A stretch of DNA of 64,000 nucleotides, taken from Gallionella sp. (GTDB lineage Bacteria; Pseudomonadota; Gammaproteobacteria; Burkholderiales; Gallionellaceae). A program made the position numbers and the translations under genes. The stretch lies in contig JAUXOL010000016.1 in NCBI GenBank assembly GCA_030682375.1, positions 268,577-332,576 of the forward strand. Reading direction: 5' to 3'. The notes beneath the pieces are model-generated. The model was given only the letters and a program-made list of their open reading frames with translations. It did no database searches and was not told the DNA's origin. Shown in pieces: positions 1-64,000 of the stretch; position 1 is the first letter of the stretch; each line of letters opens with the position of its first letter.

Positions 1-1
1 G

Positions 2-253
2 AAAATCAACTCCGGCAAGCTGCGCGCCATCGGCTACGATGGCCGCGCCCGCATCCTGCAAGTGCAGCTCGACGACGGCACGATGCTGCAGTACGGCGGC
101 GTCGGCGAGGACACCTGGCGACGGTTCAGCGGCTCGGGCGCTGCCTGGAGCTTTTATCGCGACAACATCGAGGAGGAATTCGCCGCGAAGCGCGTCTCCG
201 CACACGCGCCCGCCGGCAAGAATCCGCTCGACGACCTGTTCGGCGGTTCCTGA
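2..253 (+). CDS. KTSC domain protein (3' part)
   Basis: The gene enters from the left edge, so its start is missing; 83 codons and the stop are visible. The visible part begins KINSGKLRAIGYD, followed by LQVQLDDGTMLQYGGV and a FYRDNIEEEF segment. This is the pattern of the small KTSC domain (a Lys-Thr-Ser-Cys fold family), usually found alone or near nucleic-acid-binding proteins, with no settled function. The tail is rich in Pro, Gly and Asp and looks disordered. The assignment rests on remembered family resemblance. Confidence 0.75.
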   Translation, partial: KINSGKLRAIGYDGRARILQVQLDDGTMLQYGGVGEDTWRRFSGSGAAWSFYRDNIEEEFAAKRVSAHAPAGKNPLDDLFGGS

Positions 254-575
254 GCCGACCTGCCCTTGGCACTGACTGAATGCACGGCATGCCTAGGGCT
301 TTTCCTACTCGGCCTAGCTATACCCCTAGATCGAAAAAGACTGTCATTGACAGCTCCCGAGCACATCCCCTAGAGTCCATGCGGTGCTTGGCACGCAAAA
401 CCCGCATAGGGCTCGAAACGCTAGGAGAATGCCGTCTCAACCGTAATCGGCCCCCATCGTTCCGAAAAACCCGAAGTTACGGCCTGAATTCACTCAATGG
501 AAGACACATGCATCGCAAGCCTCTCGCCACGCGCTTCGCACCATATGCCAACATTGATCCCGTCATCCTGAGCCG
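254..575. other. Intergenic region with a possible promoter
   Basis: No convincing gene lies here. A TTGACA hexamer at 347-352 is followed, after 17 bases, by CTAGAG at 370-375, which could be a sigma70-type promoter for the downstream hybrid kinase. The -10 match is poor. Short CCTAGG/CTAGG words recur at about 290-330 without a clear symmetry. Confidence 0.3.
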
Positions 576-3341
576 ATGACCTCCATCCCCATGACTGCAC
601 CACGCCAATTCGGCAAGATGCTGTTGCTGGCGCTGGCCTATTTCATCAGTGCCAAGCTGGGATTCGCCTTTGCCACTCCGAACAACCACATCACGCTGTT
701 CTGGCTGCCCACCGGGATCGCGGTTGCCGCCTTGTTGCGCTGGGGATGGTGCTGTTGGCCAGGAGTTCTGCTAGGAGCATTGCTGAGTGAGCTGACCCTT
801 AGCTACCCTCCCCTGCTTACCATCGGCCTCGCTACCGGAATGACATTAGCTCCGCTGGCCACGGTATGGCTGCTCAAACATTGGCGATTCGATGCTTCGT
901 TCGCCAGACAACGCGACCTGCTCGCGCTGCTTGCTGCAGCCGCATCGGGCATGCTGCTCTCGGCCTCGGTCGGGGCCGGCTTGCTATGGCTCAAGGGTCT
1001 GCTGCCGTCCGCCGATGCGCCGCTCGCCTGGCTGAACTGGTGGCTGGGGGATTCCGTGGGCGTCTTGCTGGCCGGACCGCTATTGCTGAACATCAACCGC
1101 TCCAACCTCAGATACCTCATCGCACGTCCCGCCGAGTCGCTGCTGTGCGGGCTGCTGCTCGGCATCTCGGGCTGGCTGATATATTTCTTCGACTATGGGG
1201 ATCGTTCGCTGCCGCTCGCCTTCCTGCCGCTACCCATATTGCTATGGGCAGCGCTGCGGCGGGGAATCACCGGCACCTCGCTTGCCGCACTGCTGCTGTC
1301 GCTGCTCGCCGCGATCGGCACCGCTCAAGGCACCGGGGTGTTCGGCTCATTCCCCCCGGATGTGGCGATGTATCTGGCCTGGTCATACATGTTCACCGTG
1401 GTGCTGATCGGCTTGATGGTGACCACGATACTGGGAGAACGCCAGCAAATCGAGGCATCGCTGCGGCAGGCAAACGAGTTGCTGCGCGAAACCCAGGCCG
1501 TCGCCAGGACGGGCAGTTGGCGCATCGATCCAGAAAGTCAGGCCCTGCTCTGGTCTGACGAGTCGTATCGCATCTTCTGCGTCCCGCCCGGCACGCCGAT
1601 GAACTATCAGCGCTTTCTGGAATGCGTCCATCCGGATGATCGCGCGCAAGTCGACACCGCCTGGCAAGCTGCACTCAAGGGCAGTCCCTACCGCATCCAG
1701 CACCGCGTCGTCATCGACGGAGAGACCCGCTGGATAGAAGAGCGCGCCCAGATGGACATCGATGCAAACGGCATCGTGCGCAGCGCCACCGGATCCTCCC
1801 AGGACATCACAGACAGCAAGCTGGCCGAGCAGCGCGCCGCGCAAAGCGAATTGCGCTACAAGACGCTGGTCCAGCAAGCCGCCGATGCGCTGTTCGTCCA
1901 CGACCTCGCGGGCAACTTCCTCGAAGTCAACCAGCAGGCCTGCGACAGCATGGGATACAGCCGCGAGGAGCTGCTGCGAATGAACGTGGCCGACACCTCA
2001 TTCAAATTCGACCTGCCCAAGGCGCAAGCCATGTGGGGCCAGCTGAAGGTCGGCGAACCGCGAACCTTCACCTCGATCAAGCGCCGCAAGGACGGCAGCT
2101 CTTTCCCGGCCGACATACGACTTGCCCTGCTGGAGATAGATGGCCAGAAGCTGGTGATGTCGCTGGTGAGCGACATCACCAACCACGTCGAACAGGAAGA
2201 AAAACTTCGCAACACCCTGCACCAGCTGGAAGAAAAGGAACAGACCCGGTCACGCTTCCTCGCCGCCGCAGGCCACGACCTGCGGCAACCGGTCGCCGCC
2301 GCGAACCTGTTTCTGGATATGCTCAAACTCACCGTCCCGAGCCGGCAGCAGAGCGAACTGATCGAACGGCTGGATCAGTCGATGAAGATATTCTCCAACC
2401 AGCTGACGCGCCTGCTCGACATCTCCAGGTTCGATGCCGGACTGATCAAGCCGGAGATACGCTCCATCGATCTGGCCGACGTATTCAACTGGCTGGAGCA
2501 GAACTTCGCCCAGCCCGCGCTGGATAAACGGCTGCGCTTCAAATTCCACTTCCCGCTCAACCGGCCGCTGATCGTCCGCACGGACATGGCCCTGCTCGAA
2601 TCCGTGCTGACGAGCCTGGTCTCCAACGCGATCAAGTTCACCTCGCACGGCGGCATCCTGATCGGTGCCCGGCAACGGGGAGACCGGGTGTTATTGCAGG
2701 TGTGGGATACCGGCATCGGCATCGCCGAGGCGGACCTGCCCCATATCTTCGACGAGTTCTTCCAGGTATCCAATCCGCAGCGTAACCGCAATGCCGGATT
2801 GGGATTGGGCCTGTCCATCGGACAGCGCGCCGTCGGCCTGCTGGACGGCAAGATCGTCTGCCGTTCGCATCCCGGCCGGGGATCGGTATTCGAATTCAGC
2901 CTGCCGCTGAGCGGCGATGCCCATGAGACAGAGACGACGCAGAACAAGGCGCTGCCGGCCATCCCCGCCGACAGATCGCTGTTCGACGGCAAAAAAGTCG
3001 TCGTGCTGGAAGACGACGAACTGGTCTCCTACGCCCAGACCAGCCTGTTGCGAGGCTTGAACGCCAGGGTTCTGCATTTCCACAATGCGGAAGACGCCCT
3101 GCAGCATCAAGACACATCGGATGCCGACTATTACATCGTCGATTACTCGCTGGGTACGGGCCTCACCGGCTACGAATTCCTGCTGGCCTTGCAGCAGAGA
3201 CGTCAACTTCCAATCCGGGCCGTCATCCTCACCGGCGAGACCCCCTCCAGGCTGGCGGCTCATATCTCGGACGGCTCCTGGCCCATATTGCACAAACCCG
3301 CCAACCTCAGCCAGATCATCTCCAGCCTGACGGTCCGCTGA
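576..3341 (+). CDS. MASE1 hybrid sensor histidine kinase / response regulator
   Basis: The 921-residue membrane protein starts with about eight hydrophobic segments (residues 10-290) of the MASE1 sensory type. Two PAS domains follow (about 310-420 and 424-540, each ending in a DIT(D/N) motif). Next come a HisKA box with AAGHDLRQPVAAANL (phospho-His near 566), an HATPase domain (about 650-785, N box SNAIKF, G boxes DTGIGIAE and GLGLGLS) and a C-terminal receiver (about 805-920, YIVDYSL with the acceptor Asp). The HDLRQP form of the H box is typical of hybrid kinases of this architecture. The ATG at 576 has only a weak ribosome site, and a second ATG at 591 is possible. Ligand and output partner are not visible. 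Confidence 0.88.
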   Translation: MTSIPMTAPRQFGKMLLLALAYFISAKLGFAFATPNNHITLFWLPTGIAVAALLRWGWCCWPGVLLGALLSELTLSYPPLLTIGLATGMTLAPLATVWLLKHWRFDASFARQRDLLALLAAAASGMLLSASVGAGLLWLKGLLPSADAPLAWLNWWLGDSVGVLLAGPLLLNINRSNLRYLIARPAESLLCGLLLGISGWLIYFFDYGDRSLPLAFLPLPILLWAALRRGITGTSLAALLLSLLAAIGTAQGTGVFGSFPPDVAMYLAWSYMFTVVLIGLMVTTILGERQQIEASLRQANELLRETQAVARTGSWRIDPESQALLWSDESYRIFCVPPGTPMNYQRFLECVHPDDRAQVDTAWQAALKGSPYRIQHRVVIDGETRWIEERAQMDIDANGIVRSATGSSQDITDSKLAEQRAAQSELRYKTLVQQAADALFVHDLAGNFLEVNQQACDSMGYSREELLRMNVADTSFKFDLPKAQAMWGQLKVGEPRTFTSIKRRKDGSSFPADIRLALLEIDGQKLVMSLVSDITNHVEQEEKLRNTLHQLEEKEQTRSRFLAAAGHDLRQPVAAANLFLDMLKLTVPSRQQSELIERLDQSMKIFSNQLTRLLDISRFDAGLIKPEIRSIDLADVFNWLEQNFAQPALDKRLRFKFHFPLNRPLIVRTDMALLESVLTSLVSNAIKFTSHGGILIGARQRGDRVLLQVWDTGIGIAEADLPHIFDEFFQVSNPQRNRNAGLGLGLSIGQRAVGLLDGKIVCRSHPGRGSVFEFSLPLSGDAHETETTQNKALPAIPADRSLFDGKKVVVLEDDELVSYAQTSLLRGLNARVLHFHNAEDALQHQDTSDADYYIVDYSLGTGLTGYEFLLALQQRRQLPIRAVILTGETPSRLAAHISDGSWPILHKPANLSQIISSLTVR

Positions 3342-3459
3342 TCCGGCGAGTGCATTCGAGCCGACTTGGGCCGTTCCCGAAACAGCCGGCAGCGCATTCG
3401 GTAAAATGCGCGCCGTACGCCGCGCCCCCGCGGCGAACCGGACACCGAAAGACCAGAAC

Positions 3460-3729
3460 ATGAACACCGACCTCAGCGACCTGCTCGGCTACCCGGCCGC
3501 CTTCCTCACCACCGTCGCCTTCGTGCCGCAGGCTTGGCAATCCTGGCGCACGCGCGACCTCTCCGGCATCTCGCTGCCGATGTATGCGCTGTTCACATTA
3601 GGCGTCGCACTCTGGCTGGGCTACGGGCTGGCGATAGGCAGCACGCCGGTGATTGCCGCAAATACGGTGACGCTGATGCTGGCTTCGGTGGTGTTGTGGC
3701 TGAAGATCGTCGAGAGACGGCGCGGATAA
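3460..3729 (+). CDS. SemiSWEET sugar transporter family protein
   Basis: This 89-residue protein has three hydrophobic segments and the PQ-loop signature (AFVPQAWQSWRTRDLSGIS) of bacterial SemiSWEET (MtN3/saliva) carriers. These dimerise to move small sugars down a gradient. The frame stays open upstream to 3406, but ATG 3460 matches the family N-terminus (MNTDLSDLLGYPAAF). A TAAAAT sequence at 3402-3407 may be its -10 element. It stands between the hybrid kinase and a convergent phosphatase gene, so context does not suggest a substrate. Confidence 0.85.
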   Translation: MNTDLSDLLGYPAAFLTTVAFVPQAWQSWRTRDLSGISLPMYALFTLGVALWLGYGLAIGSTPVIAANTVTLMLASVVLWLKIVERRRG

Positions 3730-3750
3730 TCGAGGCTTCGATACGCAAGG

Positions 3751-4305
3751 CTACTCGGCACGAACGGCCTTGGCAGGCCAGTCCAGCGCCACCGCCTCGC
3801 AATTCTCCAGCCTGCGCAGCATCGCCTGCGCCGGATCGGCGACGGTCAAAGCCAGTGCGGCGACGATGGGATTCTCGTGCGACACCGCAAGCACCACGCC
3901 GTCCGGGTGGCCCGCGGCGATCTCATCGAGAAAGCTGCGCACCCTTTCCATCTGTTCGACGAACGACTCGCCCCGCGGCGGCTTGATGTGCAGGTAATCG
4001 TCGCGCACATAGTCGTTGAAGACATCCACATGCAGCCCGTCCATGCCGGAGATGCGCTCGTTCAGCCGCACGTCGATGTTCAATCGCAATGCGTGATGTT
4101 GCAGCAGGATCGCCGCGGTCTGCTGCGCGCGCGGGAATTCCGAAGCGTAGGCGTGGGTGAACGAGATGCCGCGCAGCTTCTCGGCCGCCGCTGCGGCCTG
4201 CGCCTTGCCCCGTGCGGTCAGGTTCACGACACGCTTTGGATCGTCGTTGATCTCGTGCCTGACATTGCCTTCGCTCTCGCCGTGGCGGACCAGGATGATT
4301 TTCAT
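3751..4305 (-). CDS. Histidine phosphatase superfamily protein (phosphoglycerate-mutase-like)
   Basis: The 184-residue protein begins MKIILVRHGESEGNVRHE, the RHG motif carrying the catalytic phospho-histidine. It later has the second conserved His in AVSHENPIV and an Arg/Glu set typical of the branch. ERISGMDGLH replaces the usual phosphatase insert. Such proteins hydrolyse phosphate esters; the substrate cannot be read from sequence. The frame is open further upstream, but the ATG at 4305 gives the family start. It lies four bases downstream of the small membrane protein gene and is probably co-transcribed with it and yceH. Confidence 0.85.
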   Translation of the reverse strand: MKIILVRHGESEGNVRHEINDDPKRVVNLTARGKAQAAAAAEKLRGISFTHAYASEFPRAQQTAAILLQHHALRLNIDVRLNERISGMDGLHVDVFNDYVRDDYLHIKPPRGESFVEQMERVRSFLDEIAAGHPDGVVLAVSHENPIVAALALTVADPAQAMLRRLENCEAVALDWPAKAVRAE

Positions 4306-4309
4306 AAGC

Positions 4310-4516
4310 TCATTCGCGCCAGAGAAACAGTGCCGCGCACAGCGCAACGCCGAGGCCATATAACAGCCAAGCCTGCTCGACGAAATAGGGGTAGACCATC
4401 AGCACCACGCCGATGACCATCGGCCTCCAGCTGGCGTTCTTCTTGCCGTAAACAAAGGCGGCCAAACCAACAGATCCGAACAGCAGCGCGGCGAACAAAA
4501 TGGAAAAATCGGGCAT
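4310..4516 (-). CDS. Small membrane protein
   Basis: This 68-residue protein (MPDFSILFAALLFGS...) has two hydrophobic helices separated by YGKKNASWRP, a short basic loop, and ends with LFLWRE. It resembles small uncharacterised inner-membrane proteins common in betaproteobacteria; I do not recognise a named family. The ATG at 4516 is chosen because it begins four bases after the stop of the YceH gene. An alternative codon at 4537 would overlap that gene. Confidence 0.65.
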   Translation of the reverse strand: MPDFSILFAALLFGSVGLAAFVYGKKNASWRPMVIGVVLMVYPYFVEQAWLLYGLGVALCAALFLWRE

Positions 4517-4520
4517 CGCG

Positions 4521-5195
4521 TTACTCGGCGGAAACACCCAACTCCGCGCACAGCCTGCCCACCAGCGCGCGCAGCTCGCCCACCTCGGCCTCCAGCCGCG
4601 CGACGTTGGCCTTGAGCGCGGCGATCTCGCCCACCGTCACGTCGCCGCCTTGCGATACGGATGCCGTAGCGACGTAAGCGCGCTCCTCGATCACCGGCAC
4701 GCCGGAGAGCAGATGCACCCAGCGGTTCTCGCGCGAACCGGGCTGGCGCGGCAGCTCCATCACCAGCGCGCCCGCCTCGCGTTCGGCCAGCTCGGTCAAA
4801 AAACCCTCGACCGAGGAGATGTCGGCGAACTTGTGCAGCCGGTCGCAGTTGATGCGCAACTCGCCCGCCGTCTGCGGCCCGCGCAGCATCAGCATCGTCA
4901 GCAACGCGACGGACTGCGACGGAATATGCAGCACGCGCTCGGTGTTGTGCCCGTAGCGCATCGCCCTGCCGCCGCTGGTCTCCACGATCAGCGACAGCGA
5001 ACGCAACGCATCCAGCGCCGCCTGCACCTCCGCCTCGCTGGCCTCCATCACCGGATCGCGGCTGCTCTTCTGGTTGCAGCCGGACACCAGCGAATTCAGC
5101 GTCAGCGGGTAGGAATCCGGCACCGTGCGCTGCTTCTCGGCGAGCACGCCGAGCACACGGGTTTCGAGCAGGGAGAGGACAGGCAATGCGGACAT
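4521..5195 (-). CDS. YceH family protein (DUF480 / UPF0502)
   Basis: The 224-residue protein starts [20 protein letters not shown] and has the family hallmarks [27 protein letters not shown] and GPQTAGEL. These form paired winged-helix domains, suggesting nucleic-acid binding. A coiled coil ([20 protein letters not shown]) closes the protein. The function of YceH is not established. Start 5195 follows a GGAG ribosome site; the frame is open far upstream, but that extension is low-complexity and has no family match. Confidence 0.88.
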
Positions 5196-5272
5196 GGAGA
5201 CTCCAAGGATGGAAGGGCTGGCGATTATGGGAACAGGATCATCGAGCGTCAATGCGGTAAGCCGCGCAGGGC

Positions 5273-6895
5273 CTAAGTCCCGTCCGCCGATTCCACTCGA
5301 TTGCGCCCACTGTTCTTCGCCCGGTACAGCGCATGGTCCGCCCGATCGATCAAGGCCTCCGGCGACTCGTATGCTTTGGCCATCTGGGCCACCCCGAAGC
5401 TGGCCGTCGCCTTCCCCTGTTCCAGTCCGCCGAGCGCATGGCCGCCCAGTTGCCGGCGCAGGTCGTCGCACAGCTTGTGCGCATCCTCAAGATGCGTATC
5501 GGGGAAGATCAGCAGGAACTCCTCGCCGCCGAAGCGGAAAGCCAGATCGGATGCGCGCAGGCGATGCTTCACCAGAGCGGAGGCATCGACCAGCACACGG
5601 TCGCCGACCAGGTGTCCGTGAACGTCGTTGATATCCTTGAACCGATCCAGATCCATGATGGCGACGCTGAATGTGCGCCCTTGGCGATGGGCGAGCGCGT
5701 ATTCCTTCTTCAGGAATTCGTCGAGGTAATGGCGGTTGTACAGGCCTGTCAGCTCGTCATGCGCCGCCATGTCGCGCAGCTCGGCGGTCTGGTAGTCGAT
5801 CACGGTCTCCAGGGTGGCCGTGGCCTTGCGCAGCGCCACGAAGAGCAGGAACTCGATCGCCAGAAACGCCACGACGGCATAGGCGATGTTGAACTGCAGG
5901 TCGCGGTCGAGCTGTGCGATGTCCGCGCTGACATCCATCCAGGCGAGCACTGTTCCCACCGGCGCACGCCCGGCATCCTGCTGGCCCAGATAATCCTTCA
6001 GCGGGAACGCGGTGAAAGCCATATGGCGCTTGCCCACTCTCAGCCATGTCGAACCGGTGTTCTTCACCAGCGCATCGATCTCGCCCATCGCGAGCAGGTC
6101 GCGCACCTCCGGATGCAGCGTGGCCTCGACGATGTTGCCGTTGATGGGCGGGTTCTCGCGCACCAGGGTCGCCAGGCGGTCCGGGAAATAGGTCTCGGTC
6201 AGATGCGGCATCGACAGCAGCACGGCGAACTGCGCCTGGCTGGGCTTCTCCAGCAATTCCAGCAAGGTGCGGAACGAGGTCCCCGCCTCCAGCACGCCGA
6301 CGAAGGCATCGGACGAATGCCGACCGTTCATGAACACCGGCGTCACGCCGCGTATGCCGCAAATGATGCGCCCGCACTCGAAACCCTCCTTCGGGCTCTG
6401 GTCGCGGATGGCATCGAAGATGGTATGGCGCACGCCCTCAAGATTGTCGCCATACCGATCCGTGGCGTGAACCCTCAGGAACGAGGTCGCATTGGCGCCG
6501 AACTGGAAATGCAACTGGCGCGTATCGAAGTTCTTGCGCAACTCCTGCCAGGGAACGTTCACAAGCTTCAGCAGACGTTCGCGCGCCTGTTGCGCCCGGA
6601 CGCCGCCCGCCCCGCCGCCCTCCGCCTCCACCGCGGTGCGCCCCCGCTGGAACGCCTCCTGCACATCCGGCATCGAAGCGATGAAGGTCGCGGTCTGCTG
6701 CATCCTCAGCGAAGTGTTGCCCAGCTCCACAGCAAACAGGTCATGCAGATAACTGGCGCGCTGCTCGAGATGATTCTGGAACCGCGTCTGCTCCGCCCGG
6801 TAGTTGATCCACACGAACAACGCATCGCTGACCGCCAGGAACAGACTCAGCCAGATAAAGACCTTGGTGCGTACGGATAAATTGGACATCGGCAT
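5273..6895 (-). CDS. Membrane diguanylate cyclase with periplasmic Cache-type sensor
   Basis: The 540-residue protein has an N-terminal transmembrane helix ([19 protein letters not shown]), a long periplasmic region (about 35-345) of double-Cache character and a second helix near 355-375. A GGDEF domain follows. The active motif is RFGGEEF (about 456-460), and an RASD inhibitory I-site lies five residues before it, so it should make c-di-GMP and be product-inhibited. It ends in NRVESADGT. The ATG at 6895 ([11 protein letters not shown]) is preferred over in-frame codons up to 6967 because the membrane helix then starts close to the N-terminus. The ligand is unknown. Confidence 0.87.
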
Positions 6896-7075
6896 AAACC
6901 AGTCAAAAAGACATCGTGCGGGGATCGTCGTCCCCTTCAGTGCGAAGCATACACCACCGTCCGACACCCTGCTTCCGGAGCCGATGCGACGAAACCGATA
7001 TCGTCGTCGATACCGCCCTGCCGGTCGTATTTACGCATCGAATAGCCGCCCGCCCTCGGGTTTGGCACACGCAAG

Positions 7076-7744
7076 CTAACGCAACGTCAGCAAAAAAATG
7101 TTCTCCACCATCCGGCTCAGGCCGCGCTGGCGAAAGCGCGGGTTCTGGTCCAGCACGTCCTCCGTCGCCAGCAGCCGCACCTCGGCATCCGCGCCATAGA
7201 GCGCCCGCACCGTCGCCTCAGAAACGGCGAACGGCGGGCCGGACATCTCGGTTTGCGGATAATCGAACGTGACCAGCAGGATGCGCGACCCTGCGGGCAG
7301 GATGCTCGCCAGGTGACGCGCATAGCGCTCGCGCATCTCCGGCGGCAGCGCCACCAGCGAGGCGCGGTCGTACACCGCGCTCACCCGCGCCATGTCATCC
7401 CGGCGCAGATCGAAGAAATCGCCGCACGCGATGCAGATGCCGTCCGCCGCATATCTGTCGAACGCCTCCCCGCACTCGCGCTCGGGCGACTTGCCCTGCT
7501 CGTGGAAAAACTCCGTCACCGCGATGGGGCTCAGCTCCACGCCCAGCACCGCGCACCCCTGCCCGCGCAGCCACACCATGTCCAGACTCTTGCCGCACAG
7601 CGGCACGAATATCTCCCCTCTGGCCTCGCCGCCGGGTGCGACACCCAACTCCGGCCAGAAGCGCCGCAGATACGGATTCACCTCATCCTGATGAAACCCG
7701 ATCTCCGCCCGCTCCCAACGCTCCAGCCAAAATTCCTTATCCAT
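7076..7744 (-). CDS. tpm: Thiopurine S-methyltransferase
   Basis: The 222-residue protein begins MDKEFWLERWERAEIGFHQ and contains the SAM-binding stretch FVPLCGKSLDMVWL, then VLGVELSP, the bacterial TPMT pattern. It uses SAM to methylate thiol groups; bacterial members are linked to selenium and tellurium oxyanion methylation. The C-terminal half keeps the DRASLVALPPEMR segment. Length matches the family (about 218-225). It is the last chromosomal gene before the AT-rich island at 8 kb. Confidence 0.92.
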   Translation of the reverse strand: MDKEFWLERWERAEIGFHQDEVNPYLRRFWPELGVAPGGEARGEIFVPLCGKSLDMVWLRGQGCAVLGVELSPIAVTEFFHEQGKSPERECGEAFDRYAADGICIACGDFFDLRRDDMARVSAVYDRASLVALPPEMRERYARHLASILPAGSRILLVTFDYPQTEMSGPPFAVSEATVRALYGADAEVRLLATEDVLDQNPRFRQRGLSRMVENIFLLTLR

Positions 7745-8183
7745 TTTCCGCCCGCCCGATCGAATTGCCCAAAGGCCGGAAGTGTAGCAAACCGCAGCGC
7801 ATGGCTGCGCTCTGCCGCCGCCCCACTGAGCACATTGACACTACCCGTCCGCCTCCCCTACAGTTCACCCCGCTTGCAAATCCGCCGTAGAGCACATCGC
7901 ACCGCACGCACGATGCGAGGCCACCGGCAGATTCCCCGGAACAGGAGGTCTGGCGCAAGATGGGTTCCCGCAATACGACGGGAAGCATCTGCCATTGCAC
8001 GACCTGTTCAGCCTAAGGGGAATGATGAATCACCACCTCACCGAATATGCGCTTCGCAAACGCGAAGGGTCGCGTCTTGCGCCTCGACAACATCGAAGAA
8101 AAACTCACCACAAAGCAGCTTGATCGGCGAGCGTACCGGCGGGGAAGAGACTGCTCGATAGAACTTAAAGTTAGAGGAACAAC
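7745..8183. other. Intergenic region at left edge of AT-rich island
   Basis: About 440 bases between tpm and the AAA ATPase gene. The left part is GC-rich and holds no gene I can support. A GGAGGT stretch near 7943 precedes only an 18-codon frame. The right part contains one small frame (8047-8187) reported separately. I see no tRNA, integrase or terminal repeat marking a site-specific insertion. Confidence 0.4.
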
Positions 8184-8187
8184 GTGA
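8047..8187 (+). CDS. Possible 46-codon leader ORF coupled to the ATPase gene
   Basis: An ATG at 8047 opens a 46-codon frame (MRFANAKGRVLRLDNIEEKL...). Its TGA at 8185-8187 overlaps the GTG start of the next gene in the sequence GTGA, the arrangement used for translational coupling. The product is basic (many Arg and Lys) and matches no family I know. It could be a real short gene, the remnant of a longer upstream gene cut by insertion, or chance. Confidence 0.25.
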   Translation: MRFANAKGRVLRLDNIEEKLTTKQLDRRAYRRGRDCSIELKVRGTT

Positions 8188-10808
8188 GTAATCAAAATAA
8201 AACTACAGAACAACCAACTCTGCCCGCAACACTGGACGACTTTGAAGCTTGGCTTGCGGAGCGTCACAAATGGCTTCAGACCGCCGCAGCTAGACTACTT
8301 TCTGCCGGAATACCCTCTGATGATGAAATTTCTGCTTTAGCGGATTTATGCATTGCTGAATCAACTAAAAACCCAAAAGCAAAGTTTGAGTCAATCCCTA
8401 TAGGGGCCTTCTCGCAATCGACTCCAGGGAAGCCATTAAGAATTGAGAAACTTAACAAAGTCTGTGGTGTAAATGCCATCAAGGACAACGCATCATTAGA
8501 CTTTGGAAGTTCGAATATCTCAGTGATATATGGCACAAATGGCGCTGGTAAGTCTGGCTTTGCGAGACTGTTAAAACATGCTTGTGGAGCTAGACATAAG
8601 TCGGACTTGCATCCCAATGTCTTTGCAGACAAGCCCTCTCTTCCATCTGCCGAGTTTGTTATTTCGAAAGACGGTCAACAGTTACCTTTGCCGTGGAGTT
8701 TAGGCCAAGGGCCTCTAAGCGAGTTGCGACATGTACATATTTTTGACACTTTCACAGCCAATGGTTATGTGAATGGGAAAAACGAATGCACTTATGAACC
8801 TCGTAAATTACGCTTTATCTCGGCACTAATTTCTGTGTGCGACAGGGTGTCGCAGAAGCTTTCCGAAAAAGCGCACGCGCTTGTTAAGGCACTTCCGGCA
8901 ATGCCTACGGAGTTCGCCGGGACTGAGGGAATGGTGTTTTATTCCAAGTTATCCAAGTCAACGACCGAATCGGCCATTTCTTCTGCATGTATTTTAAGTG
9001 ATGATGAAACAAAAGATCGGCTAACTCTGGAAACGACACTCAAGCAAACTGATGTACAGCAGCGGCTCAAGGAATTAGCGGAGGAGCAGAAAAGGGTTGT
9101 CCAGCTTCGACAAGAGATGGACTCTCTTTTCAGCGGACTGTCAGATACAAAATTGACAGCAGTGATTGCAGCGAGGCTAGACGCAGAAGCCAAGCGAAAA
9201 GCCGCAAATGAGGATGCTGCCAAGGTATTTTCTGGTGCACCTCTTAATGGGGTTGGGCAAGAGTCTTGGCGTTTACTGTGGGGACAGGCTCGAGCCTATT
9301 CGGAATCCCTTGCATATCCACAGCAAGCGTTTCCCATTGTGGGAGATGATGCCAAGTGTGTCTTATGTCAGCAATCGCTAGATTCAGATGCAAAAGCAAG
9401 GCTGTTGAGTTTTGAGAATTTTGTTATACAAGGTTTAGAAGCGTCGGCTAGAGAGGCCGAACAGTTGCTAGCCAAGATTCTCTCTAACCTTCCCCGCATT
9501 CCGTCCCAGGAGGATTGGAATCTTAAGGCTGGCTTGCTTAAACTTGATGACAAAATGCGAGACCAATTATTTGGTGAACTACATTCCCGACATAAAGCGT
9601 TTAACGAGGCAAGAGACATGAGCAATGTCGCCTCGCTAAATGTGACACTTGTCAATACTGCATTAAAAACATGGGATGAGAAACTGGCCCAAGAGACAAA
9701 AGGGCTGCAAGAATTACAGACAGCCGGAAAACGTGATGAGCTTGAGAAGCGATTAAAAGCCCTTCGTGCTAAAGAGTGGTTATCTCAACAGCAGGTGGCA
9801 ATCCGTGCCGAAATAGCTCGACTCGTGGAAGTTGCAAAGCTAGAGTCTGCCGTGGCAATGGCAGCCACACGTACCTTGACTGCCAAGAAAAATGACCTTG
9901 CCTTGGTCGAGCTATCCAGTGGTTATAAAACTCGATTTGAGGAAGAACTAAAGAAGCTTGGCGGAATACGCATACCAGTCGAACCTGTGCCGCAAAAAGA
10001 AGGAAAAGGGAAGATAACCTTTGAGTTGCAACTGAAAGATTCAAAACGTAAAACACCAACAAATGTTATTTTGAGCGAAGGCGAAAATAGGATTGTCGCA
10101 TTGGCGGCCTTCCTCGCTGACATGACGGCAGTTGAGCTTCCAACCCCCTTTGTATTTGACGACCCAATTTCTTCTTTAGACCAAGATTTTGAGGAACGAG
10201 TTGTCGATCGTTTGGTAGAGCTGGCGTCTTCTCGTCAAGTAATTGTATTCACTCACAGGCTATCTCTGGTAACGCTACTTGAAGAAGCTGTTGCTCATTT
10301 GAAGAATAATGCAGAAGCAGCCAAAATCTCACCAAAAGTATCTATAAATATTAATGCTATTAGGTCGATGGGCGCATTGAAAGGTCTATCAACTAATGCA
10401 GGAATGCAGGGGAAAGCAAAAAAAGGGCTGGCCATTATTCAAAACAACGAAATTGGCCCTTTACGCAGATTATTCAACGAAGGCAATGCTGATTTTGACG
10501 GGAAAGCAAAACAGCTATGTAGTGAATTCCGCATTCTTATTGAGCATACTGTAGAACAAGTCCTATTAGGTGAGGTCGTGAAGCGATTTAGGCGATCTGT
10601 TCAAACAATGGGGCGTATTTCTGCACTTGCAAAAATCACCCCAAAGGACTGTGAATTTATCGATGGGCTGATGACAAAGTATTCATGTTTTGAGCACTCC
10701 CAGCCTATTGATATAACAGTTAACTTACCCACACCAGATGAGTTGGAAGCTGATGTTAAATCTGTAACAGATTGGATAGCCGAGTTTGAAAAAAGACCAG
10801 TCACCTAG
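8184..10808 (+). CDS. RloC/PrrC-like AAA ATPase, candidate anticodon nuclease
   Basis: This 874-residue protein has an SMC/Rad50-like ATPase split by coiled coil. Walker A is GTNGAGKS (117-124), the ABC signature LSEGE lies at 630-634, Walker B is FVFDDPISSLDQ (656-667) and the switch His is 691. Coiled coils (about 275-350 and 500-575) flank a CVLC pair (C392, C395) that resembles the zinc hook of RloC. The C-terminal part has R783-x3-E787 and H838, reminiscent of the Arg-Glu-His nuclease site of PrrC and RloC, although the spacing to His is longer than I recall for PrrC. Such proteins cleave tRNA when phage damage is sensed. A GTG start follows AGAGGA. The gene is clearly AT-richer than its neighbours, which suggests transfer. 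Nuclease activity is inferred. Confidence 0.75.
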   Translation: MSNQNKTTEQPTLPATLDDFEAWLAERHKWLQTAAARLLSAGIPSDDEISALADLCIAESTKNPKAKFESIPIGAFSQSTPGKPLRIEKLNKVCGVNAIKDNASLDFGSSNISVIYGTNGAGKSGFARLLKHACGARHKSDLHPNVFADKPSLPSAEFVISKDGQQLPLPWSLGQGPLSELRHVHIFDTFTANGYVNGKNECTYEPRKLRFISALISVCDRVSQKLSEKAHALVKALPAMPTEFAGTEGMVFYSKLSKSTTESAISSACILSDDETKDRLTLETTLKQTDVQQRLKELAEEQKRVVQLRQEMDSLFSGLSDTKLTAVIAARLDAEAKRKAANEDAAKVFSGAPLNGVGQESWRLLWGQARAYSESLAYPQQAFPIVGDDAKCVLCQQSLDSDAKARLLSFENFVIQGLEASAREAEQLLAKILSNLPRIPSQEDWNLKAGLLKLDDKMRDQLFGELHSRHKAFNEARDMSNVASLNVTLVNTALKTWDEKLAQETKGLQELQTAGKRDELEKRLKALRAKEWLSQQQVAIRAEIARLVEVAKLESAVAMAATRTLTAKKNDLALVELSSGYKTRFEEELKKLGGIRIPVEPVPQKEGKGKITFELQLKDSKRKTPTNVILSEGENRIVALAAFLADMTAVELPTPFVFDDPISSLDQDFEERVVDRLVELASSRQVIVFTHRLSLVTLLEEAVAHLKNNAEAAKISPKVSININAIRSMGALKGLSTNAGMQGKAKKGLAIIQNNEIGPLRRLFNEGNADFDGKAKQLCSEFRILIEHTVEQVLLGEVVKRFRRSVQTMGRISALAKITPKDCEFIDGLMTKYSCFEHSQPIDITVNLPTPDELEADVKSVTDWIAEFEKRPVT

Positions 10809-10861
10809 CCAACAAATCTGGAGCTAAAAGGGGCAGCTTCGCAACCTCAAAGTAACGGAAC

Positions 10862-10890
10862 AAAAAAGGCGACCATCGGTCGCCTTTTTA
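10862..10890. terminator. Bidirectional rho-independent terminator
   Basis: A 12-bp perfect inverted repeat (10863-10874 with 10878-10889, AAAAAGGCGACC and its complement) with a 3-base loop ends in T runs on both strands. It lies 54 bases after the ATPase stop codon and faces the convergent purL gene. Confidence 0.85.
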
Positions 10891-10920
10891 TTTGCCTTTC
10901 TGACCCGCAAACAGATCACC

Positions 10921-11040
10921 GAAAAACGTAGCGAGGATGACCGTATGCAAGGCGCACGGAGCGCAGAAACCGGAACGTACACAAGGTACGTGAGGATTTC
11001 GAGCACCGCGCAACGCCGCAGACGGTCACCGCAGTAGTTT

Positions 11041-11042
<2 letters not shown>
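10921..11042. repeat. Hairpin repeat family, copy 1
   Basis: A roughly 122-bp imperfect hairpin. Outer arms AAAAACGTAGCG (10922-10933) and CGCAGTAGTTTTT (11030-11042); variable arm GATGACCGT (10936-10944) pairs with ACGGTCACC (11022-11030). The cores are TGCAAGGCGC (10946-10955) and GCAACGCCGCA (11010-11020), and the apical stem is ACGTAC/GTACGT (10975-10991). It lies between convergent genes and its right end overlaps the purL stop codon. Copies 2 and 3 are at 19561 and 36843. Confidence 0.75.
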
Positions 11043-14922
<3,880 letters not shown>

Positions 14923-14992
14923 GGCGTAGACCGTGAAATTAAATTCGGAGCGCGATTATACTATGCCCCTCACCCACAGCACTCGAACAGAA

Positions 14993-15859
14993 ATGAGCAA
15001 ACGCATCCCCACCCTGACCGCCAAGCCGATCATCAAAAGCCAAGTCATCGCCCCCTTCCCGAAACGCCAGCGCGACAGCCACAAGGGAGATTTCGGCACC
15101 GTCGCCGTGATCGGCGGCGCTTCCGGCATGGTCGGCGCACCGCTGATGGCGGGCCGCGCGGCACTCAAGCTGGGTGCGGGCTGCGTGCATGTCGGGCTGC
15201 TGGCGGACAACGCGCCGGCAGTCGATCTGATGCAGCCGGAGCTGATGCTGCACAAGGCCGCCGATGCGCTGCGCCTGCCCGGCGTGACCGTGCTGGCCGT
15301 CGGCTGCGGACTCGGCCGCAGCCTGGCCGCACAGAAGCTGCTGCACGACGCCGTGCACAGCCCCGCCGCGCTGGTGCTGGATGCCGACGCGCTGAACCTG
15401 CTGGCGCAACGCCCCGACCTGGGTACGCTCGTGCGCGCCCGCAAGGCCGCGACCGTGCTGACGCCGCATCCCGGCGAAGCCGCGCGTCTGCTCCACCTCA
15501 AGACCGAAGAAGTGCAGGCAGACCGCGTCGCGGCGGTGCGGCAACTGGCGCAGAAATTCGGCGGCAGCGTGGTGCTGAAGGGCGCGGACAGCCTGTGCGC
15601 GACCAGCGACGGCAAACTCTACGTCAACAAGACCGGCAACCCCGGCATGAGCGCCGCGGGCATGGGCGACGTGCTGACCGGCATGGTCTCGGCTTTCCTC
15701 GCGCAGGGGATGTCGGCGGACGACGCGCTGCTGCTGGCGGTACACCTGCACGGCGCGGCCAGCGACGAACTGGCGAAACAGCAGGCGACGATAGGCATGA
15801 GCGCGACGGAAGTCACCGAGTGGGCACGCTGGTTGCTGAACCAATGGGTAGAAAAATAG
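14993..15859 (+). CDS. nnrD: ADP/ATP-dependent NAD(P)H-hydrate dehydratase
   Basis: The 288-residue protein is a ribokinase-like CARKD domain that repairs hydrated NAD(P)H. It shows HKGDFGTVAVIGGASGMVGA near the N-terminus, LTPHPGEAARLL, VVLKGADSL and the GNPGMSAAGMGDVLTG phosphate-binding motif. The NnrE epimerase domain often fused in front is absent. The frame is open from 14933, but TATACT at 14957-14962 looks like a -10 element just before the ATG at 14963. I therefore take ATG 14993 (MSKRIPTL) as the start; 14963 remains possible. It is divergent from purL. Confidence 0.88.
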   Translation: MSKRIPTLTAKPIIKSQVIAPFPKRQRDSHKGDFGTVAVIGGASGMVGAPLMAGRAALKLGAGCVHVGLLADNAPAVDLMQPELMLHKAADALRLPGVTVLAVGCGLGRSLAAQKLLHDAVHSPAALVLDADALNLLAQRPDLGTLVRARKAATVLTPHPGEAARLLHLKTEEVQADRVAAVRQLAQKFGGSVVLKGADSLCATSDGKLYVNKTGNPGMSAAGMGDVLTGMVSAFLAQGMSADDALLLAVHLHGAASDELAKQQATIGMSATEVTEWARWLLNQWVEK

Positions 15860-15866
15860 AAAAACA

Positions 15867-15961
15867 TCGCGTGCAGGACACGCTCCTACAAACGGAGGTG
15901 GCATGGAAACGATACGCGCACAACCACCGGTTCCACCTGTAGGAGCGTGCCCTGCACGCGA
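15867..15961. repeat. REP pair, left of the RAYT gene
   Basis: Two 24-base REP units face each other: 15867-15890 (minus orientation) and 15938-15961 (plus orientation). Each begins with the GTAG tetranucleotide typical of REPs (GTAGGAGCGTGCCCTGC...) and contains its own GCGTGC/GCACGC hairpin. They differ at one position. The right-hand unit lies inside the 5' end of the transposase frame. Confidence 0.9.
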
Positions 15962-16418
15962 AGACCATCAAGGACATCGCGCCTTGCGCAAAGGCCGCGC
16001 CTCCGTCCCAAACGGCGTTTATCTCGTTACGACAACCACTCTTGAACGCAGAAAGCTGTTCACCGATTTCGCCGTGGGCTGTGCGGCCGCCAGATGCTTC
16101 GAGGATGCCGATCTTCTGGAAGATGCCAGAATGCTGGCCTGGGTTCTGATGCCGGATCACGCGCACTGGCTATTGCAATTGGGCGAACGCGATCCGCTGA
16201 AACGCATCGTCAACCGTTTGAAGTCGGCCAGCGCAAGGCATGCAAACCGCGTCCGTGGCGCATCCGGTGCAATCTGGGCGAAGGCGTTTCACGATCACGG
16301 TTTGCGCGGCGAAGAAGACCTGCGGGACACGGCCCGCTATGTGGTCTCCAATCCCTTGCGGGCCGGGATGGTTAACCGCATTGGAGATTATCCGTTCTGG
16401 AATGCGGTCTGGTTGTAA
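15903..16418 (+). CDS. REP-associated tyrosine transposase (RAYT, Y1_Tnp family)
   Basis: The 171-residue protein is an IS200-like Y1 nuclease. It has GVYLVTTTTLERRKLF, the HUH motif in LMPDHAHWLLQL, and the catalytic Tyr region DTARYVVSNPLRAGMV. RAYTs cut and join single-stranded REP DNA and are usually single-copy and domesticated. REP pairs flank it on both sides, so gene and substrate sit together as a REPtron. The only upstream ATG is 15903, which makes a REP encode residues 12-20. Conserved sequence starts near residue 28, so a TTG at 15984 may be the true start. The HUH and Tyr motifs look intact. Confidence 0.88.
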   Translation: METIRAQPPVPPVGACPAREDHQGHRALRKGRASVPNGVYLVTTTTLERRKLFTDFAVGCAAARCFEDADLLEDARMLAWVLMPDHAHWLLQLGERDPLKRIVNRLKSASARHANRVRGASGAIWAKAFHDHGLRGEEDLRDTARYVVSNPLRAGMVNRIGDYPFWNAVWL

Positions 16419-16431
16419 TGACGACTTCTGG

Positions 16432-16493
16432 TCGCGTGCAGGGCACGCTCCTACGAGAGAACGTTTCATTGTAGGAGCGTGCCCTGCACGCGA
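16432..16493. repeat. REP pair, right of the RAYT gene
   Basis: Two REP units of the same family as at 15867: 16432-16455 (minus orientation) and 16470-16493 (plus orientation), separated by 14 bases. The plus unit is identical to the one at 15938-15961. The pair can also form one long hairpin, and it lies between the RAYT stop and the queG stop. Confidence 0.9.
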
Positions 16494-16518
16494 TTCGGCA
16501 AATCCGTACCTTTCGGTT

Positions 16519-17634
16519 TCACTTCATCGAAACACGGTCAGCGCACAACAAATGCATATCGCGCGCGCCCTGCCGCTCCAGCGCCCACGCAACATGCTCG
16601 CGCACCAGCTCCGAAGGATGATCCGCCCGCGTCCGTAGCGCAGCGACGATGGCCTCGCTCTTGGGCGCATTGCCGAGTGCAACGGCGATGTTGCGCAGCC
16701 ATTGCTCGTGGCCGATGCGGTAGATGGGGCTGCCGGCCAGCCTGTCCTTGAACATTCCCTCTTCCCACGCGAACAGTTCGACCAGCGACACGTCGTCCAG
16801 CCTGTGCCGCACGGCGAAGTCGGGCTCGAGGGTGACTTGCGCGAAACGATTCCACGGACAAACGAGCTGGCAGTCGTCGCAGCCGTAGATGCGATTGCCT
16901 ATCAGCGGGCGCAGCTCCTCGGGGATGCTGCCCTTGAGTTCAATGGTGAGGTAGGAGATGCAGCGCCGCGCATCGACCTTGTAGGGTGCGACGATGGCCT
17001 GCGTCGGGCAGATGTCCATGCAGCGCGTGCAGCGGCCGCAATGCTCGGCCTGCGGCGCGTCCACCGGCAGCGGCAGGTTGACGTAGATCTCGCCGAGGAA
17101 GAAGCGCGAGCCCTGTTCGCGCGTCAGCAGCAGCGTGTGCTTGCCGCGCCAGCCTATGCCCGCCTTGCTCGCCAGTTCGACCTCCATCACCGGCGCGCTG
17201 TCGGTGAACACGCGGCCCTCGAACTCCGGTGCGGCGGCGCGTATCTTCTCCGCCAGCTTCGCCAGCCGGTTGCGCAAAACCTTGTGGTAGTCGCGCCCCA
17301 GCGCATAGCGCGAGATGAAGGCGCGACTGCTGTCTTGCAGCACCTGCCACGAGTCGCGCGCATCGGGCGGCAGGTTATCCATCCGCAGCGAGATCACGCG
17401 CAGCGTGCCGGGCAGCAGTTCCGCCGGGCGGCTGCGTTTGGTGCCGTGACTTGCCATATAATCCATCCCGCCGTGCATGCCCTGCGCCAGCCATTCCTGC
17501 AGACCGCGTTCAGCCGACGACAAATCGGTGTCGCTTATGCCGACGGACTGGAAGCCCAATTCGAGCGCCCAGGCGCGGATGCTGGCCGCCAGCGCGGCGT
17601 AATCGACAGATAAAGGATATTCGTTTTGTTGCAT
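16519..17634 (-). CDS. queG: Epoxyqueuosine reductase
   Basis: The 371-residue cytosolic enzyme reduces epoxyqueuosine to queuosine in tRNA, the last step of Q synthesis, using cobalamin and two 4Fe-4S clusters. Visible are the family start (SIRAWALELGFQSVGISDTD), the catalytic-domain stretch GRVFTDSAPVMEVELA, and the ferredoxin motifs CGRCTRCMDICPTQAI and YGCDDCQLVCPWN. A C-terminal HEAT-like region follows (ALRTRADHPSELVREHVAWAL). Start 17634 (MQQNEYPLS) is preferred to the in-frame codon at 17679. It is divergent from tsaE. Confidence 0.95.
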   Translation of the reverse strand: MQQNEYPLSVDYAALAASIRAWALELGFQSVGISDTDLSSAERGLQEWLAQGMHGGMDYMASHGTKRSRPAELLPGTLRVISLRMDNLPPDARDSWQVLQDSSRAFISRYALGRDYHKVLRNRLAKLAEKIRAAAPEFEGRVFTDSAPVMEVELASKAGIGWRGKHTLLLTREQGSRFFLGEIYVNLPLPVDAPQAEHCGRCTRCMDICPTQAIVAPYKVDARRCISYLTIELKGSIPEELRPLIGNRIYGCDDCQLVCPWNRFAQVTLEPDFAVRHRLDDVSLVELFAWEEGMFKDRLAGSPIYRIGHEQWLRNIAVALGNAPKSEAIVAALRTRADHPSELVREHVAWALERQGARDMHLLCADRVSMK

Positions 17635-17702
17635 GCCTCCGATGATAGCCGAATCCAGATGCGGGCAATGACCAGGCACCGCCCATGACGATGGAGAACG
17701 CC

Positions 17703-18215
17703 ATGCCCGCCCCTCTCCCTAACCCTCTCCCGCAAGCGGGAGAGGGGACGAACGACCGCTACGCGAACCTTTCATTCTTCCTCGCCGACGAGAGCGCGAC
17801 GCAAGCGCTCGCGCAGCGTCTGGCCGCGCGGCTGACGCCCGGGCTGGTGATCTATCTGCACGGCGATCTGGGCGCAGGCAAGACCACGCTGGTGCGCGGC
17901 GTGCTGAACGCGCTGGGATATACCGGGCGCGTGAAGAGCCCGACCTACACGCTGCTCGAACCCTATAGCGCCGGAGGACTGGAGCTGCGCCACTTCGACC
18001 TGTACCGGCTGAACGACCAAGAGGAATGGGAGTCGGCCGGATTCCGCGACGAATTCGACGGACATAACGTTTTCTTCATCGAATGGCCTGAAAAGGCTCA
18101 AGATTTACTCCCGGTTGCCGATATGGAAATCCAACTGGAGATGGCCGGCGAAGGACGCAAAGCCATCCTCCTTGCGAACACAAAAACAGGACGCGAATGT
18201 CTAGAGCGCTTGTAA
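17703..18215 (+). CDS. tsaE: tRNA threonylcarbamoyladenosine biosynthesis ATPase TsaE
   Basis: The 170-residue protein has the P-loop HGDLGAGKTTLVRGVL, then RVKSPTYTLLEPY and HFDLYRLNDQEEWE, the TsaE signature. It works with TsaB and TsaD to make t6A37 of ANN-decoding tRNAs. The start is ATG 17703, six bases after GGAG. The first 16 or so residues (MPAPLPNPLPQAGEG...) come from a dispersed palindromic repeat (17723-17746), so the normal N-terminus begins near TNDRYANLSFFLADE. The stop lies 19 bases inside amiC, which suggests coupled translation of the two genes. Confidence 0.92.
   Translation: MPAPLPNPLPQAGEGTNDRYANLSFFLADESATQALAQRLAARLTPGLVIYLHGDLGAGKTTLVRGVLNALGYTGRVKSPTYTLLEPYSAGGLELRHFDLYRLNDQEEWESAGFRDEFDGHNVFFIEWPEKAQDLLPVADMEIQLEMAGEGRKAILLANTKTGRECLERL
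17723..17746. repeat. Dispersed CCCTCTCCCGC palindrome inside tsaE
   Basis: Perfect 11-bp inverted repeat (17723-17733 and 17736-17746) with a 2-base loop. Its translation LPNPLPQAGEG is a familiar signature of a dispersed proteobacterial intergenic repeat. Here it is read as the N-terminus of TsaE. Confidence 0.75.
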
Positions 18216-19543
18216 TCCTCATCGCACTCCTCACCTGCCTGCCGCAGGCGCATGCCGCCGTCGGCGTCGATTCCGCACGCGTCTGGCCGGCGCAGGACTA
18301 CACCCGATTGACGCTGGAATCGAAGCAGCCTATCCGCCACACGATGTTCTCGGTGAAGAACCCGGATCGTCTGGTAATCGACCTCGAGGACATCGAGATC
18401 GGTGCCGAACTCAACGGCCTGACCAAGCTCGTCGGCAGCGACGACCCCTACGTGAAGAGCGTGCGCGTCGGCCGCTTCAAGCCCGGCGTGGTGCGGCTGG
18501 TGCTCGACCTCAAGACCGAGGTCAAGCCGCAGCTGTTCGACCTGAAGCCGGTCAAGGATTACGGCCATCGCTTGGTGCTGGACGTGTATCCGGCCCACCC
18601 CGCCGACCCGCTGATGGCGCTGCTGGATCAGCCCAAGCCTGCCGTAACGGCGAATGCACCCATCGCCGCCGAGCCGGAAAAGATGGTCGCGCCCGAAAAG
18701 GGCATCGCCCCCGAGAAGATCATCGCATCGGAAAAGGCGATCATTGAAGAAAGGCTCAAACTCGAACCGGCACCCGGCATCGCAAAGAACGACAAGCCAG
18801 CCCCGTCCATCCCCGAGATGCGCGCGCGCACGCTAGTGATCGCGCTCGATGCGGGACACGGCGGCGAAGACCCCGGCGCGGTCGGCAAGAACGGTTCGTA
18901 CGAGAAAAACATCACGCTGGCCATCGCCCGCAGGCTCAAGACAATGATGGCAGAGATGCCCAACATGCGCGGCGTGCTGATACGCGACGGCGACTACTTC
19001 ATCCCGCTGGGCGGCCGCATCGCCAAGGCGCGCAAGGTGAACGCCGACCTATTCATCTCCATCCACGCAGACGCCTTCATCAAGCCGACCGCGCGGGGCT
19101 CCTCGGTGTTCGCGCTGTCCGAACACGGCGCGACCAGTACCGCGGCGCGCTGGCTGGCGAAGAAGGAAAACGAGGCCGACCTGATCGGCGGCGTGAACAT
19201 CGCGGTGAAAGACCCGTATCTGGCACGCACGCTGCTCGACCTGTCGCAGACCGCAACGATCAACGACAGCATGAAGCTGGCCAAGCATGTGCTGGGAGAA
19301 CTGGGCGACATCAACGACCTGCATCGCGGCCACGTCGAACAGGCCGGTTTCGCGGTGCTGAAGTCGCCCGACATCCCGTCCATCCTGGTCGAGACCGCCT
19401 TCATCAGCAACCCGGACGAAGAGCAACGCCTGAACGACGAGGACTACCAGAACAAACTCGCCGGGGCGATCCTGAACGGCATCAACCGCTACTTCGCGCA
19501 GAACCCGGCGTTGTCGCGACAGAAGTTCGCACAAGCCGAATAA
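18197..19543 (+). CDS. amiC: N-acetylmuramoyl-L-alanine amidase with AMIN domain
   Basis: The 448-residue periplasmic enzyme cuts the amide bond between MurNAc and the stem peptide during cell separation. A signal peptide (MSRALVILIALLTCLPQAHA), an AMIN septal-targeting domain (about 22-125), a Pro/Ala/Lys-rich linker (about 140-210) and an Amidase_3 domain (about 212-440) are seen. Zinc ligands appear in ALDAGHGGEDPGA, the Glu of SYEKN and SIHADAF, with the catalytic Glu in LVETAFISNP. It overlaps tsaE by 19 bases. AmiB or AmiC as the name is uncertain; the domain layout fits both. Confidence 0.93.
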   Translation: MSRALVILIALLTCLPQAHAAVGVDSARVWPAQDYTRLTLESKQPIRHTMFSVKNPDRLVIDLEDIEIGAELNGLTKLVGSDDPYVKSVRVGRFKPGVVRLVLDLKTEVKPQLFDLKPVKDYGHRLVLDVYPAHPADPLMALLDQPKPAVTANAPIAAEPEKMVAPEKGIAPEKIIASEKAIIEERLKLEPAPGIAKNDKPAPSIPEMRARTLVIALDAGHGGEDPGAVGKNGSYEKNITLAIARRLKTMMAEMPNMRGVLIRDGDYFIPLGGRIAKARKVNADLFISIHADAFIKPTARGSSVFALSEHGATSTAARWLAKKENEADLIGGVNIAVKDPYLARTLLDLSQTATINDSMKLAKHVLGELGDINDLHRGHVEQAGFAVLKSPDIPSILVETAFISNPDEEQRLNDEDYQNKLAGAILNGINRYFAQNPALSRQKFAQAE

Positions 19544-19560
19544 AACAACTCCTCCTAAAA

Positions 19561-19821
19561 GGACACCTTGAGAAACCGTAGCGAGCGGTTCGAGTGCAAG
19601 GCGCACGGAGCTTTGCATGGCCAATCGATTAAGCTGGCAAACAACGCCAGCCAAGTCGCTGGTCAGCGCAGAAACCGGAATGTACTTACAGTCTGCCGCT
19701 ACGCGGCCCCGGATTTCGAAAACGAAGTTTCGGTGTAGGCTCATGCGCAAAGCGCGTGATGCCGGAACCAGTACCGCGCAACGCCGCAATCGAGCCGCGC
19801 AGTAGGTTTATCGAGGTGTCC
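19561..19821. repeat. Hairpin repeat family, copy 2
   Basis: A 261-bp element closed by 17-base arms (19561-19577 and 19805-19821, 15 of 17 complementary). Inside, variable arm GCGGTTCGA (19585-19593) pairs with TCGAGCCGC (19790-19798). The cores TGCAAGGCGC (19595-19604) and GCAACGCCGCA (19778-19788) follow. The middle is longer than in copy 1 and contains further small hairpins. It lies between the convergent genes amiC and cysM and ends exactly one base before the cysM stop codon. Confidence 0.75.
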
Positions 19822-20709
19822 CTAGGCGGGGAATACACCGGTGGATAGATACCGATCCCCGCGATCGCAAACGATGGATACGATCACCGCGTTCTCGACC
19901 TGCTGCGACAACCGTAGCGCGACAGACATCGCGCCGCCGGACGAGATGCCGCAAAAGATGCCTTCCTCGCGCGCCAGTCGCCGCGTCATTTCCTCCGCAT
20001 CCAGCTGGTTGACGTATTCCAGCGCATCGACGTTCTTCGGGCTGTATATCTTCGGCAGGTAGGCCTCCGGCCACTTGCGTATGCCAGGTATCTGCGCGCC
20101 CTCTTCCGGCTGCACGCCGACGATACGGATGTCCGGATTCTGTTCCTTGAAGAATCGCGCGCAGCCCATCAGCGTGCCGGTGGTGCCCATGCTGCCGACG
20201 AAGTGGGTGATCTTGCCTTGGGTGTCGCGCCAGATTTCGGGCGCGGTGCCTTCGTAATGCGCAAGCGGATTGTCCGGGTTGCCGAACTGGTCGAGGATGA
20301 TGCCGCGTCCCGCAGCGCGCAACTGCTCAGCGGTGTCGCGCGCCAGTTCCATGCTGCCTTCCTTGCTCGTCAGCACCAGTTCCGCGCCGAACGCGCGCAT
20401 GGTCTGGCGGCGCTCGACGCTCTGGTTCTCGGGCATCACCAATATCATCTTGTAGCCGCGCATCGCCGCCGCCATCGCCAGCGCGATGCCGGTGTTGCCG
20501 GAAGTCGCTTCGATCAGCGTGTCGCCAGGCTTGATGTCGCCGCGCGCCTCGGCATGTTTGATCATCGACAACGCGGGTCTGTCCTTCACCGAACCGGCAG
20601 GATTGTTGCCTTCGAGCTTGGCGAGGATGACGTTGGATGTGTCGCCGGGGATGCGCTTCAGCCGCACCAGCGGCGTGTTGCCGACGAAGTCTTCGATAGT
20701 GGGATACAT
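19822..20709 (-). CDS. cysM: Cysteine synthase B
   Basis: The 295-residue PLP enzyme makes cysteine from O-acetylserine and sulfide (or S-sulfocysteine from thiosulfate for the CysM type). The PLP lysine is K42 in [23 protein letters not shown] is the substrate loop and GSMGTTGTLMG binds the PLP phosphate. The short length and the IEDFVGNTPLVRL start match CysM. Start 20709 is preferred over upstream codons. This is the usual end gene of the betaproteobacterial rpsA-lapAB-hld cluster, although here cysK and hldD precede it. Confidence 0.92.
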   Translation of the reverse strand: MYPTIEDFVGNTPLVRLKRIPGDTSNVILAKLEGNNPAGSVKDRPALSMIKHAEARGDIKPGDTLIEATSGNTGIALAMAAAMRGYKMILVMPENQSVERRQTMRAFGAELVLTSKEGSMELARDTAEQLRAAGRGIILDQFGNPDNPLAHYEGTAPEIWRDTQGKITHFVGSMGTTGTLMGCARFFKEQNPDIRIVGVQPEEGAQIPGIRKWPEAYLPKIYSPKNVDALEYVNQLDAEEMTRRLAREEGIFCGISSGGAMSVALRLSQQVENAVIVSIVCDRGDRYLSTGVFPA

Positions 20710-20781
20710 CGTATGGCCTTGATGATCTGGGATAGCAGCATGATAACCGCCCAAGCACATCCCTACGATCCCCTCCTGCGG

Positions 20782-21759
20782 TTAGAGCGGCAAACCGTTC
20801 GCGTCGAACATCCCTTCGAACAGCACCGAACTCAAATAACGTTCGCTGGAATCCGGCAACAGAACGACGATGGTCTTGCCTGCGTTCTCCGGACGTTGCG
20901 CGACGCGCAGCGCGGCGGCGACCGCAGCGCCCGACGAGATGCCCGCGAGGATGCCCTCTTCCAGCGCCAGACGGCGCGCATACAGCACCGCGTCCTCGTT
21001 GCTGACGGTCTCGATGTCGTCGATCAGCGACAGGTCGAGGATGTCGGGTACGAAACCGGCACCTATGCCCTGTATCTTGTGCGGTGCAGGCTTCAATTCC
21101 TGTCCGGCCCGCTTCTGCGTCAGTACCGGGCTGGACAGCGGCTCGACCGCGACGGAGCGTATCGCGCGCCCTCTGGTCTGCTTCAGGTAGCGCGTGACGC
21201 CGGTGATCGTGCCGCCGGTGCCGACGCCTGCGACGAAGACATCGACATTGCCGTCGGTGTCGTCCCATATCTCCGGACCGGTGGTGGCTTCGTGGATCGC
21301 CGGATTGGCCGGGTTCTTGAACTGCTGCAGCAATATGTAGCGCGACGGATCGGACTCGGCGATCTCGGTCGCCTTCGCGATCGCACCGCTCATACCCTTC
21401 GCTCCCTCGGTCAGCACCAGCTTCGCACCCAACGCGGCCAGCAGCTTGCGCCGTTCGGTGCTCATCGTCTCCGGCATGGTCAGCGTGATCGGAATACCGC
21501 GCGCGGCGGCGACGAAGGCCAGCGCGATGCCGGTATTGCCGGAGGTCGGCTCGACCAGTTCCTTGCCCGGCCCCAGCAGGCCGCGCTTCTCGGCGTCCCA
21601 GATCATCGCCGCACCGATGCGGCATTTCACCGAGTAGGCTGGATTGCGGCCTTCGATCTTCGCCAGCACCGTGGCGTTCACGCCGTCGGTCACGCGGTTC
21701 AGTCGCACCAGCGGGGTGCGCCCTATCGTCAGCGAATTGTCTGCATACCAATGAGCCAT
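20782..21759 (-). CDS. cysK: Cysteine synthase A
   Basis: The 325-residue PLP enzyme is a second O-acetylserine sulfhydrylase, just upstream of cysM. It has NNSL-like [13 protein letters not shown], the PLP lysine K45 in [27 protein letters not shown] and VGTGGTITG. The C-terminus ends [17 protein letters not shown], the usual CysK tail. Position 46 is Cys where CysM has Asp, as in CysK proteins. The pair probably offers sulfide and thiosulfate routes to cysteine. The gap to cysM is 72 bases. Confidence 0.92.
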
Positions 21760-21844
21760 GTTTCGTTCCTATCGTGATAGTCGTTCGATCAGCGCAACTA
21801 TAGGGGATGCAGCTTATTCCGCAAAATGACGATTCGTTATTTTC

Positions 21845-22840
21845 TTATGCATTTTTCAGCATATGTTGCACATAGCGCGGCACGCCCTGCTCGACCGTCA
21901 GGAAAGTTTCGGCGTAGCCGGTCTCGCGCAACGCGGCGATGTCGGCCTGCGTGTAGCTCTGGTATTTGCCGCGCAGCGCATCGGGGAACGGGATGTATTC
22001 GATCAGCCCCTGTTGCAGCAGTTCGGCATGGCTCAACGCGGGTTTGCCTTCGGCCTCGCGCAGCGTGTTGACGGTCGCGACCGCGACGTCGTTGAAGCTC
22101 TGCGCCTGTCCGGTGCCGAGGTTGAAGATGCCGGACTTGTGCGGATGATCGAGGAAGAACATGTTGACCTTGACCACGTCCTCGATGGACACGAAATCAC
22201 GCAACTGGCCGCCGTTGGCGTAGCCGTCACAGCCCTCGAACAGGCGCACGCGGCCTTCGGCACGATACTGATTGAAGAAATGGAACGCGACCGAAGCCAT
22301 ACGCGCCTTGTGCTGCTCGCGCGGGCCGTACACGTTGAAGTAGCGCAGGCCGACGATCTGCGCGCGGCGCTTGTGCCAGCGGCGGCGCACGATCTGGTCG
22401 AACAGGAACTTGGAATACGCGTAGACGTTCAGCGGCGCCTCGTTCTCGCGACTCTCCTTGAACACGGAACCGCCGCCGTACACCGAGGCCGACGACGCAT
22501 ACAGGAACGGAATCTCTTCGTTCTGGCAGTAGTTCAACAACTCCAGCGAATACTGGTAGTTGTTCTCCATCATGTAGCGGCCGTCGGTCTCCATCGTGTC
22601 GGAACACGCTCCCTGATGGAACACGCCGGAGACCAACCCGTCGAAGAAACCGTCCTGCAGCTTCTTCAGGAAGTCTTCCTTGTCGAGAAAGTCGGCGATC
22701 TCGCAGTCGACCAGGTTCTTGAACTTATCGGCCTTCTTGAGGTTGTCCACCGCAATGATGTTGTGCTCGCCGCGCTCGTTGAGCGCCTTGACCAGGTTGG
22801 AACCGATAAACCCGGCAGCGCCGGTGACAATGTAATACAT
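21845..22840 (-). CDS. hldD: ADP-L-glycero-D-manno-heptose 6-epimerase
   Basis: The 331-residue SDR-type epimerase makes ADP-L-glycero-D-manno-heptose for the LPS inner core. It opens with [19 protein letters not shown] (NADP-binding Rossmann loop). It then has [13 protein letters not shown], the SSASVYGG region with the catalytic Ser/Thr neighbourhood and Tyr-x3-Lys in [10 protein letters not shown]. The tail [16 protein letters not shown] is family-typical. ATG 22840 follows AGGGGAT. It belongs with hldA upstream; a REP pair separates the two. Confidence 0.96.
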
Positions 22841-22863
22841 GACATCCCCTCTGAAATTCAACC

Positions 22864-22928
22864 GTAGGGGCGCGATTCATCGCGCCCAATGCACCGTAGA
22901 AAAAGGGCGCGATGAATCGCGCCCCTAC
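22864..22928. repeat. REP-like inverted pair GTAGGGGCGCGAT
   Basis: Two 24-base units in inverted orientation, 22864-22887 and 22905-22928, each with a CGCGAT/ATCGCG inner hairpin and a GTAGGGG end. They could form one 65-base hairpin. They belong to a different sequence class from the REPs at 15867 but share the GTAG head. The right unit contains the stop codon of hldA (22925-22927). Confidence 0.85.
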
Positions 22929-23872
22929 AACCCTATGTCCTGAACGATTTCCTCACGGCTGACCACCGCCGTCCCCAGCTTGCCGACGACGATACCGGCC
23001 GCGCGATTGGCGATGCGCATCGCCTCCGGCAGTTCCGCACCGCTCGCCAGCATCACCGCCAGCGTGGCGATCACGGTGTCGCCCGCGCCGCTGACGTCGA
23101 ACACCTCGCGTGTCTGCGTCGGCTCGTGCAGCGCGCTGCCTTCGCGGTACAGGCTCATACCGTCTTCGCTGCGCGTGACCAGCAGCGCCTCCAGCTCCAG
23201 CTCCGTGCGCAGCTTCTGCGCGCGCGCACCGAAGTCTTCTTCGCTCTTCCAACTGCCCGCGACCTCGCGGAACTCGCTGCGGTTAGGCGTCAGCAGCGAC
23301 GCGCCGCGGTAGCGCGCGTAGTCGTCGCCCTTGGGATCGACCAGCACCGGCTTGCCGGCGGCGCGCGCCAAACGGATCATTTCGGCGATATGCGCCAGCC
23401 CGCCCTTGCCGTAGTCGGACAGCACGACGACGTCGGCATCCGGCAGCTTGGCGCGAAAATCGGCCAGCTTGGCGTTCAGCACTTCATGGCTGGGCGTCGT
23501 CTCGAAATCGATGCGCAGCAACTGCTGCTGGCGCGCGACCGCACGCAGCTTGACCGTGGTCGAAATCGTGCTGTCGCGCTGCAGCAGCGCATCCACACCG
23601 CCCTGCCCGACCAGCAGCTTCTCCAGGCTGTCGCCGGCCTCGTCCGCGCCGACCACCGACAGCAGGGTGCACTGCGCGCCGAGTGCTGCGATGTTGCGCG
23701 CGACGTTGGCCGCGCCGCCCGGGCGCTCTTCGACGCGGGTCACCTTCAGCACCGGCACCGGCGCTTCGGGCGAGATGCGGCTGACGTCGCCGAACCAGTA
23801 GCGGTCCAGCATCACATCGCCGACCACCAGGATCTTCGCGCCATCGAACTTGGGCAATACGGTATTCATCAT
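22925..23872 (-). CDS. hldA: D-glycero-beta-D-manno-heptose-7-phosphate kinase
   Basis: The 315-residue PfkB/ribokinase-family enzyme phosphorylates heptose-7-phosphate at C1 in LPS core synthesis. It has [21 protein letters not shown] and the PfkB signatures [17 protein letters not shown] and [14 protein letters not shown], with the catalytic Asp in the second. The adenylyltransferase half of HldE is absent, so a separate hldC-like gene would be needed. Its ATG overlaps the pyrF stop as ATGA, and its own stop codon lies inside a REP unit. Confidence 0.93.
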
Positions 23873-24585
23873 GCGGCTCCAATCTCGCGATTGATCGCGG
23901 CCAGCGCCGCCAGCGGATCGTCGGCCTTGGTGATCGGGCGCCCGATCACCAGATAGCTGGAGCCCGCCTTGAGTGCTTCCTGCGGCGTCATCACCCGCGA
24001 CTGGTCGTCGAGGCTGGCCTGCGCCGGACGGATGCCCGGCGTGACCAGGCAGAATTCGCTACCGCAACGCTCGCGCAGCAGCGAGGCTTCCTGCGCCGAG
24101 CACACGACGCCATCGAGGCCGCTGTCGCGCGCCAGCGTCGCGAGGCGCAGCACCATCTCCGCGGGCGTCGCAGCGATGCCGATGTCGGCGAGGTCTTCCT
24201 GCGCCATGCTGGTCAGCATGGTCACGGCGATCAGCTTGGGCTGGTGTGTGCAATTCGCTACCGCCTCGCGCGCCGCCTCCATCATCCTGCGACCGCCCAG
24301 CGCGTGCACATTGACCATCCACACGCCCAGCCCGGCGGCGGCCTTGCAGGCCTGTGCGGTGGTGTTGGGGATGTCGTGGAATTTCAAGTCGAGGAATATC
24401 TCGAAGCCGCGCTTCATCAGTTGCTCGACCAGCGCCGGGCCGCTCGCGGTGAACATTTCCTTGCCGACCTTCAGGCGGCATTGCGTCGGGTCGAGGCGGT
24501 CGGCCAGTTCCAGCGCCTGTGCGGCCTGAGGGTAATCCAGCGCGATGATGATTTTCGGATCGTTCATAATCTTGTGATGGTTCAT
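23869..24585 (-). CDS. pyrF: Orotidine 5'-phosphate decarboxylase
   Basis: The 238-residue TIM-barrel enzyme forms UMP from OMP. It has [19 protein letters not shown], the catalytic Asp/Lys set in [16 protein letters not shown], and the phosphate-binding end VTPGIRPAQ with [13 protein letters not shown] 24585 is chosen because it overlaps the lapB stop as ATGA and has AGGAA upstream; a second ATG is at 24567. It overlaps hldA at its other end, so lapB, pyrF and hldA are translationally linked. Confidence 0.95.
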
Positions 24586-25757
24586 ATGGGGATTCCTGTT
24601 TCTTCGGTGCGGCGCGGCTGGTAACTGTCCCACGACTGGCAGGCCGGGCAATGCCAGTAGAACTGGCGCGCCTTGAAGCCGCAATGGCCGCAATGATAGG
24701 TCGCGAGGTTGCGCGTGCGTTTATGCACGAGGTCCTTCACCAGTTCGACGTCGGCGCGGCGGTCCATCGGCACTTCCAGCAGCCGCGCCTCCAGCAACTT
24801 GTCCAGCCCCAGCAGCGAAGGATTGCGCACCAATTCTTCGCGCACCAGCTTGTAGGCGGAAGACGAGCCCTCGCTCTTCAGCACCGCATCGAACAGCACG
24901 TTCATCAGGTCGACCGAGTGGTAACGATCCAGATAGCCGCGCAGCAATGCGATGCCTTCCGCATCCCTGCCCAGATCGCGATACAAATTCAACAGGCGCT
25001 CGGCGACCAGCGGCAAATATTGCGCATCCTGCGCCTCGATGTCCTTCCAGAAGGCGATGGCCTCTTCCGGCTTGCCCTCGGCCAGTGCCATGTCGCCCAG
25101 CATCATGCTGGCGCGCACCGCATCGGGGAAAGTCGCCAGCGCCTGCTGCAGATGGCCTCGTGCCGCATCGGTATCCCCCGCCGCGATCTCTTCATTGGCG
25201 AGTTCGCAGTAGAACAGCGCGGCCAACTTGCCGCGAGACTCGCCGGACAAGACTTCAAGTTGCCGCGCGACGCCTATCGCCTTGATCCAGTCGTGCTCCT
25301 TCTGGAACAGTTCCTGCAAAAACTCCAGCGCGGGTTTCGCGTACGGCGTCTTCTCCAGTTCTCGGAACAGGCTCTCGGCGCGGTCGAAGATACCGGCCTT
25401 GAGGTAATCCTGCGCCAGTTCGAACACCGCCTGCTGGCGCTTGTCGTCGTCCAGGTCGGCGCGATCCAGCAGATTGTGGTGCATGCGCAGCGCACGATCC
25501 ACCTCGCCACGACGGCGGAACAGGCTGCCCAGCGCGAAGTGCAGCTCTATGGTCTGCGGATCGACCTTGACCACTTCGATGAAGGCCTCGATGGCCTTGT
25601 CCTGCTGCTCGTTGAGCAGGAAGTTCAGCCCCTGGAAATACGAATGCGGCAAGGCCTTCGATTCAGAGAGGATATCCTTGATGTCGATACGCGCCGCCAG
25701 CCATCCCATCCCGAAAAAGAGAGGGAAGATCAGCAGCATCCAGGGTTCGAATTCCAT
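24582..25757 (-). CDS. lapB: Lipopolysaccharide assembly protein B (TPR protein)
   Basis: The 391-residue protein (YciM) has an N-terminal membrane helix ([18 protein letters not shown]), a run of TPR repeats (about 70-330) and a rubredoxin-like C-terminus with two CxxC pairs (CGHC and CPAC, about 358-375). It works with FtsH to set LpxC levels and so lipid A output. It lies downstream of lapA (33-base gap) and overlaps pyrF. The layout is complete. Confidence 0.95.
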
Positions 25758-25790
25758 AGTCGTCAGAAACGCCGAAAAGTCGGCGGAATA

Positions 25791-26087
25791 TCAGGAGGGT
25801 TGTATCGGAATCTGCTGCGTCTCGCCGACGCCGGCCAGGGTGTTCTTGATGCGGATCTCGCGCTTCAGCCTTGCGATCTCGCGGCGCTGCTGCAACACGT
25901 TGCCGAACATCGCCAACACGCCTATCGCGGCGCCTGCCGCGAAGAACACCAGCAACACGATCACCAGCGAAGACTGCCACTCGAAACCGAAGAAATAACG
26001 CAATGCCACCGGCTGGTCGTTCTTGACCGCGAACCCGAGCAGCAACACGAACAACACTGCGCGCAAAAACCAATTGAGATAACGCAT
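25791..26087 (-). CDS. lapA: Lipopolysaccharide assembly protein A (DUF1049)
   Basis: The 98-residue inner-membrane protein has two hydrophobic helices (YLNWFLRAVLFVLLLGFAV; SSLVIVLLVFFAAGAAIGVL) and a cytoplasmic coiled tail (RREIARLKREIRIKN). This is the LapA/YciS layout. It partners LapB in LPS assembly control. Start 26087 (MRYLNWFL) gives the family N-terminus; upstream in-frame codons would run into a terminator. Confidence 0.9.
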   Translation of the reverse strand: MRYLNWFLRAVLFVLLLGFAVKNDQPVALRYFFGFEWQSSLVIVLLVFFAAGAAIGVLAMFGNVLQQRREIARLKREIRIKNTLAGVGETQQIPIQPS

Positions 26088-26122
26088 AGCACCTGCCCCA
26101 TATATGGGCCGCAACGATAGCA

Positions 26123-26160
26123 TAAAAAATGGCGGCCATACCTTGCGATATGCCGCCATT
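26123..26160 (-). terminator. Rho-independent terminator after ihfB
   Basis: On the minus strand a stem AATGGCGGCATA / TATGGCCGCCATT (one bulge, 8-base loop) is followed by TTTTATG. It lies 19 bases after the ihfB stop, so lapA-lapB probably have their own promoter or depend on readthrough. Confidence 0.75.
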
Positions 26161-26178
26161 CTCATTACTTCCTGCCGA

Positions 26179-26466
26179 TCAGGATTTAGGTTCGCAGACC
26201 CGCTCCCTCAGCTCCTTGCCTGCCTTGAAGTGAGGCACATACTTGGCCGGAACCTTCACCTTGTCGCCGGTCTTGGGATTGCGCCCTTGACGCGGCGGAC
26301 GGTAGTTGAGACCGAAGCTGCCGAAACCGCGAATCTCGACCCGCCCTCCACGCGACAGCGTGGAGGACAGCGTGTCCAGAATCACCTTGACGGCGAGCTC
26401 GGCATCCTTGGCCAGCAGCTGCGGATGCAGCTCGGCCAGCCTTGCGATCAGATCGGAACGGGTCAT
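26179..26466 (-). CDS. ihfB: Integration host factor subunit beta
   Basis: This 95-residue DNA-bending protein of the HU/IHF family starts [17 protein letters not shown]. It carries the DNA-arm signature [21 protein letters not shown] with the intercalating Pro, and ends VCEPKS. It pairs with IhfA. Its place right after rpsA is the conserved proteobacterial order. The gap to rpsA is 14 bases. Confidence 0.96.
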
Positions 26467-26480
26467 GCAATTCCCTCAGC

Positions 26481-28199
26481 TCAGGCTTCGTTCTTGCTGC
26501 CGCTCATCTTGGCCTTCAGCAACGCGCCAAGATTCGTAGTGCCTGCGTTCGAGGAAGTGTTCTCGGAAGAGAACTTCTGCATTGCTGCAGTTTCTTCGGC
26601 CTTGTTCAGCGCCTTGATCGACAGGTTGATGCCACGGTTCTTGCGATCCACGTTGATGATGACGGCGGTGACGCTGTCGCCTTCCTTCAGGTGGTTGCGG
26701 ATGTCTTCGACACGGTCGGCGGAGACTTCGGATGCCTTCAGATAGGCTTCCACATCGCCGTCCAGACCGATCACTGCGCCCTTGGCATCCAGCGACTTGA
26801 CGATGCCGGTAACCACTGCACCCTTCTCGTTGCCGGTAACGAAGCCGCCGAACGGATCGCCTTCCATCTGCTTGATGCCGAGGGAGATACGCTCGCGCTC
26901 GACGTCGATTGCCAGTACCACGGCCTCGACTTCGTCACCCTTCTTGTAGTTGCGCACGGCTTCTTCGCCAGGCTGGTTCCACGACAGGTCGGACAGGTGT
27001 ACCAGACCGTCGATGCCGCCGTCCAGGCCGATGAACACGCCGAAGTCGGTGATCGACTTGATCGCGCCGCGAACCTTGTCGCCCTTCTTGTGGTTGGCTG
27101 CGAAGTCATCCCAAGGATTGGACTGGCACTGCTTCATGCCCAGCGAGATACGGCGGCGCTGTTCGTCGATTTCCAGAATCATGACTTCGACTTCGTCGCC
27201 CAGGGAAACGACCTTGGACGGATGTACGTTCTTGTTGGTCCAGTCCATTTCGGAGACGTGCACCAAGCCTTCGATGCCCTGCTCGATCTCGACGAATGCG
27301 CCGTAGTCGGTCAGGTTGGTCACCTTGCCGAACATGCGGGTGCCTTGCGGGTAACGACGTGCCAGACCATTCCATGGATCGTCGCCCATCTGCTTGATGC
27401 CCAGCGAGACGCGGTTCTTTTCCTGGTCGAACTTCAGGATCTTGGCTTCGACTTCGTCGCCGACGTTCAGCACTTCGGATGGGTGCTTCACACGACGCCA
27501 TGCCAGGTCGGTGATGTGCAGCAAACCGTCGATGCCGCCCAGATCAACGAACGCGCCGTAGTCGGTGATGTTCTTGACCACGCCCTTGACGATCGCGCCT
27601 TCCTTGAGGTTTTCCATGATCGCTTCACGGTCCGCGCCCATGGTCTCTTCCAGCACTGCACGGCGGGAAACGACGACGTTGTTGCGCTTGCGATCCAGCT
27701 TGATGACCTTCAGCTCCATCAGCTTGTTTTCGTATGGAGTCGTGTCCTTGACCGGACGGATGTCGACCAGCGAACCCGGCAGGAACGCGCGGATGCCATT
27801 GACCATCGCGGTCAGACCGCCCTTGACCTTGCCGCTGACGAAGCCTTCGACCACGCGGCCTTCTTCCATCGCCAGTTCCAGATCGTGCCATGCAGCCAGA
27901 CGCTTGGCCTTCTCGCGCGACAGCTTGGTCTCGCCATAACCGTTTTCCAGCGACTCGATCGCAACGGTGACGAAATCGCCTGCAGCGACTTCCAGCTCGC
28001 CCTTGTCGTTGAGGAATTCCTCAACGGGAATCAAGCTTTCGGACTTCAGTCCGGCATTAACGACCACCATGTTGTGATCGATGCGCACGACTTGTGCGGT
28101 GATCAGTTCGCCCGCGCGCATTTCCTTGCGCGTCAAGCTTTCTTCGAACATAGCGGCAAAACTATCGGGATTCATTACAGCGTCTACGGTTGCGTTCAT
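26481..28199 (-). CDS. rpsA: 30S ribosomal protein S1
   Basis: The 572-residue protein has six S1 OB-fold repeats, recognisable by their recurrent [16 protein letters not shown] and VSLGIKQ(M) segments. It starts with the usual [14 protein letters not shown] region. It delivers mRNA to the 30S subunit. ATG 28199 (MNATVDAV) sits behind an AGGTGT site; an in-frame GTG at 28208 is less likely. The C-terminus is short and lysine-rich (KMSGSKNEA). It lies between aroA-cmk and ihfB, and rpsA is often autoregulated at its leader. Confidence 0.97.
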
Positions 28200-28211
28200 C
28201 GGATACACCTG

Positions 28212-28235
28212 AAAAAACTCTGCTCACACAGAGGG
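28212..28235 (-). terminator. Possible terminator or attenuator upstream of rpsA
   Basis: On the minus strand CTCTG-TGTGAG-CAGAG is followed by six T residues, directly upstream of the rpsA ribosome site. The stem is only 5 bp, so it may be a weak terminator for aroA-cmk transcripts or part of an rpsA leader structure. Confidence 0.35.
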
Positions 28236-28298
28236 TTAGTTGACGATCCCGAAAGGCGGGGAGCCAAACGGGGCCTGTTGCTTCGCATAATTGCGACC

Positions 28299-30239
28299 TT
28301 ACTTCGCCTGATAGCGATCCAGGACTTCCTGCACCGCCTGCTCGATGTTCAGAGCAGTCGTGTCCAGCAAACTTGCGCCCGGCGCCTGTTGCAGCGGAGC
28401 CGCGCTACGTTGGGAATCCCGCTCGTCTCGCGTCCTGATATCCTGCAAAAGGGCGGCGATATTAGCACCCATCCCCTTCTCTTTCAACTGTTTATAGCGA
28501 CGATCGGCGCGAGCCTCGGCGCTGGCGGTCAGGAATATCTTGCAGACCGCGTCCGGAAACACCACCGACGCCATGTCGCGCCCGTCGGTGACCAGTCCCG
28601 GCGCGCGGCGGAAGGAGCGCTGTTTGTCCAGCAGTGCGGCGCGCACCTGATGCAGCGCAGCGACCTGGGAAGCGTAGCCGCCAGTCACCTCGGAACGCAG
28701 TTCGTCGCCGACCTTCGCGCCGTCCAGCCAGACATCGCTGCCTTCGAAACGGATATCGATGCGAGCGGCCAATGCAGCCAATGCCGCCTCGTCGTCCAGC
28801 GCGATGCCGTCACGCTGCGCGGCGAGCGCCAGCAAGCGGTACAGCGCGCCGCTGTCCAGATAATGGAAACCCAGCATCGCGGCGACACGCCCGGCCACCG
28901 TCCCCTTGCCCGAGGCGGAAGGCCCGTCGATGGCGATCACCGGCACGGCCTGCGTCACACCCGCGAATGCGGCGAAATAATCCGGGAAGGTCTTTGCCAC
29001 GCACGTGGGATCATTGATGCGCATGCCCTCGGCGCCGAATGCCGCGAGCGAGAAGCACATCGCCATACGGTGGTCGTCATAGGTGCCGATGGCGGCGTGC
29101 TTGATATGCGCAGGGGGAGTGATGCATATATAGTCAGCGCCCTCTTCCACCGTCGCGCCCACCTTGCGCAGTTCGGTCGCCATCGCCGCGATGCGGTCGG
29201 TCTCCTTGACGCGCCAGCTGGCGATGTTGGAAAGCCGGGTCGTGCCGTCGGCGAACAACGCGGCCACCGCCAGCGTCATCGCCGCATCGGGGATGTGGTT
29301 GCAGTCGAGGTCTATCGCCTTCAGTCTGCCGCTCGCGGGGGCCTTTGCTTCCATCCAGTTCGGCCCCATCGTGATCTGCGCGCCCATCAGCGCCAACGCA
29401 TCGGCAAAACGCACATCGCCCTGGATGCTGTCGCTGCCCACGCCCTCGATGCGCAGCGGCCCGCCGCCAATCGCGCCAGCAGCGAGGAAATACGAGGCCG
29501 ACGAAGCATCGCCCTCGACATAGATAGCGCCCGGGCTGCGATAACGCTGCCCGCCGAAAACGACGAAGCTCTGCCATTCCTGGCGTTCGACGCTGACGCC
29601 GAAACGCTTCATCATCGCCAGCGTGATCTCGATATAAGGCTTGGAGATCAGTTCGCCGACGACGTCGACCTTCACAGTCCGCCCGGTCAGCGGCAGCGCC
29701 ATCAGCAGTCCGGTCAGGAACTGGCTGGACACGTCGCCGCGCACCTGCACCACATCCCCCGCCAGTTGCGCCGGGAATATCTCCAGCGGCGGAAAACCCT
29801 CGTTGCCCAGATAACGGATGTCCGCCCCCAGTTGGCGCAACGCATCCACCAGATCGCCTATCGGCCGCTCGTGCATGCGCGCAACGCCGGACAGTTTGTA
29901 ATGCCCGCCTGATAAGGCCAGCGCCGCCGTCAGCGGACGAAACGCCGTACCGGCGTTGCCCAGAAACAGCTCGGCATCTTTAACGAGAAAATTCCCGCCG
30001 CAGCCGGTCACGCGAAACACATGGGTATCCAGCCGCTCGATGACTACGCCCAGCTTCTGCAGACTGTCCAGCATGCGCTCGGTATCGTCCGACAGCAGCA
30101 CATCGCGCACCTCGGTCACCCCCTCGGACAACGCCGCCAGCAGCAACACGCGATTGGAGATGCTCTTGGAGCCGGGCAGCGTGACCGTGCCGCGCGCGCT
30201 CAACAGCGGAGGGAGATCGAGAAAGTTTTCGGATGTCAT
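28299..30239 (-). CDS. aroA-cmk: AroA-Cmk fusion: EPSP synthase and cytidylate kinase
   Basis: The 646-residue chain joins two complete enzymes. Residues about 1-430 are 5-enolpyruvylshikimate-3-phosphate synthase ([50 protein letters not shown]). From about 433 on is cytidylate kinase ([18 protein letters not shown]-loop, [25 protein letters not shown]). In most relatives the genes are adjacent but separate, in the same order before rpsA. ATG 30239 is chosen although its ribosome site is weak; a TTG at 30257 is the alternative. I see no frameshift or stop at the junction. Confidence 0.95.
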
Positions 30240-30426
30240 CGGGAGGAAGCCTTGCAACAGACTGAACTAAAAATTCGAGGGCGGCATGATACCGCAAAGC
30301 ATGATCCAAGCCTAAGGGACGGCCCCCGACTCCGTAGTCCGCCCCCTAGCAGTCGGTCAGCCGCATCTCATCCCCACCCGGCACCCGATCGCCGTGCTCG
30401 ACATCCTGGACACACAAACAACGATG

Positions 30427-30757
30427 CTTTTTTCCAAAAATAGACCTTTGGGTATATTGACAATACCAAAACAATCCACATCCCAAGGAAACACGGCGTT
30501 ATTCGAGCATGACCGACCGGCTGAAATCAACGACTTACAGTAACTTATTGTTTATATTAGCAATTGCATCAACTCAAAAAACGAGCAGATTATAGAAAGT
30601 CGTTATGCAACGGCAGGTTAAACCGCCATCCGGCGAATTTATCCACAAAGTTATCCACAGATTTTGTGGGTAACTGGAAAATTCCTTACTGCCTATCAAG
30701 TTAGTACTGGTTTGCTTAAGTATTTCCTGAGCAACCTTGCCCAAGTAGAAACGATAA
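30427..30757. repeat. Degenerate duplicate of the xseA-exbB intergenic region (copy A)
   Basis: About 331 AT-rich bases between aroA-cmk and the xseA 3' end align with 32181-32515. Matching blocks include TTCCAAAAATAG...TATTGACAA, CAATCCACATCCCAAG, TTATCCACAAAGTTATCC, TTTTGTGGGTAA and AACCTTGCCCAAG. The blocks occur in the same order and at the same spacing. In the part corresponding to the xseA start, ATG has become ATA, so it is a dead copy of that 5' end. The rest of the 30240-30863 gap shows nothing I can name. Confidence 0.8.
30639..30673. promoter_or_regulatory. DnaA-box-like cluster in copy A
   Basis: Two direct TTATCCACA sites (30639-30647 and 30651-30659) match the DnaA-box consensus exactly, and an inverted TGTGGGTAA (30665-30673) follows. 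The second and third sites also form a 10-bp dyad. A strongly AT-rich stretch lies just to the left (30520-30600). Confidence 0.55.
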
Positions 30758-30863
30758 TACGGATACGCGGGGACCCGGAATAGACGAGATTCGCGATATT
30801 CGTCTCGACTGGATCATGGCGACAAACAACGTCGGCCCAATCGCCGGCCTTAGACAAAACGGG

Positions 30864-32210
30864 CTACTTTCCGCCGGTCTTTTTGACTTCAGTCCTTGCC
30901 CAGCCATGGGCAAACGTGACCCGCAATTCCTCCCCGACTGCCAGCGTGTCCGCATCCGACACCACGCGACCATTCGCATCCTGCACCATGCTATAGCCGC
31001 GTGCCAGCACCTGTTTCGGGTCGAGGTAGATCAGATGCTGCGCGACGTTCTCCAGCCGGGTGGCATGGCGCTGCTGCACGGTGCGCATCGCTCGGATCAG
31101 GCGCTGCGCGAGATTGGCCTGCCTGTCCTGCAGCCGCTCGTGATCGCCGCTCGCGGCCTGCAGGCGTCGCGCCAGCGATAGCCATTGCCATTGCCATTGC
31201 TGACGGCGATGGGCATCGGCGCGCTGCAGGCGCTGATGCAGCTGATCCAGTTGCTGCGACTGACGCTGCAGTTGTTGCGCGGGATGCACCAGGCGGCGCT
31301 GCAGGTAGTCCACGGTCTGCATCGAGTTCTGCAAACGGTTGCGCTGTGCGCGCCGCAGGTGTTGCGCCAGATCCTGCAGACTGCGCAGCAGTTCGCGCCG
31401 GTCCGGCACGACGCGCTGGGCGGCGGCGGTAGGGGTCGGGGCGCGTTCGTCGGCGACGAAGTCGGCGATGGTGAAGTCGGTCTCGTGGCCGACACCGCTG
31501 ACGACAGGAATCGCGCTGGCCGCAATGGCGCGTGCAACGATCTCTTCGTTGAACGACCACAGGTCTTCGATGCTGCCGCCGCCGCGGCAGACGATCAGCA
31601 CATCGCATTCCGCACGCCGACTCGCCTCCGCGATCGCCTGCGCGATCTTTTCCGCGCTGCCCGCCCCTTGCACCGGCGTCGGGTACAACACCACCGGCAC
31701 GCCCGGCAAGCGCAACCGCAACGTGGTCAGCACGTCGCGCAATGCGGCGGCTTGCGGCGAGGTGACGATGCCTATACGTCTGGGGTATGCGGGCAACGGA
31801 CGTTTGCGCGCCGCATCGAACAGGCCTTCGCTCTCCAGTTTCAGCTTGAGTTGGGCAAAGCGCTCGTAAAGCACGCCCAGCCCGGCCGGGCGCAGTTGCT
31901 CGACGGTCAGCTGGAAATCGCCACGCTGCTCGTACAGCGTCGTGACGGCCAGCACTTCGACCTGTTGCCCGTTGGCGACCGGCGCACCCAGCAACTGGTT
32001 CTTGTGACGAAACATCACGCAGCGTACCTGCGCCTGATCATCCTTGAGCGAGAAATAGAAATGACCGGAGGCGGCCTTCACCAGATTGGAGATTTCACCG
32101 CGCACCCACAGCAGCGGCACCTCGCTTTCCAGCAAACGCTTGATTGCAAGGTTAAGTTCAGAGACACGCAGAATGCGGCTCTTTTCTTCCAAAAATAGTC
32201 CTTCAGACAT
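30864..32210 (-). CDS. xseA: Exodeoxyribonuclease VII large subunit
   Basis: The 448-residue cytosolic subunit carries an N-terminal OB fold (ILRVSELNLAIKRLLE ... LWVRGEISNL) and the catalytic region with FQLTVEQLRPAGLG, RRIGIVTSPQAAALRD, VCRGGGSIEDLWSFNEE and VVSGVGHETDFTIADFVAD. A long coiled coil rich in Gln and Arg follows (about 290-390), and the tail has VLARGYSMVQDANG. With XseB it degrades single-stranded DNA in repair. ATG 32210 (MSEGLFLEEK) is the family start. Its first codons lie inside the duplicated segment. Confidence 0.95.
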   Translation of the reverse strand: MSEGLFLEEKSRILRVSELNLAIKRLLESEVPLLWVRGEISNLVKAASGHFYFSLKDDQAQVRCVMFRHKNQLLGAPVANGQQVEVLAVTTLYEQRGDFQLTVEQLRPAGLGVLYERFAQLKLKLESEGLFDAARKRPLPAYPRRIGIVTSPQAAALRDVLTTLRLRLPGVPVVLYPTPVQGAGSAEKIAQAIAEASRRAECDVLIVCRGGGSIEDLWSFNEEIVARAIAASAIPVVSGVGHETDFTIADFVADERAPTPTAAAQRVVPDRRELLRSLQDLAQHLRRAQRNRLQNSMQTVDYLQRRLVHPAQQLQRQSQQLDQLHQRLQRADAHRRQQWQWQWLSLARRLQAASGDHERLQDRQANLAQRLIRAMRTVQQRHATRLENVAQHLIYLDPKQVLARGYSMVQDANGRVVSDADTLAVGEELRVTFAHGWARTEVKKTGGK

Positions 32211-32515
32211 ATTGACAACCCGAAAATAATCCACACCCCAAGCAAATACACGGCTTTGCGTACATTTCGACTACACTCGAACTTACAACTTACGACAACG
32301 TATTGTTTTATAACGAATTAATTGAGTTACAAAAAACAGGCAATGCAACAAAAATCCTTATGCGACGGCATCTTAATGCCCTGTCGCCGATTTAATCCAC
32401 AAAGTTATCCACAGGTTTTGTGGGTAAACGGAAATATCCTTTTCAAATGACGGCTTAGACGACTCCACCTGAAGTAAATCCTGAGAAACCTTGCCCAAGC
32501 CCCGGCGAAACGATA
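32181..32515. repeat. Duplicated AT-rich segment (copy B, functional side)
   Basis: This copy covers the first ten codons of xseA, the divergent xseA-exbB gap and the start of the exbB leader. It aligns with 30427-30757 in order and spacing. Because xseA uses its ATG, this looks like the original and copy A like the derived duplicate. The 32211-32557 gap holds nothing else but the exbB ribosome site. Confidence 0.8.
32393..32427. promoter_or_regulatory. DnaA-box-like cluster in copy B
   Basis: TTATCCACA (32405-32413) is an exact DnaA-box match. TAATCCACA (32393-32401) is a one-mismatch version, and inverted TGTGGGTAA lies at 32419-32427. The order and spacing equal those in copy A. Confidence 0.5.
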
Positions 32516-32557
32516 CAGTTGCGCCCTGTCGATTTAAGCATATTCTGGAGAATCCGC

Positions 32558-33166
32558 GTGTTTGCAATTGTAGAAGCGGCCGGCTGGCCGATCTGGTTCC
32601 TTATCCTTGCATCCGTCGTGGCCGTTGGCCTGATCGTCGAACGCCTGCTATACCTGCGCGCCAGTCGCATCGCCCCACCCGCCCTGCTGAACGAGGTCGT
32701 CAAGGAACTGAAACAGCGCGGCGTCAGCGAGGGCATGCTGCTCCGCCTGAACGACAGTTCTCCGCTAGGCACCATCTTCGCCGCCGGACTCAAGAACGCG
32801 AAGAGCACCCCCGATGTGATGAAGGAGTCCATCGAGGAAGCCGGGCGCAAGGTCGCACACGACCTGTCCCGTTTCCTGACCACGCTGGGCACGATCGCCT
32901 CGATCAGCCCACTGCTCGGCCTGTTCGGCACGCTGGTCGGCATGATCGAGATCTTCGGCTCGCAGGCGCCCACCGGCAGCAATCCGGCGATACTGGCGCA
33001 CGGCATCTCGGTCGCGCTGTACAACACCGCCTTCGGCCTGATCGTCGCAGTTCCCAGCATGATCGCCTACCGCCACTTCCGCGCCCAAGTAGAGAGCCTG
33101 ACCATCGAGATGGAACAACAGGCGATCAAGCTGGTCGAGATCGTCCACGGCCAGCGCAAGGACTAA
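32558..33166 (+). CDS. exbB: ExbB/TolQ-type proton channel protein
   Basis: The 202-residue inner-membrane protein has a first helix (WPIWFLILASVVAVGLIV), a cytoplasmic loop and two further helices. The family stretch LGTIASISPLLGLFGTLVGMI and the segment HGISVALYNTAFGLIVAVPSM are present. With ExbD it turns proton flow into work on TonB. GTG 32558 (read as fMet-FAIVEAAG) follows GGAG at seven bases. No tonB or receptor gene is in the window, so its exact partner (TonB, Tol or other) is open. Confidence 0.88.
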   Translation: MFAIVEAAGWPIWFLILASVVAVGLIVERLLYLRASRIAPPALLNEVVKELKQRGVSEGMLLRLNDSSPLGTIFAAGLKNAKSTPDVMKESIEEAGRKVAHDLSRFLTTLGTIASISPLLGLFGTLVGMIEIFGSQAPTGSNPAILAHGISVALYNTAFGLIVAVPSMIAYRHFRAQVESLTIEMEQQAIKLVEIVHGQRKD

Positions 33167-33169
33167 ACG

Positions 33170-33589
33170 ATGAATTTCCAGCGTGGGCACAGCCGCGACG
33201 AGCCGGAGATCAACCTGATCGCGCTGATCGACGTGTTACTGGTCATCCTGATCTTCCTGATGGTGACGACCAGCTACGCCAAGTTCTCCGAACTGCAGAT
33301 CAACCTGCCGCAGGCCGGCGGTGAGACGAGTACGACGCAGGACAAACCGATCAATATCGCGGTGGATGCCTCCGAGCATTACGCCGTCAACGGCAAGGCC
33401 ACCGGTTTCGCAGGCGTCGAGGCGCTGTCGGCCTCGCTGAAGGAAGCGGCTGGCGGCCAGACCGACCCGACCATCGTCATCAACGCCGACGCCAAGGCAC
33501 CTCACCAATCCGTCGTCAACGTGATGGAAGCGGCGCGGATGGCCGGCTACGGCCGCATCACCTTTACCACCCAGAGCCAGGCCAAATAA
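33170..33589 (+). CDS. exbD: ExbD/TolR-type biopolymer transport protein
   Basis: The 139-residue protein has a short cytoplasmic N-terminus, one helix with the functional Asp (EINLIALIDVLLVILIFLMV) and a periplasmic domain (LQINLPQAGG ... TIVINADAKAPHQSVVNVMEAARMAG). It starts three bases after exbB and clearly forms a two-gene unit with it. Confidence 0.92.
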   Translation: MNFQRGHSRDEPEINLIALIDVLLVILIFLMVTTSYAKFSELQINLPQAGGETSTTQDKPINIAVDASEHYAVNGKATGFAGVEALSASLKEAAGGQTDPTIVINADAKAPHQSVVNVMEAARMAGYGRITFTTQSQAK

Positions 33590-33738
33590 CGGCATGGATG
33601 CCTCTCAAAATCCAGATTTCATCCCAACTGCTGCGTTGCGTAAAAAATTTCTTGCTTACATATCATCCATATGCGGCGCGGCGAAATTTTTCCCGCGCCT
33701 TGCATTTGGGCGAACTCTGAATTTTTAGAAGCACCCAT

Positions 33739-34722
33739 ATGTCCGGCCTGGAACGCCATTGGTATCGTCTCACCCCGCTGCACCTGATCCTGATCCCGGC
33801 GAGCCTGCTGTTCGGCCTGCTCGCAGCATTGCGCCGCACGCTGTATCGCACCGGCCTGCTGCATAGCGAACGGCTGCCGGTGCCGGTCATCGTCGTCGGC
33901 AACATCGGCGTAGGCGGCACCGGCAAGACGCCGCTGACGCTGGCGCTGGCGCAACAACTCATCGCACAAGGGCGGCATCCGCTGATCGTCAGCCGCGGTC
34001 ACGGCGGCGATTCGGTGCAACCGCGCGCCGTGATGCCGGGCAGCGCCCCGGCGCAGGTCGGCGACGAGCCGCTGCTGATGGCGCGCCGCGGTATCTGTCC
34101 GGTATGGATAGGGAAAGACCGGGCCGCCGCCGCGAGAGCAGGCCTGCAGGCCAATCCCCAATGCGACCTGGTGCTGTGCGACGACGGCCTGCAGCATTAC
34201 CGCTTGCAGCGCGACGTCGAAATCGCGGTGATCGACGGCGCGCGCGGCTTCGGCAACGGCTGGCTGCTGCCGGCCGGACCGCTGCGCGAACCGGTATCGC
34301 GACTGCGCTCCGTCGATGCTGTCGTAGTGAACGGCGGCAATGTTGATCCCGGCCGGTTCGCAATGCAGCTGGAAGGCGCGTCGTTCCAGAACCTGTCCGA
34401 TCCGGCCCGCACCGCGACCGCCGCCGATTTCCGGACCTCGAAGAACCATGCGGTCGCCGGTATCGGCGACCCGAGGCGCTACTTCCGCCATCTGGAATCG
34501 CTGGGTATCCGTTTTACGCCGCACCCCTTTCCCGACCATCATCCCTATCGCGCGGAAGATCTCGCCTTCGACGACTGCGATGCGATACTCCTCACCGAAA
34601 AAGATGCGGTAAAATGCGCGGCATTCGCCGACGCGCGTTACTGGATGCTGCGCGTGGAAGCCCGGATAGATCCGGCCCTGATTGCCCACCTTCTCCGAAA
34701 GATCGCTCCCCATGGACGCTAA
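33739..34722 (+). CDS. lpxK: Tetraacyldisaccharide 4'-kinase
   Basis: The 327-residue membrane-associated kinase adds the 4'-phosphate of lipid A. It has an N-terminal hydrophobic helix ([21 protein letters not shown]), the P-loop [41 protein letters not shown] and [13 protein letters not shown]. The length matches the family. It overlaps ycaR by 11 bases and begins an lpxK-ycaR-kdsB-adk run with coupled starts. Confidence 0.95.
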
Positions 34723-34896
34723 ACTGCTCGAAATCCTCGTCTGCCCGCTGTGCAAGTCGCCGCTGGTCTACCGCAAGGCCGAACAGGAACTGGTCTGCAA
34801 GGCGGATCGTCTGGCCTATCGCATAGCCGACGGCATCCCTGTGATGCTGGCCGACGAGGCGCGCAAGCTCACCGCAGAAGAAGTCGACGCGCTCAG

Positions 34897-34900
<4 letters not shown>
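34712..34900 (+). CDS. ycaR: Trm112/UPF0434 family zinc-ribbon-like protein
   Basis: The 62-residue protein [20 protein letters not shown] has one CPLC motif and the [10 protein letters not shown] segment of the YcaR family. It always lies between lpxK and kdsB in relatives. Its role is not established; Trm112-like proteins support methyltransferases. Its stop overlaps the kdsB start as ATGA. Confidence 0.92.
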
Positions 34901-36428
<1,528 letters not shown>

Positions 36429-36430
36429 GC

Positions 36431-36838
36431 ATGGCGACCAAACCTATCCTGACGCTGGAAGATGCGAAACGCATCGCCGCAGCGGCCGATGCCGAAGCGC
36501 GCGCCAACGACTGGAAAGTATCCATCGTCGTCGTCGATGACGGCGGTCACATGCTGTATATGCAACGCAGCCACGACACCCGCTTCGGCAGCGTGGAAAC
36601 GGCTCTGGCCAAGGCACGCATGGCCGCCGCATTGCACATCCCGACCAAGGCTTCCGAGGATGCGGTACAGAGCGGACGCCTGATCCATCTGGCGCTGCCC
36701 GGCGTGATCCCCGCTGAAGGAGGCGTGCCGCTGGAACGCGACGGCGTCGTCGTCGGAGCACTGGGGATCAGCGGGGTGCGTTCGTTCCAGGACGGACAGA
36801 TCGCCGCGGCGGGCTCCGCCGCGCTGACGCAGGATTGA
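36431..36838 (+). CDS. GlcG/HbpS family protein (DUF336)
   Basis: The 135-residue protein has DAKRIAAAADAEARANDWKVSIVVVDDGGHML, AAALHIPTKASE and GGVPLERDGVVVGALGISG, the DUF336 pattern of GlcG and the heme-binding HbpS. The family binds small ligands or heme; no signal peptide is seen, so a cytosolic role is likely. It starts two bases after adk. Confidence 0.88.
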   Translation: MATKPILTLEDAKRIAAAADAEARANDWKVSIVVVDDGGHMLYMQRSHDTRFGSVETALAKARMAAALHIPTKASEDAVQSGRLIHLALPGVIPAEGGVPLERDGVVVGALGISGVRSFQDGQIAAAGSAALTQD

Positions 36839-36842
36839 TTTA

Positions 36843-37108
36843 GAGCCTATTTCAGTAGGTTTCATACCTCGCGTTGACGCTGGGCACGGATGGATGCAAG
36901 GCGCAGCCCTTGACGATGGTCATTCCATCGTCAAGGGCTGCAACACCGCAGGCGCCGTGCCCAGCGCCAACCCGGAGGGCCGCTTGCCTGCGGGCGCATT
37001 GCGGCGTTGCGGCCTGTTGGTGGAGAATGACTCCACTGCACAGCCCGCGCCTTGCACTGCATCCCGCAGGCAAACGGCGCGGGGTATGAAACCTACTGAA
37101 ATAGGCTC
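36843..37108. repeat. Hairpin repeat family, copy 3 (double element in a 26-bp inverted repeat)
   Basis: The 266-bp element is closed by a perfect 26-bp inverted repeat (36843-36868 and 37083-37108). Inside are two hairpins. The left one pairs 36873-36889 with 36955-36971 (16 of 17) and has cores TGCAAGGCGC (36895) and GCAACACCGCA (36940-36950). Its perfect 17-bp apical stem spans 36903-36919/36925-36941 with loop TCATT. The right one, on the minus strand, pairs 36980-36994 with 37063-37077 (14 of 15) and holds cores at 37000-37010 and 37047-37056. Its apical stem GTGGAG/CTCCAC has the same TCATT loop on that strand. It fills the gap between convergent genes. Confidence 0.8.
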
Positions 37109-38431
37109 CTAGCTACCGGGCGCGGCGTCGCGCTCCGGGACGAACAGTTTGACGTTGTCGCGACCGCTCTGCTTGGCCGTGTACATCGCCATGTCGGCGT
37201 TCTTGGACAGTTCGATCTCGTCGCTGCCGTGATCCGGATAGATCGCGATGCCGGTGCTGGATGAGATGAACAATCGCTGCCCGGCGATCACGAACGCCTG
37301 GTTCAGCGCGAACCGTATCTTCTCCGCGACGCGTATCGCGTCATCCTCCACCTCGACGTTGCGCAACAGCACGACGAACTCGTCGCCGCCGATGCGCGCC
37401 ACGGTATCCGATTCCCGCACGCAGGCTTGCATGCGTTGCGCCACTTCCTTCAGCAGGAGATCGCCGACGTCATGTCCCAGGCTATCGTTGATCGGCTTGA
37501 ACTTGTCCAGATCGAGGTATAGCACCGCCAGCCGCAACTGGTCTCGCTTGGCGATCGCCAGCGCCTGCTGCAAACGGTCGCTGAACAGCGCGCGGTTGGG
37601 CAGATCGGTCAGCGTATCGTGCTGCGCCATATGGCGAATGCGCTCCTCGATGCGCTTGCGCTCGGTGATATCGGTATGCATGCCTATCATCCGCTGCGGC
37701 TTACCGCTGGCGTCGCGGCTCACCACCTTGCCGCGATCGAGTATCCATTTCCAGTCGCCGTTCTTGCAGCGCACCCGGTGCTCGTTGGCATAGGTAGCCG
37801 TCTTGCCGTCGAAGTGCGCCTGAATGTCGGCCATGACCAGCGCCCTGTCGTCCGGATGGACGCGCTTCGTCCACTCGTCCAGACCGTCCTCGATCTCGTC
37901 CTCGGCGTAACCGAGCATCTCTTTCCAACGTTGCGAGAACTGCACCTCGCCTCTCTGCACATCCCAGTCCCAGACGCCGTCGCCCGAACCCTCCAGCGCA
38001 AAGCGCCAGCGCTCCTCGGCGTCGTGCACGCGCTGCTCCAGACGCGCGCGGCCGATCGCATAGCGGATCGCGCGTATCAAGCCGTCGGCATTGAACGCAC
38101 CCTTGACCAGATAGTCCTGTGCGCCGGCATCGAGCGACTGCAGCGCAAACTCGGTGTCGTCATAGCCGGTCAGCACGATCAGCGGCAACGCGCCCGCCGC
38201 CTCCCGGGCGGCATGGATGGTCTTCAAACCGCTGGAGTCGGGCAGCGAAAGATCCAGCAACAACACATCCGGCATCGCCTCGTCCAGTTGACGGCGCATA
38301 TCCGTCAAACTGCCGGCCACGACGAACTCGAAGCGCGGCTGGATACTGCTGCGCAGCATCTGGCGCACCAAACTGGCGTCTCCAGCATCGTCCTCCACCA
38401 GCAGAACATGACACACGGGGCTATTCAACAC
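37109..38431 (-). CDS. Response regulator with PAS and GGDEF domains
   Basis: The 440-residue protein has a receiver (about 8-122; acceptor Asp in DVLLLDLSLPDSSG, Lys in YLVKGAF), a PAS/PAC domain (about 150-265) and a GGDEF domain with active ARIGGDEF. An RESD I-site lies five residues upstream. It should be a phospho-controlled, product-inhibited diguanylate cyclase. It follows the single receiver gene by two bases and is the last gene of the signalling cluster. Its stop codon abuts the 36843-37108 repeat. Confidence 0.9.
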   Translation of the reverse strand: MLNSPVCHVLLVEDDAGDASLVRQMLRSSIQPRFEFVVAGSLTDMRRQLDEAMPDVLLLDLSLPDSSGLKTIHAAREAAGALPLIVLTGYDDTEFALQSLDAGAQDYLVKGAFNADGLIRAIRYAIGRARLEQRVHDAEERWRFALEGSGDGVWDWDVQRGEVQFSQRWKEMLGYAEDEIEDGLDEWTKRVHPDDRALVMADIQAHFDGKTATYANEHRVRCKNGDWKWILDRGKVVSRDASGKPQRMIGMHTDITERKRIEERIRHMAQHDTLTDLPNRALFSDRLQQALAIAKRDQLRLAVLYLDLDKFKPINDSLGHDVGDLLLKEVAQRMQACVRESDTVARIGGDEFVVLLRNVEVEDDAIRVAEKIRFALNQAFVIAGQRLFISSSTGIAIYPDHGSDEIELSKNADMAMYTAKQSGRDNVKLFVPERDAAPGS

Positions 38432-38433
38432 GA

Positions 38434-38880
38434 TCAGATCTTCTTCGGTAGTCGCGCCAGAACGAACCAGTAATTATCGAGCTGCCGTATCGCATCGATG
38501 AACTGATCCATGTCCACCGGCTTGGTGATATAGCCGGCCGCCCCTAGTTTGTAGGACGCCACCACATCGCGCTCGACATCGGAGGTCGTCAACACGACCA
38601 CCGGAATGGTCTTCAATTCCTCGTCCGCCTTCACCACCGCGAGAAACTCGCGCCCGTTCATGCGCGGCATGTTCAGGTCGAGCAGAATCAGATCGGGAAA
38701 CGGCACGTCGTGGTATTGCCCTTCGCGCCGTAGATAGGCCAGCGCCTCGACACCATCCTGCACGACGTTCATATTGCACAGCACCTTGTTTTCCTTCAGC
38801 GCGGAGCGCACCAGATGCGCATCCGCCGGCTCATCCTCCACCAGCAGGATGTCGAAAGGTTGTGAATTTTCAGCCAGCAT
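38434..38880 (-). CDS. Single-domain response regulator (Rcp1-like)
   Basis: The 148-residue receiver has acidic pair VEDEPADAHLVRSAL, acceptor Asp in LILLDLNMPRMNGREFL, and Thr/Lys in VVLTTSDVERDVV and YITKPVDMDQF. No output domain is present. This is the form typically paired with phytochrome-type kinases. ATG 38880 follows AGGAG at seven bases; the ATG at 38895 precedes that site and is rejected. It probably relays phosphate from the neighbouring kinases to the GGDEF regulator. Confidence 0.9.
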   Translation of the reverse strand: MLAENSQPFDILLVEDEPADAHLVRSALKENKVLCNMNVVQDGVEALAYLRREGQYHDVPFPDLILLDLNMPRMNGREFLAVVKADEELKTIPVVVLTTSDVERDVVASYKLGAAGYITKPVDMDQFIDAIRQLDNYWFVLARLPKKI

Positions 38881-38993
38881 ATCGATACTCCTCATTTCGT
38901 TTCGATTCCCTTTTTGTGCTCGAGAGCCATGCGCCCATCGCTTTCAGTGTATCAAGCTCCGCTCCGGAATGGAGCGGCATTTCCGTTCCTCTC

Positions 38994-40487
38994 TCAGCCT
39001 GCATCCGGCAGCTCGAACACCACCGCAGTCCCACCCTGCTCGGCCTGTTCTATCCATATGCGCCCGTGGCGGCTCTCGACGATGCGGCGCGCGATCGACA
39101 GCCCTATCCCCGAACCGCTCTCGCCGCCCGCCGTCAGCCGCTCGAATATCTCGAATACCCGCTCCCGGTATTCGGCGCGGATGCCCGGCCCGTTGTCGGA
39201 GACGCGATATCGGCTCAATCCGTCTCCGCGTTCGCCGCTGATGCGGATGCGGAACGGTTGTGCCGGATCGAGCGGGCGCGCGTGGATCAGCGCGTTGTCC
39301 AGCAGCACCGAGAACAGGTCATCGAGGCGCGGCTTGTCCAGCATCGCCGACGGCAGGGGCTCGCGCTCGATGGCGGCATCCTGTTCGAGCAAGCGTGGCG
39401 CCAGCCGCTGTTCCAGCGCGCTCAGCACGGCATCCACGCTCTCCTGACGCAGCTCGCCGCGAGGCACGCCTGCCGACAGATAGAGCTGGATATCGCGCAC
39501 CAGGATACCCAGCTTGCCCGCATCGCTCTCCAGATAGCCCAGCGTCTCGCGCACATCCGGTTCGGCGAGCACCGCGGGATGGGCCGCCAGTTCCTTGCGC
39601 AACAACTGGGTATAGCTGCCCAAACGCCGCACAGGCCCGATCAGGTGATGCGCGGAGACATCGGCAAAACGGGTCAGGTCGGCATTGGCGCGCGCGACCT
39701 CGGCGCTGCTCTTGCGTAACGCCGCCTCGCCGGACTGCTGCACTTCGATGCGTTGCCGCACCTGGCGCACCAGCATCGCTATCAGCACTAGGCCGAACAG
39801 CCAGATCGCGCCCGCCGGCAACAGCATCTTGCGTATGTCGCCGTACATGCGGTCGAGATGGGGTTGCATCGGGATCGCGACCGCAATGCCGCCGCGCACA
39901 TCGCCCTCCTTGTAGCCCTGGCGTCCATGACACTTCAGGCAGCCTTTCTCCGCCATCAATGCGCCGATCTGGCGCAAATAAGGCTGGCCGTCGATCTCGA
40001 CGAATTCTGCGATCTCGCGCTCACCCTGCTCGAATCTCAGCAACGCCGCCCGCTCCCAGTCGTCCGGTGCATTGTCCGGATTGATCAGTTTCAGGCTGGT
40101 CAGCTTGCCCTTCCCGCCATACAGCTCGCTGTAATCGGTCATCACCTGACGCATCACATAGGCCGGGTTCATCAGCGTCAGCTTCTTGCCCGACGGCGTT
40201 TCGATGTCGCGTTCCGGCAGATGGGACAACCCCGGATTCGGGTAGGTCTTGTCGGTGACCGGCACATACACGCCGCCATGACTGGTCACCCAGCGACGGA
40301 ACGACAGGTCCTTGTTGAACACAATGCGCACCTCGTTGCGGGCCAGCTGTTCGGTGTGATCCTGCGTATCAACCGCATACCATGCCATAAAACCGCCCAT
40401 GGCCGCACTCCAGACCAGCGCCGCGATGGTTCCCATGCGATATGGCGAGATATCCGCAAGCTTTTTCCGTTTCTGCATGTCGTTCAT
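38994..40487 (-). CDS. Sensor histidine kinase with heme c-type DUF3365 sensor
   Basis: The 497-residue membrane kinase has a helix near the N-terminus (MGTIAALVWSAAMGGFMAWY) and a periplasmic Tll0287-like domain (about 45-235) with CLKCHGRQGYKEGDVRGGIAV, a CxxCH covalent heme site. A second helix (about 243-263) follows. The kinase part has an unusual H box, ADVSAHHLIGPVRRL, aligning with the phytochrome-type SHDLQEPLR, then an HATPase (NALIHARP, DNGPGIRAEY, GSGIGLSIARRI). A heme-bound redox or gas signal is likely. The next gene upstream is a paralogue. Confidence 0.87.
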   Translation of the reverse strand: MNDMQKRKKLADISPYRMGTIAALVWSAAMGGFMAWYAVDTQDHTEQLARNEVRIVFNKDLSFRRWVTSHGGVYVPVTDKTYPNPGLSHLPERDIETPSGKKLTLMNPAYVMRQVMTDYSELYGGKGKLTSLKLINPDNAPDDWERAALLRFEQGEREIAEFVEIDGQPYLRQIGALMAEKGCLKCHGRQGYKEGDVRGGIAVAIPMQPHLDRMYGDIRKMLLPAGAIWLFGLVLIAMLVRQVRQRIEVQQSGEAALRKSSAEVARANADLTRFADVSAHHLIGPVRRLGSYTQLLRKELAAHPAVLAEPDVRETLGYLESDAGKLGILVRDIQLYLSAGVPRGELRQESVDAVLSALEQRLAPRLLEQDAAIEREPLPSAMLDKPRLDDLFSVLLDNALIHARPLDPAQPFRIRISGERGDGLSRYRVSDNGPGIRAEYRERVFEIFERLTAGGESGSGIGLSIARRIVESRHGRIWIEQAEQGGTAVVFELPDAG

Positions 40488-40521
40488 CAGCCCCCCTCCC
40501 GCACTCCGGCGTCAGACTTCT

Positions 40522-41997
40522 TCAATCCGGCAACTCGAACAACACAACAGCGCCCGACGGCTCGTTCTGCTCTATCCATATCCGTCCATGCCGACTCTCG
40601 ACGATGCGGCGCGCGATCGACAGCCCGATACCCGAACCGCCCTCTCTGCCCGACGTCAGGCGCTCGAATATCTCGAACACACGCATGCGGTATTCGGCCG
40701 GGATGCCCGGCCCGTTGTCGGCGATGCGGTAGCGGCTGTAGCCATCGCCACGCTCGCCGCTGATGCGTATGCGCAAAGGCTGGCCGGGGTCGAGCGGGCG
40801 CGCGTGGATCAGCGCGTTGTCCAGCAGCACCGCGAACATATCGCTGAGACGGGGTTTATCCAGCACCGCCGACGGCAGGGGCTCGCGCTCGACGACGGCA
40901 CCCAGGCCGCTCAGGCGAGATGCCAGCCTCTGCTCCAGCGCGGCGACCACGGCGTTCGCATCCTCTTCACGCACCGTACCGCGCGGCTCGCCCGCCGCCA
41001 GGTAGAGCTGGACGTCGCGCACCAGGTTACGCAAACGCGCGGCTTCATGTTCGATGTAGTCGAGCGAATCGCGCACGACATCGTCCTTGCGCAGATCTGA
41101 AATGGCATCGATGCGCTCGCGCAGGCTCTGGCCGTAACTCGACAGTCGGCGGGACGGCTCCATCAAATGATGCGCCGATATCTCGGCGAAGCGGGTCAGG
41201 TCGGCATTGGCACGCGCCAGCGCGTTGCCGCGTGCCTCCAATCCGCGCTCGGATCTCTCCAGTTCGTCCAACATGCTGTTGAGGTTATCGGCCAGCACGC
41301 TCACTTCGTCGTTGCCGCCCACCTCCGCGCGCACCTTGCGATGTCCGGCATGGATGTCGCTCGCCACCCCCACCAGCTGCTGCAAGCGCCCGGTCACCCG
41401 TCTGGACAGCGCCAGCGCAACCAGCATCGTCGCAACGATCGAAACAACCATCATCAGATAGCCGACCAGTTCAACCTTGCGCAGATTGGCCTGCATCTCC
41501 TCGCGCCCGAAACCGATGCGCACCCAGCCGACCAGACGCGAGCCCACCATCACCGGCTCCGCCACATCGATCATCGCGGGGCTGTCGAGCAGCACCAACG
41601 GTTTGGGGGAATTCGACTCGATCAGCCTGCGGCTCAACACATCGCTGACATACAGCCCGATGTTCTCCGGCCGACTCGATGCCAGCACGCGCCCATCGGG
41701 CGACAGAACCAGCGCATAGTGCAGGCTGCGGCTGCGCCCGACGCTGGACAGCACCTCCTGCAGCCCCACCACATCATTGGCCAGCACCCAGGAAGCGCTG
41801 GTGAGCGCCACGGTATGAGCAAGCCCCTGCGCGTATTCGACACTTTGCTTGCGCAGGAAATCGCGCTCCTGTTCCAGGATGCCATAACCGAACAGCGACA
41901 TCACCGACACGGAAACGGCGGCGAACGACAGCATCACCTGCCGCTTGATCGAAGCGAACCAGAAACGACGCAGCAGCATGAAGGGAGACAAGTTCAT
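40522..41997 (-). CDS. Sensor histidine kinase with extracytoplasmic domain and HAMP
   Basis: The 491-residue kinase has two membrane helices (about 20-38 and 178-200) around an extracytoplasmic domain, then HAMP (about 200-255), the H box AEISAHHLMEPSRRLSSY and an HATPase. The last 150 residues are nearly identical to those of the heme kinase downstream, so the two arose by duplication with different sensors. Its ATG overlaps the stop of the PhnD-like lipoprotein gene as ATGA, which suggests that this lipoprotein feeds its signal to this kinase. Confidence 0.88.
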   Translation of the reverse strand: MNLSPFMLLRRFWFASIKRQVMLSFAAVSVSVMSLFGYGILEQERDFLRKQSVEYAQGLAHTVALTSASWVLANDVVGLQEVLSSVGRSRSLHYALVLSPDGRVLASSRPENIGLYVSDVLSRRLIESNSPKPLVLLDSPAMIDVAEPVMVGSRLVGWVRIGFGREEMQANLRKVELVGYLMMVVSIVATMLVALALSRRVTGRLQQLVGVASDIHAGHRKVRAEVGGNDEVSVLADNLNSMLDELERSERGLEARGNALARANADLTRFAEISAHHLMEPSRRLSSYGQSLRERIDAISDLRKDDVVRDSLDYIEHEAARLRNLVRDVQLYLAAGEPRGTVREEDANAVVAALEQRLASRLSGLGAVVEREPLPSAVLDKPRLSDMFAVLLDNALIHARPLDPGQPLRIRISGERGDGYSRYRIADNGPGIPAEYRMRVFEIFERLTSGREGGSGIGLSIARRIVESRHGRIWIEQNEPSGAVVLFELPD

Positions 41998-42893
41998 TGC
42001 AGCTCCAGCGGCCGCACGCTGCGAGAGAAGGTAGCGAGGAAAGAGCGCACCACGTCATAGGTCGCATCGTTTGCCCGCTCGAAGCGGGAGATCGGCAATT
42101 GCGCCAGCAGCGCGCGACCTTCAGCGTTCTCGTGCAACGTCGCAAGCAGCGTGGTCACCCGCTCGACCAGTTCCGGCGGCATGTCGTTGCGCGCGACCAG
42201 TCCGTTGTTGATCAGCGGCTCGGTCTGCCATATCAGTTCCAGCTGCGCCGCCTTGTCCGGCTGCTGTTTCTGGAACAGCGCCCAAGGGATAGGCCAGGTG
42301 GCGGCTGCCGCGACCTCGCCGAGATACACGTTCATGATCGAGGACTCCTGCGACCCCACGTAAAGGTTCTCGACATCGCGGTTCACATCGATACCGTGGG
42401 TGTGCAGGTAATACTGCGGCATCATGGTCGCGGCCAGCGCGGTCTTGGCCGGATAGCTGACCTTCTTGCCCTTGAGGTCGCCGACCTTGCGTATGCCCCC
42501 ATCGCGCCGCACCAGCCAGATACCCCGAAAATTGTGGTCGTCTCCCATCTTGCCGAACACATGGTAGCCGTGCTTCAGCGAGTTGACCGTCTGATAAGGG
42601 TTGGGCAGTGCGAAATCGGGCTCTCCCGCATACAGCTTCCTGTCGAATTCCTCGTAGTTGCGCGAGGCCTCCAGCACGAAACGAGCATCCTTGATGTTGC
42701 GGTTCAGATAATCGACGATGGGGCCGTAGCGTTCCAGCAGCATCTCCGGGTTGTGCAACGGATGGATAGCGAAGCTGTAAGACTTCTCCGACTGCGCCTG
42801 CTTCGCGACGAATCCGGGCTGGTAGCCCTGCTGCTCGTCGCCGCATCCCGAGAGCATCAGCAACACAGCCAGCAACAACATGATGCTACGCAT
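41994..42893 (-). CDS. PhnD-like periplasmic substrate-binding lipoprotein
   Basis: The 299-residue protein has a signal with lipobox (LMLSGC), so it is probably anchored. It belongs to the phosphate/phosphite/phosphonate binding-protein group (FAIHPLHNPEMLLERYGPIVDYL, DFALPNPYQTV, GDLKGKKVSYPAKTA). No ABC permease or ATPase gene lies nearby. It sits between two sensor kinase genes and overlaps both (8 bases and ATGA), so it is more likely a ligand-sensing accessory than a transporter part. The ligand is unknown. Confidence 0.85.
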   Translation of the reverse strand: MRSIMLLLAVLLMLSGCGDEQQGYQPGFVAKQAQSEKSYSFAIHPLHNPEMLLERYGPIVDYLNRNIKDARFVLEASRNYEEFDRKLYAGEPDFALPNPYQTVNSLKHGYHVFGKMGDDHNFRGIWLVRRDGGIRKVGDLKGKKVSYPAKTALAATMMPQYYLHTHGIDVNRDVENLYVGSQESSIMNVYLGEVAAAATWPIPWALFQKQQPDKAAQLELIWQTEPLINNGLVARNDMPPELVERVTTLLATLHENAEGRALLAQLPISRFERANDATYDVVRSFLATFSRSVRPLELQ

Positions 42894-45800
42894 TGGAGTT
42901 CCCCTCTACATTCGCATTCAACGGCATCTCGAAGGAGAATGTGCTGCCCTTGCCTTCGCCCTCCGACTCTACCCAGACTCGCCCGCCGTGATGTTCGACG
43001 ATGCGGCGGCATAACGCCAGGCCCATGCCGGTCCCATCGAAGCGCGTGCGCGATTGCAACCGGCTGAAGAACTGGAACAAGCGGTCTATCTGTTGCGGAT
43101 CAATGCCGATGCCATGATCGCGCACCGTCACCCGCCAGTTGTCCGCCACAATCCCGGATTCGATCTCGACCTGCGGCGCCTTGCCCGGCTCGCAGAACTT
43201 GATGCCGTTGCCGATCAGATTCTGGAACAGCCGCGTCAACTCGTCGCGGCTGGCATAGACCTGCGGCCACTCTCCCGCTACGCTCACCTGGGCGGCGGTA
43301 TCGTGCATCAGCGGCTCCAGGAATCCCAGCGCCTCGTCGAGCGTCTCGCGCGAGGGAAGCCACGCCTTCGCCTCTGTCTTTCGGCCCACGCGCGAATAGT
43401 CGAGCAGCGACACGATCATCGAATCCATGCGCTTCGCTCCTTCCAGCGCAAAGTTCATGTTCTCGCGCTCGTCGTCGTCGAGCTTGTCCTTCAGGCTGCG
43501 TTGCAGCAATTGCAAATGGCCGCTGACGGCGCGCAAAGGCTGGCGCATGTCGTGCGACACGCTGTAGGCGAAGCGTTCGAGATCGGAATTGGAGCGCTGC
43601 AGCGCCTCGCCCTTGCTGCGCAGCTCTTCGCCGAAGCGCTTCTGTTCGGTGATGTCCTCCAGAGTAAACAGCAGATAGGTCTTTTCGTTCTGCTGCAGAC
43701 GCATCAGGTTCACGCTGGCATCCCAGACTTTTCCGTCCGGACGACGATGACGCCACTCGAACATGACCGAACCGATCTCCAATGCCAGCGCGATCTTGCT
43801 TCGGACCGCACTGGCCGACTCTTCGCCGTCGTACTGGCGTACATCGGACACATCCAGTGGCGTCCGGCCGATGACCGACTCGCGATCCGGCAGGCCGTAG
43901 ATTTGCACCGCGGCCTGGTTGCAGTCGATATAGCGCCCCGTCGAAGCGTCGACCACCACCATCGCGACACGCGAATCGGCGAACAGCAGCTTGTTGTAGG
44001 CCACGCTCTGATGCAGGGCATTCTCGATCAGTTTGCGCTCGGTGACGTCCTGCACCGTCCCCACCGAACGCAAGGCCTTGCCCTGCTCATCGAAGAAAGT
44101 CTCGCAACGCTCGTTCACCCACTTGATGCGCCCGTCCGCCATCAACAGGCGATGCGCAACCTCGTAGGGCTCGCGCGTTTCCAGCGAACGGGTATAGGCC
44201 TGATTGACCGCCTCCCTGTCGTCCGGATGGATCGCGTTCAGGAACGCCTCGTAGGAGGCGGCGAACTGCGCCTTATCGATCTCGAACAAATTGAATATCT
44301 CGTCCGACCAGAACAGATTCCCGCTGGCCAGGTCCAGCTCCCAGTTGCCGACCTGGGCGATGCGCTGCGCCTCGTTCAGCTTTTCCATGCTGAAGCGCAC
44401 CTGCTCTTCCGCGCGGACGCGGTCCGTGATGTCGCGGCTAATGCCGAACAACCCGATCACCGTCTTGCCGTCCGCATCGAATACCGGCCACTTATTGGTG
44501 TTGACCCAGCAGCGCTTCCCTGCGGCATCGATATAGGGATCGGTCTTGTTCAGCAGCGGCACTCCGTCGCGGAACACCGGCAATTCTTCCTCGTAATAGA
44601 TTTTCGCCGTCTCCGGCGGGAAAATGTCGAGGTCGTGCTTGCCGACCATGTCGCGCCAGCTCGCATGCCCGGTGATCGCCGCCATCGACTGGCTACAGAA
44701 GCGGATACGGCTGTCTTTATCCTTGAGATAGATGAAGTCGGAAGAGCTTTCCAGCAGCGTGACAAAATCGCGATTCAGTTCCTCCAGCGCCTGCTGCGCC
44801 TGCATGCGCTCGGTCACGTCGTCGTAGATCGCGACGATCTCGCCGCCCGGCAGCTTATAGACGAAGTTGTCGCGCCATCCGGTGATGCGCCCGTCGTGAT
44901 AGAACGACACCGGGAATCGCTCGGCCCGGCCGGTCTGCCAGACACGCTGGAACACCGCCAGCAAGCCGATCTCCCCTATGCCCGGAAACACCTCGACCAC
45001 ATCCAGCCCGATCACTTCGCCGCGCAGCTTCTGCTCGATGCGCTCCGCCGCACGATTGAACCCACTGAAAATAAAATGCTTGCCGTCGCCCTCGACGCGG
45101 TAAATCGCAACGCCGCTGCTCATGTTCTCGAACAGCTCGCTCAGTCTTGTCTCGCTCTCGGCCAGCGCGCGATTGATCTGCCGCTGACGCTGCCAGGATT
45201 TGTTGATCAGCCAGCCAGCTGCCAGCGTCAGCAGCATGAACATGCCCACCAGCAGCGCAATATCCATCGCCTCTCTGCGCGCCCCGGCCAGGTAGTCGTC
45301 CAGCGCCCAGCCGACCTGCACATAGAGCGGATAGCCTGCGATCTTGCGGAACGAGATCAGGCGCTCCACATGATCCACCTCGGACACGGAGAAATAGCTT
45401 CCGGCGGTCTTGCCTGCAGACGCCCAGTGCGGCAATCCCGGCGACGGGGGGCGACTGCCGACGGCAAGTTTCGGCGACTCCGACTCCGGATAGTGCACGA
45501 CCAGATCGAGATTCATGTCGCGCAACGCCACCATGCCGCGCTCGCCGATATCCAGCGTGGAGAACGTCCGGGACAGATGGCCCAACGGGATCGCAGCGAA
45601 CGCCATGCCGTCGAACGAACCGTCCGATTTGGCGATACGGTGCGCCAGCGCGATCACCCATTTTTTGTTGACTCGGCTGATCTGCGGCTTCGACAGCACC
45701 AACCCGGCAGCGGGGTCGTCGCGCAAGCGGATGAAGTGCGGCCGGTCGGCCAGCGACCGGCGCTCCTCGGGTTTGACGCCGGTTCCGTACAACAGCACGC

Positions 45801-46164
45801 CCTGCGCATCGGTGATGCGGATCGCATCGATCTCGGATCGGCGCGCGCGCACCCGCTCTATCTGTGCATTCAGCCTGGCGGCATCGAACTTGCCGCTCTC
45901 GCGCTGATTCTGATACTCGTCCACCACGCCGAGCAGCGCCATCTCATCGGTACTGATCGCACCGGCGATATCATTTTCCAGCGCGCGCGCCAGATTCTGC
46001 GTACCCAGCTCGGCCTGCTCATGATGAACCTCGAAGTTCTGCCACACGCTCCACGCGGCCAGCGCCACAACGGACAGATTGACCAGCAGCAGTCCTGCCG
46101 CCAGCCGGGGAAGAAATCTGCTGGAACGCATCGCCGATTCCACGACATTGGCTTTCTGGTTCAT
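42886..46164 (-). CDS. Cache and multi-PAS sensor histidine kinase
   Basis: The 1092-residue kinase has a helix (about 17-37), a large periplasmic Cache-type domain, a second helix (about 300-320) and four PAS domains (each closed by DVTER, DITDR, DVTER or DITEQ). HisKA follows with YSVSHDMRQPLRAVSGH (His near 871) and then an HATPase (NGIKFCEPG, DHGIGIDP, GTGMGLALCRRI). No receiver is fused. It overlaps its upstream neighbour by ATGA and the PhnD-like gene by 8 bases. It probably phosphorylates one of the receivers in the cluster. Confidence 0.9.
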   Translation of the reverse strand: MNQKANVVESAMRSSRFLPRLAAGLLLVNLSVVALAAWSVWQNFEVHHEQAELGTQNLARALENDIAGAISTDEMALLGVVDEYQNQRESGKFDAARLNAQIERVRARRSEIDAIRITDAQGVLLYGTGVKPEERRSLADRPHFIRLRDDPAAGLVLSKPQISRVNKKWVIALAHRIAKSDGSFDGMAFAAIPLGHLSRTFSTLDIGERGMVALRDMNLDLVVHYPESESPKLAVGSRPPSPGLPHWASAGKTAGSYFSVSEVDHVERLISFRKIAGYPLYVQVGWALDDYLAGARREAMDIALLVGMFMLLTLAAGWLINKSWQRQRQINRALAESETRLSELFENMSSGVAIYRVEGDGKHFIFSGFNRAAERIEQKLRGEVIGLDVVEVFPGIGEIGLLAVFQRVWQTGRAERFPVSFYHDGRITGWRDNFVYKLPGGEIVAIYDDVTERMQAQQALEELNRDFVTLLESSSDFIYLKDKDSRIRFCSQSMAAITGHASWRDMVGKHDLDIFPPETAKIYYEEELPVFRDGVPLLNKTDPYIDAAGKRCWVNTNKWPVFDADGKTVIGLFGISRDITDRVRAEEQVRFSMEKLNEAQRIAQVGNWELDLASGNLFWSDEIFNLFEIDKAQFAASYEAFLNAIHPDDREAVNQAYTRSLETREPYEVAHRLLMADGRIKWVNERCETFFDEQGKALRSVGTVQDVTERKLIENALHQSVAYNKLLFADSRVAMVVVDASTGRYIDCNQAAVQIYGLPDRESVIGRTPLDVSDVRQYDGEESASAVRSKIALALEIGSVMFEWRHRRPDGKVWDASVNLMRLQQNEKTYLLFTLEDITEQKRFGEELRSKGEALQRSNSDLERFAYSVSHDMRQPLRAVSGHLQLLQRSLKDKLDDDERENMNFALEGAKRMDSMIVSLLDYSRVGRKTEAKAWLPSRETLDEALGFLEPLMHDTAAQVSVAGEWPQVYASRDELTRLFQNLIGNGIKFCEPGKAPQVEIESGIVADNWRVTVRDHGIGIDPQQIDRLFQFFSRLQSRTRFDGTGMGLALCRRIVEHHGGRVWVESEGEGKGSTFSFEMPLNANVEGNSNA

Positions 46165-48182
46165 AACGCATTCTCCCCTGACATTTCCGCACGGAACGGC
46201 TGCACCCTGTCCCGCCCATGCGCCTTGGCATGATACATCGCGATATCGGCATTCTTGGACAGCTCGACGCCGTCGGCGCCGTGTTCCGGATAGAGCGCGA
46301 TGCCGATGCTGGACGAGATCGCCAGCTGCCGCCCGGCCAGTTCGAACGGCCGGTGCAGCGCCTCGCGAATCTTCTCCCCGACCATGACGGCATCGGCAAT
46401 GCCGTCCACGGTGCGCAGCAGCACGATGAACTCGTCTCCGCCGATACGCGCCACGGTGTCGGAGCCGCGCACACAGTCGAGCATGCGCGCCGCAACCTGC
46501 ACCAGCAACAGGTCTCCGACGTCGTGTCCCAGCGTGTCGTTGACCTGCTTAAATTTGTCGAGATCGAGGAACATCAGGCCGACCATCCCGCCATCCCGCC
46601 GCACCGAGGCCAGCGCCTGCTGCAAACGGTCGTTGAGCAGCATGCGGTTGGGCAAGCCGGTCAGCAGATCGTGCAGCGCCATGTGCCGAATCTTTTCCTG
46701 CGCGGCGCGACGCTCGGAAATGTCGCGCGTGACGCCATGCACCTCGATCCGCCCGCTCTCCTCGTTGCGGTAGTACTTCGCGATGGCCTCGGTCCACACC
46801 AGCGTGCCGTCCTTGCGCGGCTGCTGTATTTCCTCGATATACACCTTGTCCGGCTCGCGCCCCGACAGGAATTCCTCCTTGTTGAGCTTGATCTGCTGCT
46901 TCAGCAACGTCGCATATTCTGGCGTCAGCGCCGCATCCAGAGATTCGCACATCACCTCTTCCGGGGTGTAGCCGCGCAGGCGCTCGACCGAGGGACTGAC
47001 GTAGCGAAAATACAAGGTCTCGGAATCGAGCACCCACACCACGTCGCGCATCGTTTCCACCAGCACGCGGTAATGTTTCTCGCTTTTCGCCAACGCCTGC
47101 TGGGTGGTCTCCAGCGCGGTGATGCTGCTCTTCAACCGTCTGTTGGTGCGCATAATGTACAGCGCTACGCCGCCTATGCCCGCAACCAGCAGCAGCGCGA
47201 CGCCAAGCGCACGATAGAACCAGCCCATATCCTGCTCAGTGGCATCGTAGAGGAAACCGTCGAAAGAAAAGTCCGCCGGCATCAGACCAAGGTCGGCATA
47301 AGTGAGCGCAATATCGCGCCAGCGACCGGGATTCATGTAGCCGATCTCGATCAGGTTGGGTTGCAGCAGGGGCAGCATCTGGTCAGATTCGAAACGCAGG
47401 TAGTCGTAACTCAGATTCGGCGCATATTTCTTCCGGATCAGTTCGATGACTTCGTCGCGGTGCTGCTTGGCGTATTGCCATCCGCGCAAGCTGGCGGCGC
47501 GGAACGCCCTGACTCGCTGCGGATGCGCGTCCAGTTCCTGCGCCGAGGTGAACAGATTGTCGCCATAGAAATCGATCCCGGCCGAACGCGGACTGAAAGT
47601 CCGGTAAGGATATTGCGCCTGCTGGAAAAAATACGGCTCGTTCGAGATGTAGCCGGAAATCGCATCCGCCTTGCCCTGCATCAGTCCATCGGCGTCGAAG
47701 CTGTGCGGAATCTGCCTGATGCGATCGAGCGGAATTCCTTCCTTCTTCAGGTAAGCCAGCAATTCGTCTGACTGCGACTCGAGCATCAAACGCTTGCCGA
47801 CGAGATCTTCAAGATGCCCGATATGGGGCGCGGCGTATATCGCGTAGGGAGACTGCTGGAACACCACCGCCAGCGCGACCACCGGCTTACCCGCCGCGCG
47901 CGCCAACAGCAGACTGCTGGTGCCCACGCCATACTGCGACCGTCCAGCCAGCACTTCGCTCACCGGATCGGTCGCCGGATCCGCTTCGACGATATTCACA
48001 TCCAGCCCGGCATCGCGGTAATAGCCCTGCTCCAGCGCCGCGTAGTATCCGGCGAACTGGAAGGCATGCGTCCACTTCAACTGCAACGCCACCCGTTCCA
48101 GCGCCTGCGCCGGCAGCGCCCAGCAGCAACACAACAGCACCGCAGTCCACCAGCCCGTCCTCGAATTCATCATTGCGCTCAT
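46161..48182 (-). CDS. NMT1-type binding protein fused to PAS-GGDEF
   Basis: The 673-residue protein has a signal peptide (WWTAVLLCCCWALPAQA) and a periplasmic NMT1/THI5-like binding domain (about 28-245; [39 protein letters not shown]). A membrane helix (about 315-337), a PAS domain and a GGDEF domain follow, the last with active ARIGGDEF and an RGSD I-site. The binding domain resembles the pyrimidine-precursor or nitrate/sulfonate type, so a small nutrient may set c-di-GMP synthesis. The start at 48182 is chosen for its ATGA overlap and GGGAG site; ATG 48170 is an alternative. Confidence 0.87.
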   Translation of the reverse strand: MSAMMNSRTGWWTAVLLCCCWALPAQALERVALQLKWTHAFQFAGYYAALEQGYYRDAGLDVNIVEADPATDPVSEVLAGRSQYGVGTSSLLLARAAGKPVVALAVVFQQSPYAIYAAPHIGHLEDLVGKRLMLESQSDELLAYLKKEGIPLDRIRQIPHSFDADGLMQGKADAISGYISNEPYFFQQAQYPYRTFSPRSAGIDFYGDNLFTSAQELDAHPQRVRAFRAASLRGWQYAKQHRDEVIELIRKKYAPNLSYDYLRFESDQMLPLLQPNLIEIGYMNPGRWRDIALTYADLGLMPADFSFDGFLYDATEQDMGWFYRALGVALLLVAGIGGVALYIMRTNRRLKSSITALETTQQALAKSEKHYRVLVETMRDVVWVLDSETLYFRYVSPSVERLRGYTPEEVMCESLDAALTPEYATLLKQQIKLNKEEFLSGREPDKVYIEEIQQPRKDGTLVWTEAIAKYYRNEESGRIEVHGVTRDISERRAAQEKIRHMALHDLLTGLPNRMLLNDRLQQALASVRRDGGMVGLMFLDLDKFKQVNDTLGHDVGDLLLVQVAARMLDCVRGSDTVARIGGDEFIVLLRTVDGIADAVMVGEKIREALHRPFELAGRQLAISSSIGIALYPEHGADGVELSKNADIAMYHAKAHGRDRVQPFRAEMSGENAL

Positions 48183-50704
48183 GCAGCTCCCGAATTGGTC
48201 GCCGCCGCCGCCCCCAGCCGCTCCAGCCATTTCTCGACCGGTTCGGGGCGGCCATAGAAATAACCCTGATGGATCACGCTGCCGTAGGAATTCAGCAAGT
48301 CGGCCTGCGCTTGCGTCTCCACTCCCTCGGCGACGACCTGCAGATGCAGGAGGCGCGCCACGGTCACGATGGTCTCCACCAGGGCGGCATCGTTAGGATC
48401 GGTGGCGGCATCCTGGATGAAGCTTCTGTCTATCTTCAGTTCATGGATAGGCAGCCGCTTGATGTAGGCGAGACTGGAATAGCCGGTGCCGAAATCGTCG
48501 ATCGAGAAATGGATGCCCATCGCAGACAAGGCGGTCATCTTGACGATCACATCGTTGATGTCCCCTATCATCAACCCTTCGGTCACTTCCAGCACCAGAT
48601 ACGTCGGATCGGCGCCGTTGAAAGACAGGTGATGGCGCACGTCCGCAACGAAGCTCGCCTGCTGGAAATGGCGTGGGCTGATATTGACCGCGATGTGCAG
48701 CGTCCTCCCCTCGCTGTCCAGCTGCGCCAGCAGGCGGCACACGGCGGACAGCACCCACTGGTCTATCGCGACGATCAGGTCTGACGCCTCCGCAAGCGGA
48801 ATGAATGCACCGGGCATCACCAAGCCGCGCTCGGGATGCTGCCAGCGCACCAGCGCCTCCGCACCGACCTGTTTCCCAGTCGCATCTACCTGAGGCTGGA
48901 GATAGAGACGCAACTGATCCCCGGCGATGGCTGTCCGCAACTCGGCCTCGAGCCGGAAGCGGCTCTTGGCCGCGTCGCCCATCGCGGCCTCGAAGAACAT
49001 GGCGCGTGCGCCACCCTCGGCCTTGGCCCTGGCCAGCGCCATCTCGGCCTTGCGCACCACGTCTGCGGCCAGTTCCTCTGGCGTGTCCGGCAACAGCACG
49101 ATGCCGATACTGGCCTCGACATGGATCGCATCGCCATCGATCTCGACGACCTCGTGCAATGCGGCCCGCAGTTTCTCGGCCACCGCCAGCGCCTCGCGTG
49201 CGGCTGCCTCGCGCGAGGTGCGCAAGCGCGGCAGCAGCACAGCGAACTCGTCCGAATCGAGGCGGGCCAATAAGTCGTCCTCATGCAAAAGCGATGAGAA
49301 ACGCTCGGCCACTTCCTTCAGCAACGCATCGCCGACCGCCAACCCGCGCGCCTCGTTGATCTCCTTGAAACGGTCCAGGTCGATCAGCAGCACGTCGGCG
49401 AAATGCTTCTCGCGCTTCGCGCTGACCAGCGACTGTTCGACCTGGCGCAAGAACAGCGCGCGGTTCGCCAGCCCGGTCAGCGGGTCGCGCCAGGCGAGCT
49501 GGTCGGCGCGCTGCTGCGCCTGCTGTATCTCGGTCATATCGGAGAACACCGCGACATAGCTGATGCTCTCTCCGGCCTCGTTTCGGATCGCGCTGATCGT
49601 GGACCACTGCGGATATATCTCGCCGTTCTTGCGCTTGTTCCTGAGCTCTCCCCTCCATTCGCCGCGCGTAGTCAGTTCGCGCCAGAGATCGAGGTAAAAG
49701 TGTTTGTCCTGCCGCCCCGACTTGAGGATGCGCGGATTCTGGCCAAGCACTTCGGCCTCGGTGTAACCAGTGATCTTGGTGAATGCGGGATTGACCGCGA
49801 CGATGTTGGCATGCATGTCGGTCACGGCGATGCCTTCGCCGGTGGTATCGAACACGTGGGAAGCGAGTTTCAGCCGCTCCTCTGCTCGCTTGCGTTCGGT
49901 AATGTCGCGCCCCACCACCACCAGCCCCTTGCGGCTGCCGTCCGAGTGGAACAGCGGCACTTTGATGATATCGAACACCATGGGAGGATCATCCGGAAGC
50001 GGGATGACTTCCTCGCCCCGGACCATCTGCCCTGCGCGCCATGCCTCTTCGTCGGAGTCCTCGCACCCCAGGAACGCCTCGCGGTAGAAGTCCTGATAGG
50101 CGGCGAGTTCGGAGTCCTTCTTGCCGCGGTAATCGACACCTTCGAGCTGGAACAGCCTGACGTCGAAATCGTTGGCTTCCAGCCAGCGGCCGTCTCCATC
50201 CTTGAAGCATACGATGTCCGGCATCGCATTGATCAGCGTACGCAACTGCGTGCCGGTTTCGGCCAGTTTCAGCTCCAGTCTGGCGCGGCCCATCGAGTAG
50301 CGGATCGCACGAACCAGGCTATCCTCGTCGAAACGTCCCTTGATCAGATAGTCCTGCGCACCGGAATCGATGGCCTGCAGCGCAAACCCCACATCATCGT
50401 GGCCGGTCAGCACGATGATGGGCAGCACGCTGTTCACCTGGCGGCAGGCCTGCACCGTAGCGAGTCCGACCGAATCGGGCAAAGACAAGTCGAGCAGCAC
50501 CACATCGAAAGTCTCTGCATGCAGCCGCTGACCGGCCTCGGCCAGCGAAACCACCCAGGTCACTGAAAAATGGGTCTCGCTGCTGACGCGCAACATCTGG
50601 CGCACCAGATTGGCATCGCTGGGATCGTCTTCGACCAGCAAGACACGACAGATAGTCAGATTGTCCAACGCAACTCCAGATGCTTCATGAATTGTTTGCA
50701 GCAT
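48179..50704 (-). CDS. Response regulator with PAS-PAS-GGDEF-EAL
   Basis: The 841-residue protein has a receiver (VLLVEDDPSDANLVRQML, DVVLLDLSLPDSVG), two PAS domains, a GGDEF-like domain and an EAL domain. The GGDEF motif reads ARLDSDEF, so the two glycines are lost and cyclase activity is unlikely. EAL keeps AEALVRW, SIDDFGTGYSS, ELKID and AEGVET, so it should be a c-di-GMP phosphodiesterase. The start is uncertain: ATG 50704 resembles the N-terminus of the other receiver gene here, but the frame is open to 50863. It is the first gene of the cluster. Confidence 0.87.
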   Translation of the reverse strand: MLQTIHEASGVALDNLTICRVLLVEDDPSDANLVRQMLRVSSETHFSVTWVVSLAEAGQRLHAETFDVVLLDLSLPDSVGLATVQACRQVNSVLPIIVLTGHDDVGFALQAIDSGAQDYLIKGRFDEDSLVRAIRYSMGRARLELKLAETGTQLRTLINAMPDIVCFKDGDGRWLEANDFDVRLFQLEGVDYRGKKDSELAAYQDFYREAFLGCEDSDEEAWRAGQMVRGEEVIPLPDDPPMVFDIIKVPLFHSDGSRKGLVVVGRDITERKRAEERLKLASHVFDTTGEGIAVTDMHANIVAVNPAFTKITGYTEAEVLGQNPRILKSGRQDKHFYLDLWRELTTRGEWRGELRNKRKNGEIYPQWSTISAIRNEAGESISYVAVFSDMTEIQQAQQRADQLAWRDPLTGLANRALFLRQVEQSLVSAKREKHFADVLLIDLDRFKEINEARGLAVGDALLKEVAERFSSLLHEDDLLARLDSDEFAVLLPRLRTSREAAAREALAVAEKLRAALHEVVEIDGDAIHVEASIGIVLLPDTPEELAADVVRKAEMALARAKAEGGARAMFFEAAMGDAAKSRFRLEAELRTAIAGDQLRLYLQPQVDATGKQVGAEALVRWQHPERGLVMPGAFIPLAEASDLIVAIDQWVLSAVCRLLAQLDSEGRTLHIAVNISPRHFQQASFVADVRHHLSFNGADPTYLVLEVTEGLMIGDINDVIVKMTALSAMGIHFSIDDFGTGYSSLAYIKRLPIHELKIDRSFIQDAATDPNDAALVETIVTVARLLHLQVVAEGVETQAQADLLNSYGSVIHQGYFYGRPEPVEKWLERLGAAAATNSGAA

Positions 50705-50923
50705 TGCATCATCATCGCATAATTCTGCTACGCATAAAGCACCTCGTCGCCGGACATCGCACAAATCAGAAACTGCTGAGGCCACATCGGGAAAATTACC
50801 CGCGACGAATCCGGGCATGGTTGCTATCATGAAACCGTGGTCGGAATATTCCGGCTCCCCCAAGGATTACGAAGATCCTGGATACGGAAGTTCTGTCGGT
50901 ATCGAAAATTAATGGAGGGAAAC

Positions 50924-52960
50924 ATGTCAGCTGGTCTCGGATTTGCCCTGTTCTGTGCCATCGTCGCCATCCTCTATGGCGCTTTCTCGATCAAATGGAT
51001 ACTCGCGCTGCCGACCGGCAACGACCGAATGCGGGAGATCGCCGCTGCGGTGCAGGAAGGTGCTCAAGCCTACTTGGCCCGGCAATACACCACCATCGCC
51101 ATCGTCGGCGCAATTCTGCTGGTCGCGATCCTGCTGGCGCTGGGTTGGCAGACCGCACTCGGCTTCGTGCTCGGTGCACTGCTGTCCGGCCTGACCGGCT
51201 TCATCGGCATGAACGTCTCGGTGCGCGCCAACATCCGCACCGCGCAAGCCGCCAGCGGCGGACTGAACGCCGCGCTGAACGTCGCATTCAAGGGCGGCGC
51301 GATCACCGGCATGCTGGTGGTCGGTCTGGGCCTGCTGGGCGTGGCCGGCTATTACGCCTTCCTCACGCTGATGGTAGGCACCACCACTGCTGAAGCCACA
51401 CATGCGCTGGTCGGCCTGGCGTTCGGCGGTTCGCTGATCTCCATCTTCGCCCGTCTCGGCGGCGGCATCTTCACCAAGGGTGCGGACGTCGGCGCGGACC
51501 TGGTCGGCAAGGTCGAAGCGGGCATCCCCGAAGACGACCCGCGCAACCCGGCGGTGATCGCGGACAACGTCGGCGACAACGTCGGCGACTGCGCGGGCAT
51601 GGCGGCTGACCTGTTCGAGACCTACGCGGTGACCATCATCGCGACCATGGTGCTTGGCGGCCTGCTGATCACCGGCAGCCCCGAGGCGGTGATCTATCCG
51701 CTGGTGCTGGGCGGCGTGTCCATCATCGCATCCATCATCGGCACCTTCTTCGTCAAGACTCGCGAAGGCGGCAAGATCATGAACGCGCTGTATCGCGGCC
51801 TGATCGTTTCCGGCGTACTGGCACTCGTCGCGTTCTACCCGGTGACCACCTGGATACTCGGCGACGGCGTGATGATAGACGGCGTGCTGGTCTCATCGAT
51901 GAACCTGTACCTCGCCTCGCTGATCGGCCTCGCGCTGACGGCGGCGATGGTGTGGATCACCGAGTATTACACCGCCACCGAGTTCAGCCCGGTGCGTCAC
52001 ATCGCGCAGGCCTCCACCACCGGCCACGGCACCAACGTGATCGCGGGTCTGGGCGTGTCGATGAAGTCCACCGCCGCGCCGGTGCTGGCCGTGTGTCTGT
52101 CGATCTGGGGGGCATTCGAACTGGGCGGCCTGTACGGCATCGCCATCGCCGCGACCTCGATGCTGTCGATGGCCGGTATCATCGTCGCGCTCGACGCCTA
52201 CGGCCCGATCACCGACAACGCAGGCGGCATCGCCGAGATGGCCGGCCTGCCGGACAACATCCGCAACATCACCGACCCGCTCGACGCGGTGGGAAACACC
52301 ACCAAGGCGGTGACCAAAGGCTACGCGATCGGCTCCGCCGGCTTGGCTGCTTTAGTTCTTTTCGCCGACTACACCCATGCGCTCGCCACCCACGGCGGCC
52401 CGGCACTGACCTTCGACCTGTCCAACCACATGGTCATCATCGGCCTGTTCATCGGCGGCATGGTGCCCTACTTGTTCGCGGCGATGGGCATGGAGGCGGT
52501 CGGCCGCGCGGCAGGCTCGGTGGTGGTCGAAGTGCGCCGCCAGTTCAAGGAGATTCCCGGCATCATGGAAGGCACGGCCAAGCCGGAATACGGCACCTGC
52601 GTCGACATGCTGACCAAGGCCGCGATCCGCGAAATGATCCTGCCCTCGCTGCTGCCGGTCGCCGTGCCGGTGATCGTCGGCCTGACGCTGGGCGCACAGG
52701 CGCTGGGCGGCGTCCTGGTCGGCACCATCATCACCGGCATCTTCGTCGCGATCTCGATGACCACGGGCGGCGGTGCATGGGATAACGCGAAGAAGTACAT
52801 CGAGGAAGGCAACTACGGCGGCAAGGGCTCCGAGGCGCACAAGGCGGCGGTGACCGGCGACACCGTGGGCGACCCCTACAAGGACACCGCAGGTCCCGCA
52901 GTGAACCCGCTGATCAAGATCATCAACATCGTCGCGCTGATGATCGTGCCGCTGATCTAG
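50924..52960 (+). CDS. hppA: Membrane-bound proton-translocating pyrophosphatase
   Basis: The 678-residue protein has about 16 membrane helices and couples PPi hydrolysis to proton pumping. It has the PPi-binding motif [42 protein letters not shown] and [19 protein letters not shown]. Lys in NTTKA (where K+-dependent enzymes have Ala) marks the K+-independent class. ATG 50924 follows GGAGGG. It stands alone, ending in a strong terminator, and may save energy from biosynthetic PPi. Confidence 0.96.
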
Positions 52961-52978
52961 GTTTCAGAAGTTCATCAC

Positions 52979-53013
52979 AAAAAAACAGGGCGGATTTTCC
53001 GCCCTGTTTTTTT
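52979..53013. terminator. Rho-independent terminator after hppA
   Basis: Stem AACAGGGCGG / CCGCCCTGTT with loop ATTTT, flanked by an A run and seven T residues, 18 bases after the hppA stop. The symmetry allows it to serve the convergent HD-GYP gene as well. Confidence 0.9.
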
Positions 53014-53072
53014 GCGCCCCGATATGCCCGAATATGGCGAGCGGCCTTAGCGCCGGTCAATAGCGCTCGCCA

Positions 53073-54374
53073 TCAGACCGGCCTTTCGACATACAGACTG
53101 ATAGGCCACTTCTCGGCGAACTCGAGACGCACCAGCTGGGTGATCTCGGCCGCCGTCAGGACATGATCCTTGGCCAACAGCAGATAACCCTCGTGATGGA
53201 ACAGGTCGCGCGTCAGGCGCAGCCCCGGCCGCAATGAAGACGGGCGCATCGGTATCTCGTTGAAGTCCTTCGGGCTGGCCTCGGCCAGCGCCGCGCTGAA
53301 GGCGTCGACCACGCTGGGATCGTAATGCGTGCCGCGATTGTCGACGATGTAGCGCAGCGCCTCGAACGGCTTCAGTTTGCGCGCCACCATCAACCCCAAT
53401 TGCAGGGCATCGTAATCGTTCACCACAGCCAGGATGCGCGCCCCCAACGGGATCCCCATGCCGCTCAGCCCGGCGGGATAACCGGTGCCGTCGAACATCT
53501 CGTGATGATTCCGTATCAACAAAGCCGCGCCTGCCAGCTGCTCGATAGGCATCAGCAGCATCTCGCCCTTGACCGGATGTTTCATCACCTCGGCACGCGC
53601 ATCGGGAGAAAGAGTATTGAATGGACGTTCGATCATTTCGTCCGGCAGACCGAGCTTGCCTATATCGTGCAGCAATGCGGCGAGCACGATGTCCTGCACG
53701 GTCGCCTCATCCAGACTCATATGCCGCGCGACCTTGCGGGCAAGTTCGGCCACCCGGCGCGAATGGCCGGCCAGTGCACCGCCGCGCAATTCCATCATGC
53801 TGGAGAACACATTGACCGTGGTGACGAAGCTCTGGCGCAGATTCTTGAGCGCCTGCTGCAACTGGCGCGTGCGCTCCTCCACCCTGGTTTCCAGGCTGGT
53901 ATTGAGCACCTTGAGTTCGTCGTTCTGATCCCGCGTGAGCTTGAGCAAGCGCGCGTTCTCGTTCATCAGCAGGCGATGCGCCACCGCCTGCTGAATGGTG
54001 AGCATCAGATCTTCGTTGTTCCATGGCTTGGCGATGTAACGCCATATCTTGCCGCGATTGATGGCCGCGACCGTAGACTCCGTATCGGAATAACCGGTGA
54101 GCAGGATGCGCTTGATATCAGGCCAGCGCAGGAACACCTGCTCTAGGAACTGTGCGCCCGACATGTTGGGCATGCGCATATCGCTGACGACGACATCCAC
54201 CGATTCGGTTTCGAGTATCCGCAAGCCATCCTCGCCGGAATTCGCGGCAAATACGTGAAAGCCGCCGGTGCGCAGCAAACGATGCAGGGAAGACAAGACT
54301 TCCGGCTCGTCATCCACTATCAGAATGCTCGCGGCCAGCGCGGGATCGTCGTTATATGCAGCAGTATTGGTCAT
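53073..54374 (-). CDS. Response regulator with HD-GYP phosphodiesterase domain
   Basis: The 433-residue protein has a receiver (ILIVDDEPEVLSSLHRLL; acceptor Asp in DVVVSDMRMPNMSG), a coiled linker (about 150-190) and an HD-GYP domain. The metal-site motifs are HSRRVAELARKVA, LLHDIGKLGLPD, HPVKGEML, RNHHEMFDGTGYPAGL and AVVNDYDAL. It should degrade c-di-GMP when phosphorylated. Its own kinase is not adjacent. Confidence 0.93.
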   Translation of the reverse strand: MTNTAAYNDDPALAASILIVDDEPEVLSSLHRLLRTGGFHVFAANSGEDGLRILETESVDVVVSDMRMPNMSGAQFLEQVFLRWPDIKRILLTGYSDTESTVAAINRGKIWRYIAKPWNNEDLMLTIQQAVAHRLLMNENARLLKLTRDQNDELKVLNTSLETRVEERTRQLQQALKNLRQSFVTTVNVFSSMMELRGGALAGHSRRVAELARKVARHMSLDEATVQDIVLAALLHDIGKLGLPDEMIERPFNTLSPDARAEVMKHPVKGEMLLMPIEQLAGAALLIRNHHEMFDGTGYPAGLSGMGIPLGARILAVVNDYDALQLGLMVARKLKPFEALRYIVDNRGTHYDPSVVDAFSAALAEASPKDFNEIPMRPSSLRPGLRLTRDLFHHEGYLLLAKDHVLTAAEITQLVRLEFAEKWPISLYVERPV

Positions 54375-54431
54375 GCACTCTTACCCCGGAAACCATTCAA
54401 AATCGACAACGATGCCCATATTCATTTCCGG

Positions 54432-55268
54432 CTACTCGACTTCTTCCACACGGATCAGCACGCTGCGCTGCTCATGTTTGCGCGATATGCTGCGCGAGGA
54501 GATCGTGCCGTCGTCGACGCTATCCCGCTGTCCGGTTCCGCCCAGTTCCATCCACTCGCCCAGCCTGCCGGACAGCGTGCTCGACGCCCGTTGCGTGCTC
54601 ACTGCCTGCGGATCGCCGCGCACCGGCGCATCGTTCTGCGCGCTGATCTCCAGCGTGACACGGTCGCCGTTGACGCGCGGCAACACATAAAAACCGCGTT
54701 CTACCTCGCGATATTCGGTGCTGTCTATCACCTGCGTCCCCCACGGGTGCTGGATCACCTGGCGCTGCGGCAAAGGCATGCTCTGCCCGGTGCGCACCAA
54801 CGCGCGGTTGCCCTCTATCACCTGCAACTGCTGGGTATTGCGTCCCTCTTCCAGCGTGCGGGTACTGATCACGCTGGCTTTCAACCGGTCTCGCCCGCTA
54901 CCGATTTCGACGCTCGCCCCGCTGCCACCGTCCGGCAGAGTGATGCGCGGATTGCTGCCTACACTGCCCGAGACCGACGTGAGGCGCTCTGCGGTGTCGC
55001 GGTCGACATCCTGCATCACGGTGATCTTCAGGCGTCGCGGCGCGACATCGATACTGGTCAGCAGTTTTTTGATCTCGGCGAGATTGCGCGGCGAGGTGCG
55101 CAGGATCAGCTGGTAATTCATGCCGCTGGCGACACCGTCCTTGTCCAGCAGCGGACGAACGATGGGCAGCAACTCTTCGGCGCTGCGATGCTTCAGCGGA
55201 ACGACCTCGAGTTCGGCGGCGAGGACGGACAGGGGAAACAACAGCAGCCAGGCGAATATTCTCTTCAT
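54432..55268 (-). CDS. Periplasmic protein with secretin N-terminal domains
   Basis: The 278-residue protein has a signal peptide (MKRIFAWLLLFPLSVLAAEL) and a secretin_N-like fold (LEVVPLKHRSAEELLPIVRPLLDKDG ... DVAPRRLKITVMQDVD). A further region follows with GNRALVRTGQSMPLPQ and GFYVLPRVNGDRVTLEISAQ, similar to a secretin core start. The beta-barrel half of a true secretin is missing, so it cannot form a full pore. Its job is unknown; it follows napB on the same strand. Confidence 0.75.
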   Translation of the reverse strand: MKRIFAWLLLFPLSVLAAELEVVPLKHRSAEELLPIVRPLLDKDGVASGMNYQLILRTSPRNLAEIKKLLTSIDVAPRRLKITVMQDVDRDTAERLTSVSGSVGSNPRITLPDGGSGASVEIGSGRDRLKASVISTRTLEEGRNTQQLQVIEGNRALVRTGQSMPLPQRQVIQHPWGTQVIDSTEYREVERGFYVLPRVNGDRVTLEISAQNDAPVRGDPQAVSTQRASSTLSGRLGEWMELGGTGQRDSVDDGTISSRSISRKHEQRSVLIRVEEVE

Positions 55269-55318
55269 GGCCGATATTCTACCGGAGGAAGGATAACGGC
55301 CATATCCATACCTGCAGG

Positions 55319-55807
55319 TCAGCGCACGCGTCCGCCCGAGAAGGTATTACCCACCAGGGCCGGAGCGTTGGTCTGCGGCACATGGCACTGGTTGCAGTTG
55401 TAGCGAGCGCCGACCAGGTTCTCGGTGACCTTGCCGGGCGCATTGCGCAAGTCGGTGTAATGGCTGGGCGGAATAGGCGTGGCCATACCCTTCTCTAGTT
55501 TCTGCCCCCATTGCGAAGGCTGATTGTGGCAGGCGATGCACATATTGCTCTGCGGGGTGATAGGCAGAAAGTCGCTGATGCTGTGCGAGATCTGGGGCGG
55601 CGCGCCGAGATAGGCTCGCGGCAACAGCTTGCTCGACCCAGGCTGCTCCGGATTCTCCTGATAAACCTTGGGCGTCGGCGTAGCGAACACGCTGGTCTTG
55701 CTGAGGCCCATCGAGTTCTCCGGGATAGCCGAAGCGGCAAAAGAAGACGCGGCAGCCATCAAAGCGATGCCGACGAACGTACGGATGACGACAGATACAT
55801 GGCGCAT
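55319..55807 (-). CDS. napB: Nitrate reductase cytochrome c subunit NapB
   Basis: The 162-residue periplasmic protein has a signal peptide and two heme c sites, CIACH and CNQCH, with the NapB segments PPQISHSISDFLPITPQSNMC and VGARYNCNQCHVPQ. It passes electrons to NapA. ATG 55807 lies behind GGGAGAG, which decides against upstream codons at 55846 and 55879. It starts 44 bases after the napA stop. Confidence 0.93.
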   Translation of the reverse strand: MRHVSVVIRTFVGIALMAAASSFAASAIPENSMGLSKTSVFATPTPKVYQENPEQPGSSKLLPRAYLGAPPQISHSISDFLPITPQSNMCIACHNQPSQWGQKLEKGMATPIPPSHYTDLRNAPGKVTENLVGARYNCNQCHVPQTNAPALVGNTFSGGRVR

Positions 55808-55851
55808 GTTATCTCTCCCTAATCTGGTTCTTGGGGGCGTATTCATATCGA

Positions 55852-58590
55852 TCAGGCCTTGTAGATCCTGACCGCGCACTTCTTGAAGTCGGTCTGTTTC
55901 GAGATCGGGCAGGTCGCATCCAGCGTCACCTTGTTGATGAACACGCCCTCGTCGAACCAGGGCACATAGACCAGGCCCTTGGGCGGCCTGTTGCGTCGGC
56001 CGCGCGTCTCCACCACTGCCTTGATCTTGCCGCGACGCGACTCGATCCAGGCGGCGTCGTCCTGCTTGAGACCGCGCGCCTTGGCGTCATCCGGATGCAT
56101 GTAGAGCAGCGCCGACGGCACGGCAAAATGCAGTTCTCGCACGCGCCTCGTCATGGTGCCTGAATGCCAGTGCTCGAGCACTCGGCCCGTGCTCAGCCAC
56201 AGATCGTAGTGCTGATCCGGTTCTTCGGCGGGCGCGGCATAGGGACGGAAGAATATCTTGGCCTTGCCGGAAATATCGACCTTGGCCTGATCGGTGATAC
56301 CTTCCAGATCGCCGCGCGGCAGCGACTTGAACGCCGAGCCGTAGAAATCGAAACCGCTGCCCTTCTTCACATACGGATCGTATGCCTCGTTGAAACGCCA
56401 GTGCGTCTCCTTGCCGTCCACCACCGGCCACTTGAGGCCGCGCACATCGTCTCGGAAATACACGTCGAAGTCGGCGAGATCGTGCGCGTGACCGCGGCCG
56501 AACTGCGCATACTCCTCGAACAGCGCCTTCTCCGGGAACCAGTCGCCGCCGAGCAGCGCCGCGGTATGGTTCGCATGTCCGTTGGCGATCTTGTCCGGCC
56601 ATTTGAACTGTTTGTTCTCTGCGGTGGCGAACAGCGTGTCATACAGGGTCGCATCCGGAGAATAGCTCGATCCGCTCAACACGTCAGGCAGCTTGCCGTC
56701 GGCGAACCCATCATCCTTCAACCCCGGTATCTTCTGCTCGCCCCACACTTCCTTGAGCTTGAATCGCTTGGAGAACTCGATGATCTGCCACACGTCGCTG
56801 CGCGCCTGTCCGGGTGGCGGCACCTGCTCGCGCCACAGCTGGGTGCGCCGTTCGGCATTGCCGTATGCGCCCCACTTCTCGAAGATCATCGCCGATGGCA
56901 GGACCAGGTCTGCCACCTTGGTCGAGATGCCGGGATAGCCATCGGATACCACGATGAAGTTGTCCTTCTCGCGCGCCGCCTTGATCCAGTGGTTGGCGTT
57001 GGCGGTATCCTGGAACGGGTTGCACACCTGTATCCACGCCCACTTCATCGAGCCGTCCTCGAGGTCGCGCAACAGCTTGGTGAAATGGCTGCCGACTTTG
57101 GGGTTCAGCGTCTTGGCCGGCAGCTTCCACAGCTTCTCGGAAAAGTCGCGATGCTTGGGATTGTTCACCACCATGTCGGCGGGCAACCGATGCGAGAACA
57201 CGCCGACCTCGCGCGCGGTACCGCATGCCGAAGGCTGCCCGGTCAGCGAGAACGCGCCGTTGCCCGGCATCGCCTGTTTGCCGAGCAGCAAGTGCAACAT
57301 GTAGGCCTGCTCGTTGACCCAGGTGCCGCGCTGGTGCTGGTTGAAGCCCATGGTCCAGAAACTCACCACCTTGCGCGATTTTTCGATATAGAGATCGGCC
57401 AGCAGCTTGAGCTTGGCCTTGAAGTCGTCCAGCGACTCGTCCGGGTCGCCCTTGGCCAGTTCGGCGACGAAATCCAGCGTATAGGGTGCTACGCCTTTCT
57501 TAAAATCCGCGTAGGAGATCAGCCAATGCTTGTCCGGGGTGGCGCGGTTCTTCTGCTCCACGGTAGCCCCCGCCTGTTTTCCCTGAGCGACAGCCTCGGC
57601 AGCATTGAGCTGCATCACCAGCTCCTTGGCATTGGTGTCCTTCTCGGCGGGGTAGTCGAACTTGTCTGTGCCGCGCATGCCGTAGCCGATGTCGGTGGGC
57701 CCGGCGGCGAACGCGCAATGTTTGTTGACGAACTCCCAGTCCACCGCATCGCGCGTGACGATCTCGCGCGCCAGGTAGTTCATGATCGCCAGGTCGGTGC
57801 TAGGCTTGAACACGATCTCCATGTCGGCGATGTTGGAGGACATGTTGCTCGCCGTGGTCAGATTCACCACGCGCACGTTCGGCTCCTTCATCTTGCGATC
57901 GGTGATGCGCATCCACAGCACCGGATGCATCTCGGCCATGTTGGCACCCCACAGCACCATGGTGTCGGTATGCTCGATATCGTCGTAGTTGCCGGAAGGC
58001 TCGTCTATGCCGAACACCTGCATGAATGCGGCGACCGCCGAAGCCATGCAATGGCGCGCGTTGGGATCGATGTTATTGCTGCGGAATCCGGCCTTGAACA
58101 GTTTGACCGCGGCATAGCCCTCCTGCACGGTCTGCTGGCCGGAGCCGAAGAAACCGACGCCGGTCGGCCCGAGCTCCCGATAACTGCGCTTGAACTGCTT
58201 CTCCATCTCGTCGAAGGCGCGATCCCAGGAGACCGGCACGAAATCGCCCTGCTTGTCGAACTTGCCGTTCTTCATGCGCAGCAACGGCTGGGTGAGCCTG
58301 TCCTTGCCGTAGATGATCTTGCCGTTGAAGTATCCCTTGATACAGGTCAGGCCGCGATTGACCTGCGAGTCCACATCCGCCTTGGTGGCGACGATGCGTC
58401 CGTTCTCGGTGGCGATCTGGATGGCGCAACCGACGCCGCAGAAGCGGCACACGCCCCTATCCCATCGCCAGCCTGCTTCGGCGCTTTTTACTGCGGCATT
58501 GGCAACTTCGGAGACGGGTAACAGGCCGGTTGCGGTAGCGGAAGAAACCACCAGGCTCTGTTTGAGGAAATCGCGGCGGGACACGGTCAT
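55852..58590 (-). CDS. napA: Periplasmic nitrate reductase catalytic subunit
   Basis: The 912-residue molybdoenzyme has a Tat signal ([11 protein letters not shown]), a 4Fe-4S motif ([11 protein letters not shown] ... CIKGYFNG) and the Mo-ligand Cys in [12 protein letters not shown]. NapA signatures [21 protein letters not shown] and [14 protein letters not shown] are present. It reduces nitrate to nitrite. It is about 80 residues longer than the common 830-residue enzymes, with the excess between about 300 and 390, like the long NapA known from Campylobacterota. No napC, napD, napF, napG or napH is in the window. Confidence 0.94.
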
Positions 58591-58765
58591 GATGTGTTCT
58601 CCTTCAGTTGGATTGCCAAGAGTGCGGGGCCACTATACTCCCGGCGAATCTAACCCAATACCCCCGCAGCAAAAAATAAGGGAATACTGATTCCATCGCG
58701 ACGACGGGAATGGTTTAAAATGCCGCCCGTTCCTTTCCATCGCCGACCATGCGTCTTGTGCACCG

Positions 58766-59257
58766 ATGAAAATCGCCCCGTTGCTGCTCGCCCTGCTGAT
58801 TGCGCCATCCGTCTGTATCGCGGAGGAAGACGCACGACAGGCGTTCATGCAGGAAGAGGACGTCGGCAAGGACGCAGCGCTGAACGACCTGGCCTTCTAT
58901 GCGCTGAGCCTGACCGGGACGCCGTATCGCTACGGCGGCAACTCTCCCGAGACCGGCTTCGATTGCAGCGGCTTCGTCCGCCATGTGTTCCATTCGACGC
59001 TGGGCATCGAGCTGCCGCGCAGCAGCCGCGAAATCAATGAACTGGGAGAGCGGATCAATCCGGGCGAACTGCGTCCCGGCGACCTGGTGTTCTACAACAC
59101 GCTGCGCCGCGCGTTCTCGCATGTCGGCATCTATCTGGGCGACGGTCGCTTCGTGCACTCGCCCAGCAGCGGCGGCGGCATCCGCGTCGAGGACATGAGC
59201 CAGAACTACTGGAAGAAACGCTTCAACGGCGCGCGGCGCATCATTTCCGGGCGCTAG
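58766..59257 (+). CDS. NlpC/P60 family cell-wall endopeptidase
   Basis: The 163-residue secreted protein has a signal peptide (MKIAPLLLALLIAPSVCIA) and a C40 domain. Its catalytic Cys is in TGFDCSGFVRHVF, and the His is in SHVGIYLGDGRFVHSPS; the fold start is GTPYRYGG. It hydrolyses stem-peptide bonds in peptidoglycan. It runs divergently from napA and its end overlaps the convergent mltB gene by 17 bases. Confidence 0.92.
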   Translation: MKIAPLLLALLIAPSVCIAEEDARQAFMQEEDVGKDAALNDLAFYALSLTGTPYRYGGNSPETGFDCSGFVRHVFHSTLGIELPRSSREINELGERINPGELRPGDLVFYNTLRRAFSHVGIYLGDGRFVHSPSSGGGIRVEDMSQNYWKKRFNGARRIISGR

Positions 59258-60194
59258 CCCGTTCCTTCTTCAGTTCCTCGGCCAGCTGGAACACCGTCAT
59301 CGCATAGTAGTCGCTGTTGTTGTAGCGCGTGATCACCTCGAAGTTGTTCAGCGCCAGCCAGTATTCTTTGCCTTCGCCTATCGTGAACTCCAGCAGCCTC
59401 AGCGGCTTGTCCTGCGCAACCTTCTTCTCCGGCTTCACCCCCTGCGCCGCCCAGTCCGCAAGGATTCTTGGCGTCTTGATATCCGTCGGCGGCTCCCCCG
59501 CCATGTCCGCGCGCACCGTCACGCCTTCGCCTTCGATCCAGCCATATCCCAGCAGGTAATTGGCGACGCTGCCGATCGCATCCCTGTCTTCGCGCAACAG
59601 GTCTACCGTGCCGTTGCCGTTGAAGTCCACCGCATATTTTCGGTAACTGCTCGGCATGAACTGCGGCACACCCATCGCCCCGGCATAGGAACCGCGCAAG
59701 CTCAACAGGTCGAACTGCTGGTCGCGCGCCAGCAAGAGGTAGTGTTCCAGTTCGCTGCGGAAGAATTCGGCGCGGCGCGGATAATCGAAAGCCAGCGTGG
59801 TCAGCGCATCCAGCACGCGGTAGCTGCCGACGTTGCGCCCGTAGATGGTCTCGACTCCGATCAGCGCGACGATGATCTCCTGCGGCACGCCGTACTTCTT
59901 CTCGGCGCGGCGCAACGTCGCGCGATACTTGCCCCAGAACTCCAGTCCCAGCCTGATGCGCTGGCGATTCACGAAAGACGCGCGGTATTCCGGCCAGGGT
60001 CTGGCGGTGGAAGGGCGCGAGATCGCCTCGATGATCGCCGGACGGTGCAGCGCACGGGCGAACACCAGCTCCAGCTCGTCGCGCTTGAACTGGTGTTTGG
60101 CGACCATCTCGTCGATGAACGGGGGAATGCCTGGGAGTTCGGCGGCCTGGGCGGCACAAGAACCCAATAGCAGCAGGGACAATAGGAATCGCAT
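59241..60194 (-). CDS. mltB: Lytic murein transglycosylase B
   Basis: The 317-residue protein has a signal (MRFLLSLLLLGSCAAQAAE) and the MltB fold. The catalytic Glu is in IIVALIGVETIYGRNVGSYRV, and GAMGVPQFMPSSYRKYAVDFNGNG is the family signature. It cleaves the glycan chain to anhydro-MurNAc. The signal contains GSC, so it may be a lipoprotein like E. coli MltB. The start could be 60206 or 60194. It overlaps the NlpC/P60 gene tail to tail. Confidence 0.93.
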   Translation of the reverse strand: MRFLLSLLLLGSCAAQAAELPGIPPFIDEMVAKHQFKRDELELVFARALHRPAIIEAISRPSTARPWPEYRASFVNRQRIRLGLEFWGKYRATLRRAEKKYGVPQEIIVALIGVETIYGRNVGSYRVLDALTTLAFDYPRRAEFFRSELEHYLLLARDQQFDLLSLRGSYAGAMGVPQFMPSSYRKYAVDFNGNGTVDLLREDRDAIGSVANYLLGYGWIEGEGVTVRADMAGEPPTDIKTPRILADWAAQGVKPEKKVAQDKPLRLLEFTIGEGKEYWLALNNFEVITRYNNSDYYAMTVFQLAEELKKERASARK

Positions 60195-60258
60195 GATGGA
60201 CCGCATTTTAACTCGACAGCCCGGCGCGCCACTGCTAAATTTCGCCCCTCTTCAGTAA

Positions 60259-61766
<1,508 letters not shown>

Positions 61767-61813
61767 TGAACATGCTAGACTGCGCCCAAGCTTTGACACG
61801 GAGGCACACCGCG

Positions 61814-62251
61814 ATGAAAAGACTGCTGTTCGCCCTGCTGGTACTGACCACGGCCAACGCCGACGCCGGACTCAACAAATGGATCGATGAACGCGGCAAG
61901 GTGCAATATTCCGACCAGCCGCCCGCAGGCGTGGAAGCGTCCGCGATGCGCGGAGCACCGGCCCCGGCCAGCGCACCCGCCGCATCGAAGAGCTACGTGG
62001 AACGCGAGGCCGAGCTGAAGAAGGCACGCCAATCGAAAGCCGAAGCGGCAGAAAGCGCTGCCCAGCAACAAGCCAATACCGAGACCGAAAAAGCCAATTG
62101 CATCGCCGCACAGCAAGCCCTGCGCTCGCTGCAGCAGGACGGTCGCATCGTCGAATACGACGAAAAGGGAGAACGCCGTTTCGTGGCGGACGATGAACGC
62201 TCGCAACGCATCGCCACGGAGAGACAGGAAATCGAAAAGTGGTGCAAATAG
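61814..62251 (+). CDS. Secreted DUF4124 domain protein
   Basis: The 145-residue protein has a signal peptide (MKRLLFALLVLTTANADA) and a short DUF4124 motif (LNKWIDERGKVQYSDQPP). A coiled, Glu/Ala/Lys-rich region (about 60-105) and a C-terminal basic/acidic segment ending IEKWCK follow. DUF4124 proteins are periplasmic and of unknown function. ATG 61814 follows GGAGG; the longer upstream frame overlaps the Smr gene and is rejected. Confidence 0.85.
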   Translation: MKRLLFALLVLTTANADAGLNKWIDERGKVQYSDQPPAGVEASAMRGAPAPASAPAASKSYVEREAELKKARQSKAEAAESAAQQQANTETEKANCIAAQQALRSLQQDGRIVEYDEKGERRFVADDERSQRIATERQEIEKWCK

Positions 62252-62433
62252 CCCGCCCGTAAGTATCTCCGTTATCCCGTTCGTGCGTATGGATTCGAAC
62301 CGATCTACTTCTCACCCTGCAATCTCAGAATGATGGATGCGTTGGTTCGCTAGCGTACGGACTGGCGGCGACATTGCGCACAATCTCCAGTCCCTGCAGA
62401 ACTGTTTCTGCAAACTCGACTGGAGATACCATC

Positions 62434-62619
62434 ATGAACAAGAATCAAGTCCAAGGGGCAGTAAAAGACATCGCCGGCAAAGTACAGGAAGAGGCCGGGA
62501 AGCTGGTGGGCAGCAAGGAGCAACAGGTCAAAGGACTGGGCAAGCAAATAGCCGGAAAAGCCGAGAAGGCCTACGGCGATGCCAAGGAAGTCATCAAGGA
62601 TGCAAACAAGCCTTCCTGA
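62434..62619 (+). CDS. CsbD family stress-response protein
   Basis: The 61-residue hydrophilic protein MNKNQVQGAVKDIAGKVQEE has the CsbD repeat pattern with Lys, Gly and Ala and no Cys. CsbD-like proteins are small, induced under general stress, with no known activity. ATG 62434 follows GGAG. A terminator follows it, so it is probably monocistronic. Confidence 0.88.
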   Translation: MNKNQVQGAVKDIAGKVQEEAGKLVGSKEQQVKGLGKQIAGKAEKAYGDAKEVIKDANKPS

Positions 62620-62636
62620 ATCGCTCATGAAAAAAC

Positions 62637-62664
62637 AAATGGTCGCCGTCGGCGGCCATTTTTT
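62637..62664 (+). terminator. Rho-independent terminator after csbD-like gene
   Basis: Stem AAATGGTCGCC / GGCGGCCATTT (one G-T pair) with a GTC loop, ending in a run of T residues, 18 bases past the stop codon. Confidence 0.85.
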
Positions 62665-62748
62665 CGACTGCCCCTTTTCTCGACTGCCCGGCATGCCAGA
62701 AGATCGCGATGCATCAGGCATAACGTTTTCGACCCGATCGGAAAATCC

Positions 62749-63693
62749 ATGTACAGCAAACCCGTCGATCAACTGATCCAGGTCATCCCCCACTGGGCAT
62801 GGCGTCTGAAGATCGTGCTGGTCGAGTCGCTGCTATCCTGGCTGGATCATCGCGCATCCAGCAAAGGCGCTGCCTTGGCCTTTTACACCCTGTTTTCGAT
62901 GACGCCCATTCTGGTGCTGTCCATCGCCTTCGCCGGCTATGTTTTCGGCGCCGAGGCAGCCCAAGGCGAGATCGTCGCTCAGGTGCAGGAACTGGTAGGA
63001 CCGAATGGCGCACAGGTAATCCAGGCATTGCTGACCGCCGCGCGCGATCCCGAATCCGGACTGGTGGCGACACTAATCGCGAGCGCCTTGCTGCTGCTGG
63101 GTACCACTAGCGTATTCGTCGAACTGAAGGGAAGTCTGGATGAGCTATGGGGTATCGGCAAGCCTCGTCAGTCAACTTTCAGCGTACTCCTGAGAACCCG
63201 GCTCCTGTCCTTCGGCATGGTGCTCGTTCTGGCCTTCCTGCTGCTGGTCTCTCTGATCGTCAGCTCTGTGCTGTCCATGTTCGAACGTCATGCGGGCGGC
63301 GTCCTGGGCGGCTCTGCCGAAATGCTCACGACGATCACATCCCTCGTTTCGTTCGGCGTCATCGCCTGCATGTTCGCCGTCATCTACAAGACCCTGCCGG
63401 ACGCGCCACTGACCTGGCGCGACGTCTGGATAGGCGCCGCCTTCACGGCGGGGCTGTTCAGCCTCGGCAAATATGTAATCGGCCTGTATCTGGGCAACAG
63501 CGGTGTGGCATCGAGCTTCGGTGCAGCCGGATCGCTGATCGCGTTGCTGTTATGGGTGTATTACTCGGCCCAGATTTTCTTTCTGGGGGCGGAGTTCACA
63601 CGGCATTACGCACTGTGGTTCGGCAGCCTGCAGCACGAAAGGCGTCACGCCGAGGAAATGAACCGTATCGCCGTGCGGCCGGAGGCAGAATGA
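62749..63693 (+). CDS. YihY/BrkB family inner-membrane protein
   Basis: The 314-residue protein has about six membrane helices. It shows the family segments KGAALAFYTLFSMTPILVLSIAFAG, GTTSVFVELKGSLDELWGI, WIGAAFTAGLFSLGKYVIGLYLGNSG and LLLWVYYSAQIFFLGAEFTRHYA. The family was once called RNase BN or BrkB; its function is unsettled. It lies downstream of a stress gene and may be part of an envelope-stress response. Confidence 0.92.
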   Translation: MYSKPVDQLIQVIPHWAWRLKIVLVESLLSWLDHRASSKGAALAFYTLFSMTPILVLSIAFAGYVFGAEAAQGEIVAQVQELVGPNGAQVIQALLTAARDPESGLVATLIASALLLLGTTSVFVELKGSLDELWGIGKPRQSTFSVLLRTRLLSFGMVLVLAFLLLVSLIVSSVLSMFERHAGGVLGGSAEMLTTITSLVSFGVIACMFAVIYKTLPDAPLTWRDVWIGAAFTAGLFSLGKYVIGLYLGNSGVASSFGAAGSLIALLLWVYYSAQIFFLGAEFTRHYALWFGSLQHERRHAEEMNRIAVRPEAE

Positions 63694-63745
63694 AGCCAGA
63701 CCTGGATTCCAGGCGCGAGCGAAATCGCCAGAACGGAGAATATCC

Positions 63746-64000
63746 ATGAACAAGACCATCACCAAAGGAACCAACCCCTCCCGCAAAACCGGCCTCTCCG
63801 GCACAGGCAAAGTTCGATGCCTGACATGGCTAGCCATGCTGATGTGCGCGAGTCCCTTCGCCCTCGCCGAGGATCAAACGGCCTGCCCCGGCATACACGT
63901 GAAGATTCTGGACATCAACAACAGCAAGGGGACGGTAGCCTGCGCGCTGTTCGAATCGCCGACGGGTTTCCCCATCGAATATCTGAGCTATGCAACCAAC
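63746..64000 (+). CDS. DUF2141 domain secreted protein (5' part)
   Basis: Only the first 85 codons are in the window. The protein has a basic N-terminus, a signal peptide (LTWLAMLMCASPFALAE) and then HVKILDINNSKGTVACALFESPTGFP, the start of a DUF2141 domain. It begins 52 bases after the YihY gene, behind GGAGA. The end is cut by the window edge. Confidence 0.75.
   Translation, partial: MNKTITKGTNPSRKTGLSGTGKVRCLTWLAMLMCASPFALAEDQTACPGIHVKILDINNSKGTVACALFESPTGFPIEYLSYATN

Follow-up and report, generated by a model that had tools for sequence, protein, structure and literature searches.

What is a hairpin whose core recurs from place to place while its arms change together? The question is raised by positions 10,921 to 11,042 of a 64,000-nt stretch of a Gallionella sp. 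contig, and the whole of this stretch is called the window here. The first-pass annotation, made from the letters of the window, described such hairpins at three loci (10921, 19561 and 36843, the last with two units), and all of them are present at these places. Every copy folds into a single long, imperfect hairpin, whose arms covary and whose core recurs, and the ends around this core vary by lineage. We consider it highly probable that the copies form a family of miniature transposons (MITEs) of about 120–146 bp, which transposases supplied in trans would move to gene ends, where the hairpin would act in the 3' UTR.

Two covariance models were used in the searches: R1, built from copies of the host genome, and R2, a broad model from other organisms whose alignment includes enterobacterial copies. 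Copy W1 (10921..11042, plus strand) is a complete element whose right end is flush with the stop codon of purL (TTA at 11041–11043), and it scores 129.9 bits with R2, a model not built from W1. Copy W2 (19561..19821, plus strand; ends GGACACCTTGAGAAACC / GGACACCTCGATAAACC; 57.7 bits with R2) is an element with extra nested hairpin modules, and its right end directly abuts the stop codon of a PALP-family gene. Locus 3 (36843..37108) is a composite of two units in opposite orientation, framed by one pair of 31-nt ends that start with GAGCCTATTTCAGTAGG; the host genome yielded no further complete copy of it. Its first unit (36863..36981, plus strand), in which the core is replaced by another hairpin, reaches 21.8 bits with R1 (E 2.9e-5 over 4.5 kb) and is weak with a broad profile, 107 of 1000 null sequences scoring as high, while the second (36972..37085, minus strand) reaches 39 bits (E 1.7e-10 over 4.5 kb) with none of 1000 nulls as high. 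A diverged copy absent from the earlier annotation, W4 (33596..33736, minus strand; ends GGGTGCTTCTAAAAAT / GGATGCCTCTCAAAAT; 29.4 bits with R1; 2 of 1000 nulls as high), follows the stop codon of an ExbD-family gene at a distance of 6 nt. The R2 scan of the window matched W1 and W2 only, and neither locus 3 unit nor W4; because these were matched by the host-built R1, we regard them as diverged members, whose membership rests on R1 and on profile alignment with structure-preserving nulls. A sequence-only match of GAGGATTTCGAGCAG at 34723–34754 was rejected as a coincidence; it lies over the beginning of an open frame (34714), the product of which was read by eye as Trm112-like.

The flanking motifs reported for these units, with one base changed in one of them, were recovered as described: GCAACGCCGCA is exact at 11010, 19778 and 37000 (minus strand) and one base off at 36940, and TGCAAGGCGC is exact at 10946, 19595, 36895 and 37047 (minus strand), and also at 33695 (minus strand). 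When one mismatch is permitted, GCAACGCCGCA has 13 matches in the window against 4.9 expected, a number reached by none of 100 shuffles, whereas the 19 matches of TGCAAGGCGC are by themselves not unusual (reached by 7 of 100 shuffles). This ordinary frequency of TGCAAGGCGC, as well as the failure of R2 at locus 3 and W4, would fit unrelated palindromes that share short motifs by chance; the score of W1 with a model from other organisms and the alignments across phyla speak against such a coincidence, whose probability we consider practically negligible, and for W1 and W2 it was rejected on the covariation and the R2 scores. The folds are more stable than those of dinucleotide shuffles, with z of −4.4 (locus 1, RNA), −6.8 (locus 2, RNA) and −16.0 (locus 3, DNA).

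The host copies share a layout that runs from an A-tract through CGTAGCGAG, a variable arm, TGCAAGGCGCACGGAGC and GCAGAAACCGGAATGTAC to the loop, and from there through GTACATGAGGATTTCGAGC, ACCGCGCAACGCCGCA, the complementary arm and CGCAGTAG to a T-tract. Several copies, including W2, carry extra hairpin modules in their loops. Such nested modules were seen at recurring loop positions in 19561–19821 (W2), L083 and L012–L019, and one of them is apparently common to W2 of the host and Candidatus Ferrigenium (L083). The adjoining arms had been said to differ completely between units; in the alignment as we read it, there are instead three host arm types, with compensated variants within each.

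Compensated double changes occur at 13 of 41 predicted pairs in eight simple host copies, and two larger alignments were examined for the same property. Alignment A3 (108 matches) was gathered with a 19-base core pattern: 100 of the 117 stretches listed with the pattern were given to the model, 99 of which matched, and the 17 left out comprised 14 with the motif at the edge of the locus and three (L136, L145 and L156) judged incomplete by eye. Alignment A4 (100 matches) was found by the model, from 94 of 97 loci given. In A3, 90.9% of the cells pair against 72.5% after shuffling, and double-changed cells number 779 against 227, no slid version coming close; A4 gives 879 double-changed cells against 242. 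The covariation of the arms thus holds against both controls. The further statement that structure and not sequence is maintained was borne out in its first half, since the pairing covaries, while unpaired core bases are conserved too, in A3 to a large part through the search pattern, which makes its core identity partly a matter of construction. In A4, whose copies were found by the model, TGAGGATTYCGAGC occurs in 6 of 12 host copies, 2 of 28 from relatives, 21 of 30 from Pseudogulbenkiania, 13 of 22 from Chlorobium and 1 of 8 from Yersinia, so that the core is recurrent, not invariant.

Covariation alone is no proof of selection on RNA, because the same pattern could arise by mutation, with no selection on structure, if imperfect palindromes are corrected from a template as they are replicated. 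That the arms covary over their full length, lineage-specific ends included, agrees with such correction, and so does the disagreement among the tests of GU against AC pairs. In helical columns chosen by Watson-Crick pairing alone, GU exceeds AC on the plus strand (54:23 in A3 and 54:33 in A4, both of which were fitted to RNA models), and model-fitted counts also favour GU on that strand, while a strand-neutral alignment of whole hairpins, with fixed internal loops counted, had the opposite outcome (AC 171, GU 93). Of 100 copies, 68 have the better fold on the plus strand; for W1 it is the minus strand (−51.5 vs −48.5). The internal loops, however, keep recurring unpaired bases and have not been corrected to perfect palindromes, and helical columns carry an excess of GU on one strand; we regard templated correction as an unlikely source of the pairing.

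Further copies with compensated arms were found when the covariance search proposed in the first-pass annotation was run on the host and related genomes. The host genome (2.78 Mb in 22 contigs) has 26 pieces that match locus 1 by BLAST and 19 matches to R1, W1 among them, and R1 at E ≤ 0.01 finds matches in 31 of 41 genomes, with a maximum of 70 copies per genome. This maximum belongs to a genome of the same genus (G015; 2.3 Mb), against 0–26 in the other genomes of the genus searched, and perhaps reflects a recent burst. R2 at E ≤ 1e-4 matches 59 of the 143 genomes sampled from the class. Of 200 genomes sampled from the phylum it matches 57, and 38 of those belong to other classes; copy numbers in these two surveys are lower bounds, few candidates having been scored per genome. 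The core pattern occurs in at least 117 stretches of named genomes, and the matches listed include Chlorobiaceae, Thiobacillus, Sideroxydans, Ferrigenium, Curvibacter, Paucibacter, Methylovulum, Chitinimonas, Pseudogulbenkiania, Yersinia, Serratia, Pectobacterium, Aeromonas and a Troglogloeales MAG. At the permissive level of E ≤ 1, R2 gives 120 matches in Pseudogulbenkiania ferrooxidans, 73 in Chlorobium ferrooxidans, 12 in Yersinia proxima, three in a Kluyvera and two in a Pectobacterium.

The ends of the copies carry signs of mobility. Terminal inverted repeats, in which 12–16 of 16 terminal bases match, were found in 76 rows; the boundaries had been chosen jointly with the duplication, and a few of these rows are spurious. 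The test for target duplications was applied to copies both ends of which fit an end pattern, 50 of the 198 examined. Copies with GARCC-type ends (GARCCTRTYC) have a 3-bp TNA duplication (TTA, TCA, TAA or TGA) in 18 of 26 cases, against a mean of 4.8 and a maximum of 10 in 1000 shuffles, and those with GGG-type ends (GGGCACCTCTA) have a 4-bp duplication (ATAA and others) in 16 of 21, against a mean of 3.2 and a maximum of 9 in 1000 shuffles, a few loci of the latter set coming from near-identical MAGs. Three of the 50 copies have CAGGCTG-type ends, two of them with CTAG, and are too few to judge. AGGCTGTTGAAAAA was considered as an end type of the host and set aside; it is carried by one host copy only, which means that ends vary within one genome.

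Empty sites were found in genomes of the same genus. At the 3' end of purL (17 loci displayed, 16 of them from relatives), W1 is missing in congeners, and in L290, L292, L297, L299 and L302, which have no element, a terminator of the GGCGACC... type is close to the purL stop codon; the conserved counterpart in the window, at 10862..10889, has been parted from purL by the insertion of W1. W2 is missing in L270 and L271 (among 19 loci displayed), where, as read by eye, the amidase and PALP genes abut end to end. In enterobacteria, one E. coli strain has yheT next to yheS, and in Salmonella a copy stands at the stop codon of yheS, but this is not a clean empty-site pair, as two more annotated genes also intervene there. 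By their inverted ends, target duplications and empty sites in congeners, the copies are MITEs, namely mini-transposons without genes, and the two end types with differing duplication length suggest that one folded core travels on at least two transposition systems. The earlier reading as a structured RNA or a DNA hairpin recognised by a protein was right about the fold and missed these traits of a mobile element. No parent or autonomous insertion sequence with the same ends was found by searching exact ends in the few genomes and loci examined. In Chlorobium ferrooxidans, three loci (L317–L319) have a common GGGCACCTCTAT end, with the interior replaced by other, partly repeated sequence.

The placement of the copies relative to genes bears on their effect. 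W1 lies between the convergent AAA-family gene and purL, W2 between the convergent amidase and PALP-family enzyme genes, and locus 3 between a convergent HbpS-like gene and GGDEF gene, and at all three the stop codon of the right-hand gene touches the element. A count of gene orientation by the longest open reading frame was set aside as unreliable in GC-rich DNA. When 60 copies from three genomes were surveyed with a codon model, the flanking genes were convergent at 7 of 20 copies in the host, 4 of 20 in Pseudogulbenkiania and 5 of 20 in Chlorobium, and divergent at 0, 3 and 2, respectively; the model missed the gene at 8184–10808, so that W1 was misfiled as tandem, and one Chlorobium copy was left unclassed. 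Among all gaps of the surveyed loci, element sites included, 12 of 64, 7 of 43 and 8 of 45 are convergent, and convergence is thus not clearly in excess.

Stop codons were counted in the 193 copies that have sufficient flank. The right end has an open stretch of 100 codons or more ending within about 12 nt in 88 copies and the left end in 42 (p 6.7e-5); in 20 copies both ends have one. The right-to-left ratio is 21:4 in Chlorobi, 11:3 in enterobacteria and 10:2 in the host, where the bias is strong, 17:12 in Pseudogulbenkiania and 20:14 in the others, where it is weak, and 9:7 in the other copies of the host's own genus, where it is absent. At 150 codons or more, the counts are 76:40 of 188 (own genus 5:7). 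The bias is weaker in a 30-nt window (p 0.041, 0.13 and 0.082), and at 40–100 nt, for stretches of at least 150 codons, it is reversed (14 right vs 32 left of 188). These counts indicate that copies favour gene ends and that the plus strand tends not to stand flush after a stop codon, an orientation bias suggestive of an RNA effect that is specific to the strand.

RNA from this family is on record, as the catalogued Xanthomonas sRNA sX9 matches it. The Rfam model of sX9 (RF02228), which is 76 nt long and classed as an sRNA gene, matches the left half of the element on the minus strand, above the 44-bit gathering cut-off in L101, L088 and L144, which are three of the 16 loci scanned, and below it in 11 further loci (7 of the same 16, plus 4 of 5 in another set), where the matches came from a permissive Rfam search. 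These matches suggest that what is annotated as an sRNA makes up half of a mobile element. Several sX9 genes are upregulated under copper in X. campestris, according to a passage in PMC10924375. Both lines of RNA evidence, sX9 and the stop codons at right ends, concern the minus strand, while the GU and AC tests described above disagree on the strand.

The family might also be taken for one of structured RNA genes or 3'-UTR regulators, such as bidirectional terminators or mRNA stabilisers, that are kept by host selection and are mobile only incidentally. The convergent genes at the three reported loci, the A-tract and T-tract that flank a strong hairpin, and the Rfam sRNA within part of the family would all suit this explanation. 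Congeners nevertheless do without W1 and W2 at the same places, purL has its own terminator where the element is absent, copy number ranges from 0 to 70 within the genus, and convergent sites are not clearly in excess among the 60 copies in three genomes; we hold a host-selected RNA with incidental mobility to be quite improbable.

The mobile family that we prefer would work as follows. DDE transposases would act in trans on each end type, and the core would have been exchanged between end types. The inserted hairpin would join the 3' UTR of the abutting gene, where it may act on RNA termination or stability in a strand-dependent manner, and copies in one orientation beside the stop codon would be lost by selection. 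The 3'-UTR effect is proposed by analogy to ERIC in Yersinia, for which passages of two papers report an orientation-dependent destabilisation of the upstream transcript by RNase E (PMC2229807, PMC10969869).

The hairpins had been described as belonging to no named family. This applies to the window, in which Rfam gives no match at gathering level, while a part of the family has a name in sX9, and two other repeats, ERIC and a 152-bp repeat of E. coli and Salmonella, resemble kin; the hairpin family probably links repeat families that have been named separately. The 152-bp repeat, probably the one called RSA, is a clear family member. It has the same core, scores 91–100 bits with R2 in the three copies scored, and carries a 3-bp TTA duplication in L021 and L170; none of 1000 structure-preserving nulls scored as high as either of two copies. 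It differs in having its arms and the GCAAGGCG/CAACGC module replaced and in having its own ends, GAGCCTATCCC. A Salmonella copy finds matches in 5375 of 5426 E. coli genomes, at a median of five places.

For ERIC (also IRU or RU-1), the likeness lies in the tip GGAG-GTACATAAGTAC-GTGA and in GCAAGGCG/CAACGC, which occur in the same order in several copies. R2 gives six Salmonella ERIC copies 33.3, 21.1, 20.0, 19.5, 17.9 and 13.3 bits, with position and strand correct in all six; E ranges from 0.28 to 8.5e-7, and two other stretches (15.7 and 14.3 bits) outscore the weakest copy. A sequence-only model matches ERIC weakly, with a best E of 0.0073. An nhmmer test scored only one of the six real copies and was set aside for profile alignment with structure-preserving nulls, in which each hairpin keeps its pairing and the profile contains no enterobacterial copies; nulls as high or higher numbered 1, 8, 20, 357, 0 and 0 of 1000, so that the support from sequence is strong for two of six copies and absent for one. 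ERIC differs in its ends, its loop lengths and its middle stem. The printed consensus has TATA.. at both start and end, and a review gives the termini as TA (PMC2229807); the present elements do not show TATA-type ends with a TA target, their ends and duplications being different. We think it fairly probable that ERIC shares ancestry with these elements and is a distant member. One ERIC copy (L206:986–1109) matches Rfam STnc70 and V_AS5 below the cut-off, and both of these sRNA families may be ERIC-related.

The REP/RAYT palindromes of GTAG type are likewise palindromic and extragenic, and contact with stop codons is reported for them in PMC3733652, the abstract of which gives a length of 20–40 bp. 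The present elements, of about 120–146 bp with target duplications and with GTAG in some lineages only, do not fit a GTAG-tagged hairpin of that length. We found no paper linking these families by title or abstract, which is weak evidence of novelty as most subscription journals were outside the search, and a search for the core letters in print matched only papers with unrelated titles and abstracts.

A more far-reaching reading, which we put forward as possible rather than probable, is that a single folded core is itself the successful replicator, which the ends of several transposon types, unrelated to each other, have taken up and which has spread over at least Pseudomonadota and Chlorobi. 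ERIC, the 152-bp repeat, sX9 and the hairpins of the window would then be one superfamily, and the recurring loops of the core would be bound by some factor with affinity for RNA or DNA, conserved in many lineages, that either promotes spreading or lowers the cost of insertions at stop codons. For the movement of ERIC-like repeats, a passage of a 2007 review states that there was as yet no experimental support for a transposase (PMC2229807). A core that crosses phyla with different ends provides a comparative handle on how such repeats move: the end type would predict the transposase, and the core would predict a common binding factor. As a minor observation on database entries, L022 (ON470592.1), deposited as a partial E. 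coli phage genome, contains bacterial rpsP, rimM, trmD and ffh with an element between, so that this stretch of it is probably host DNA.
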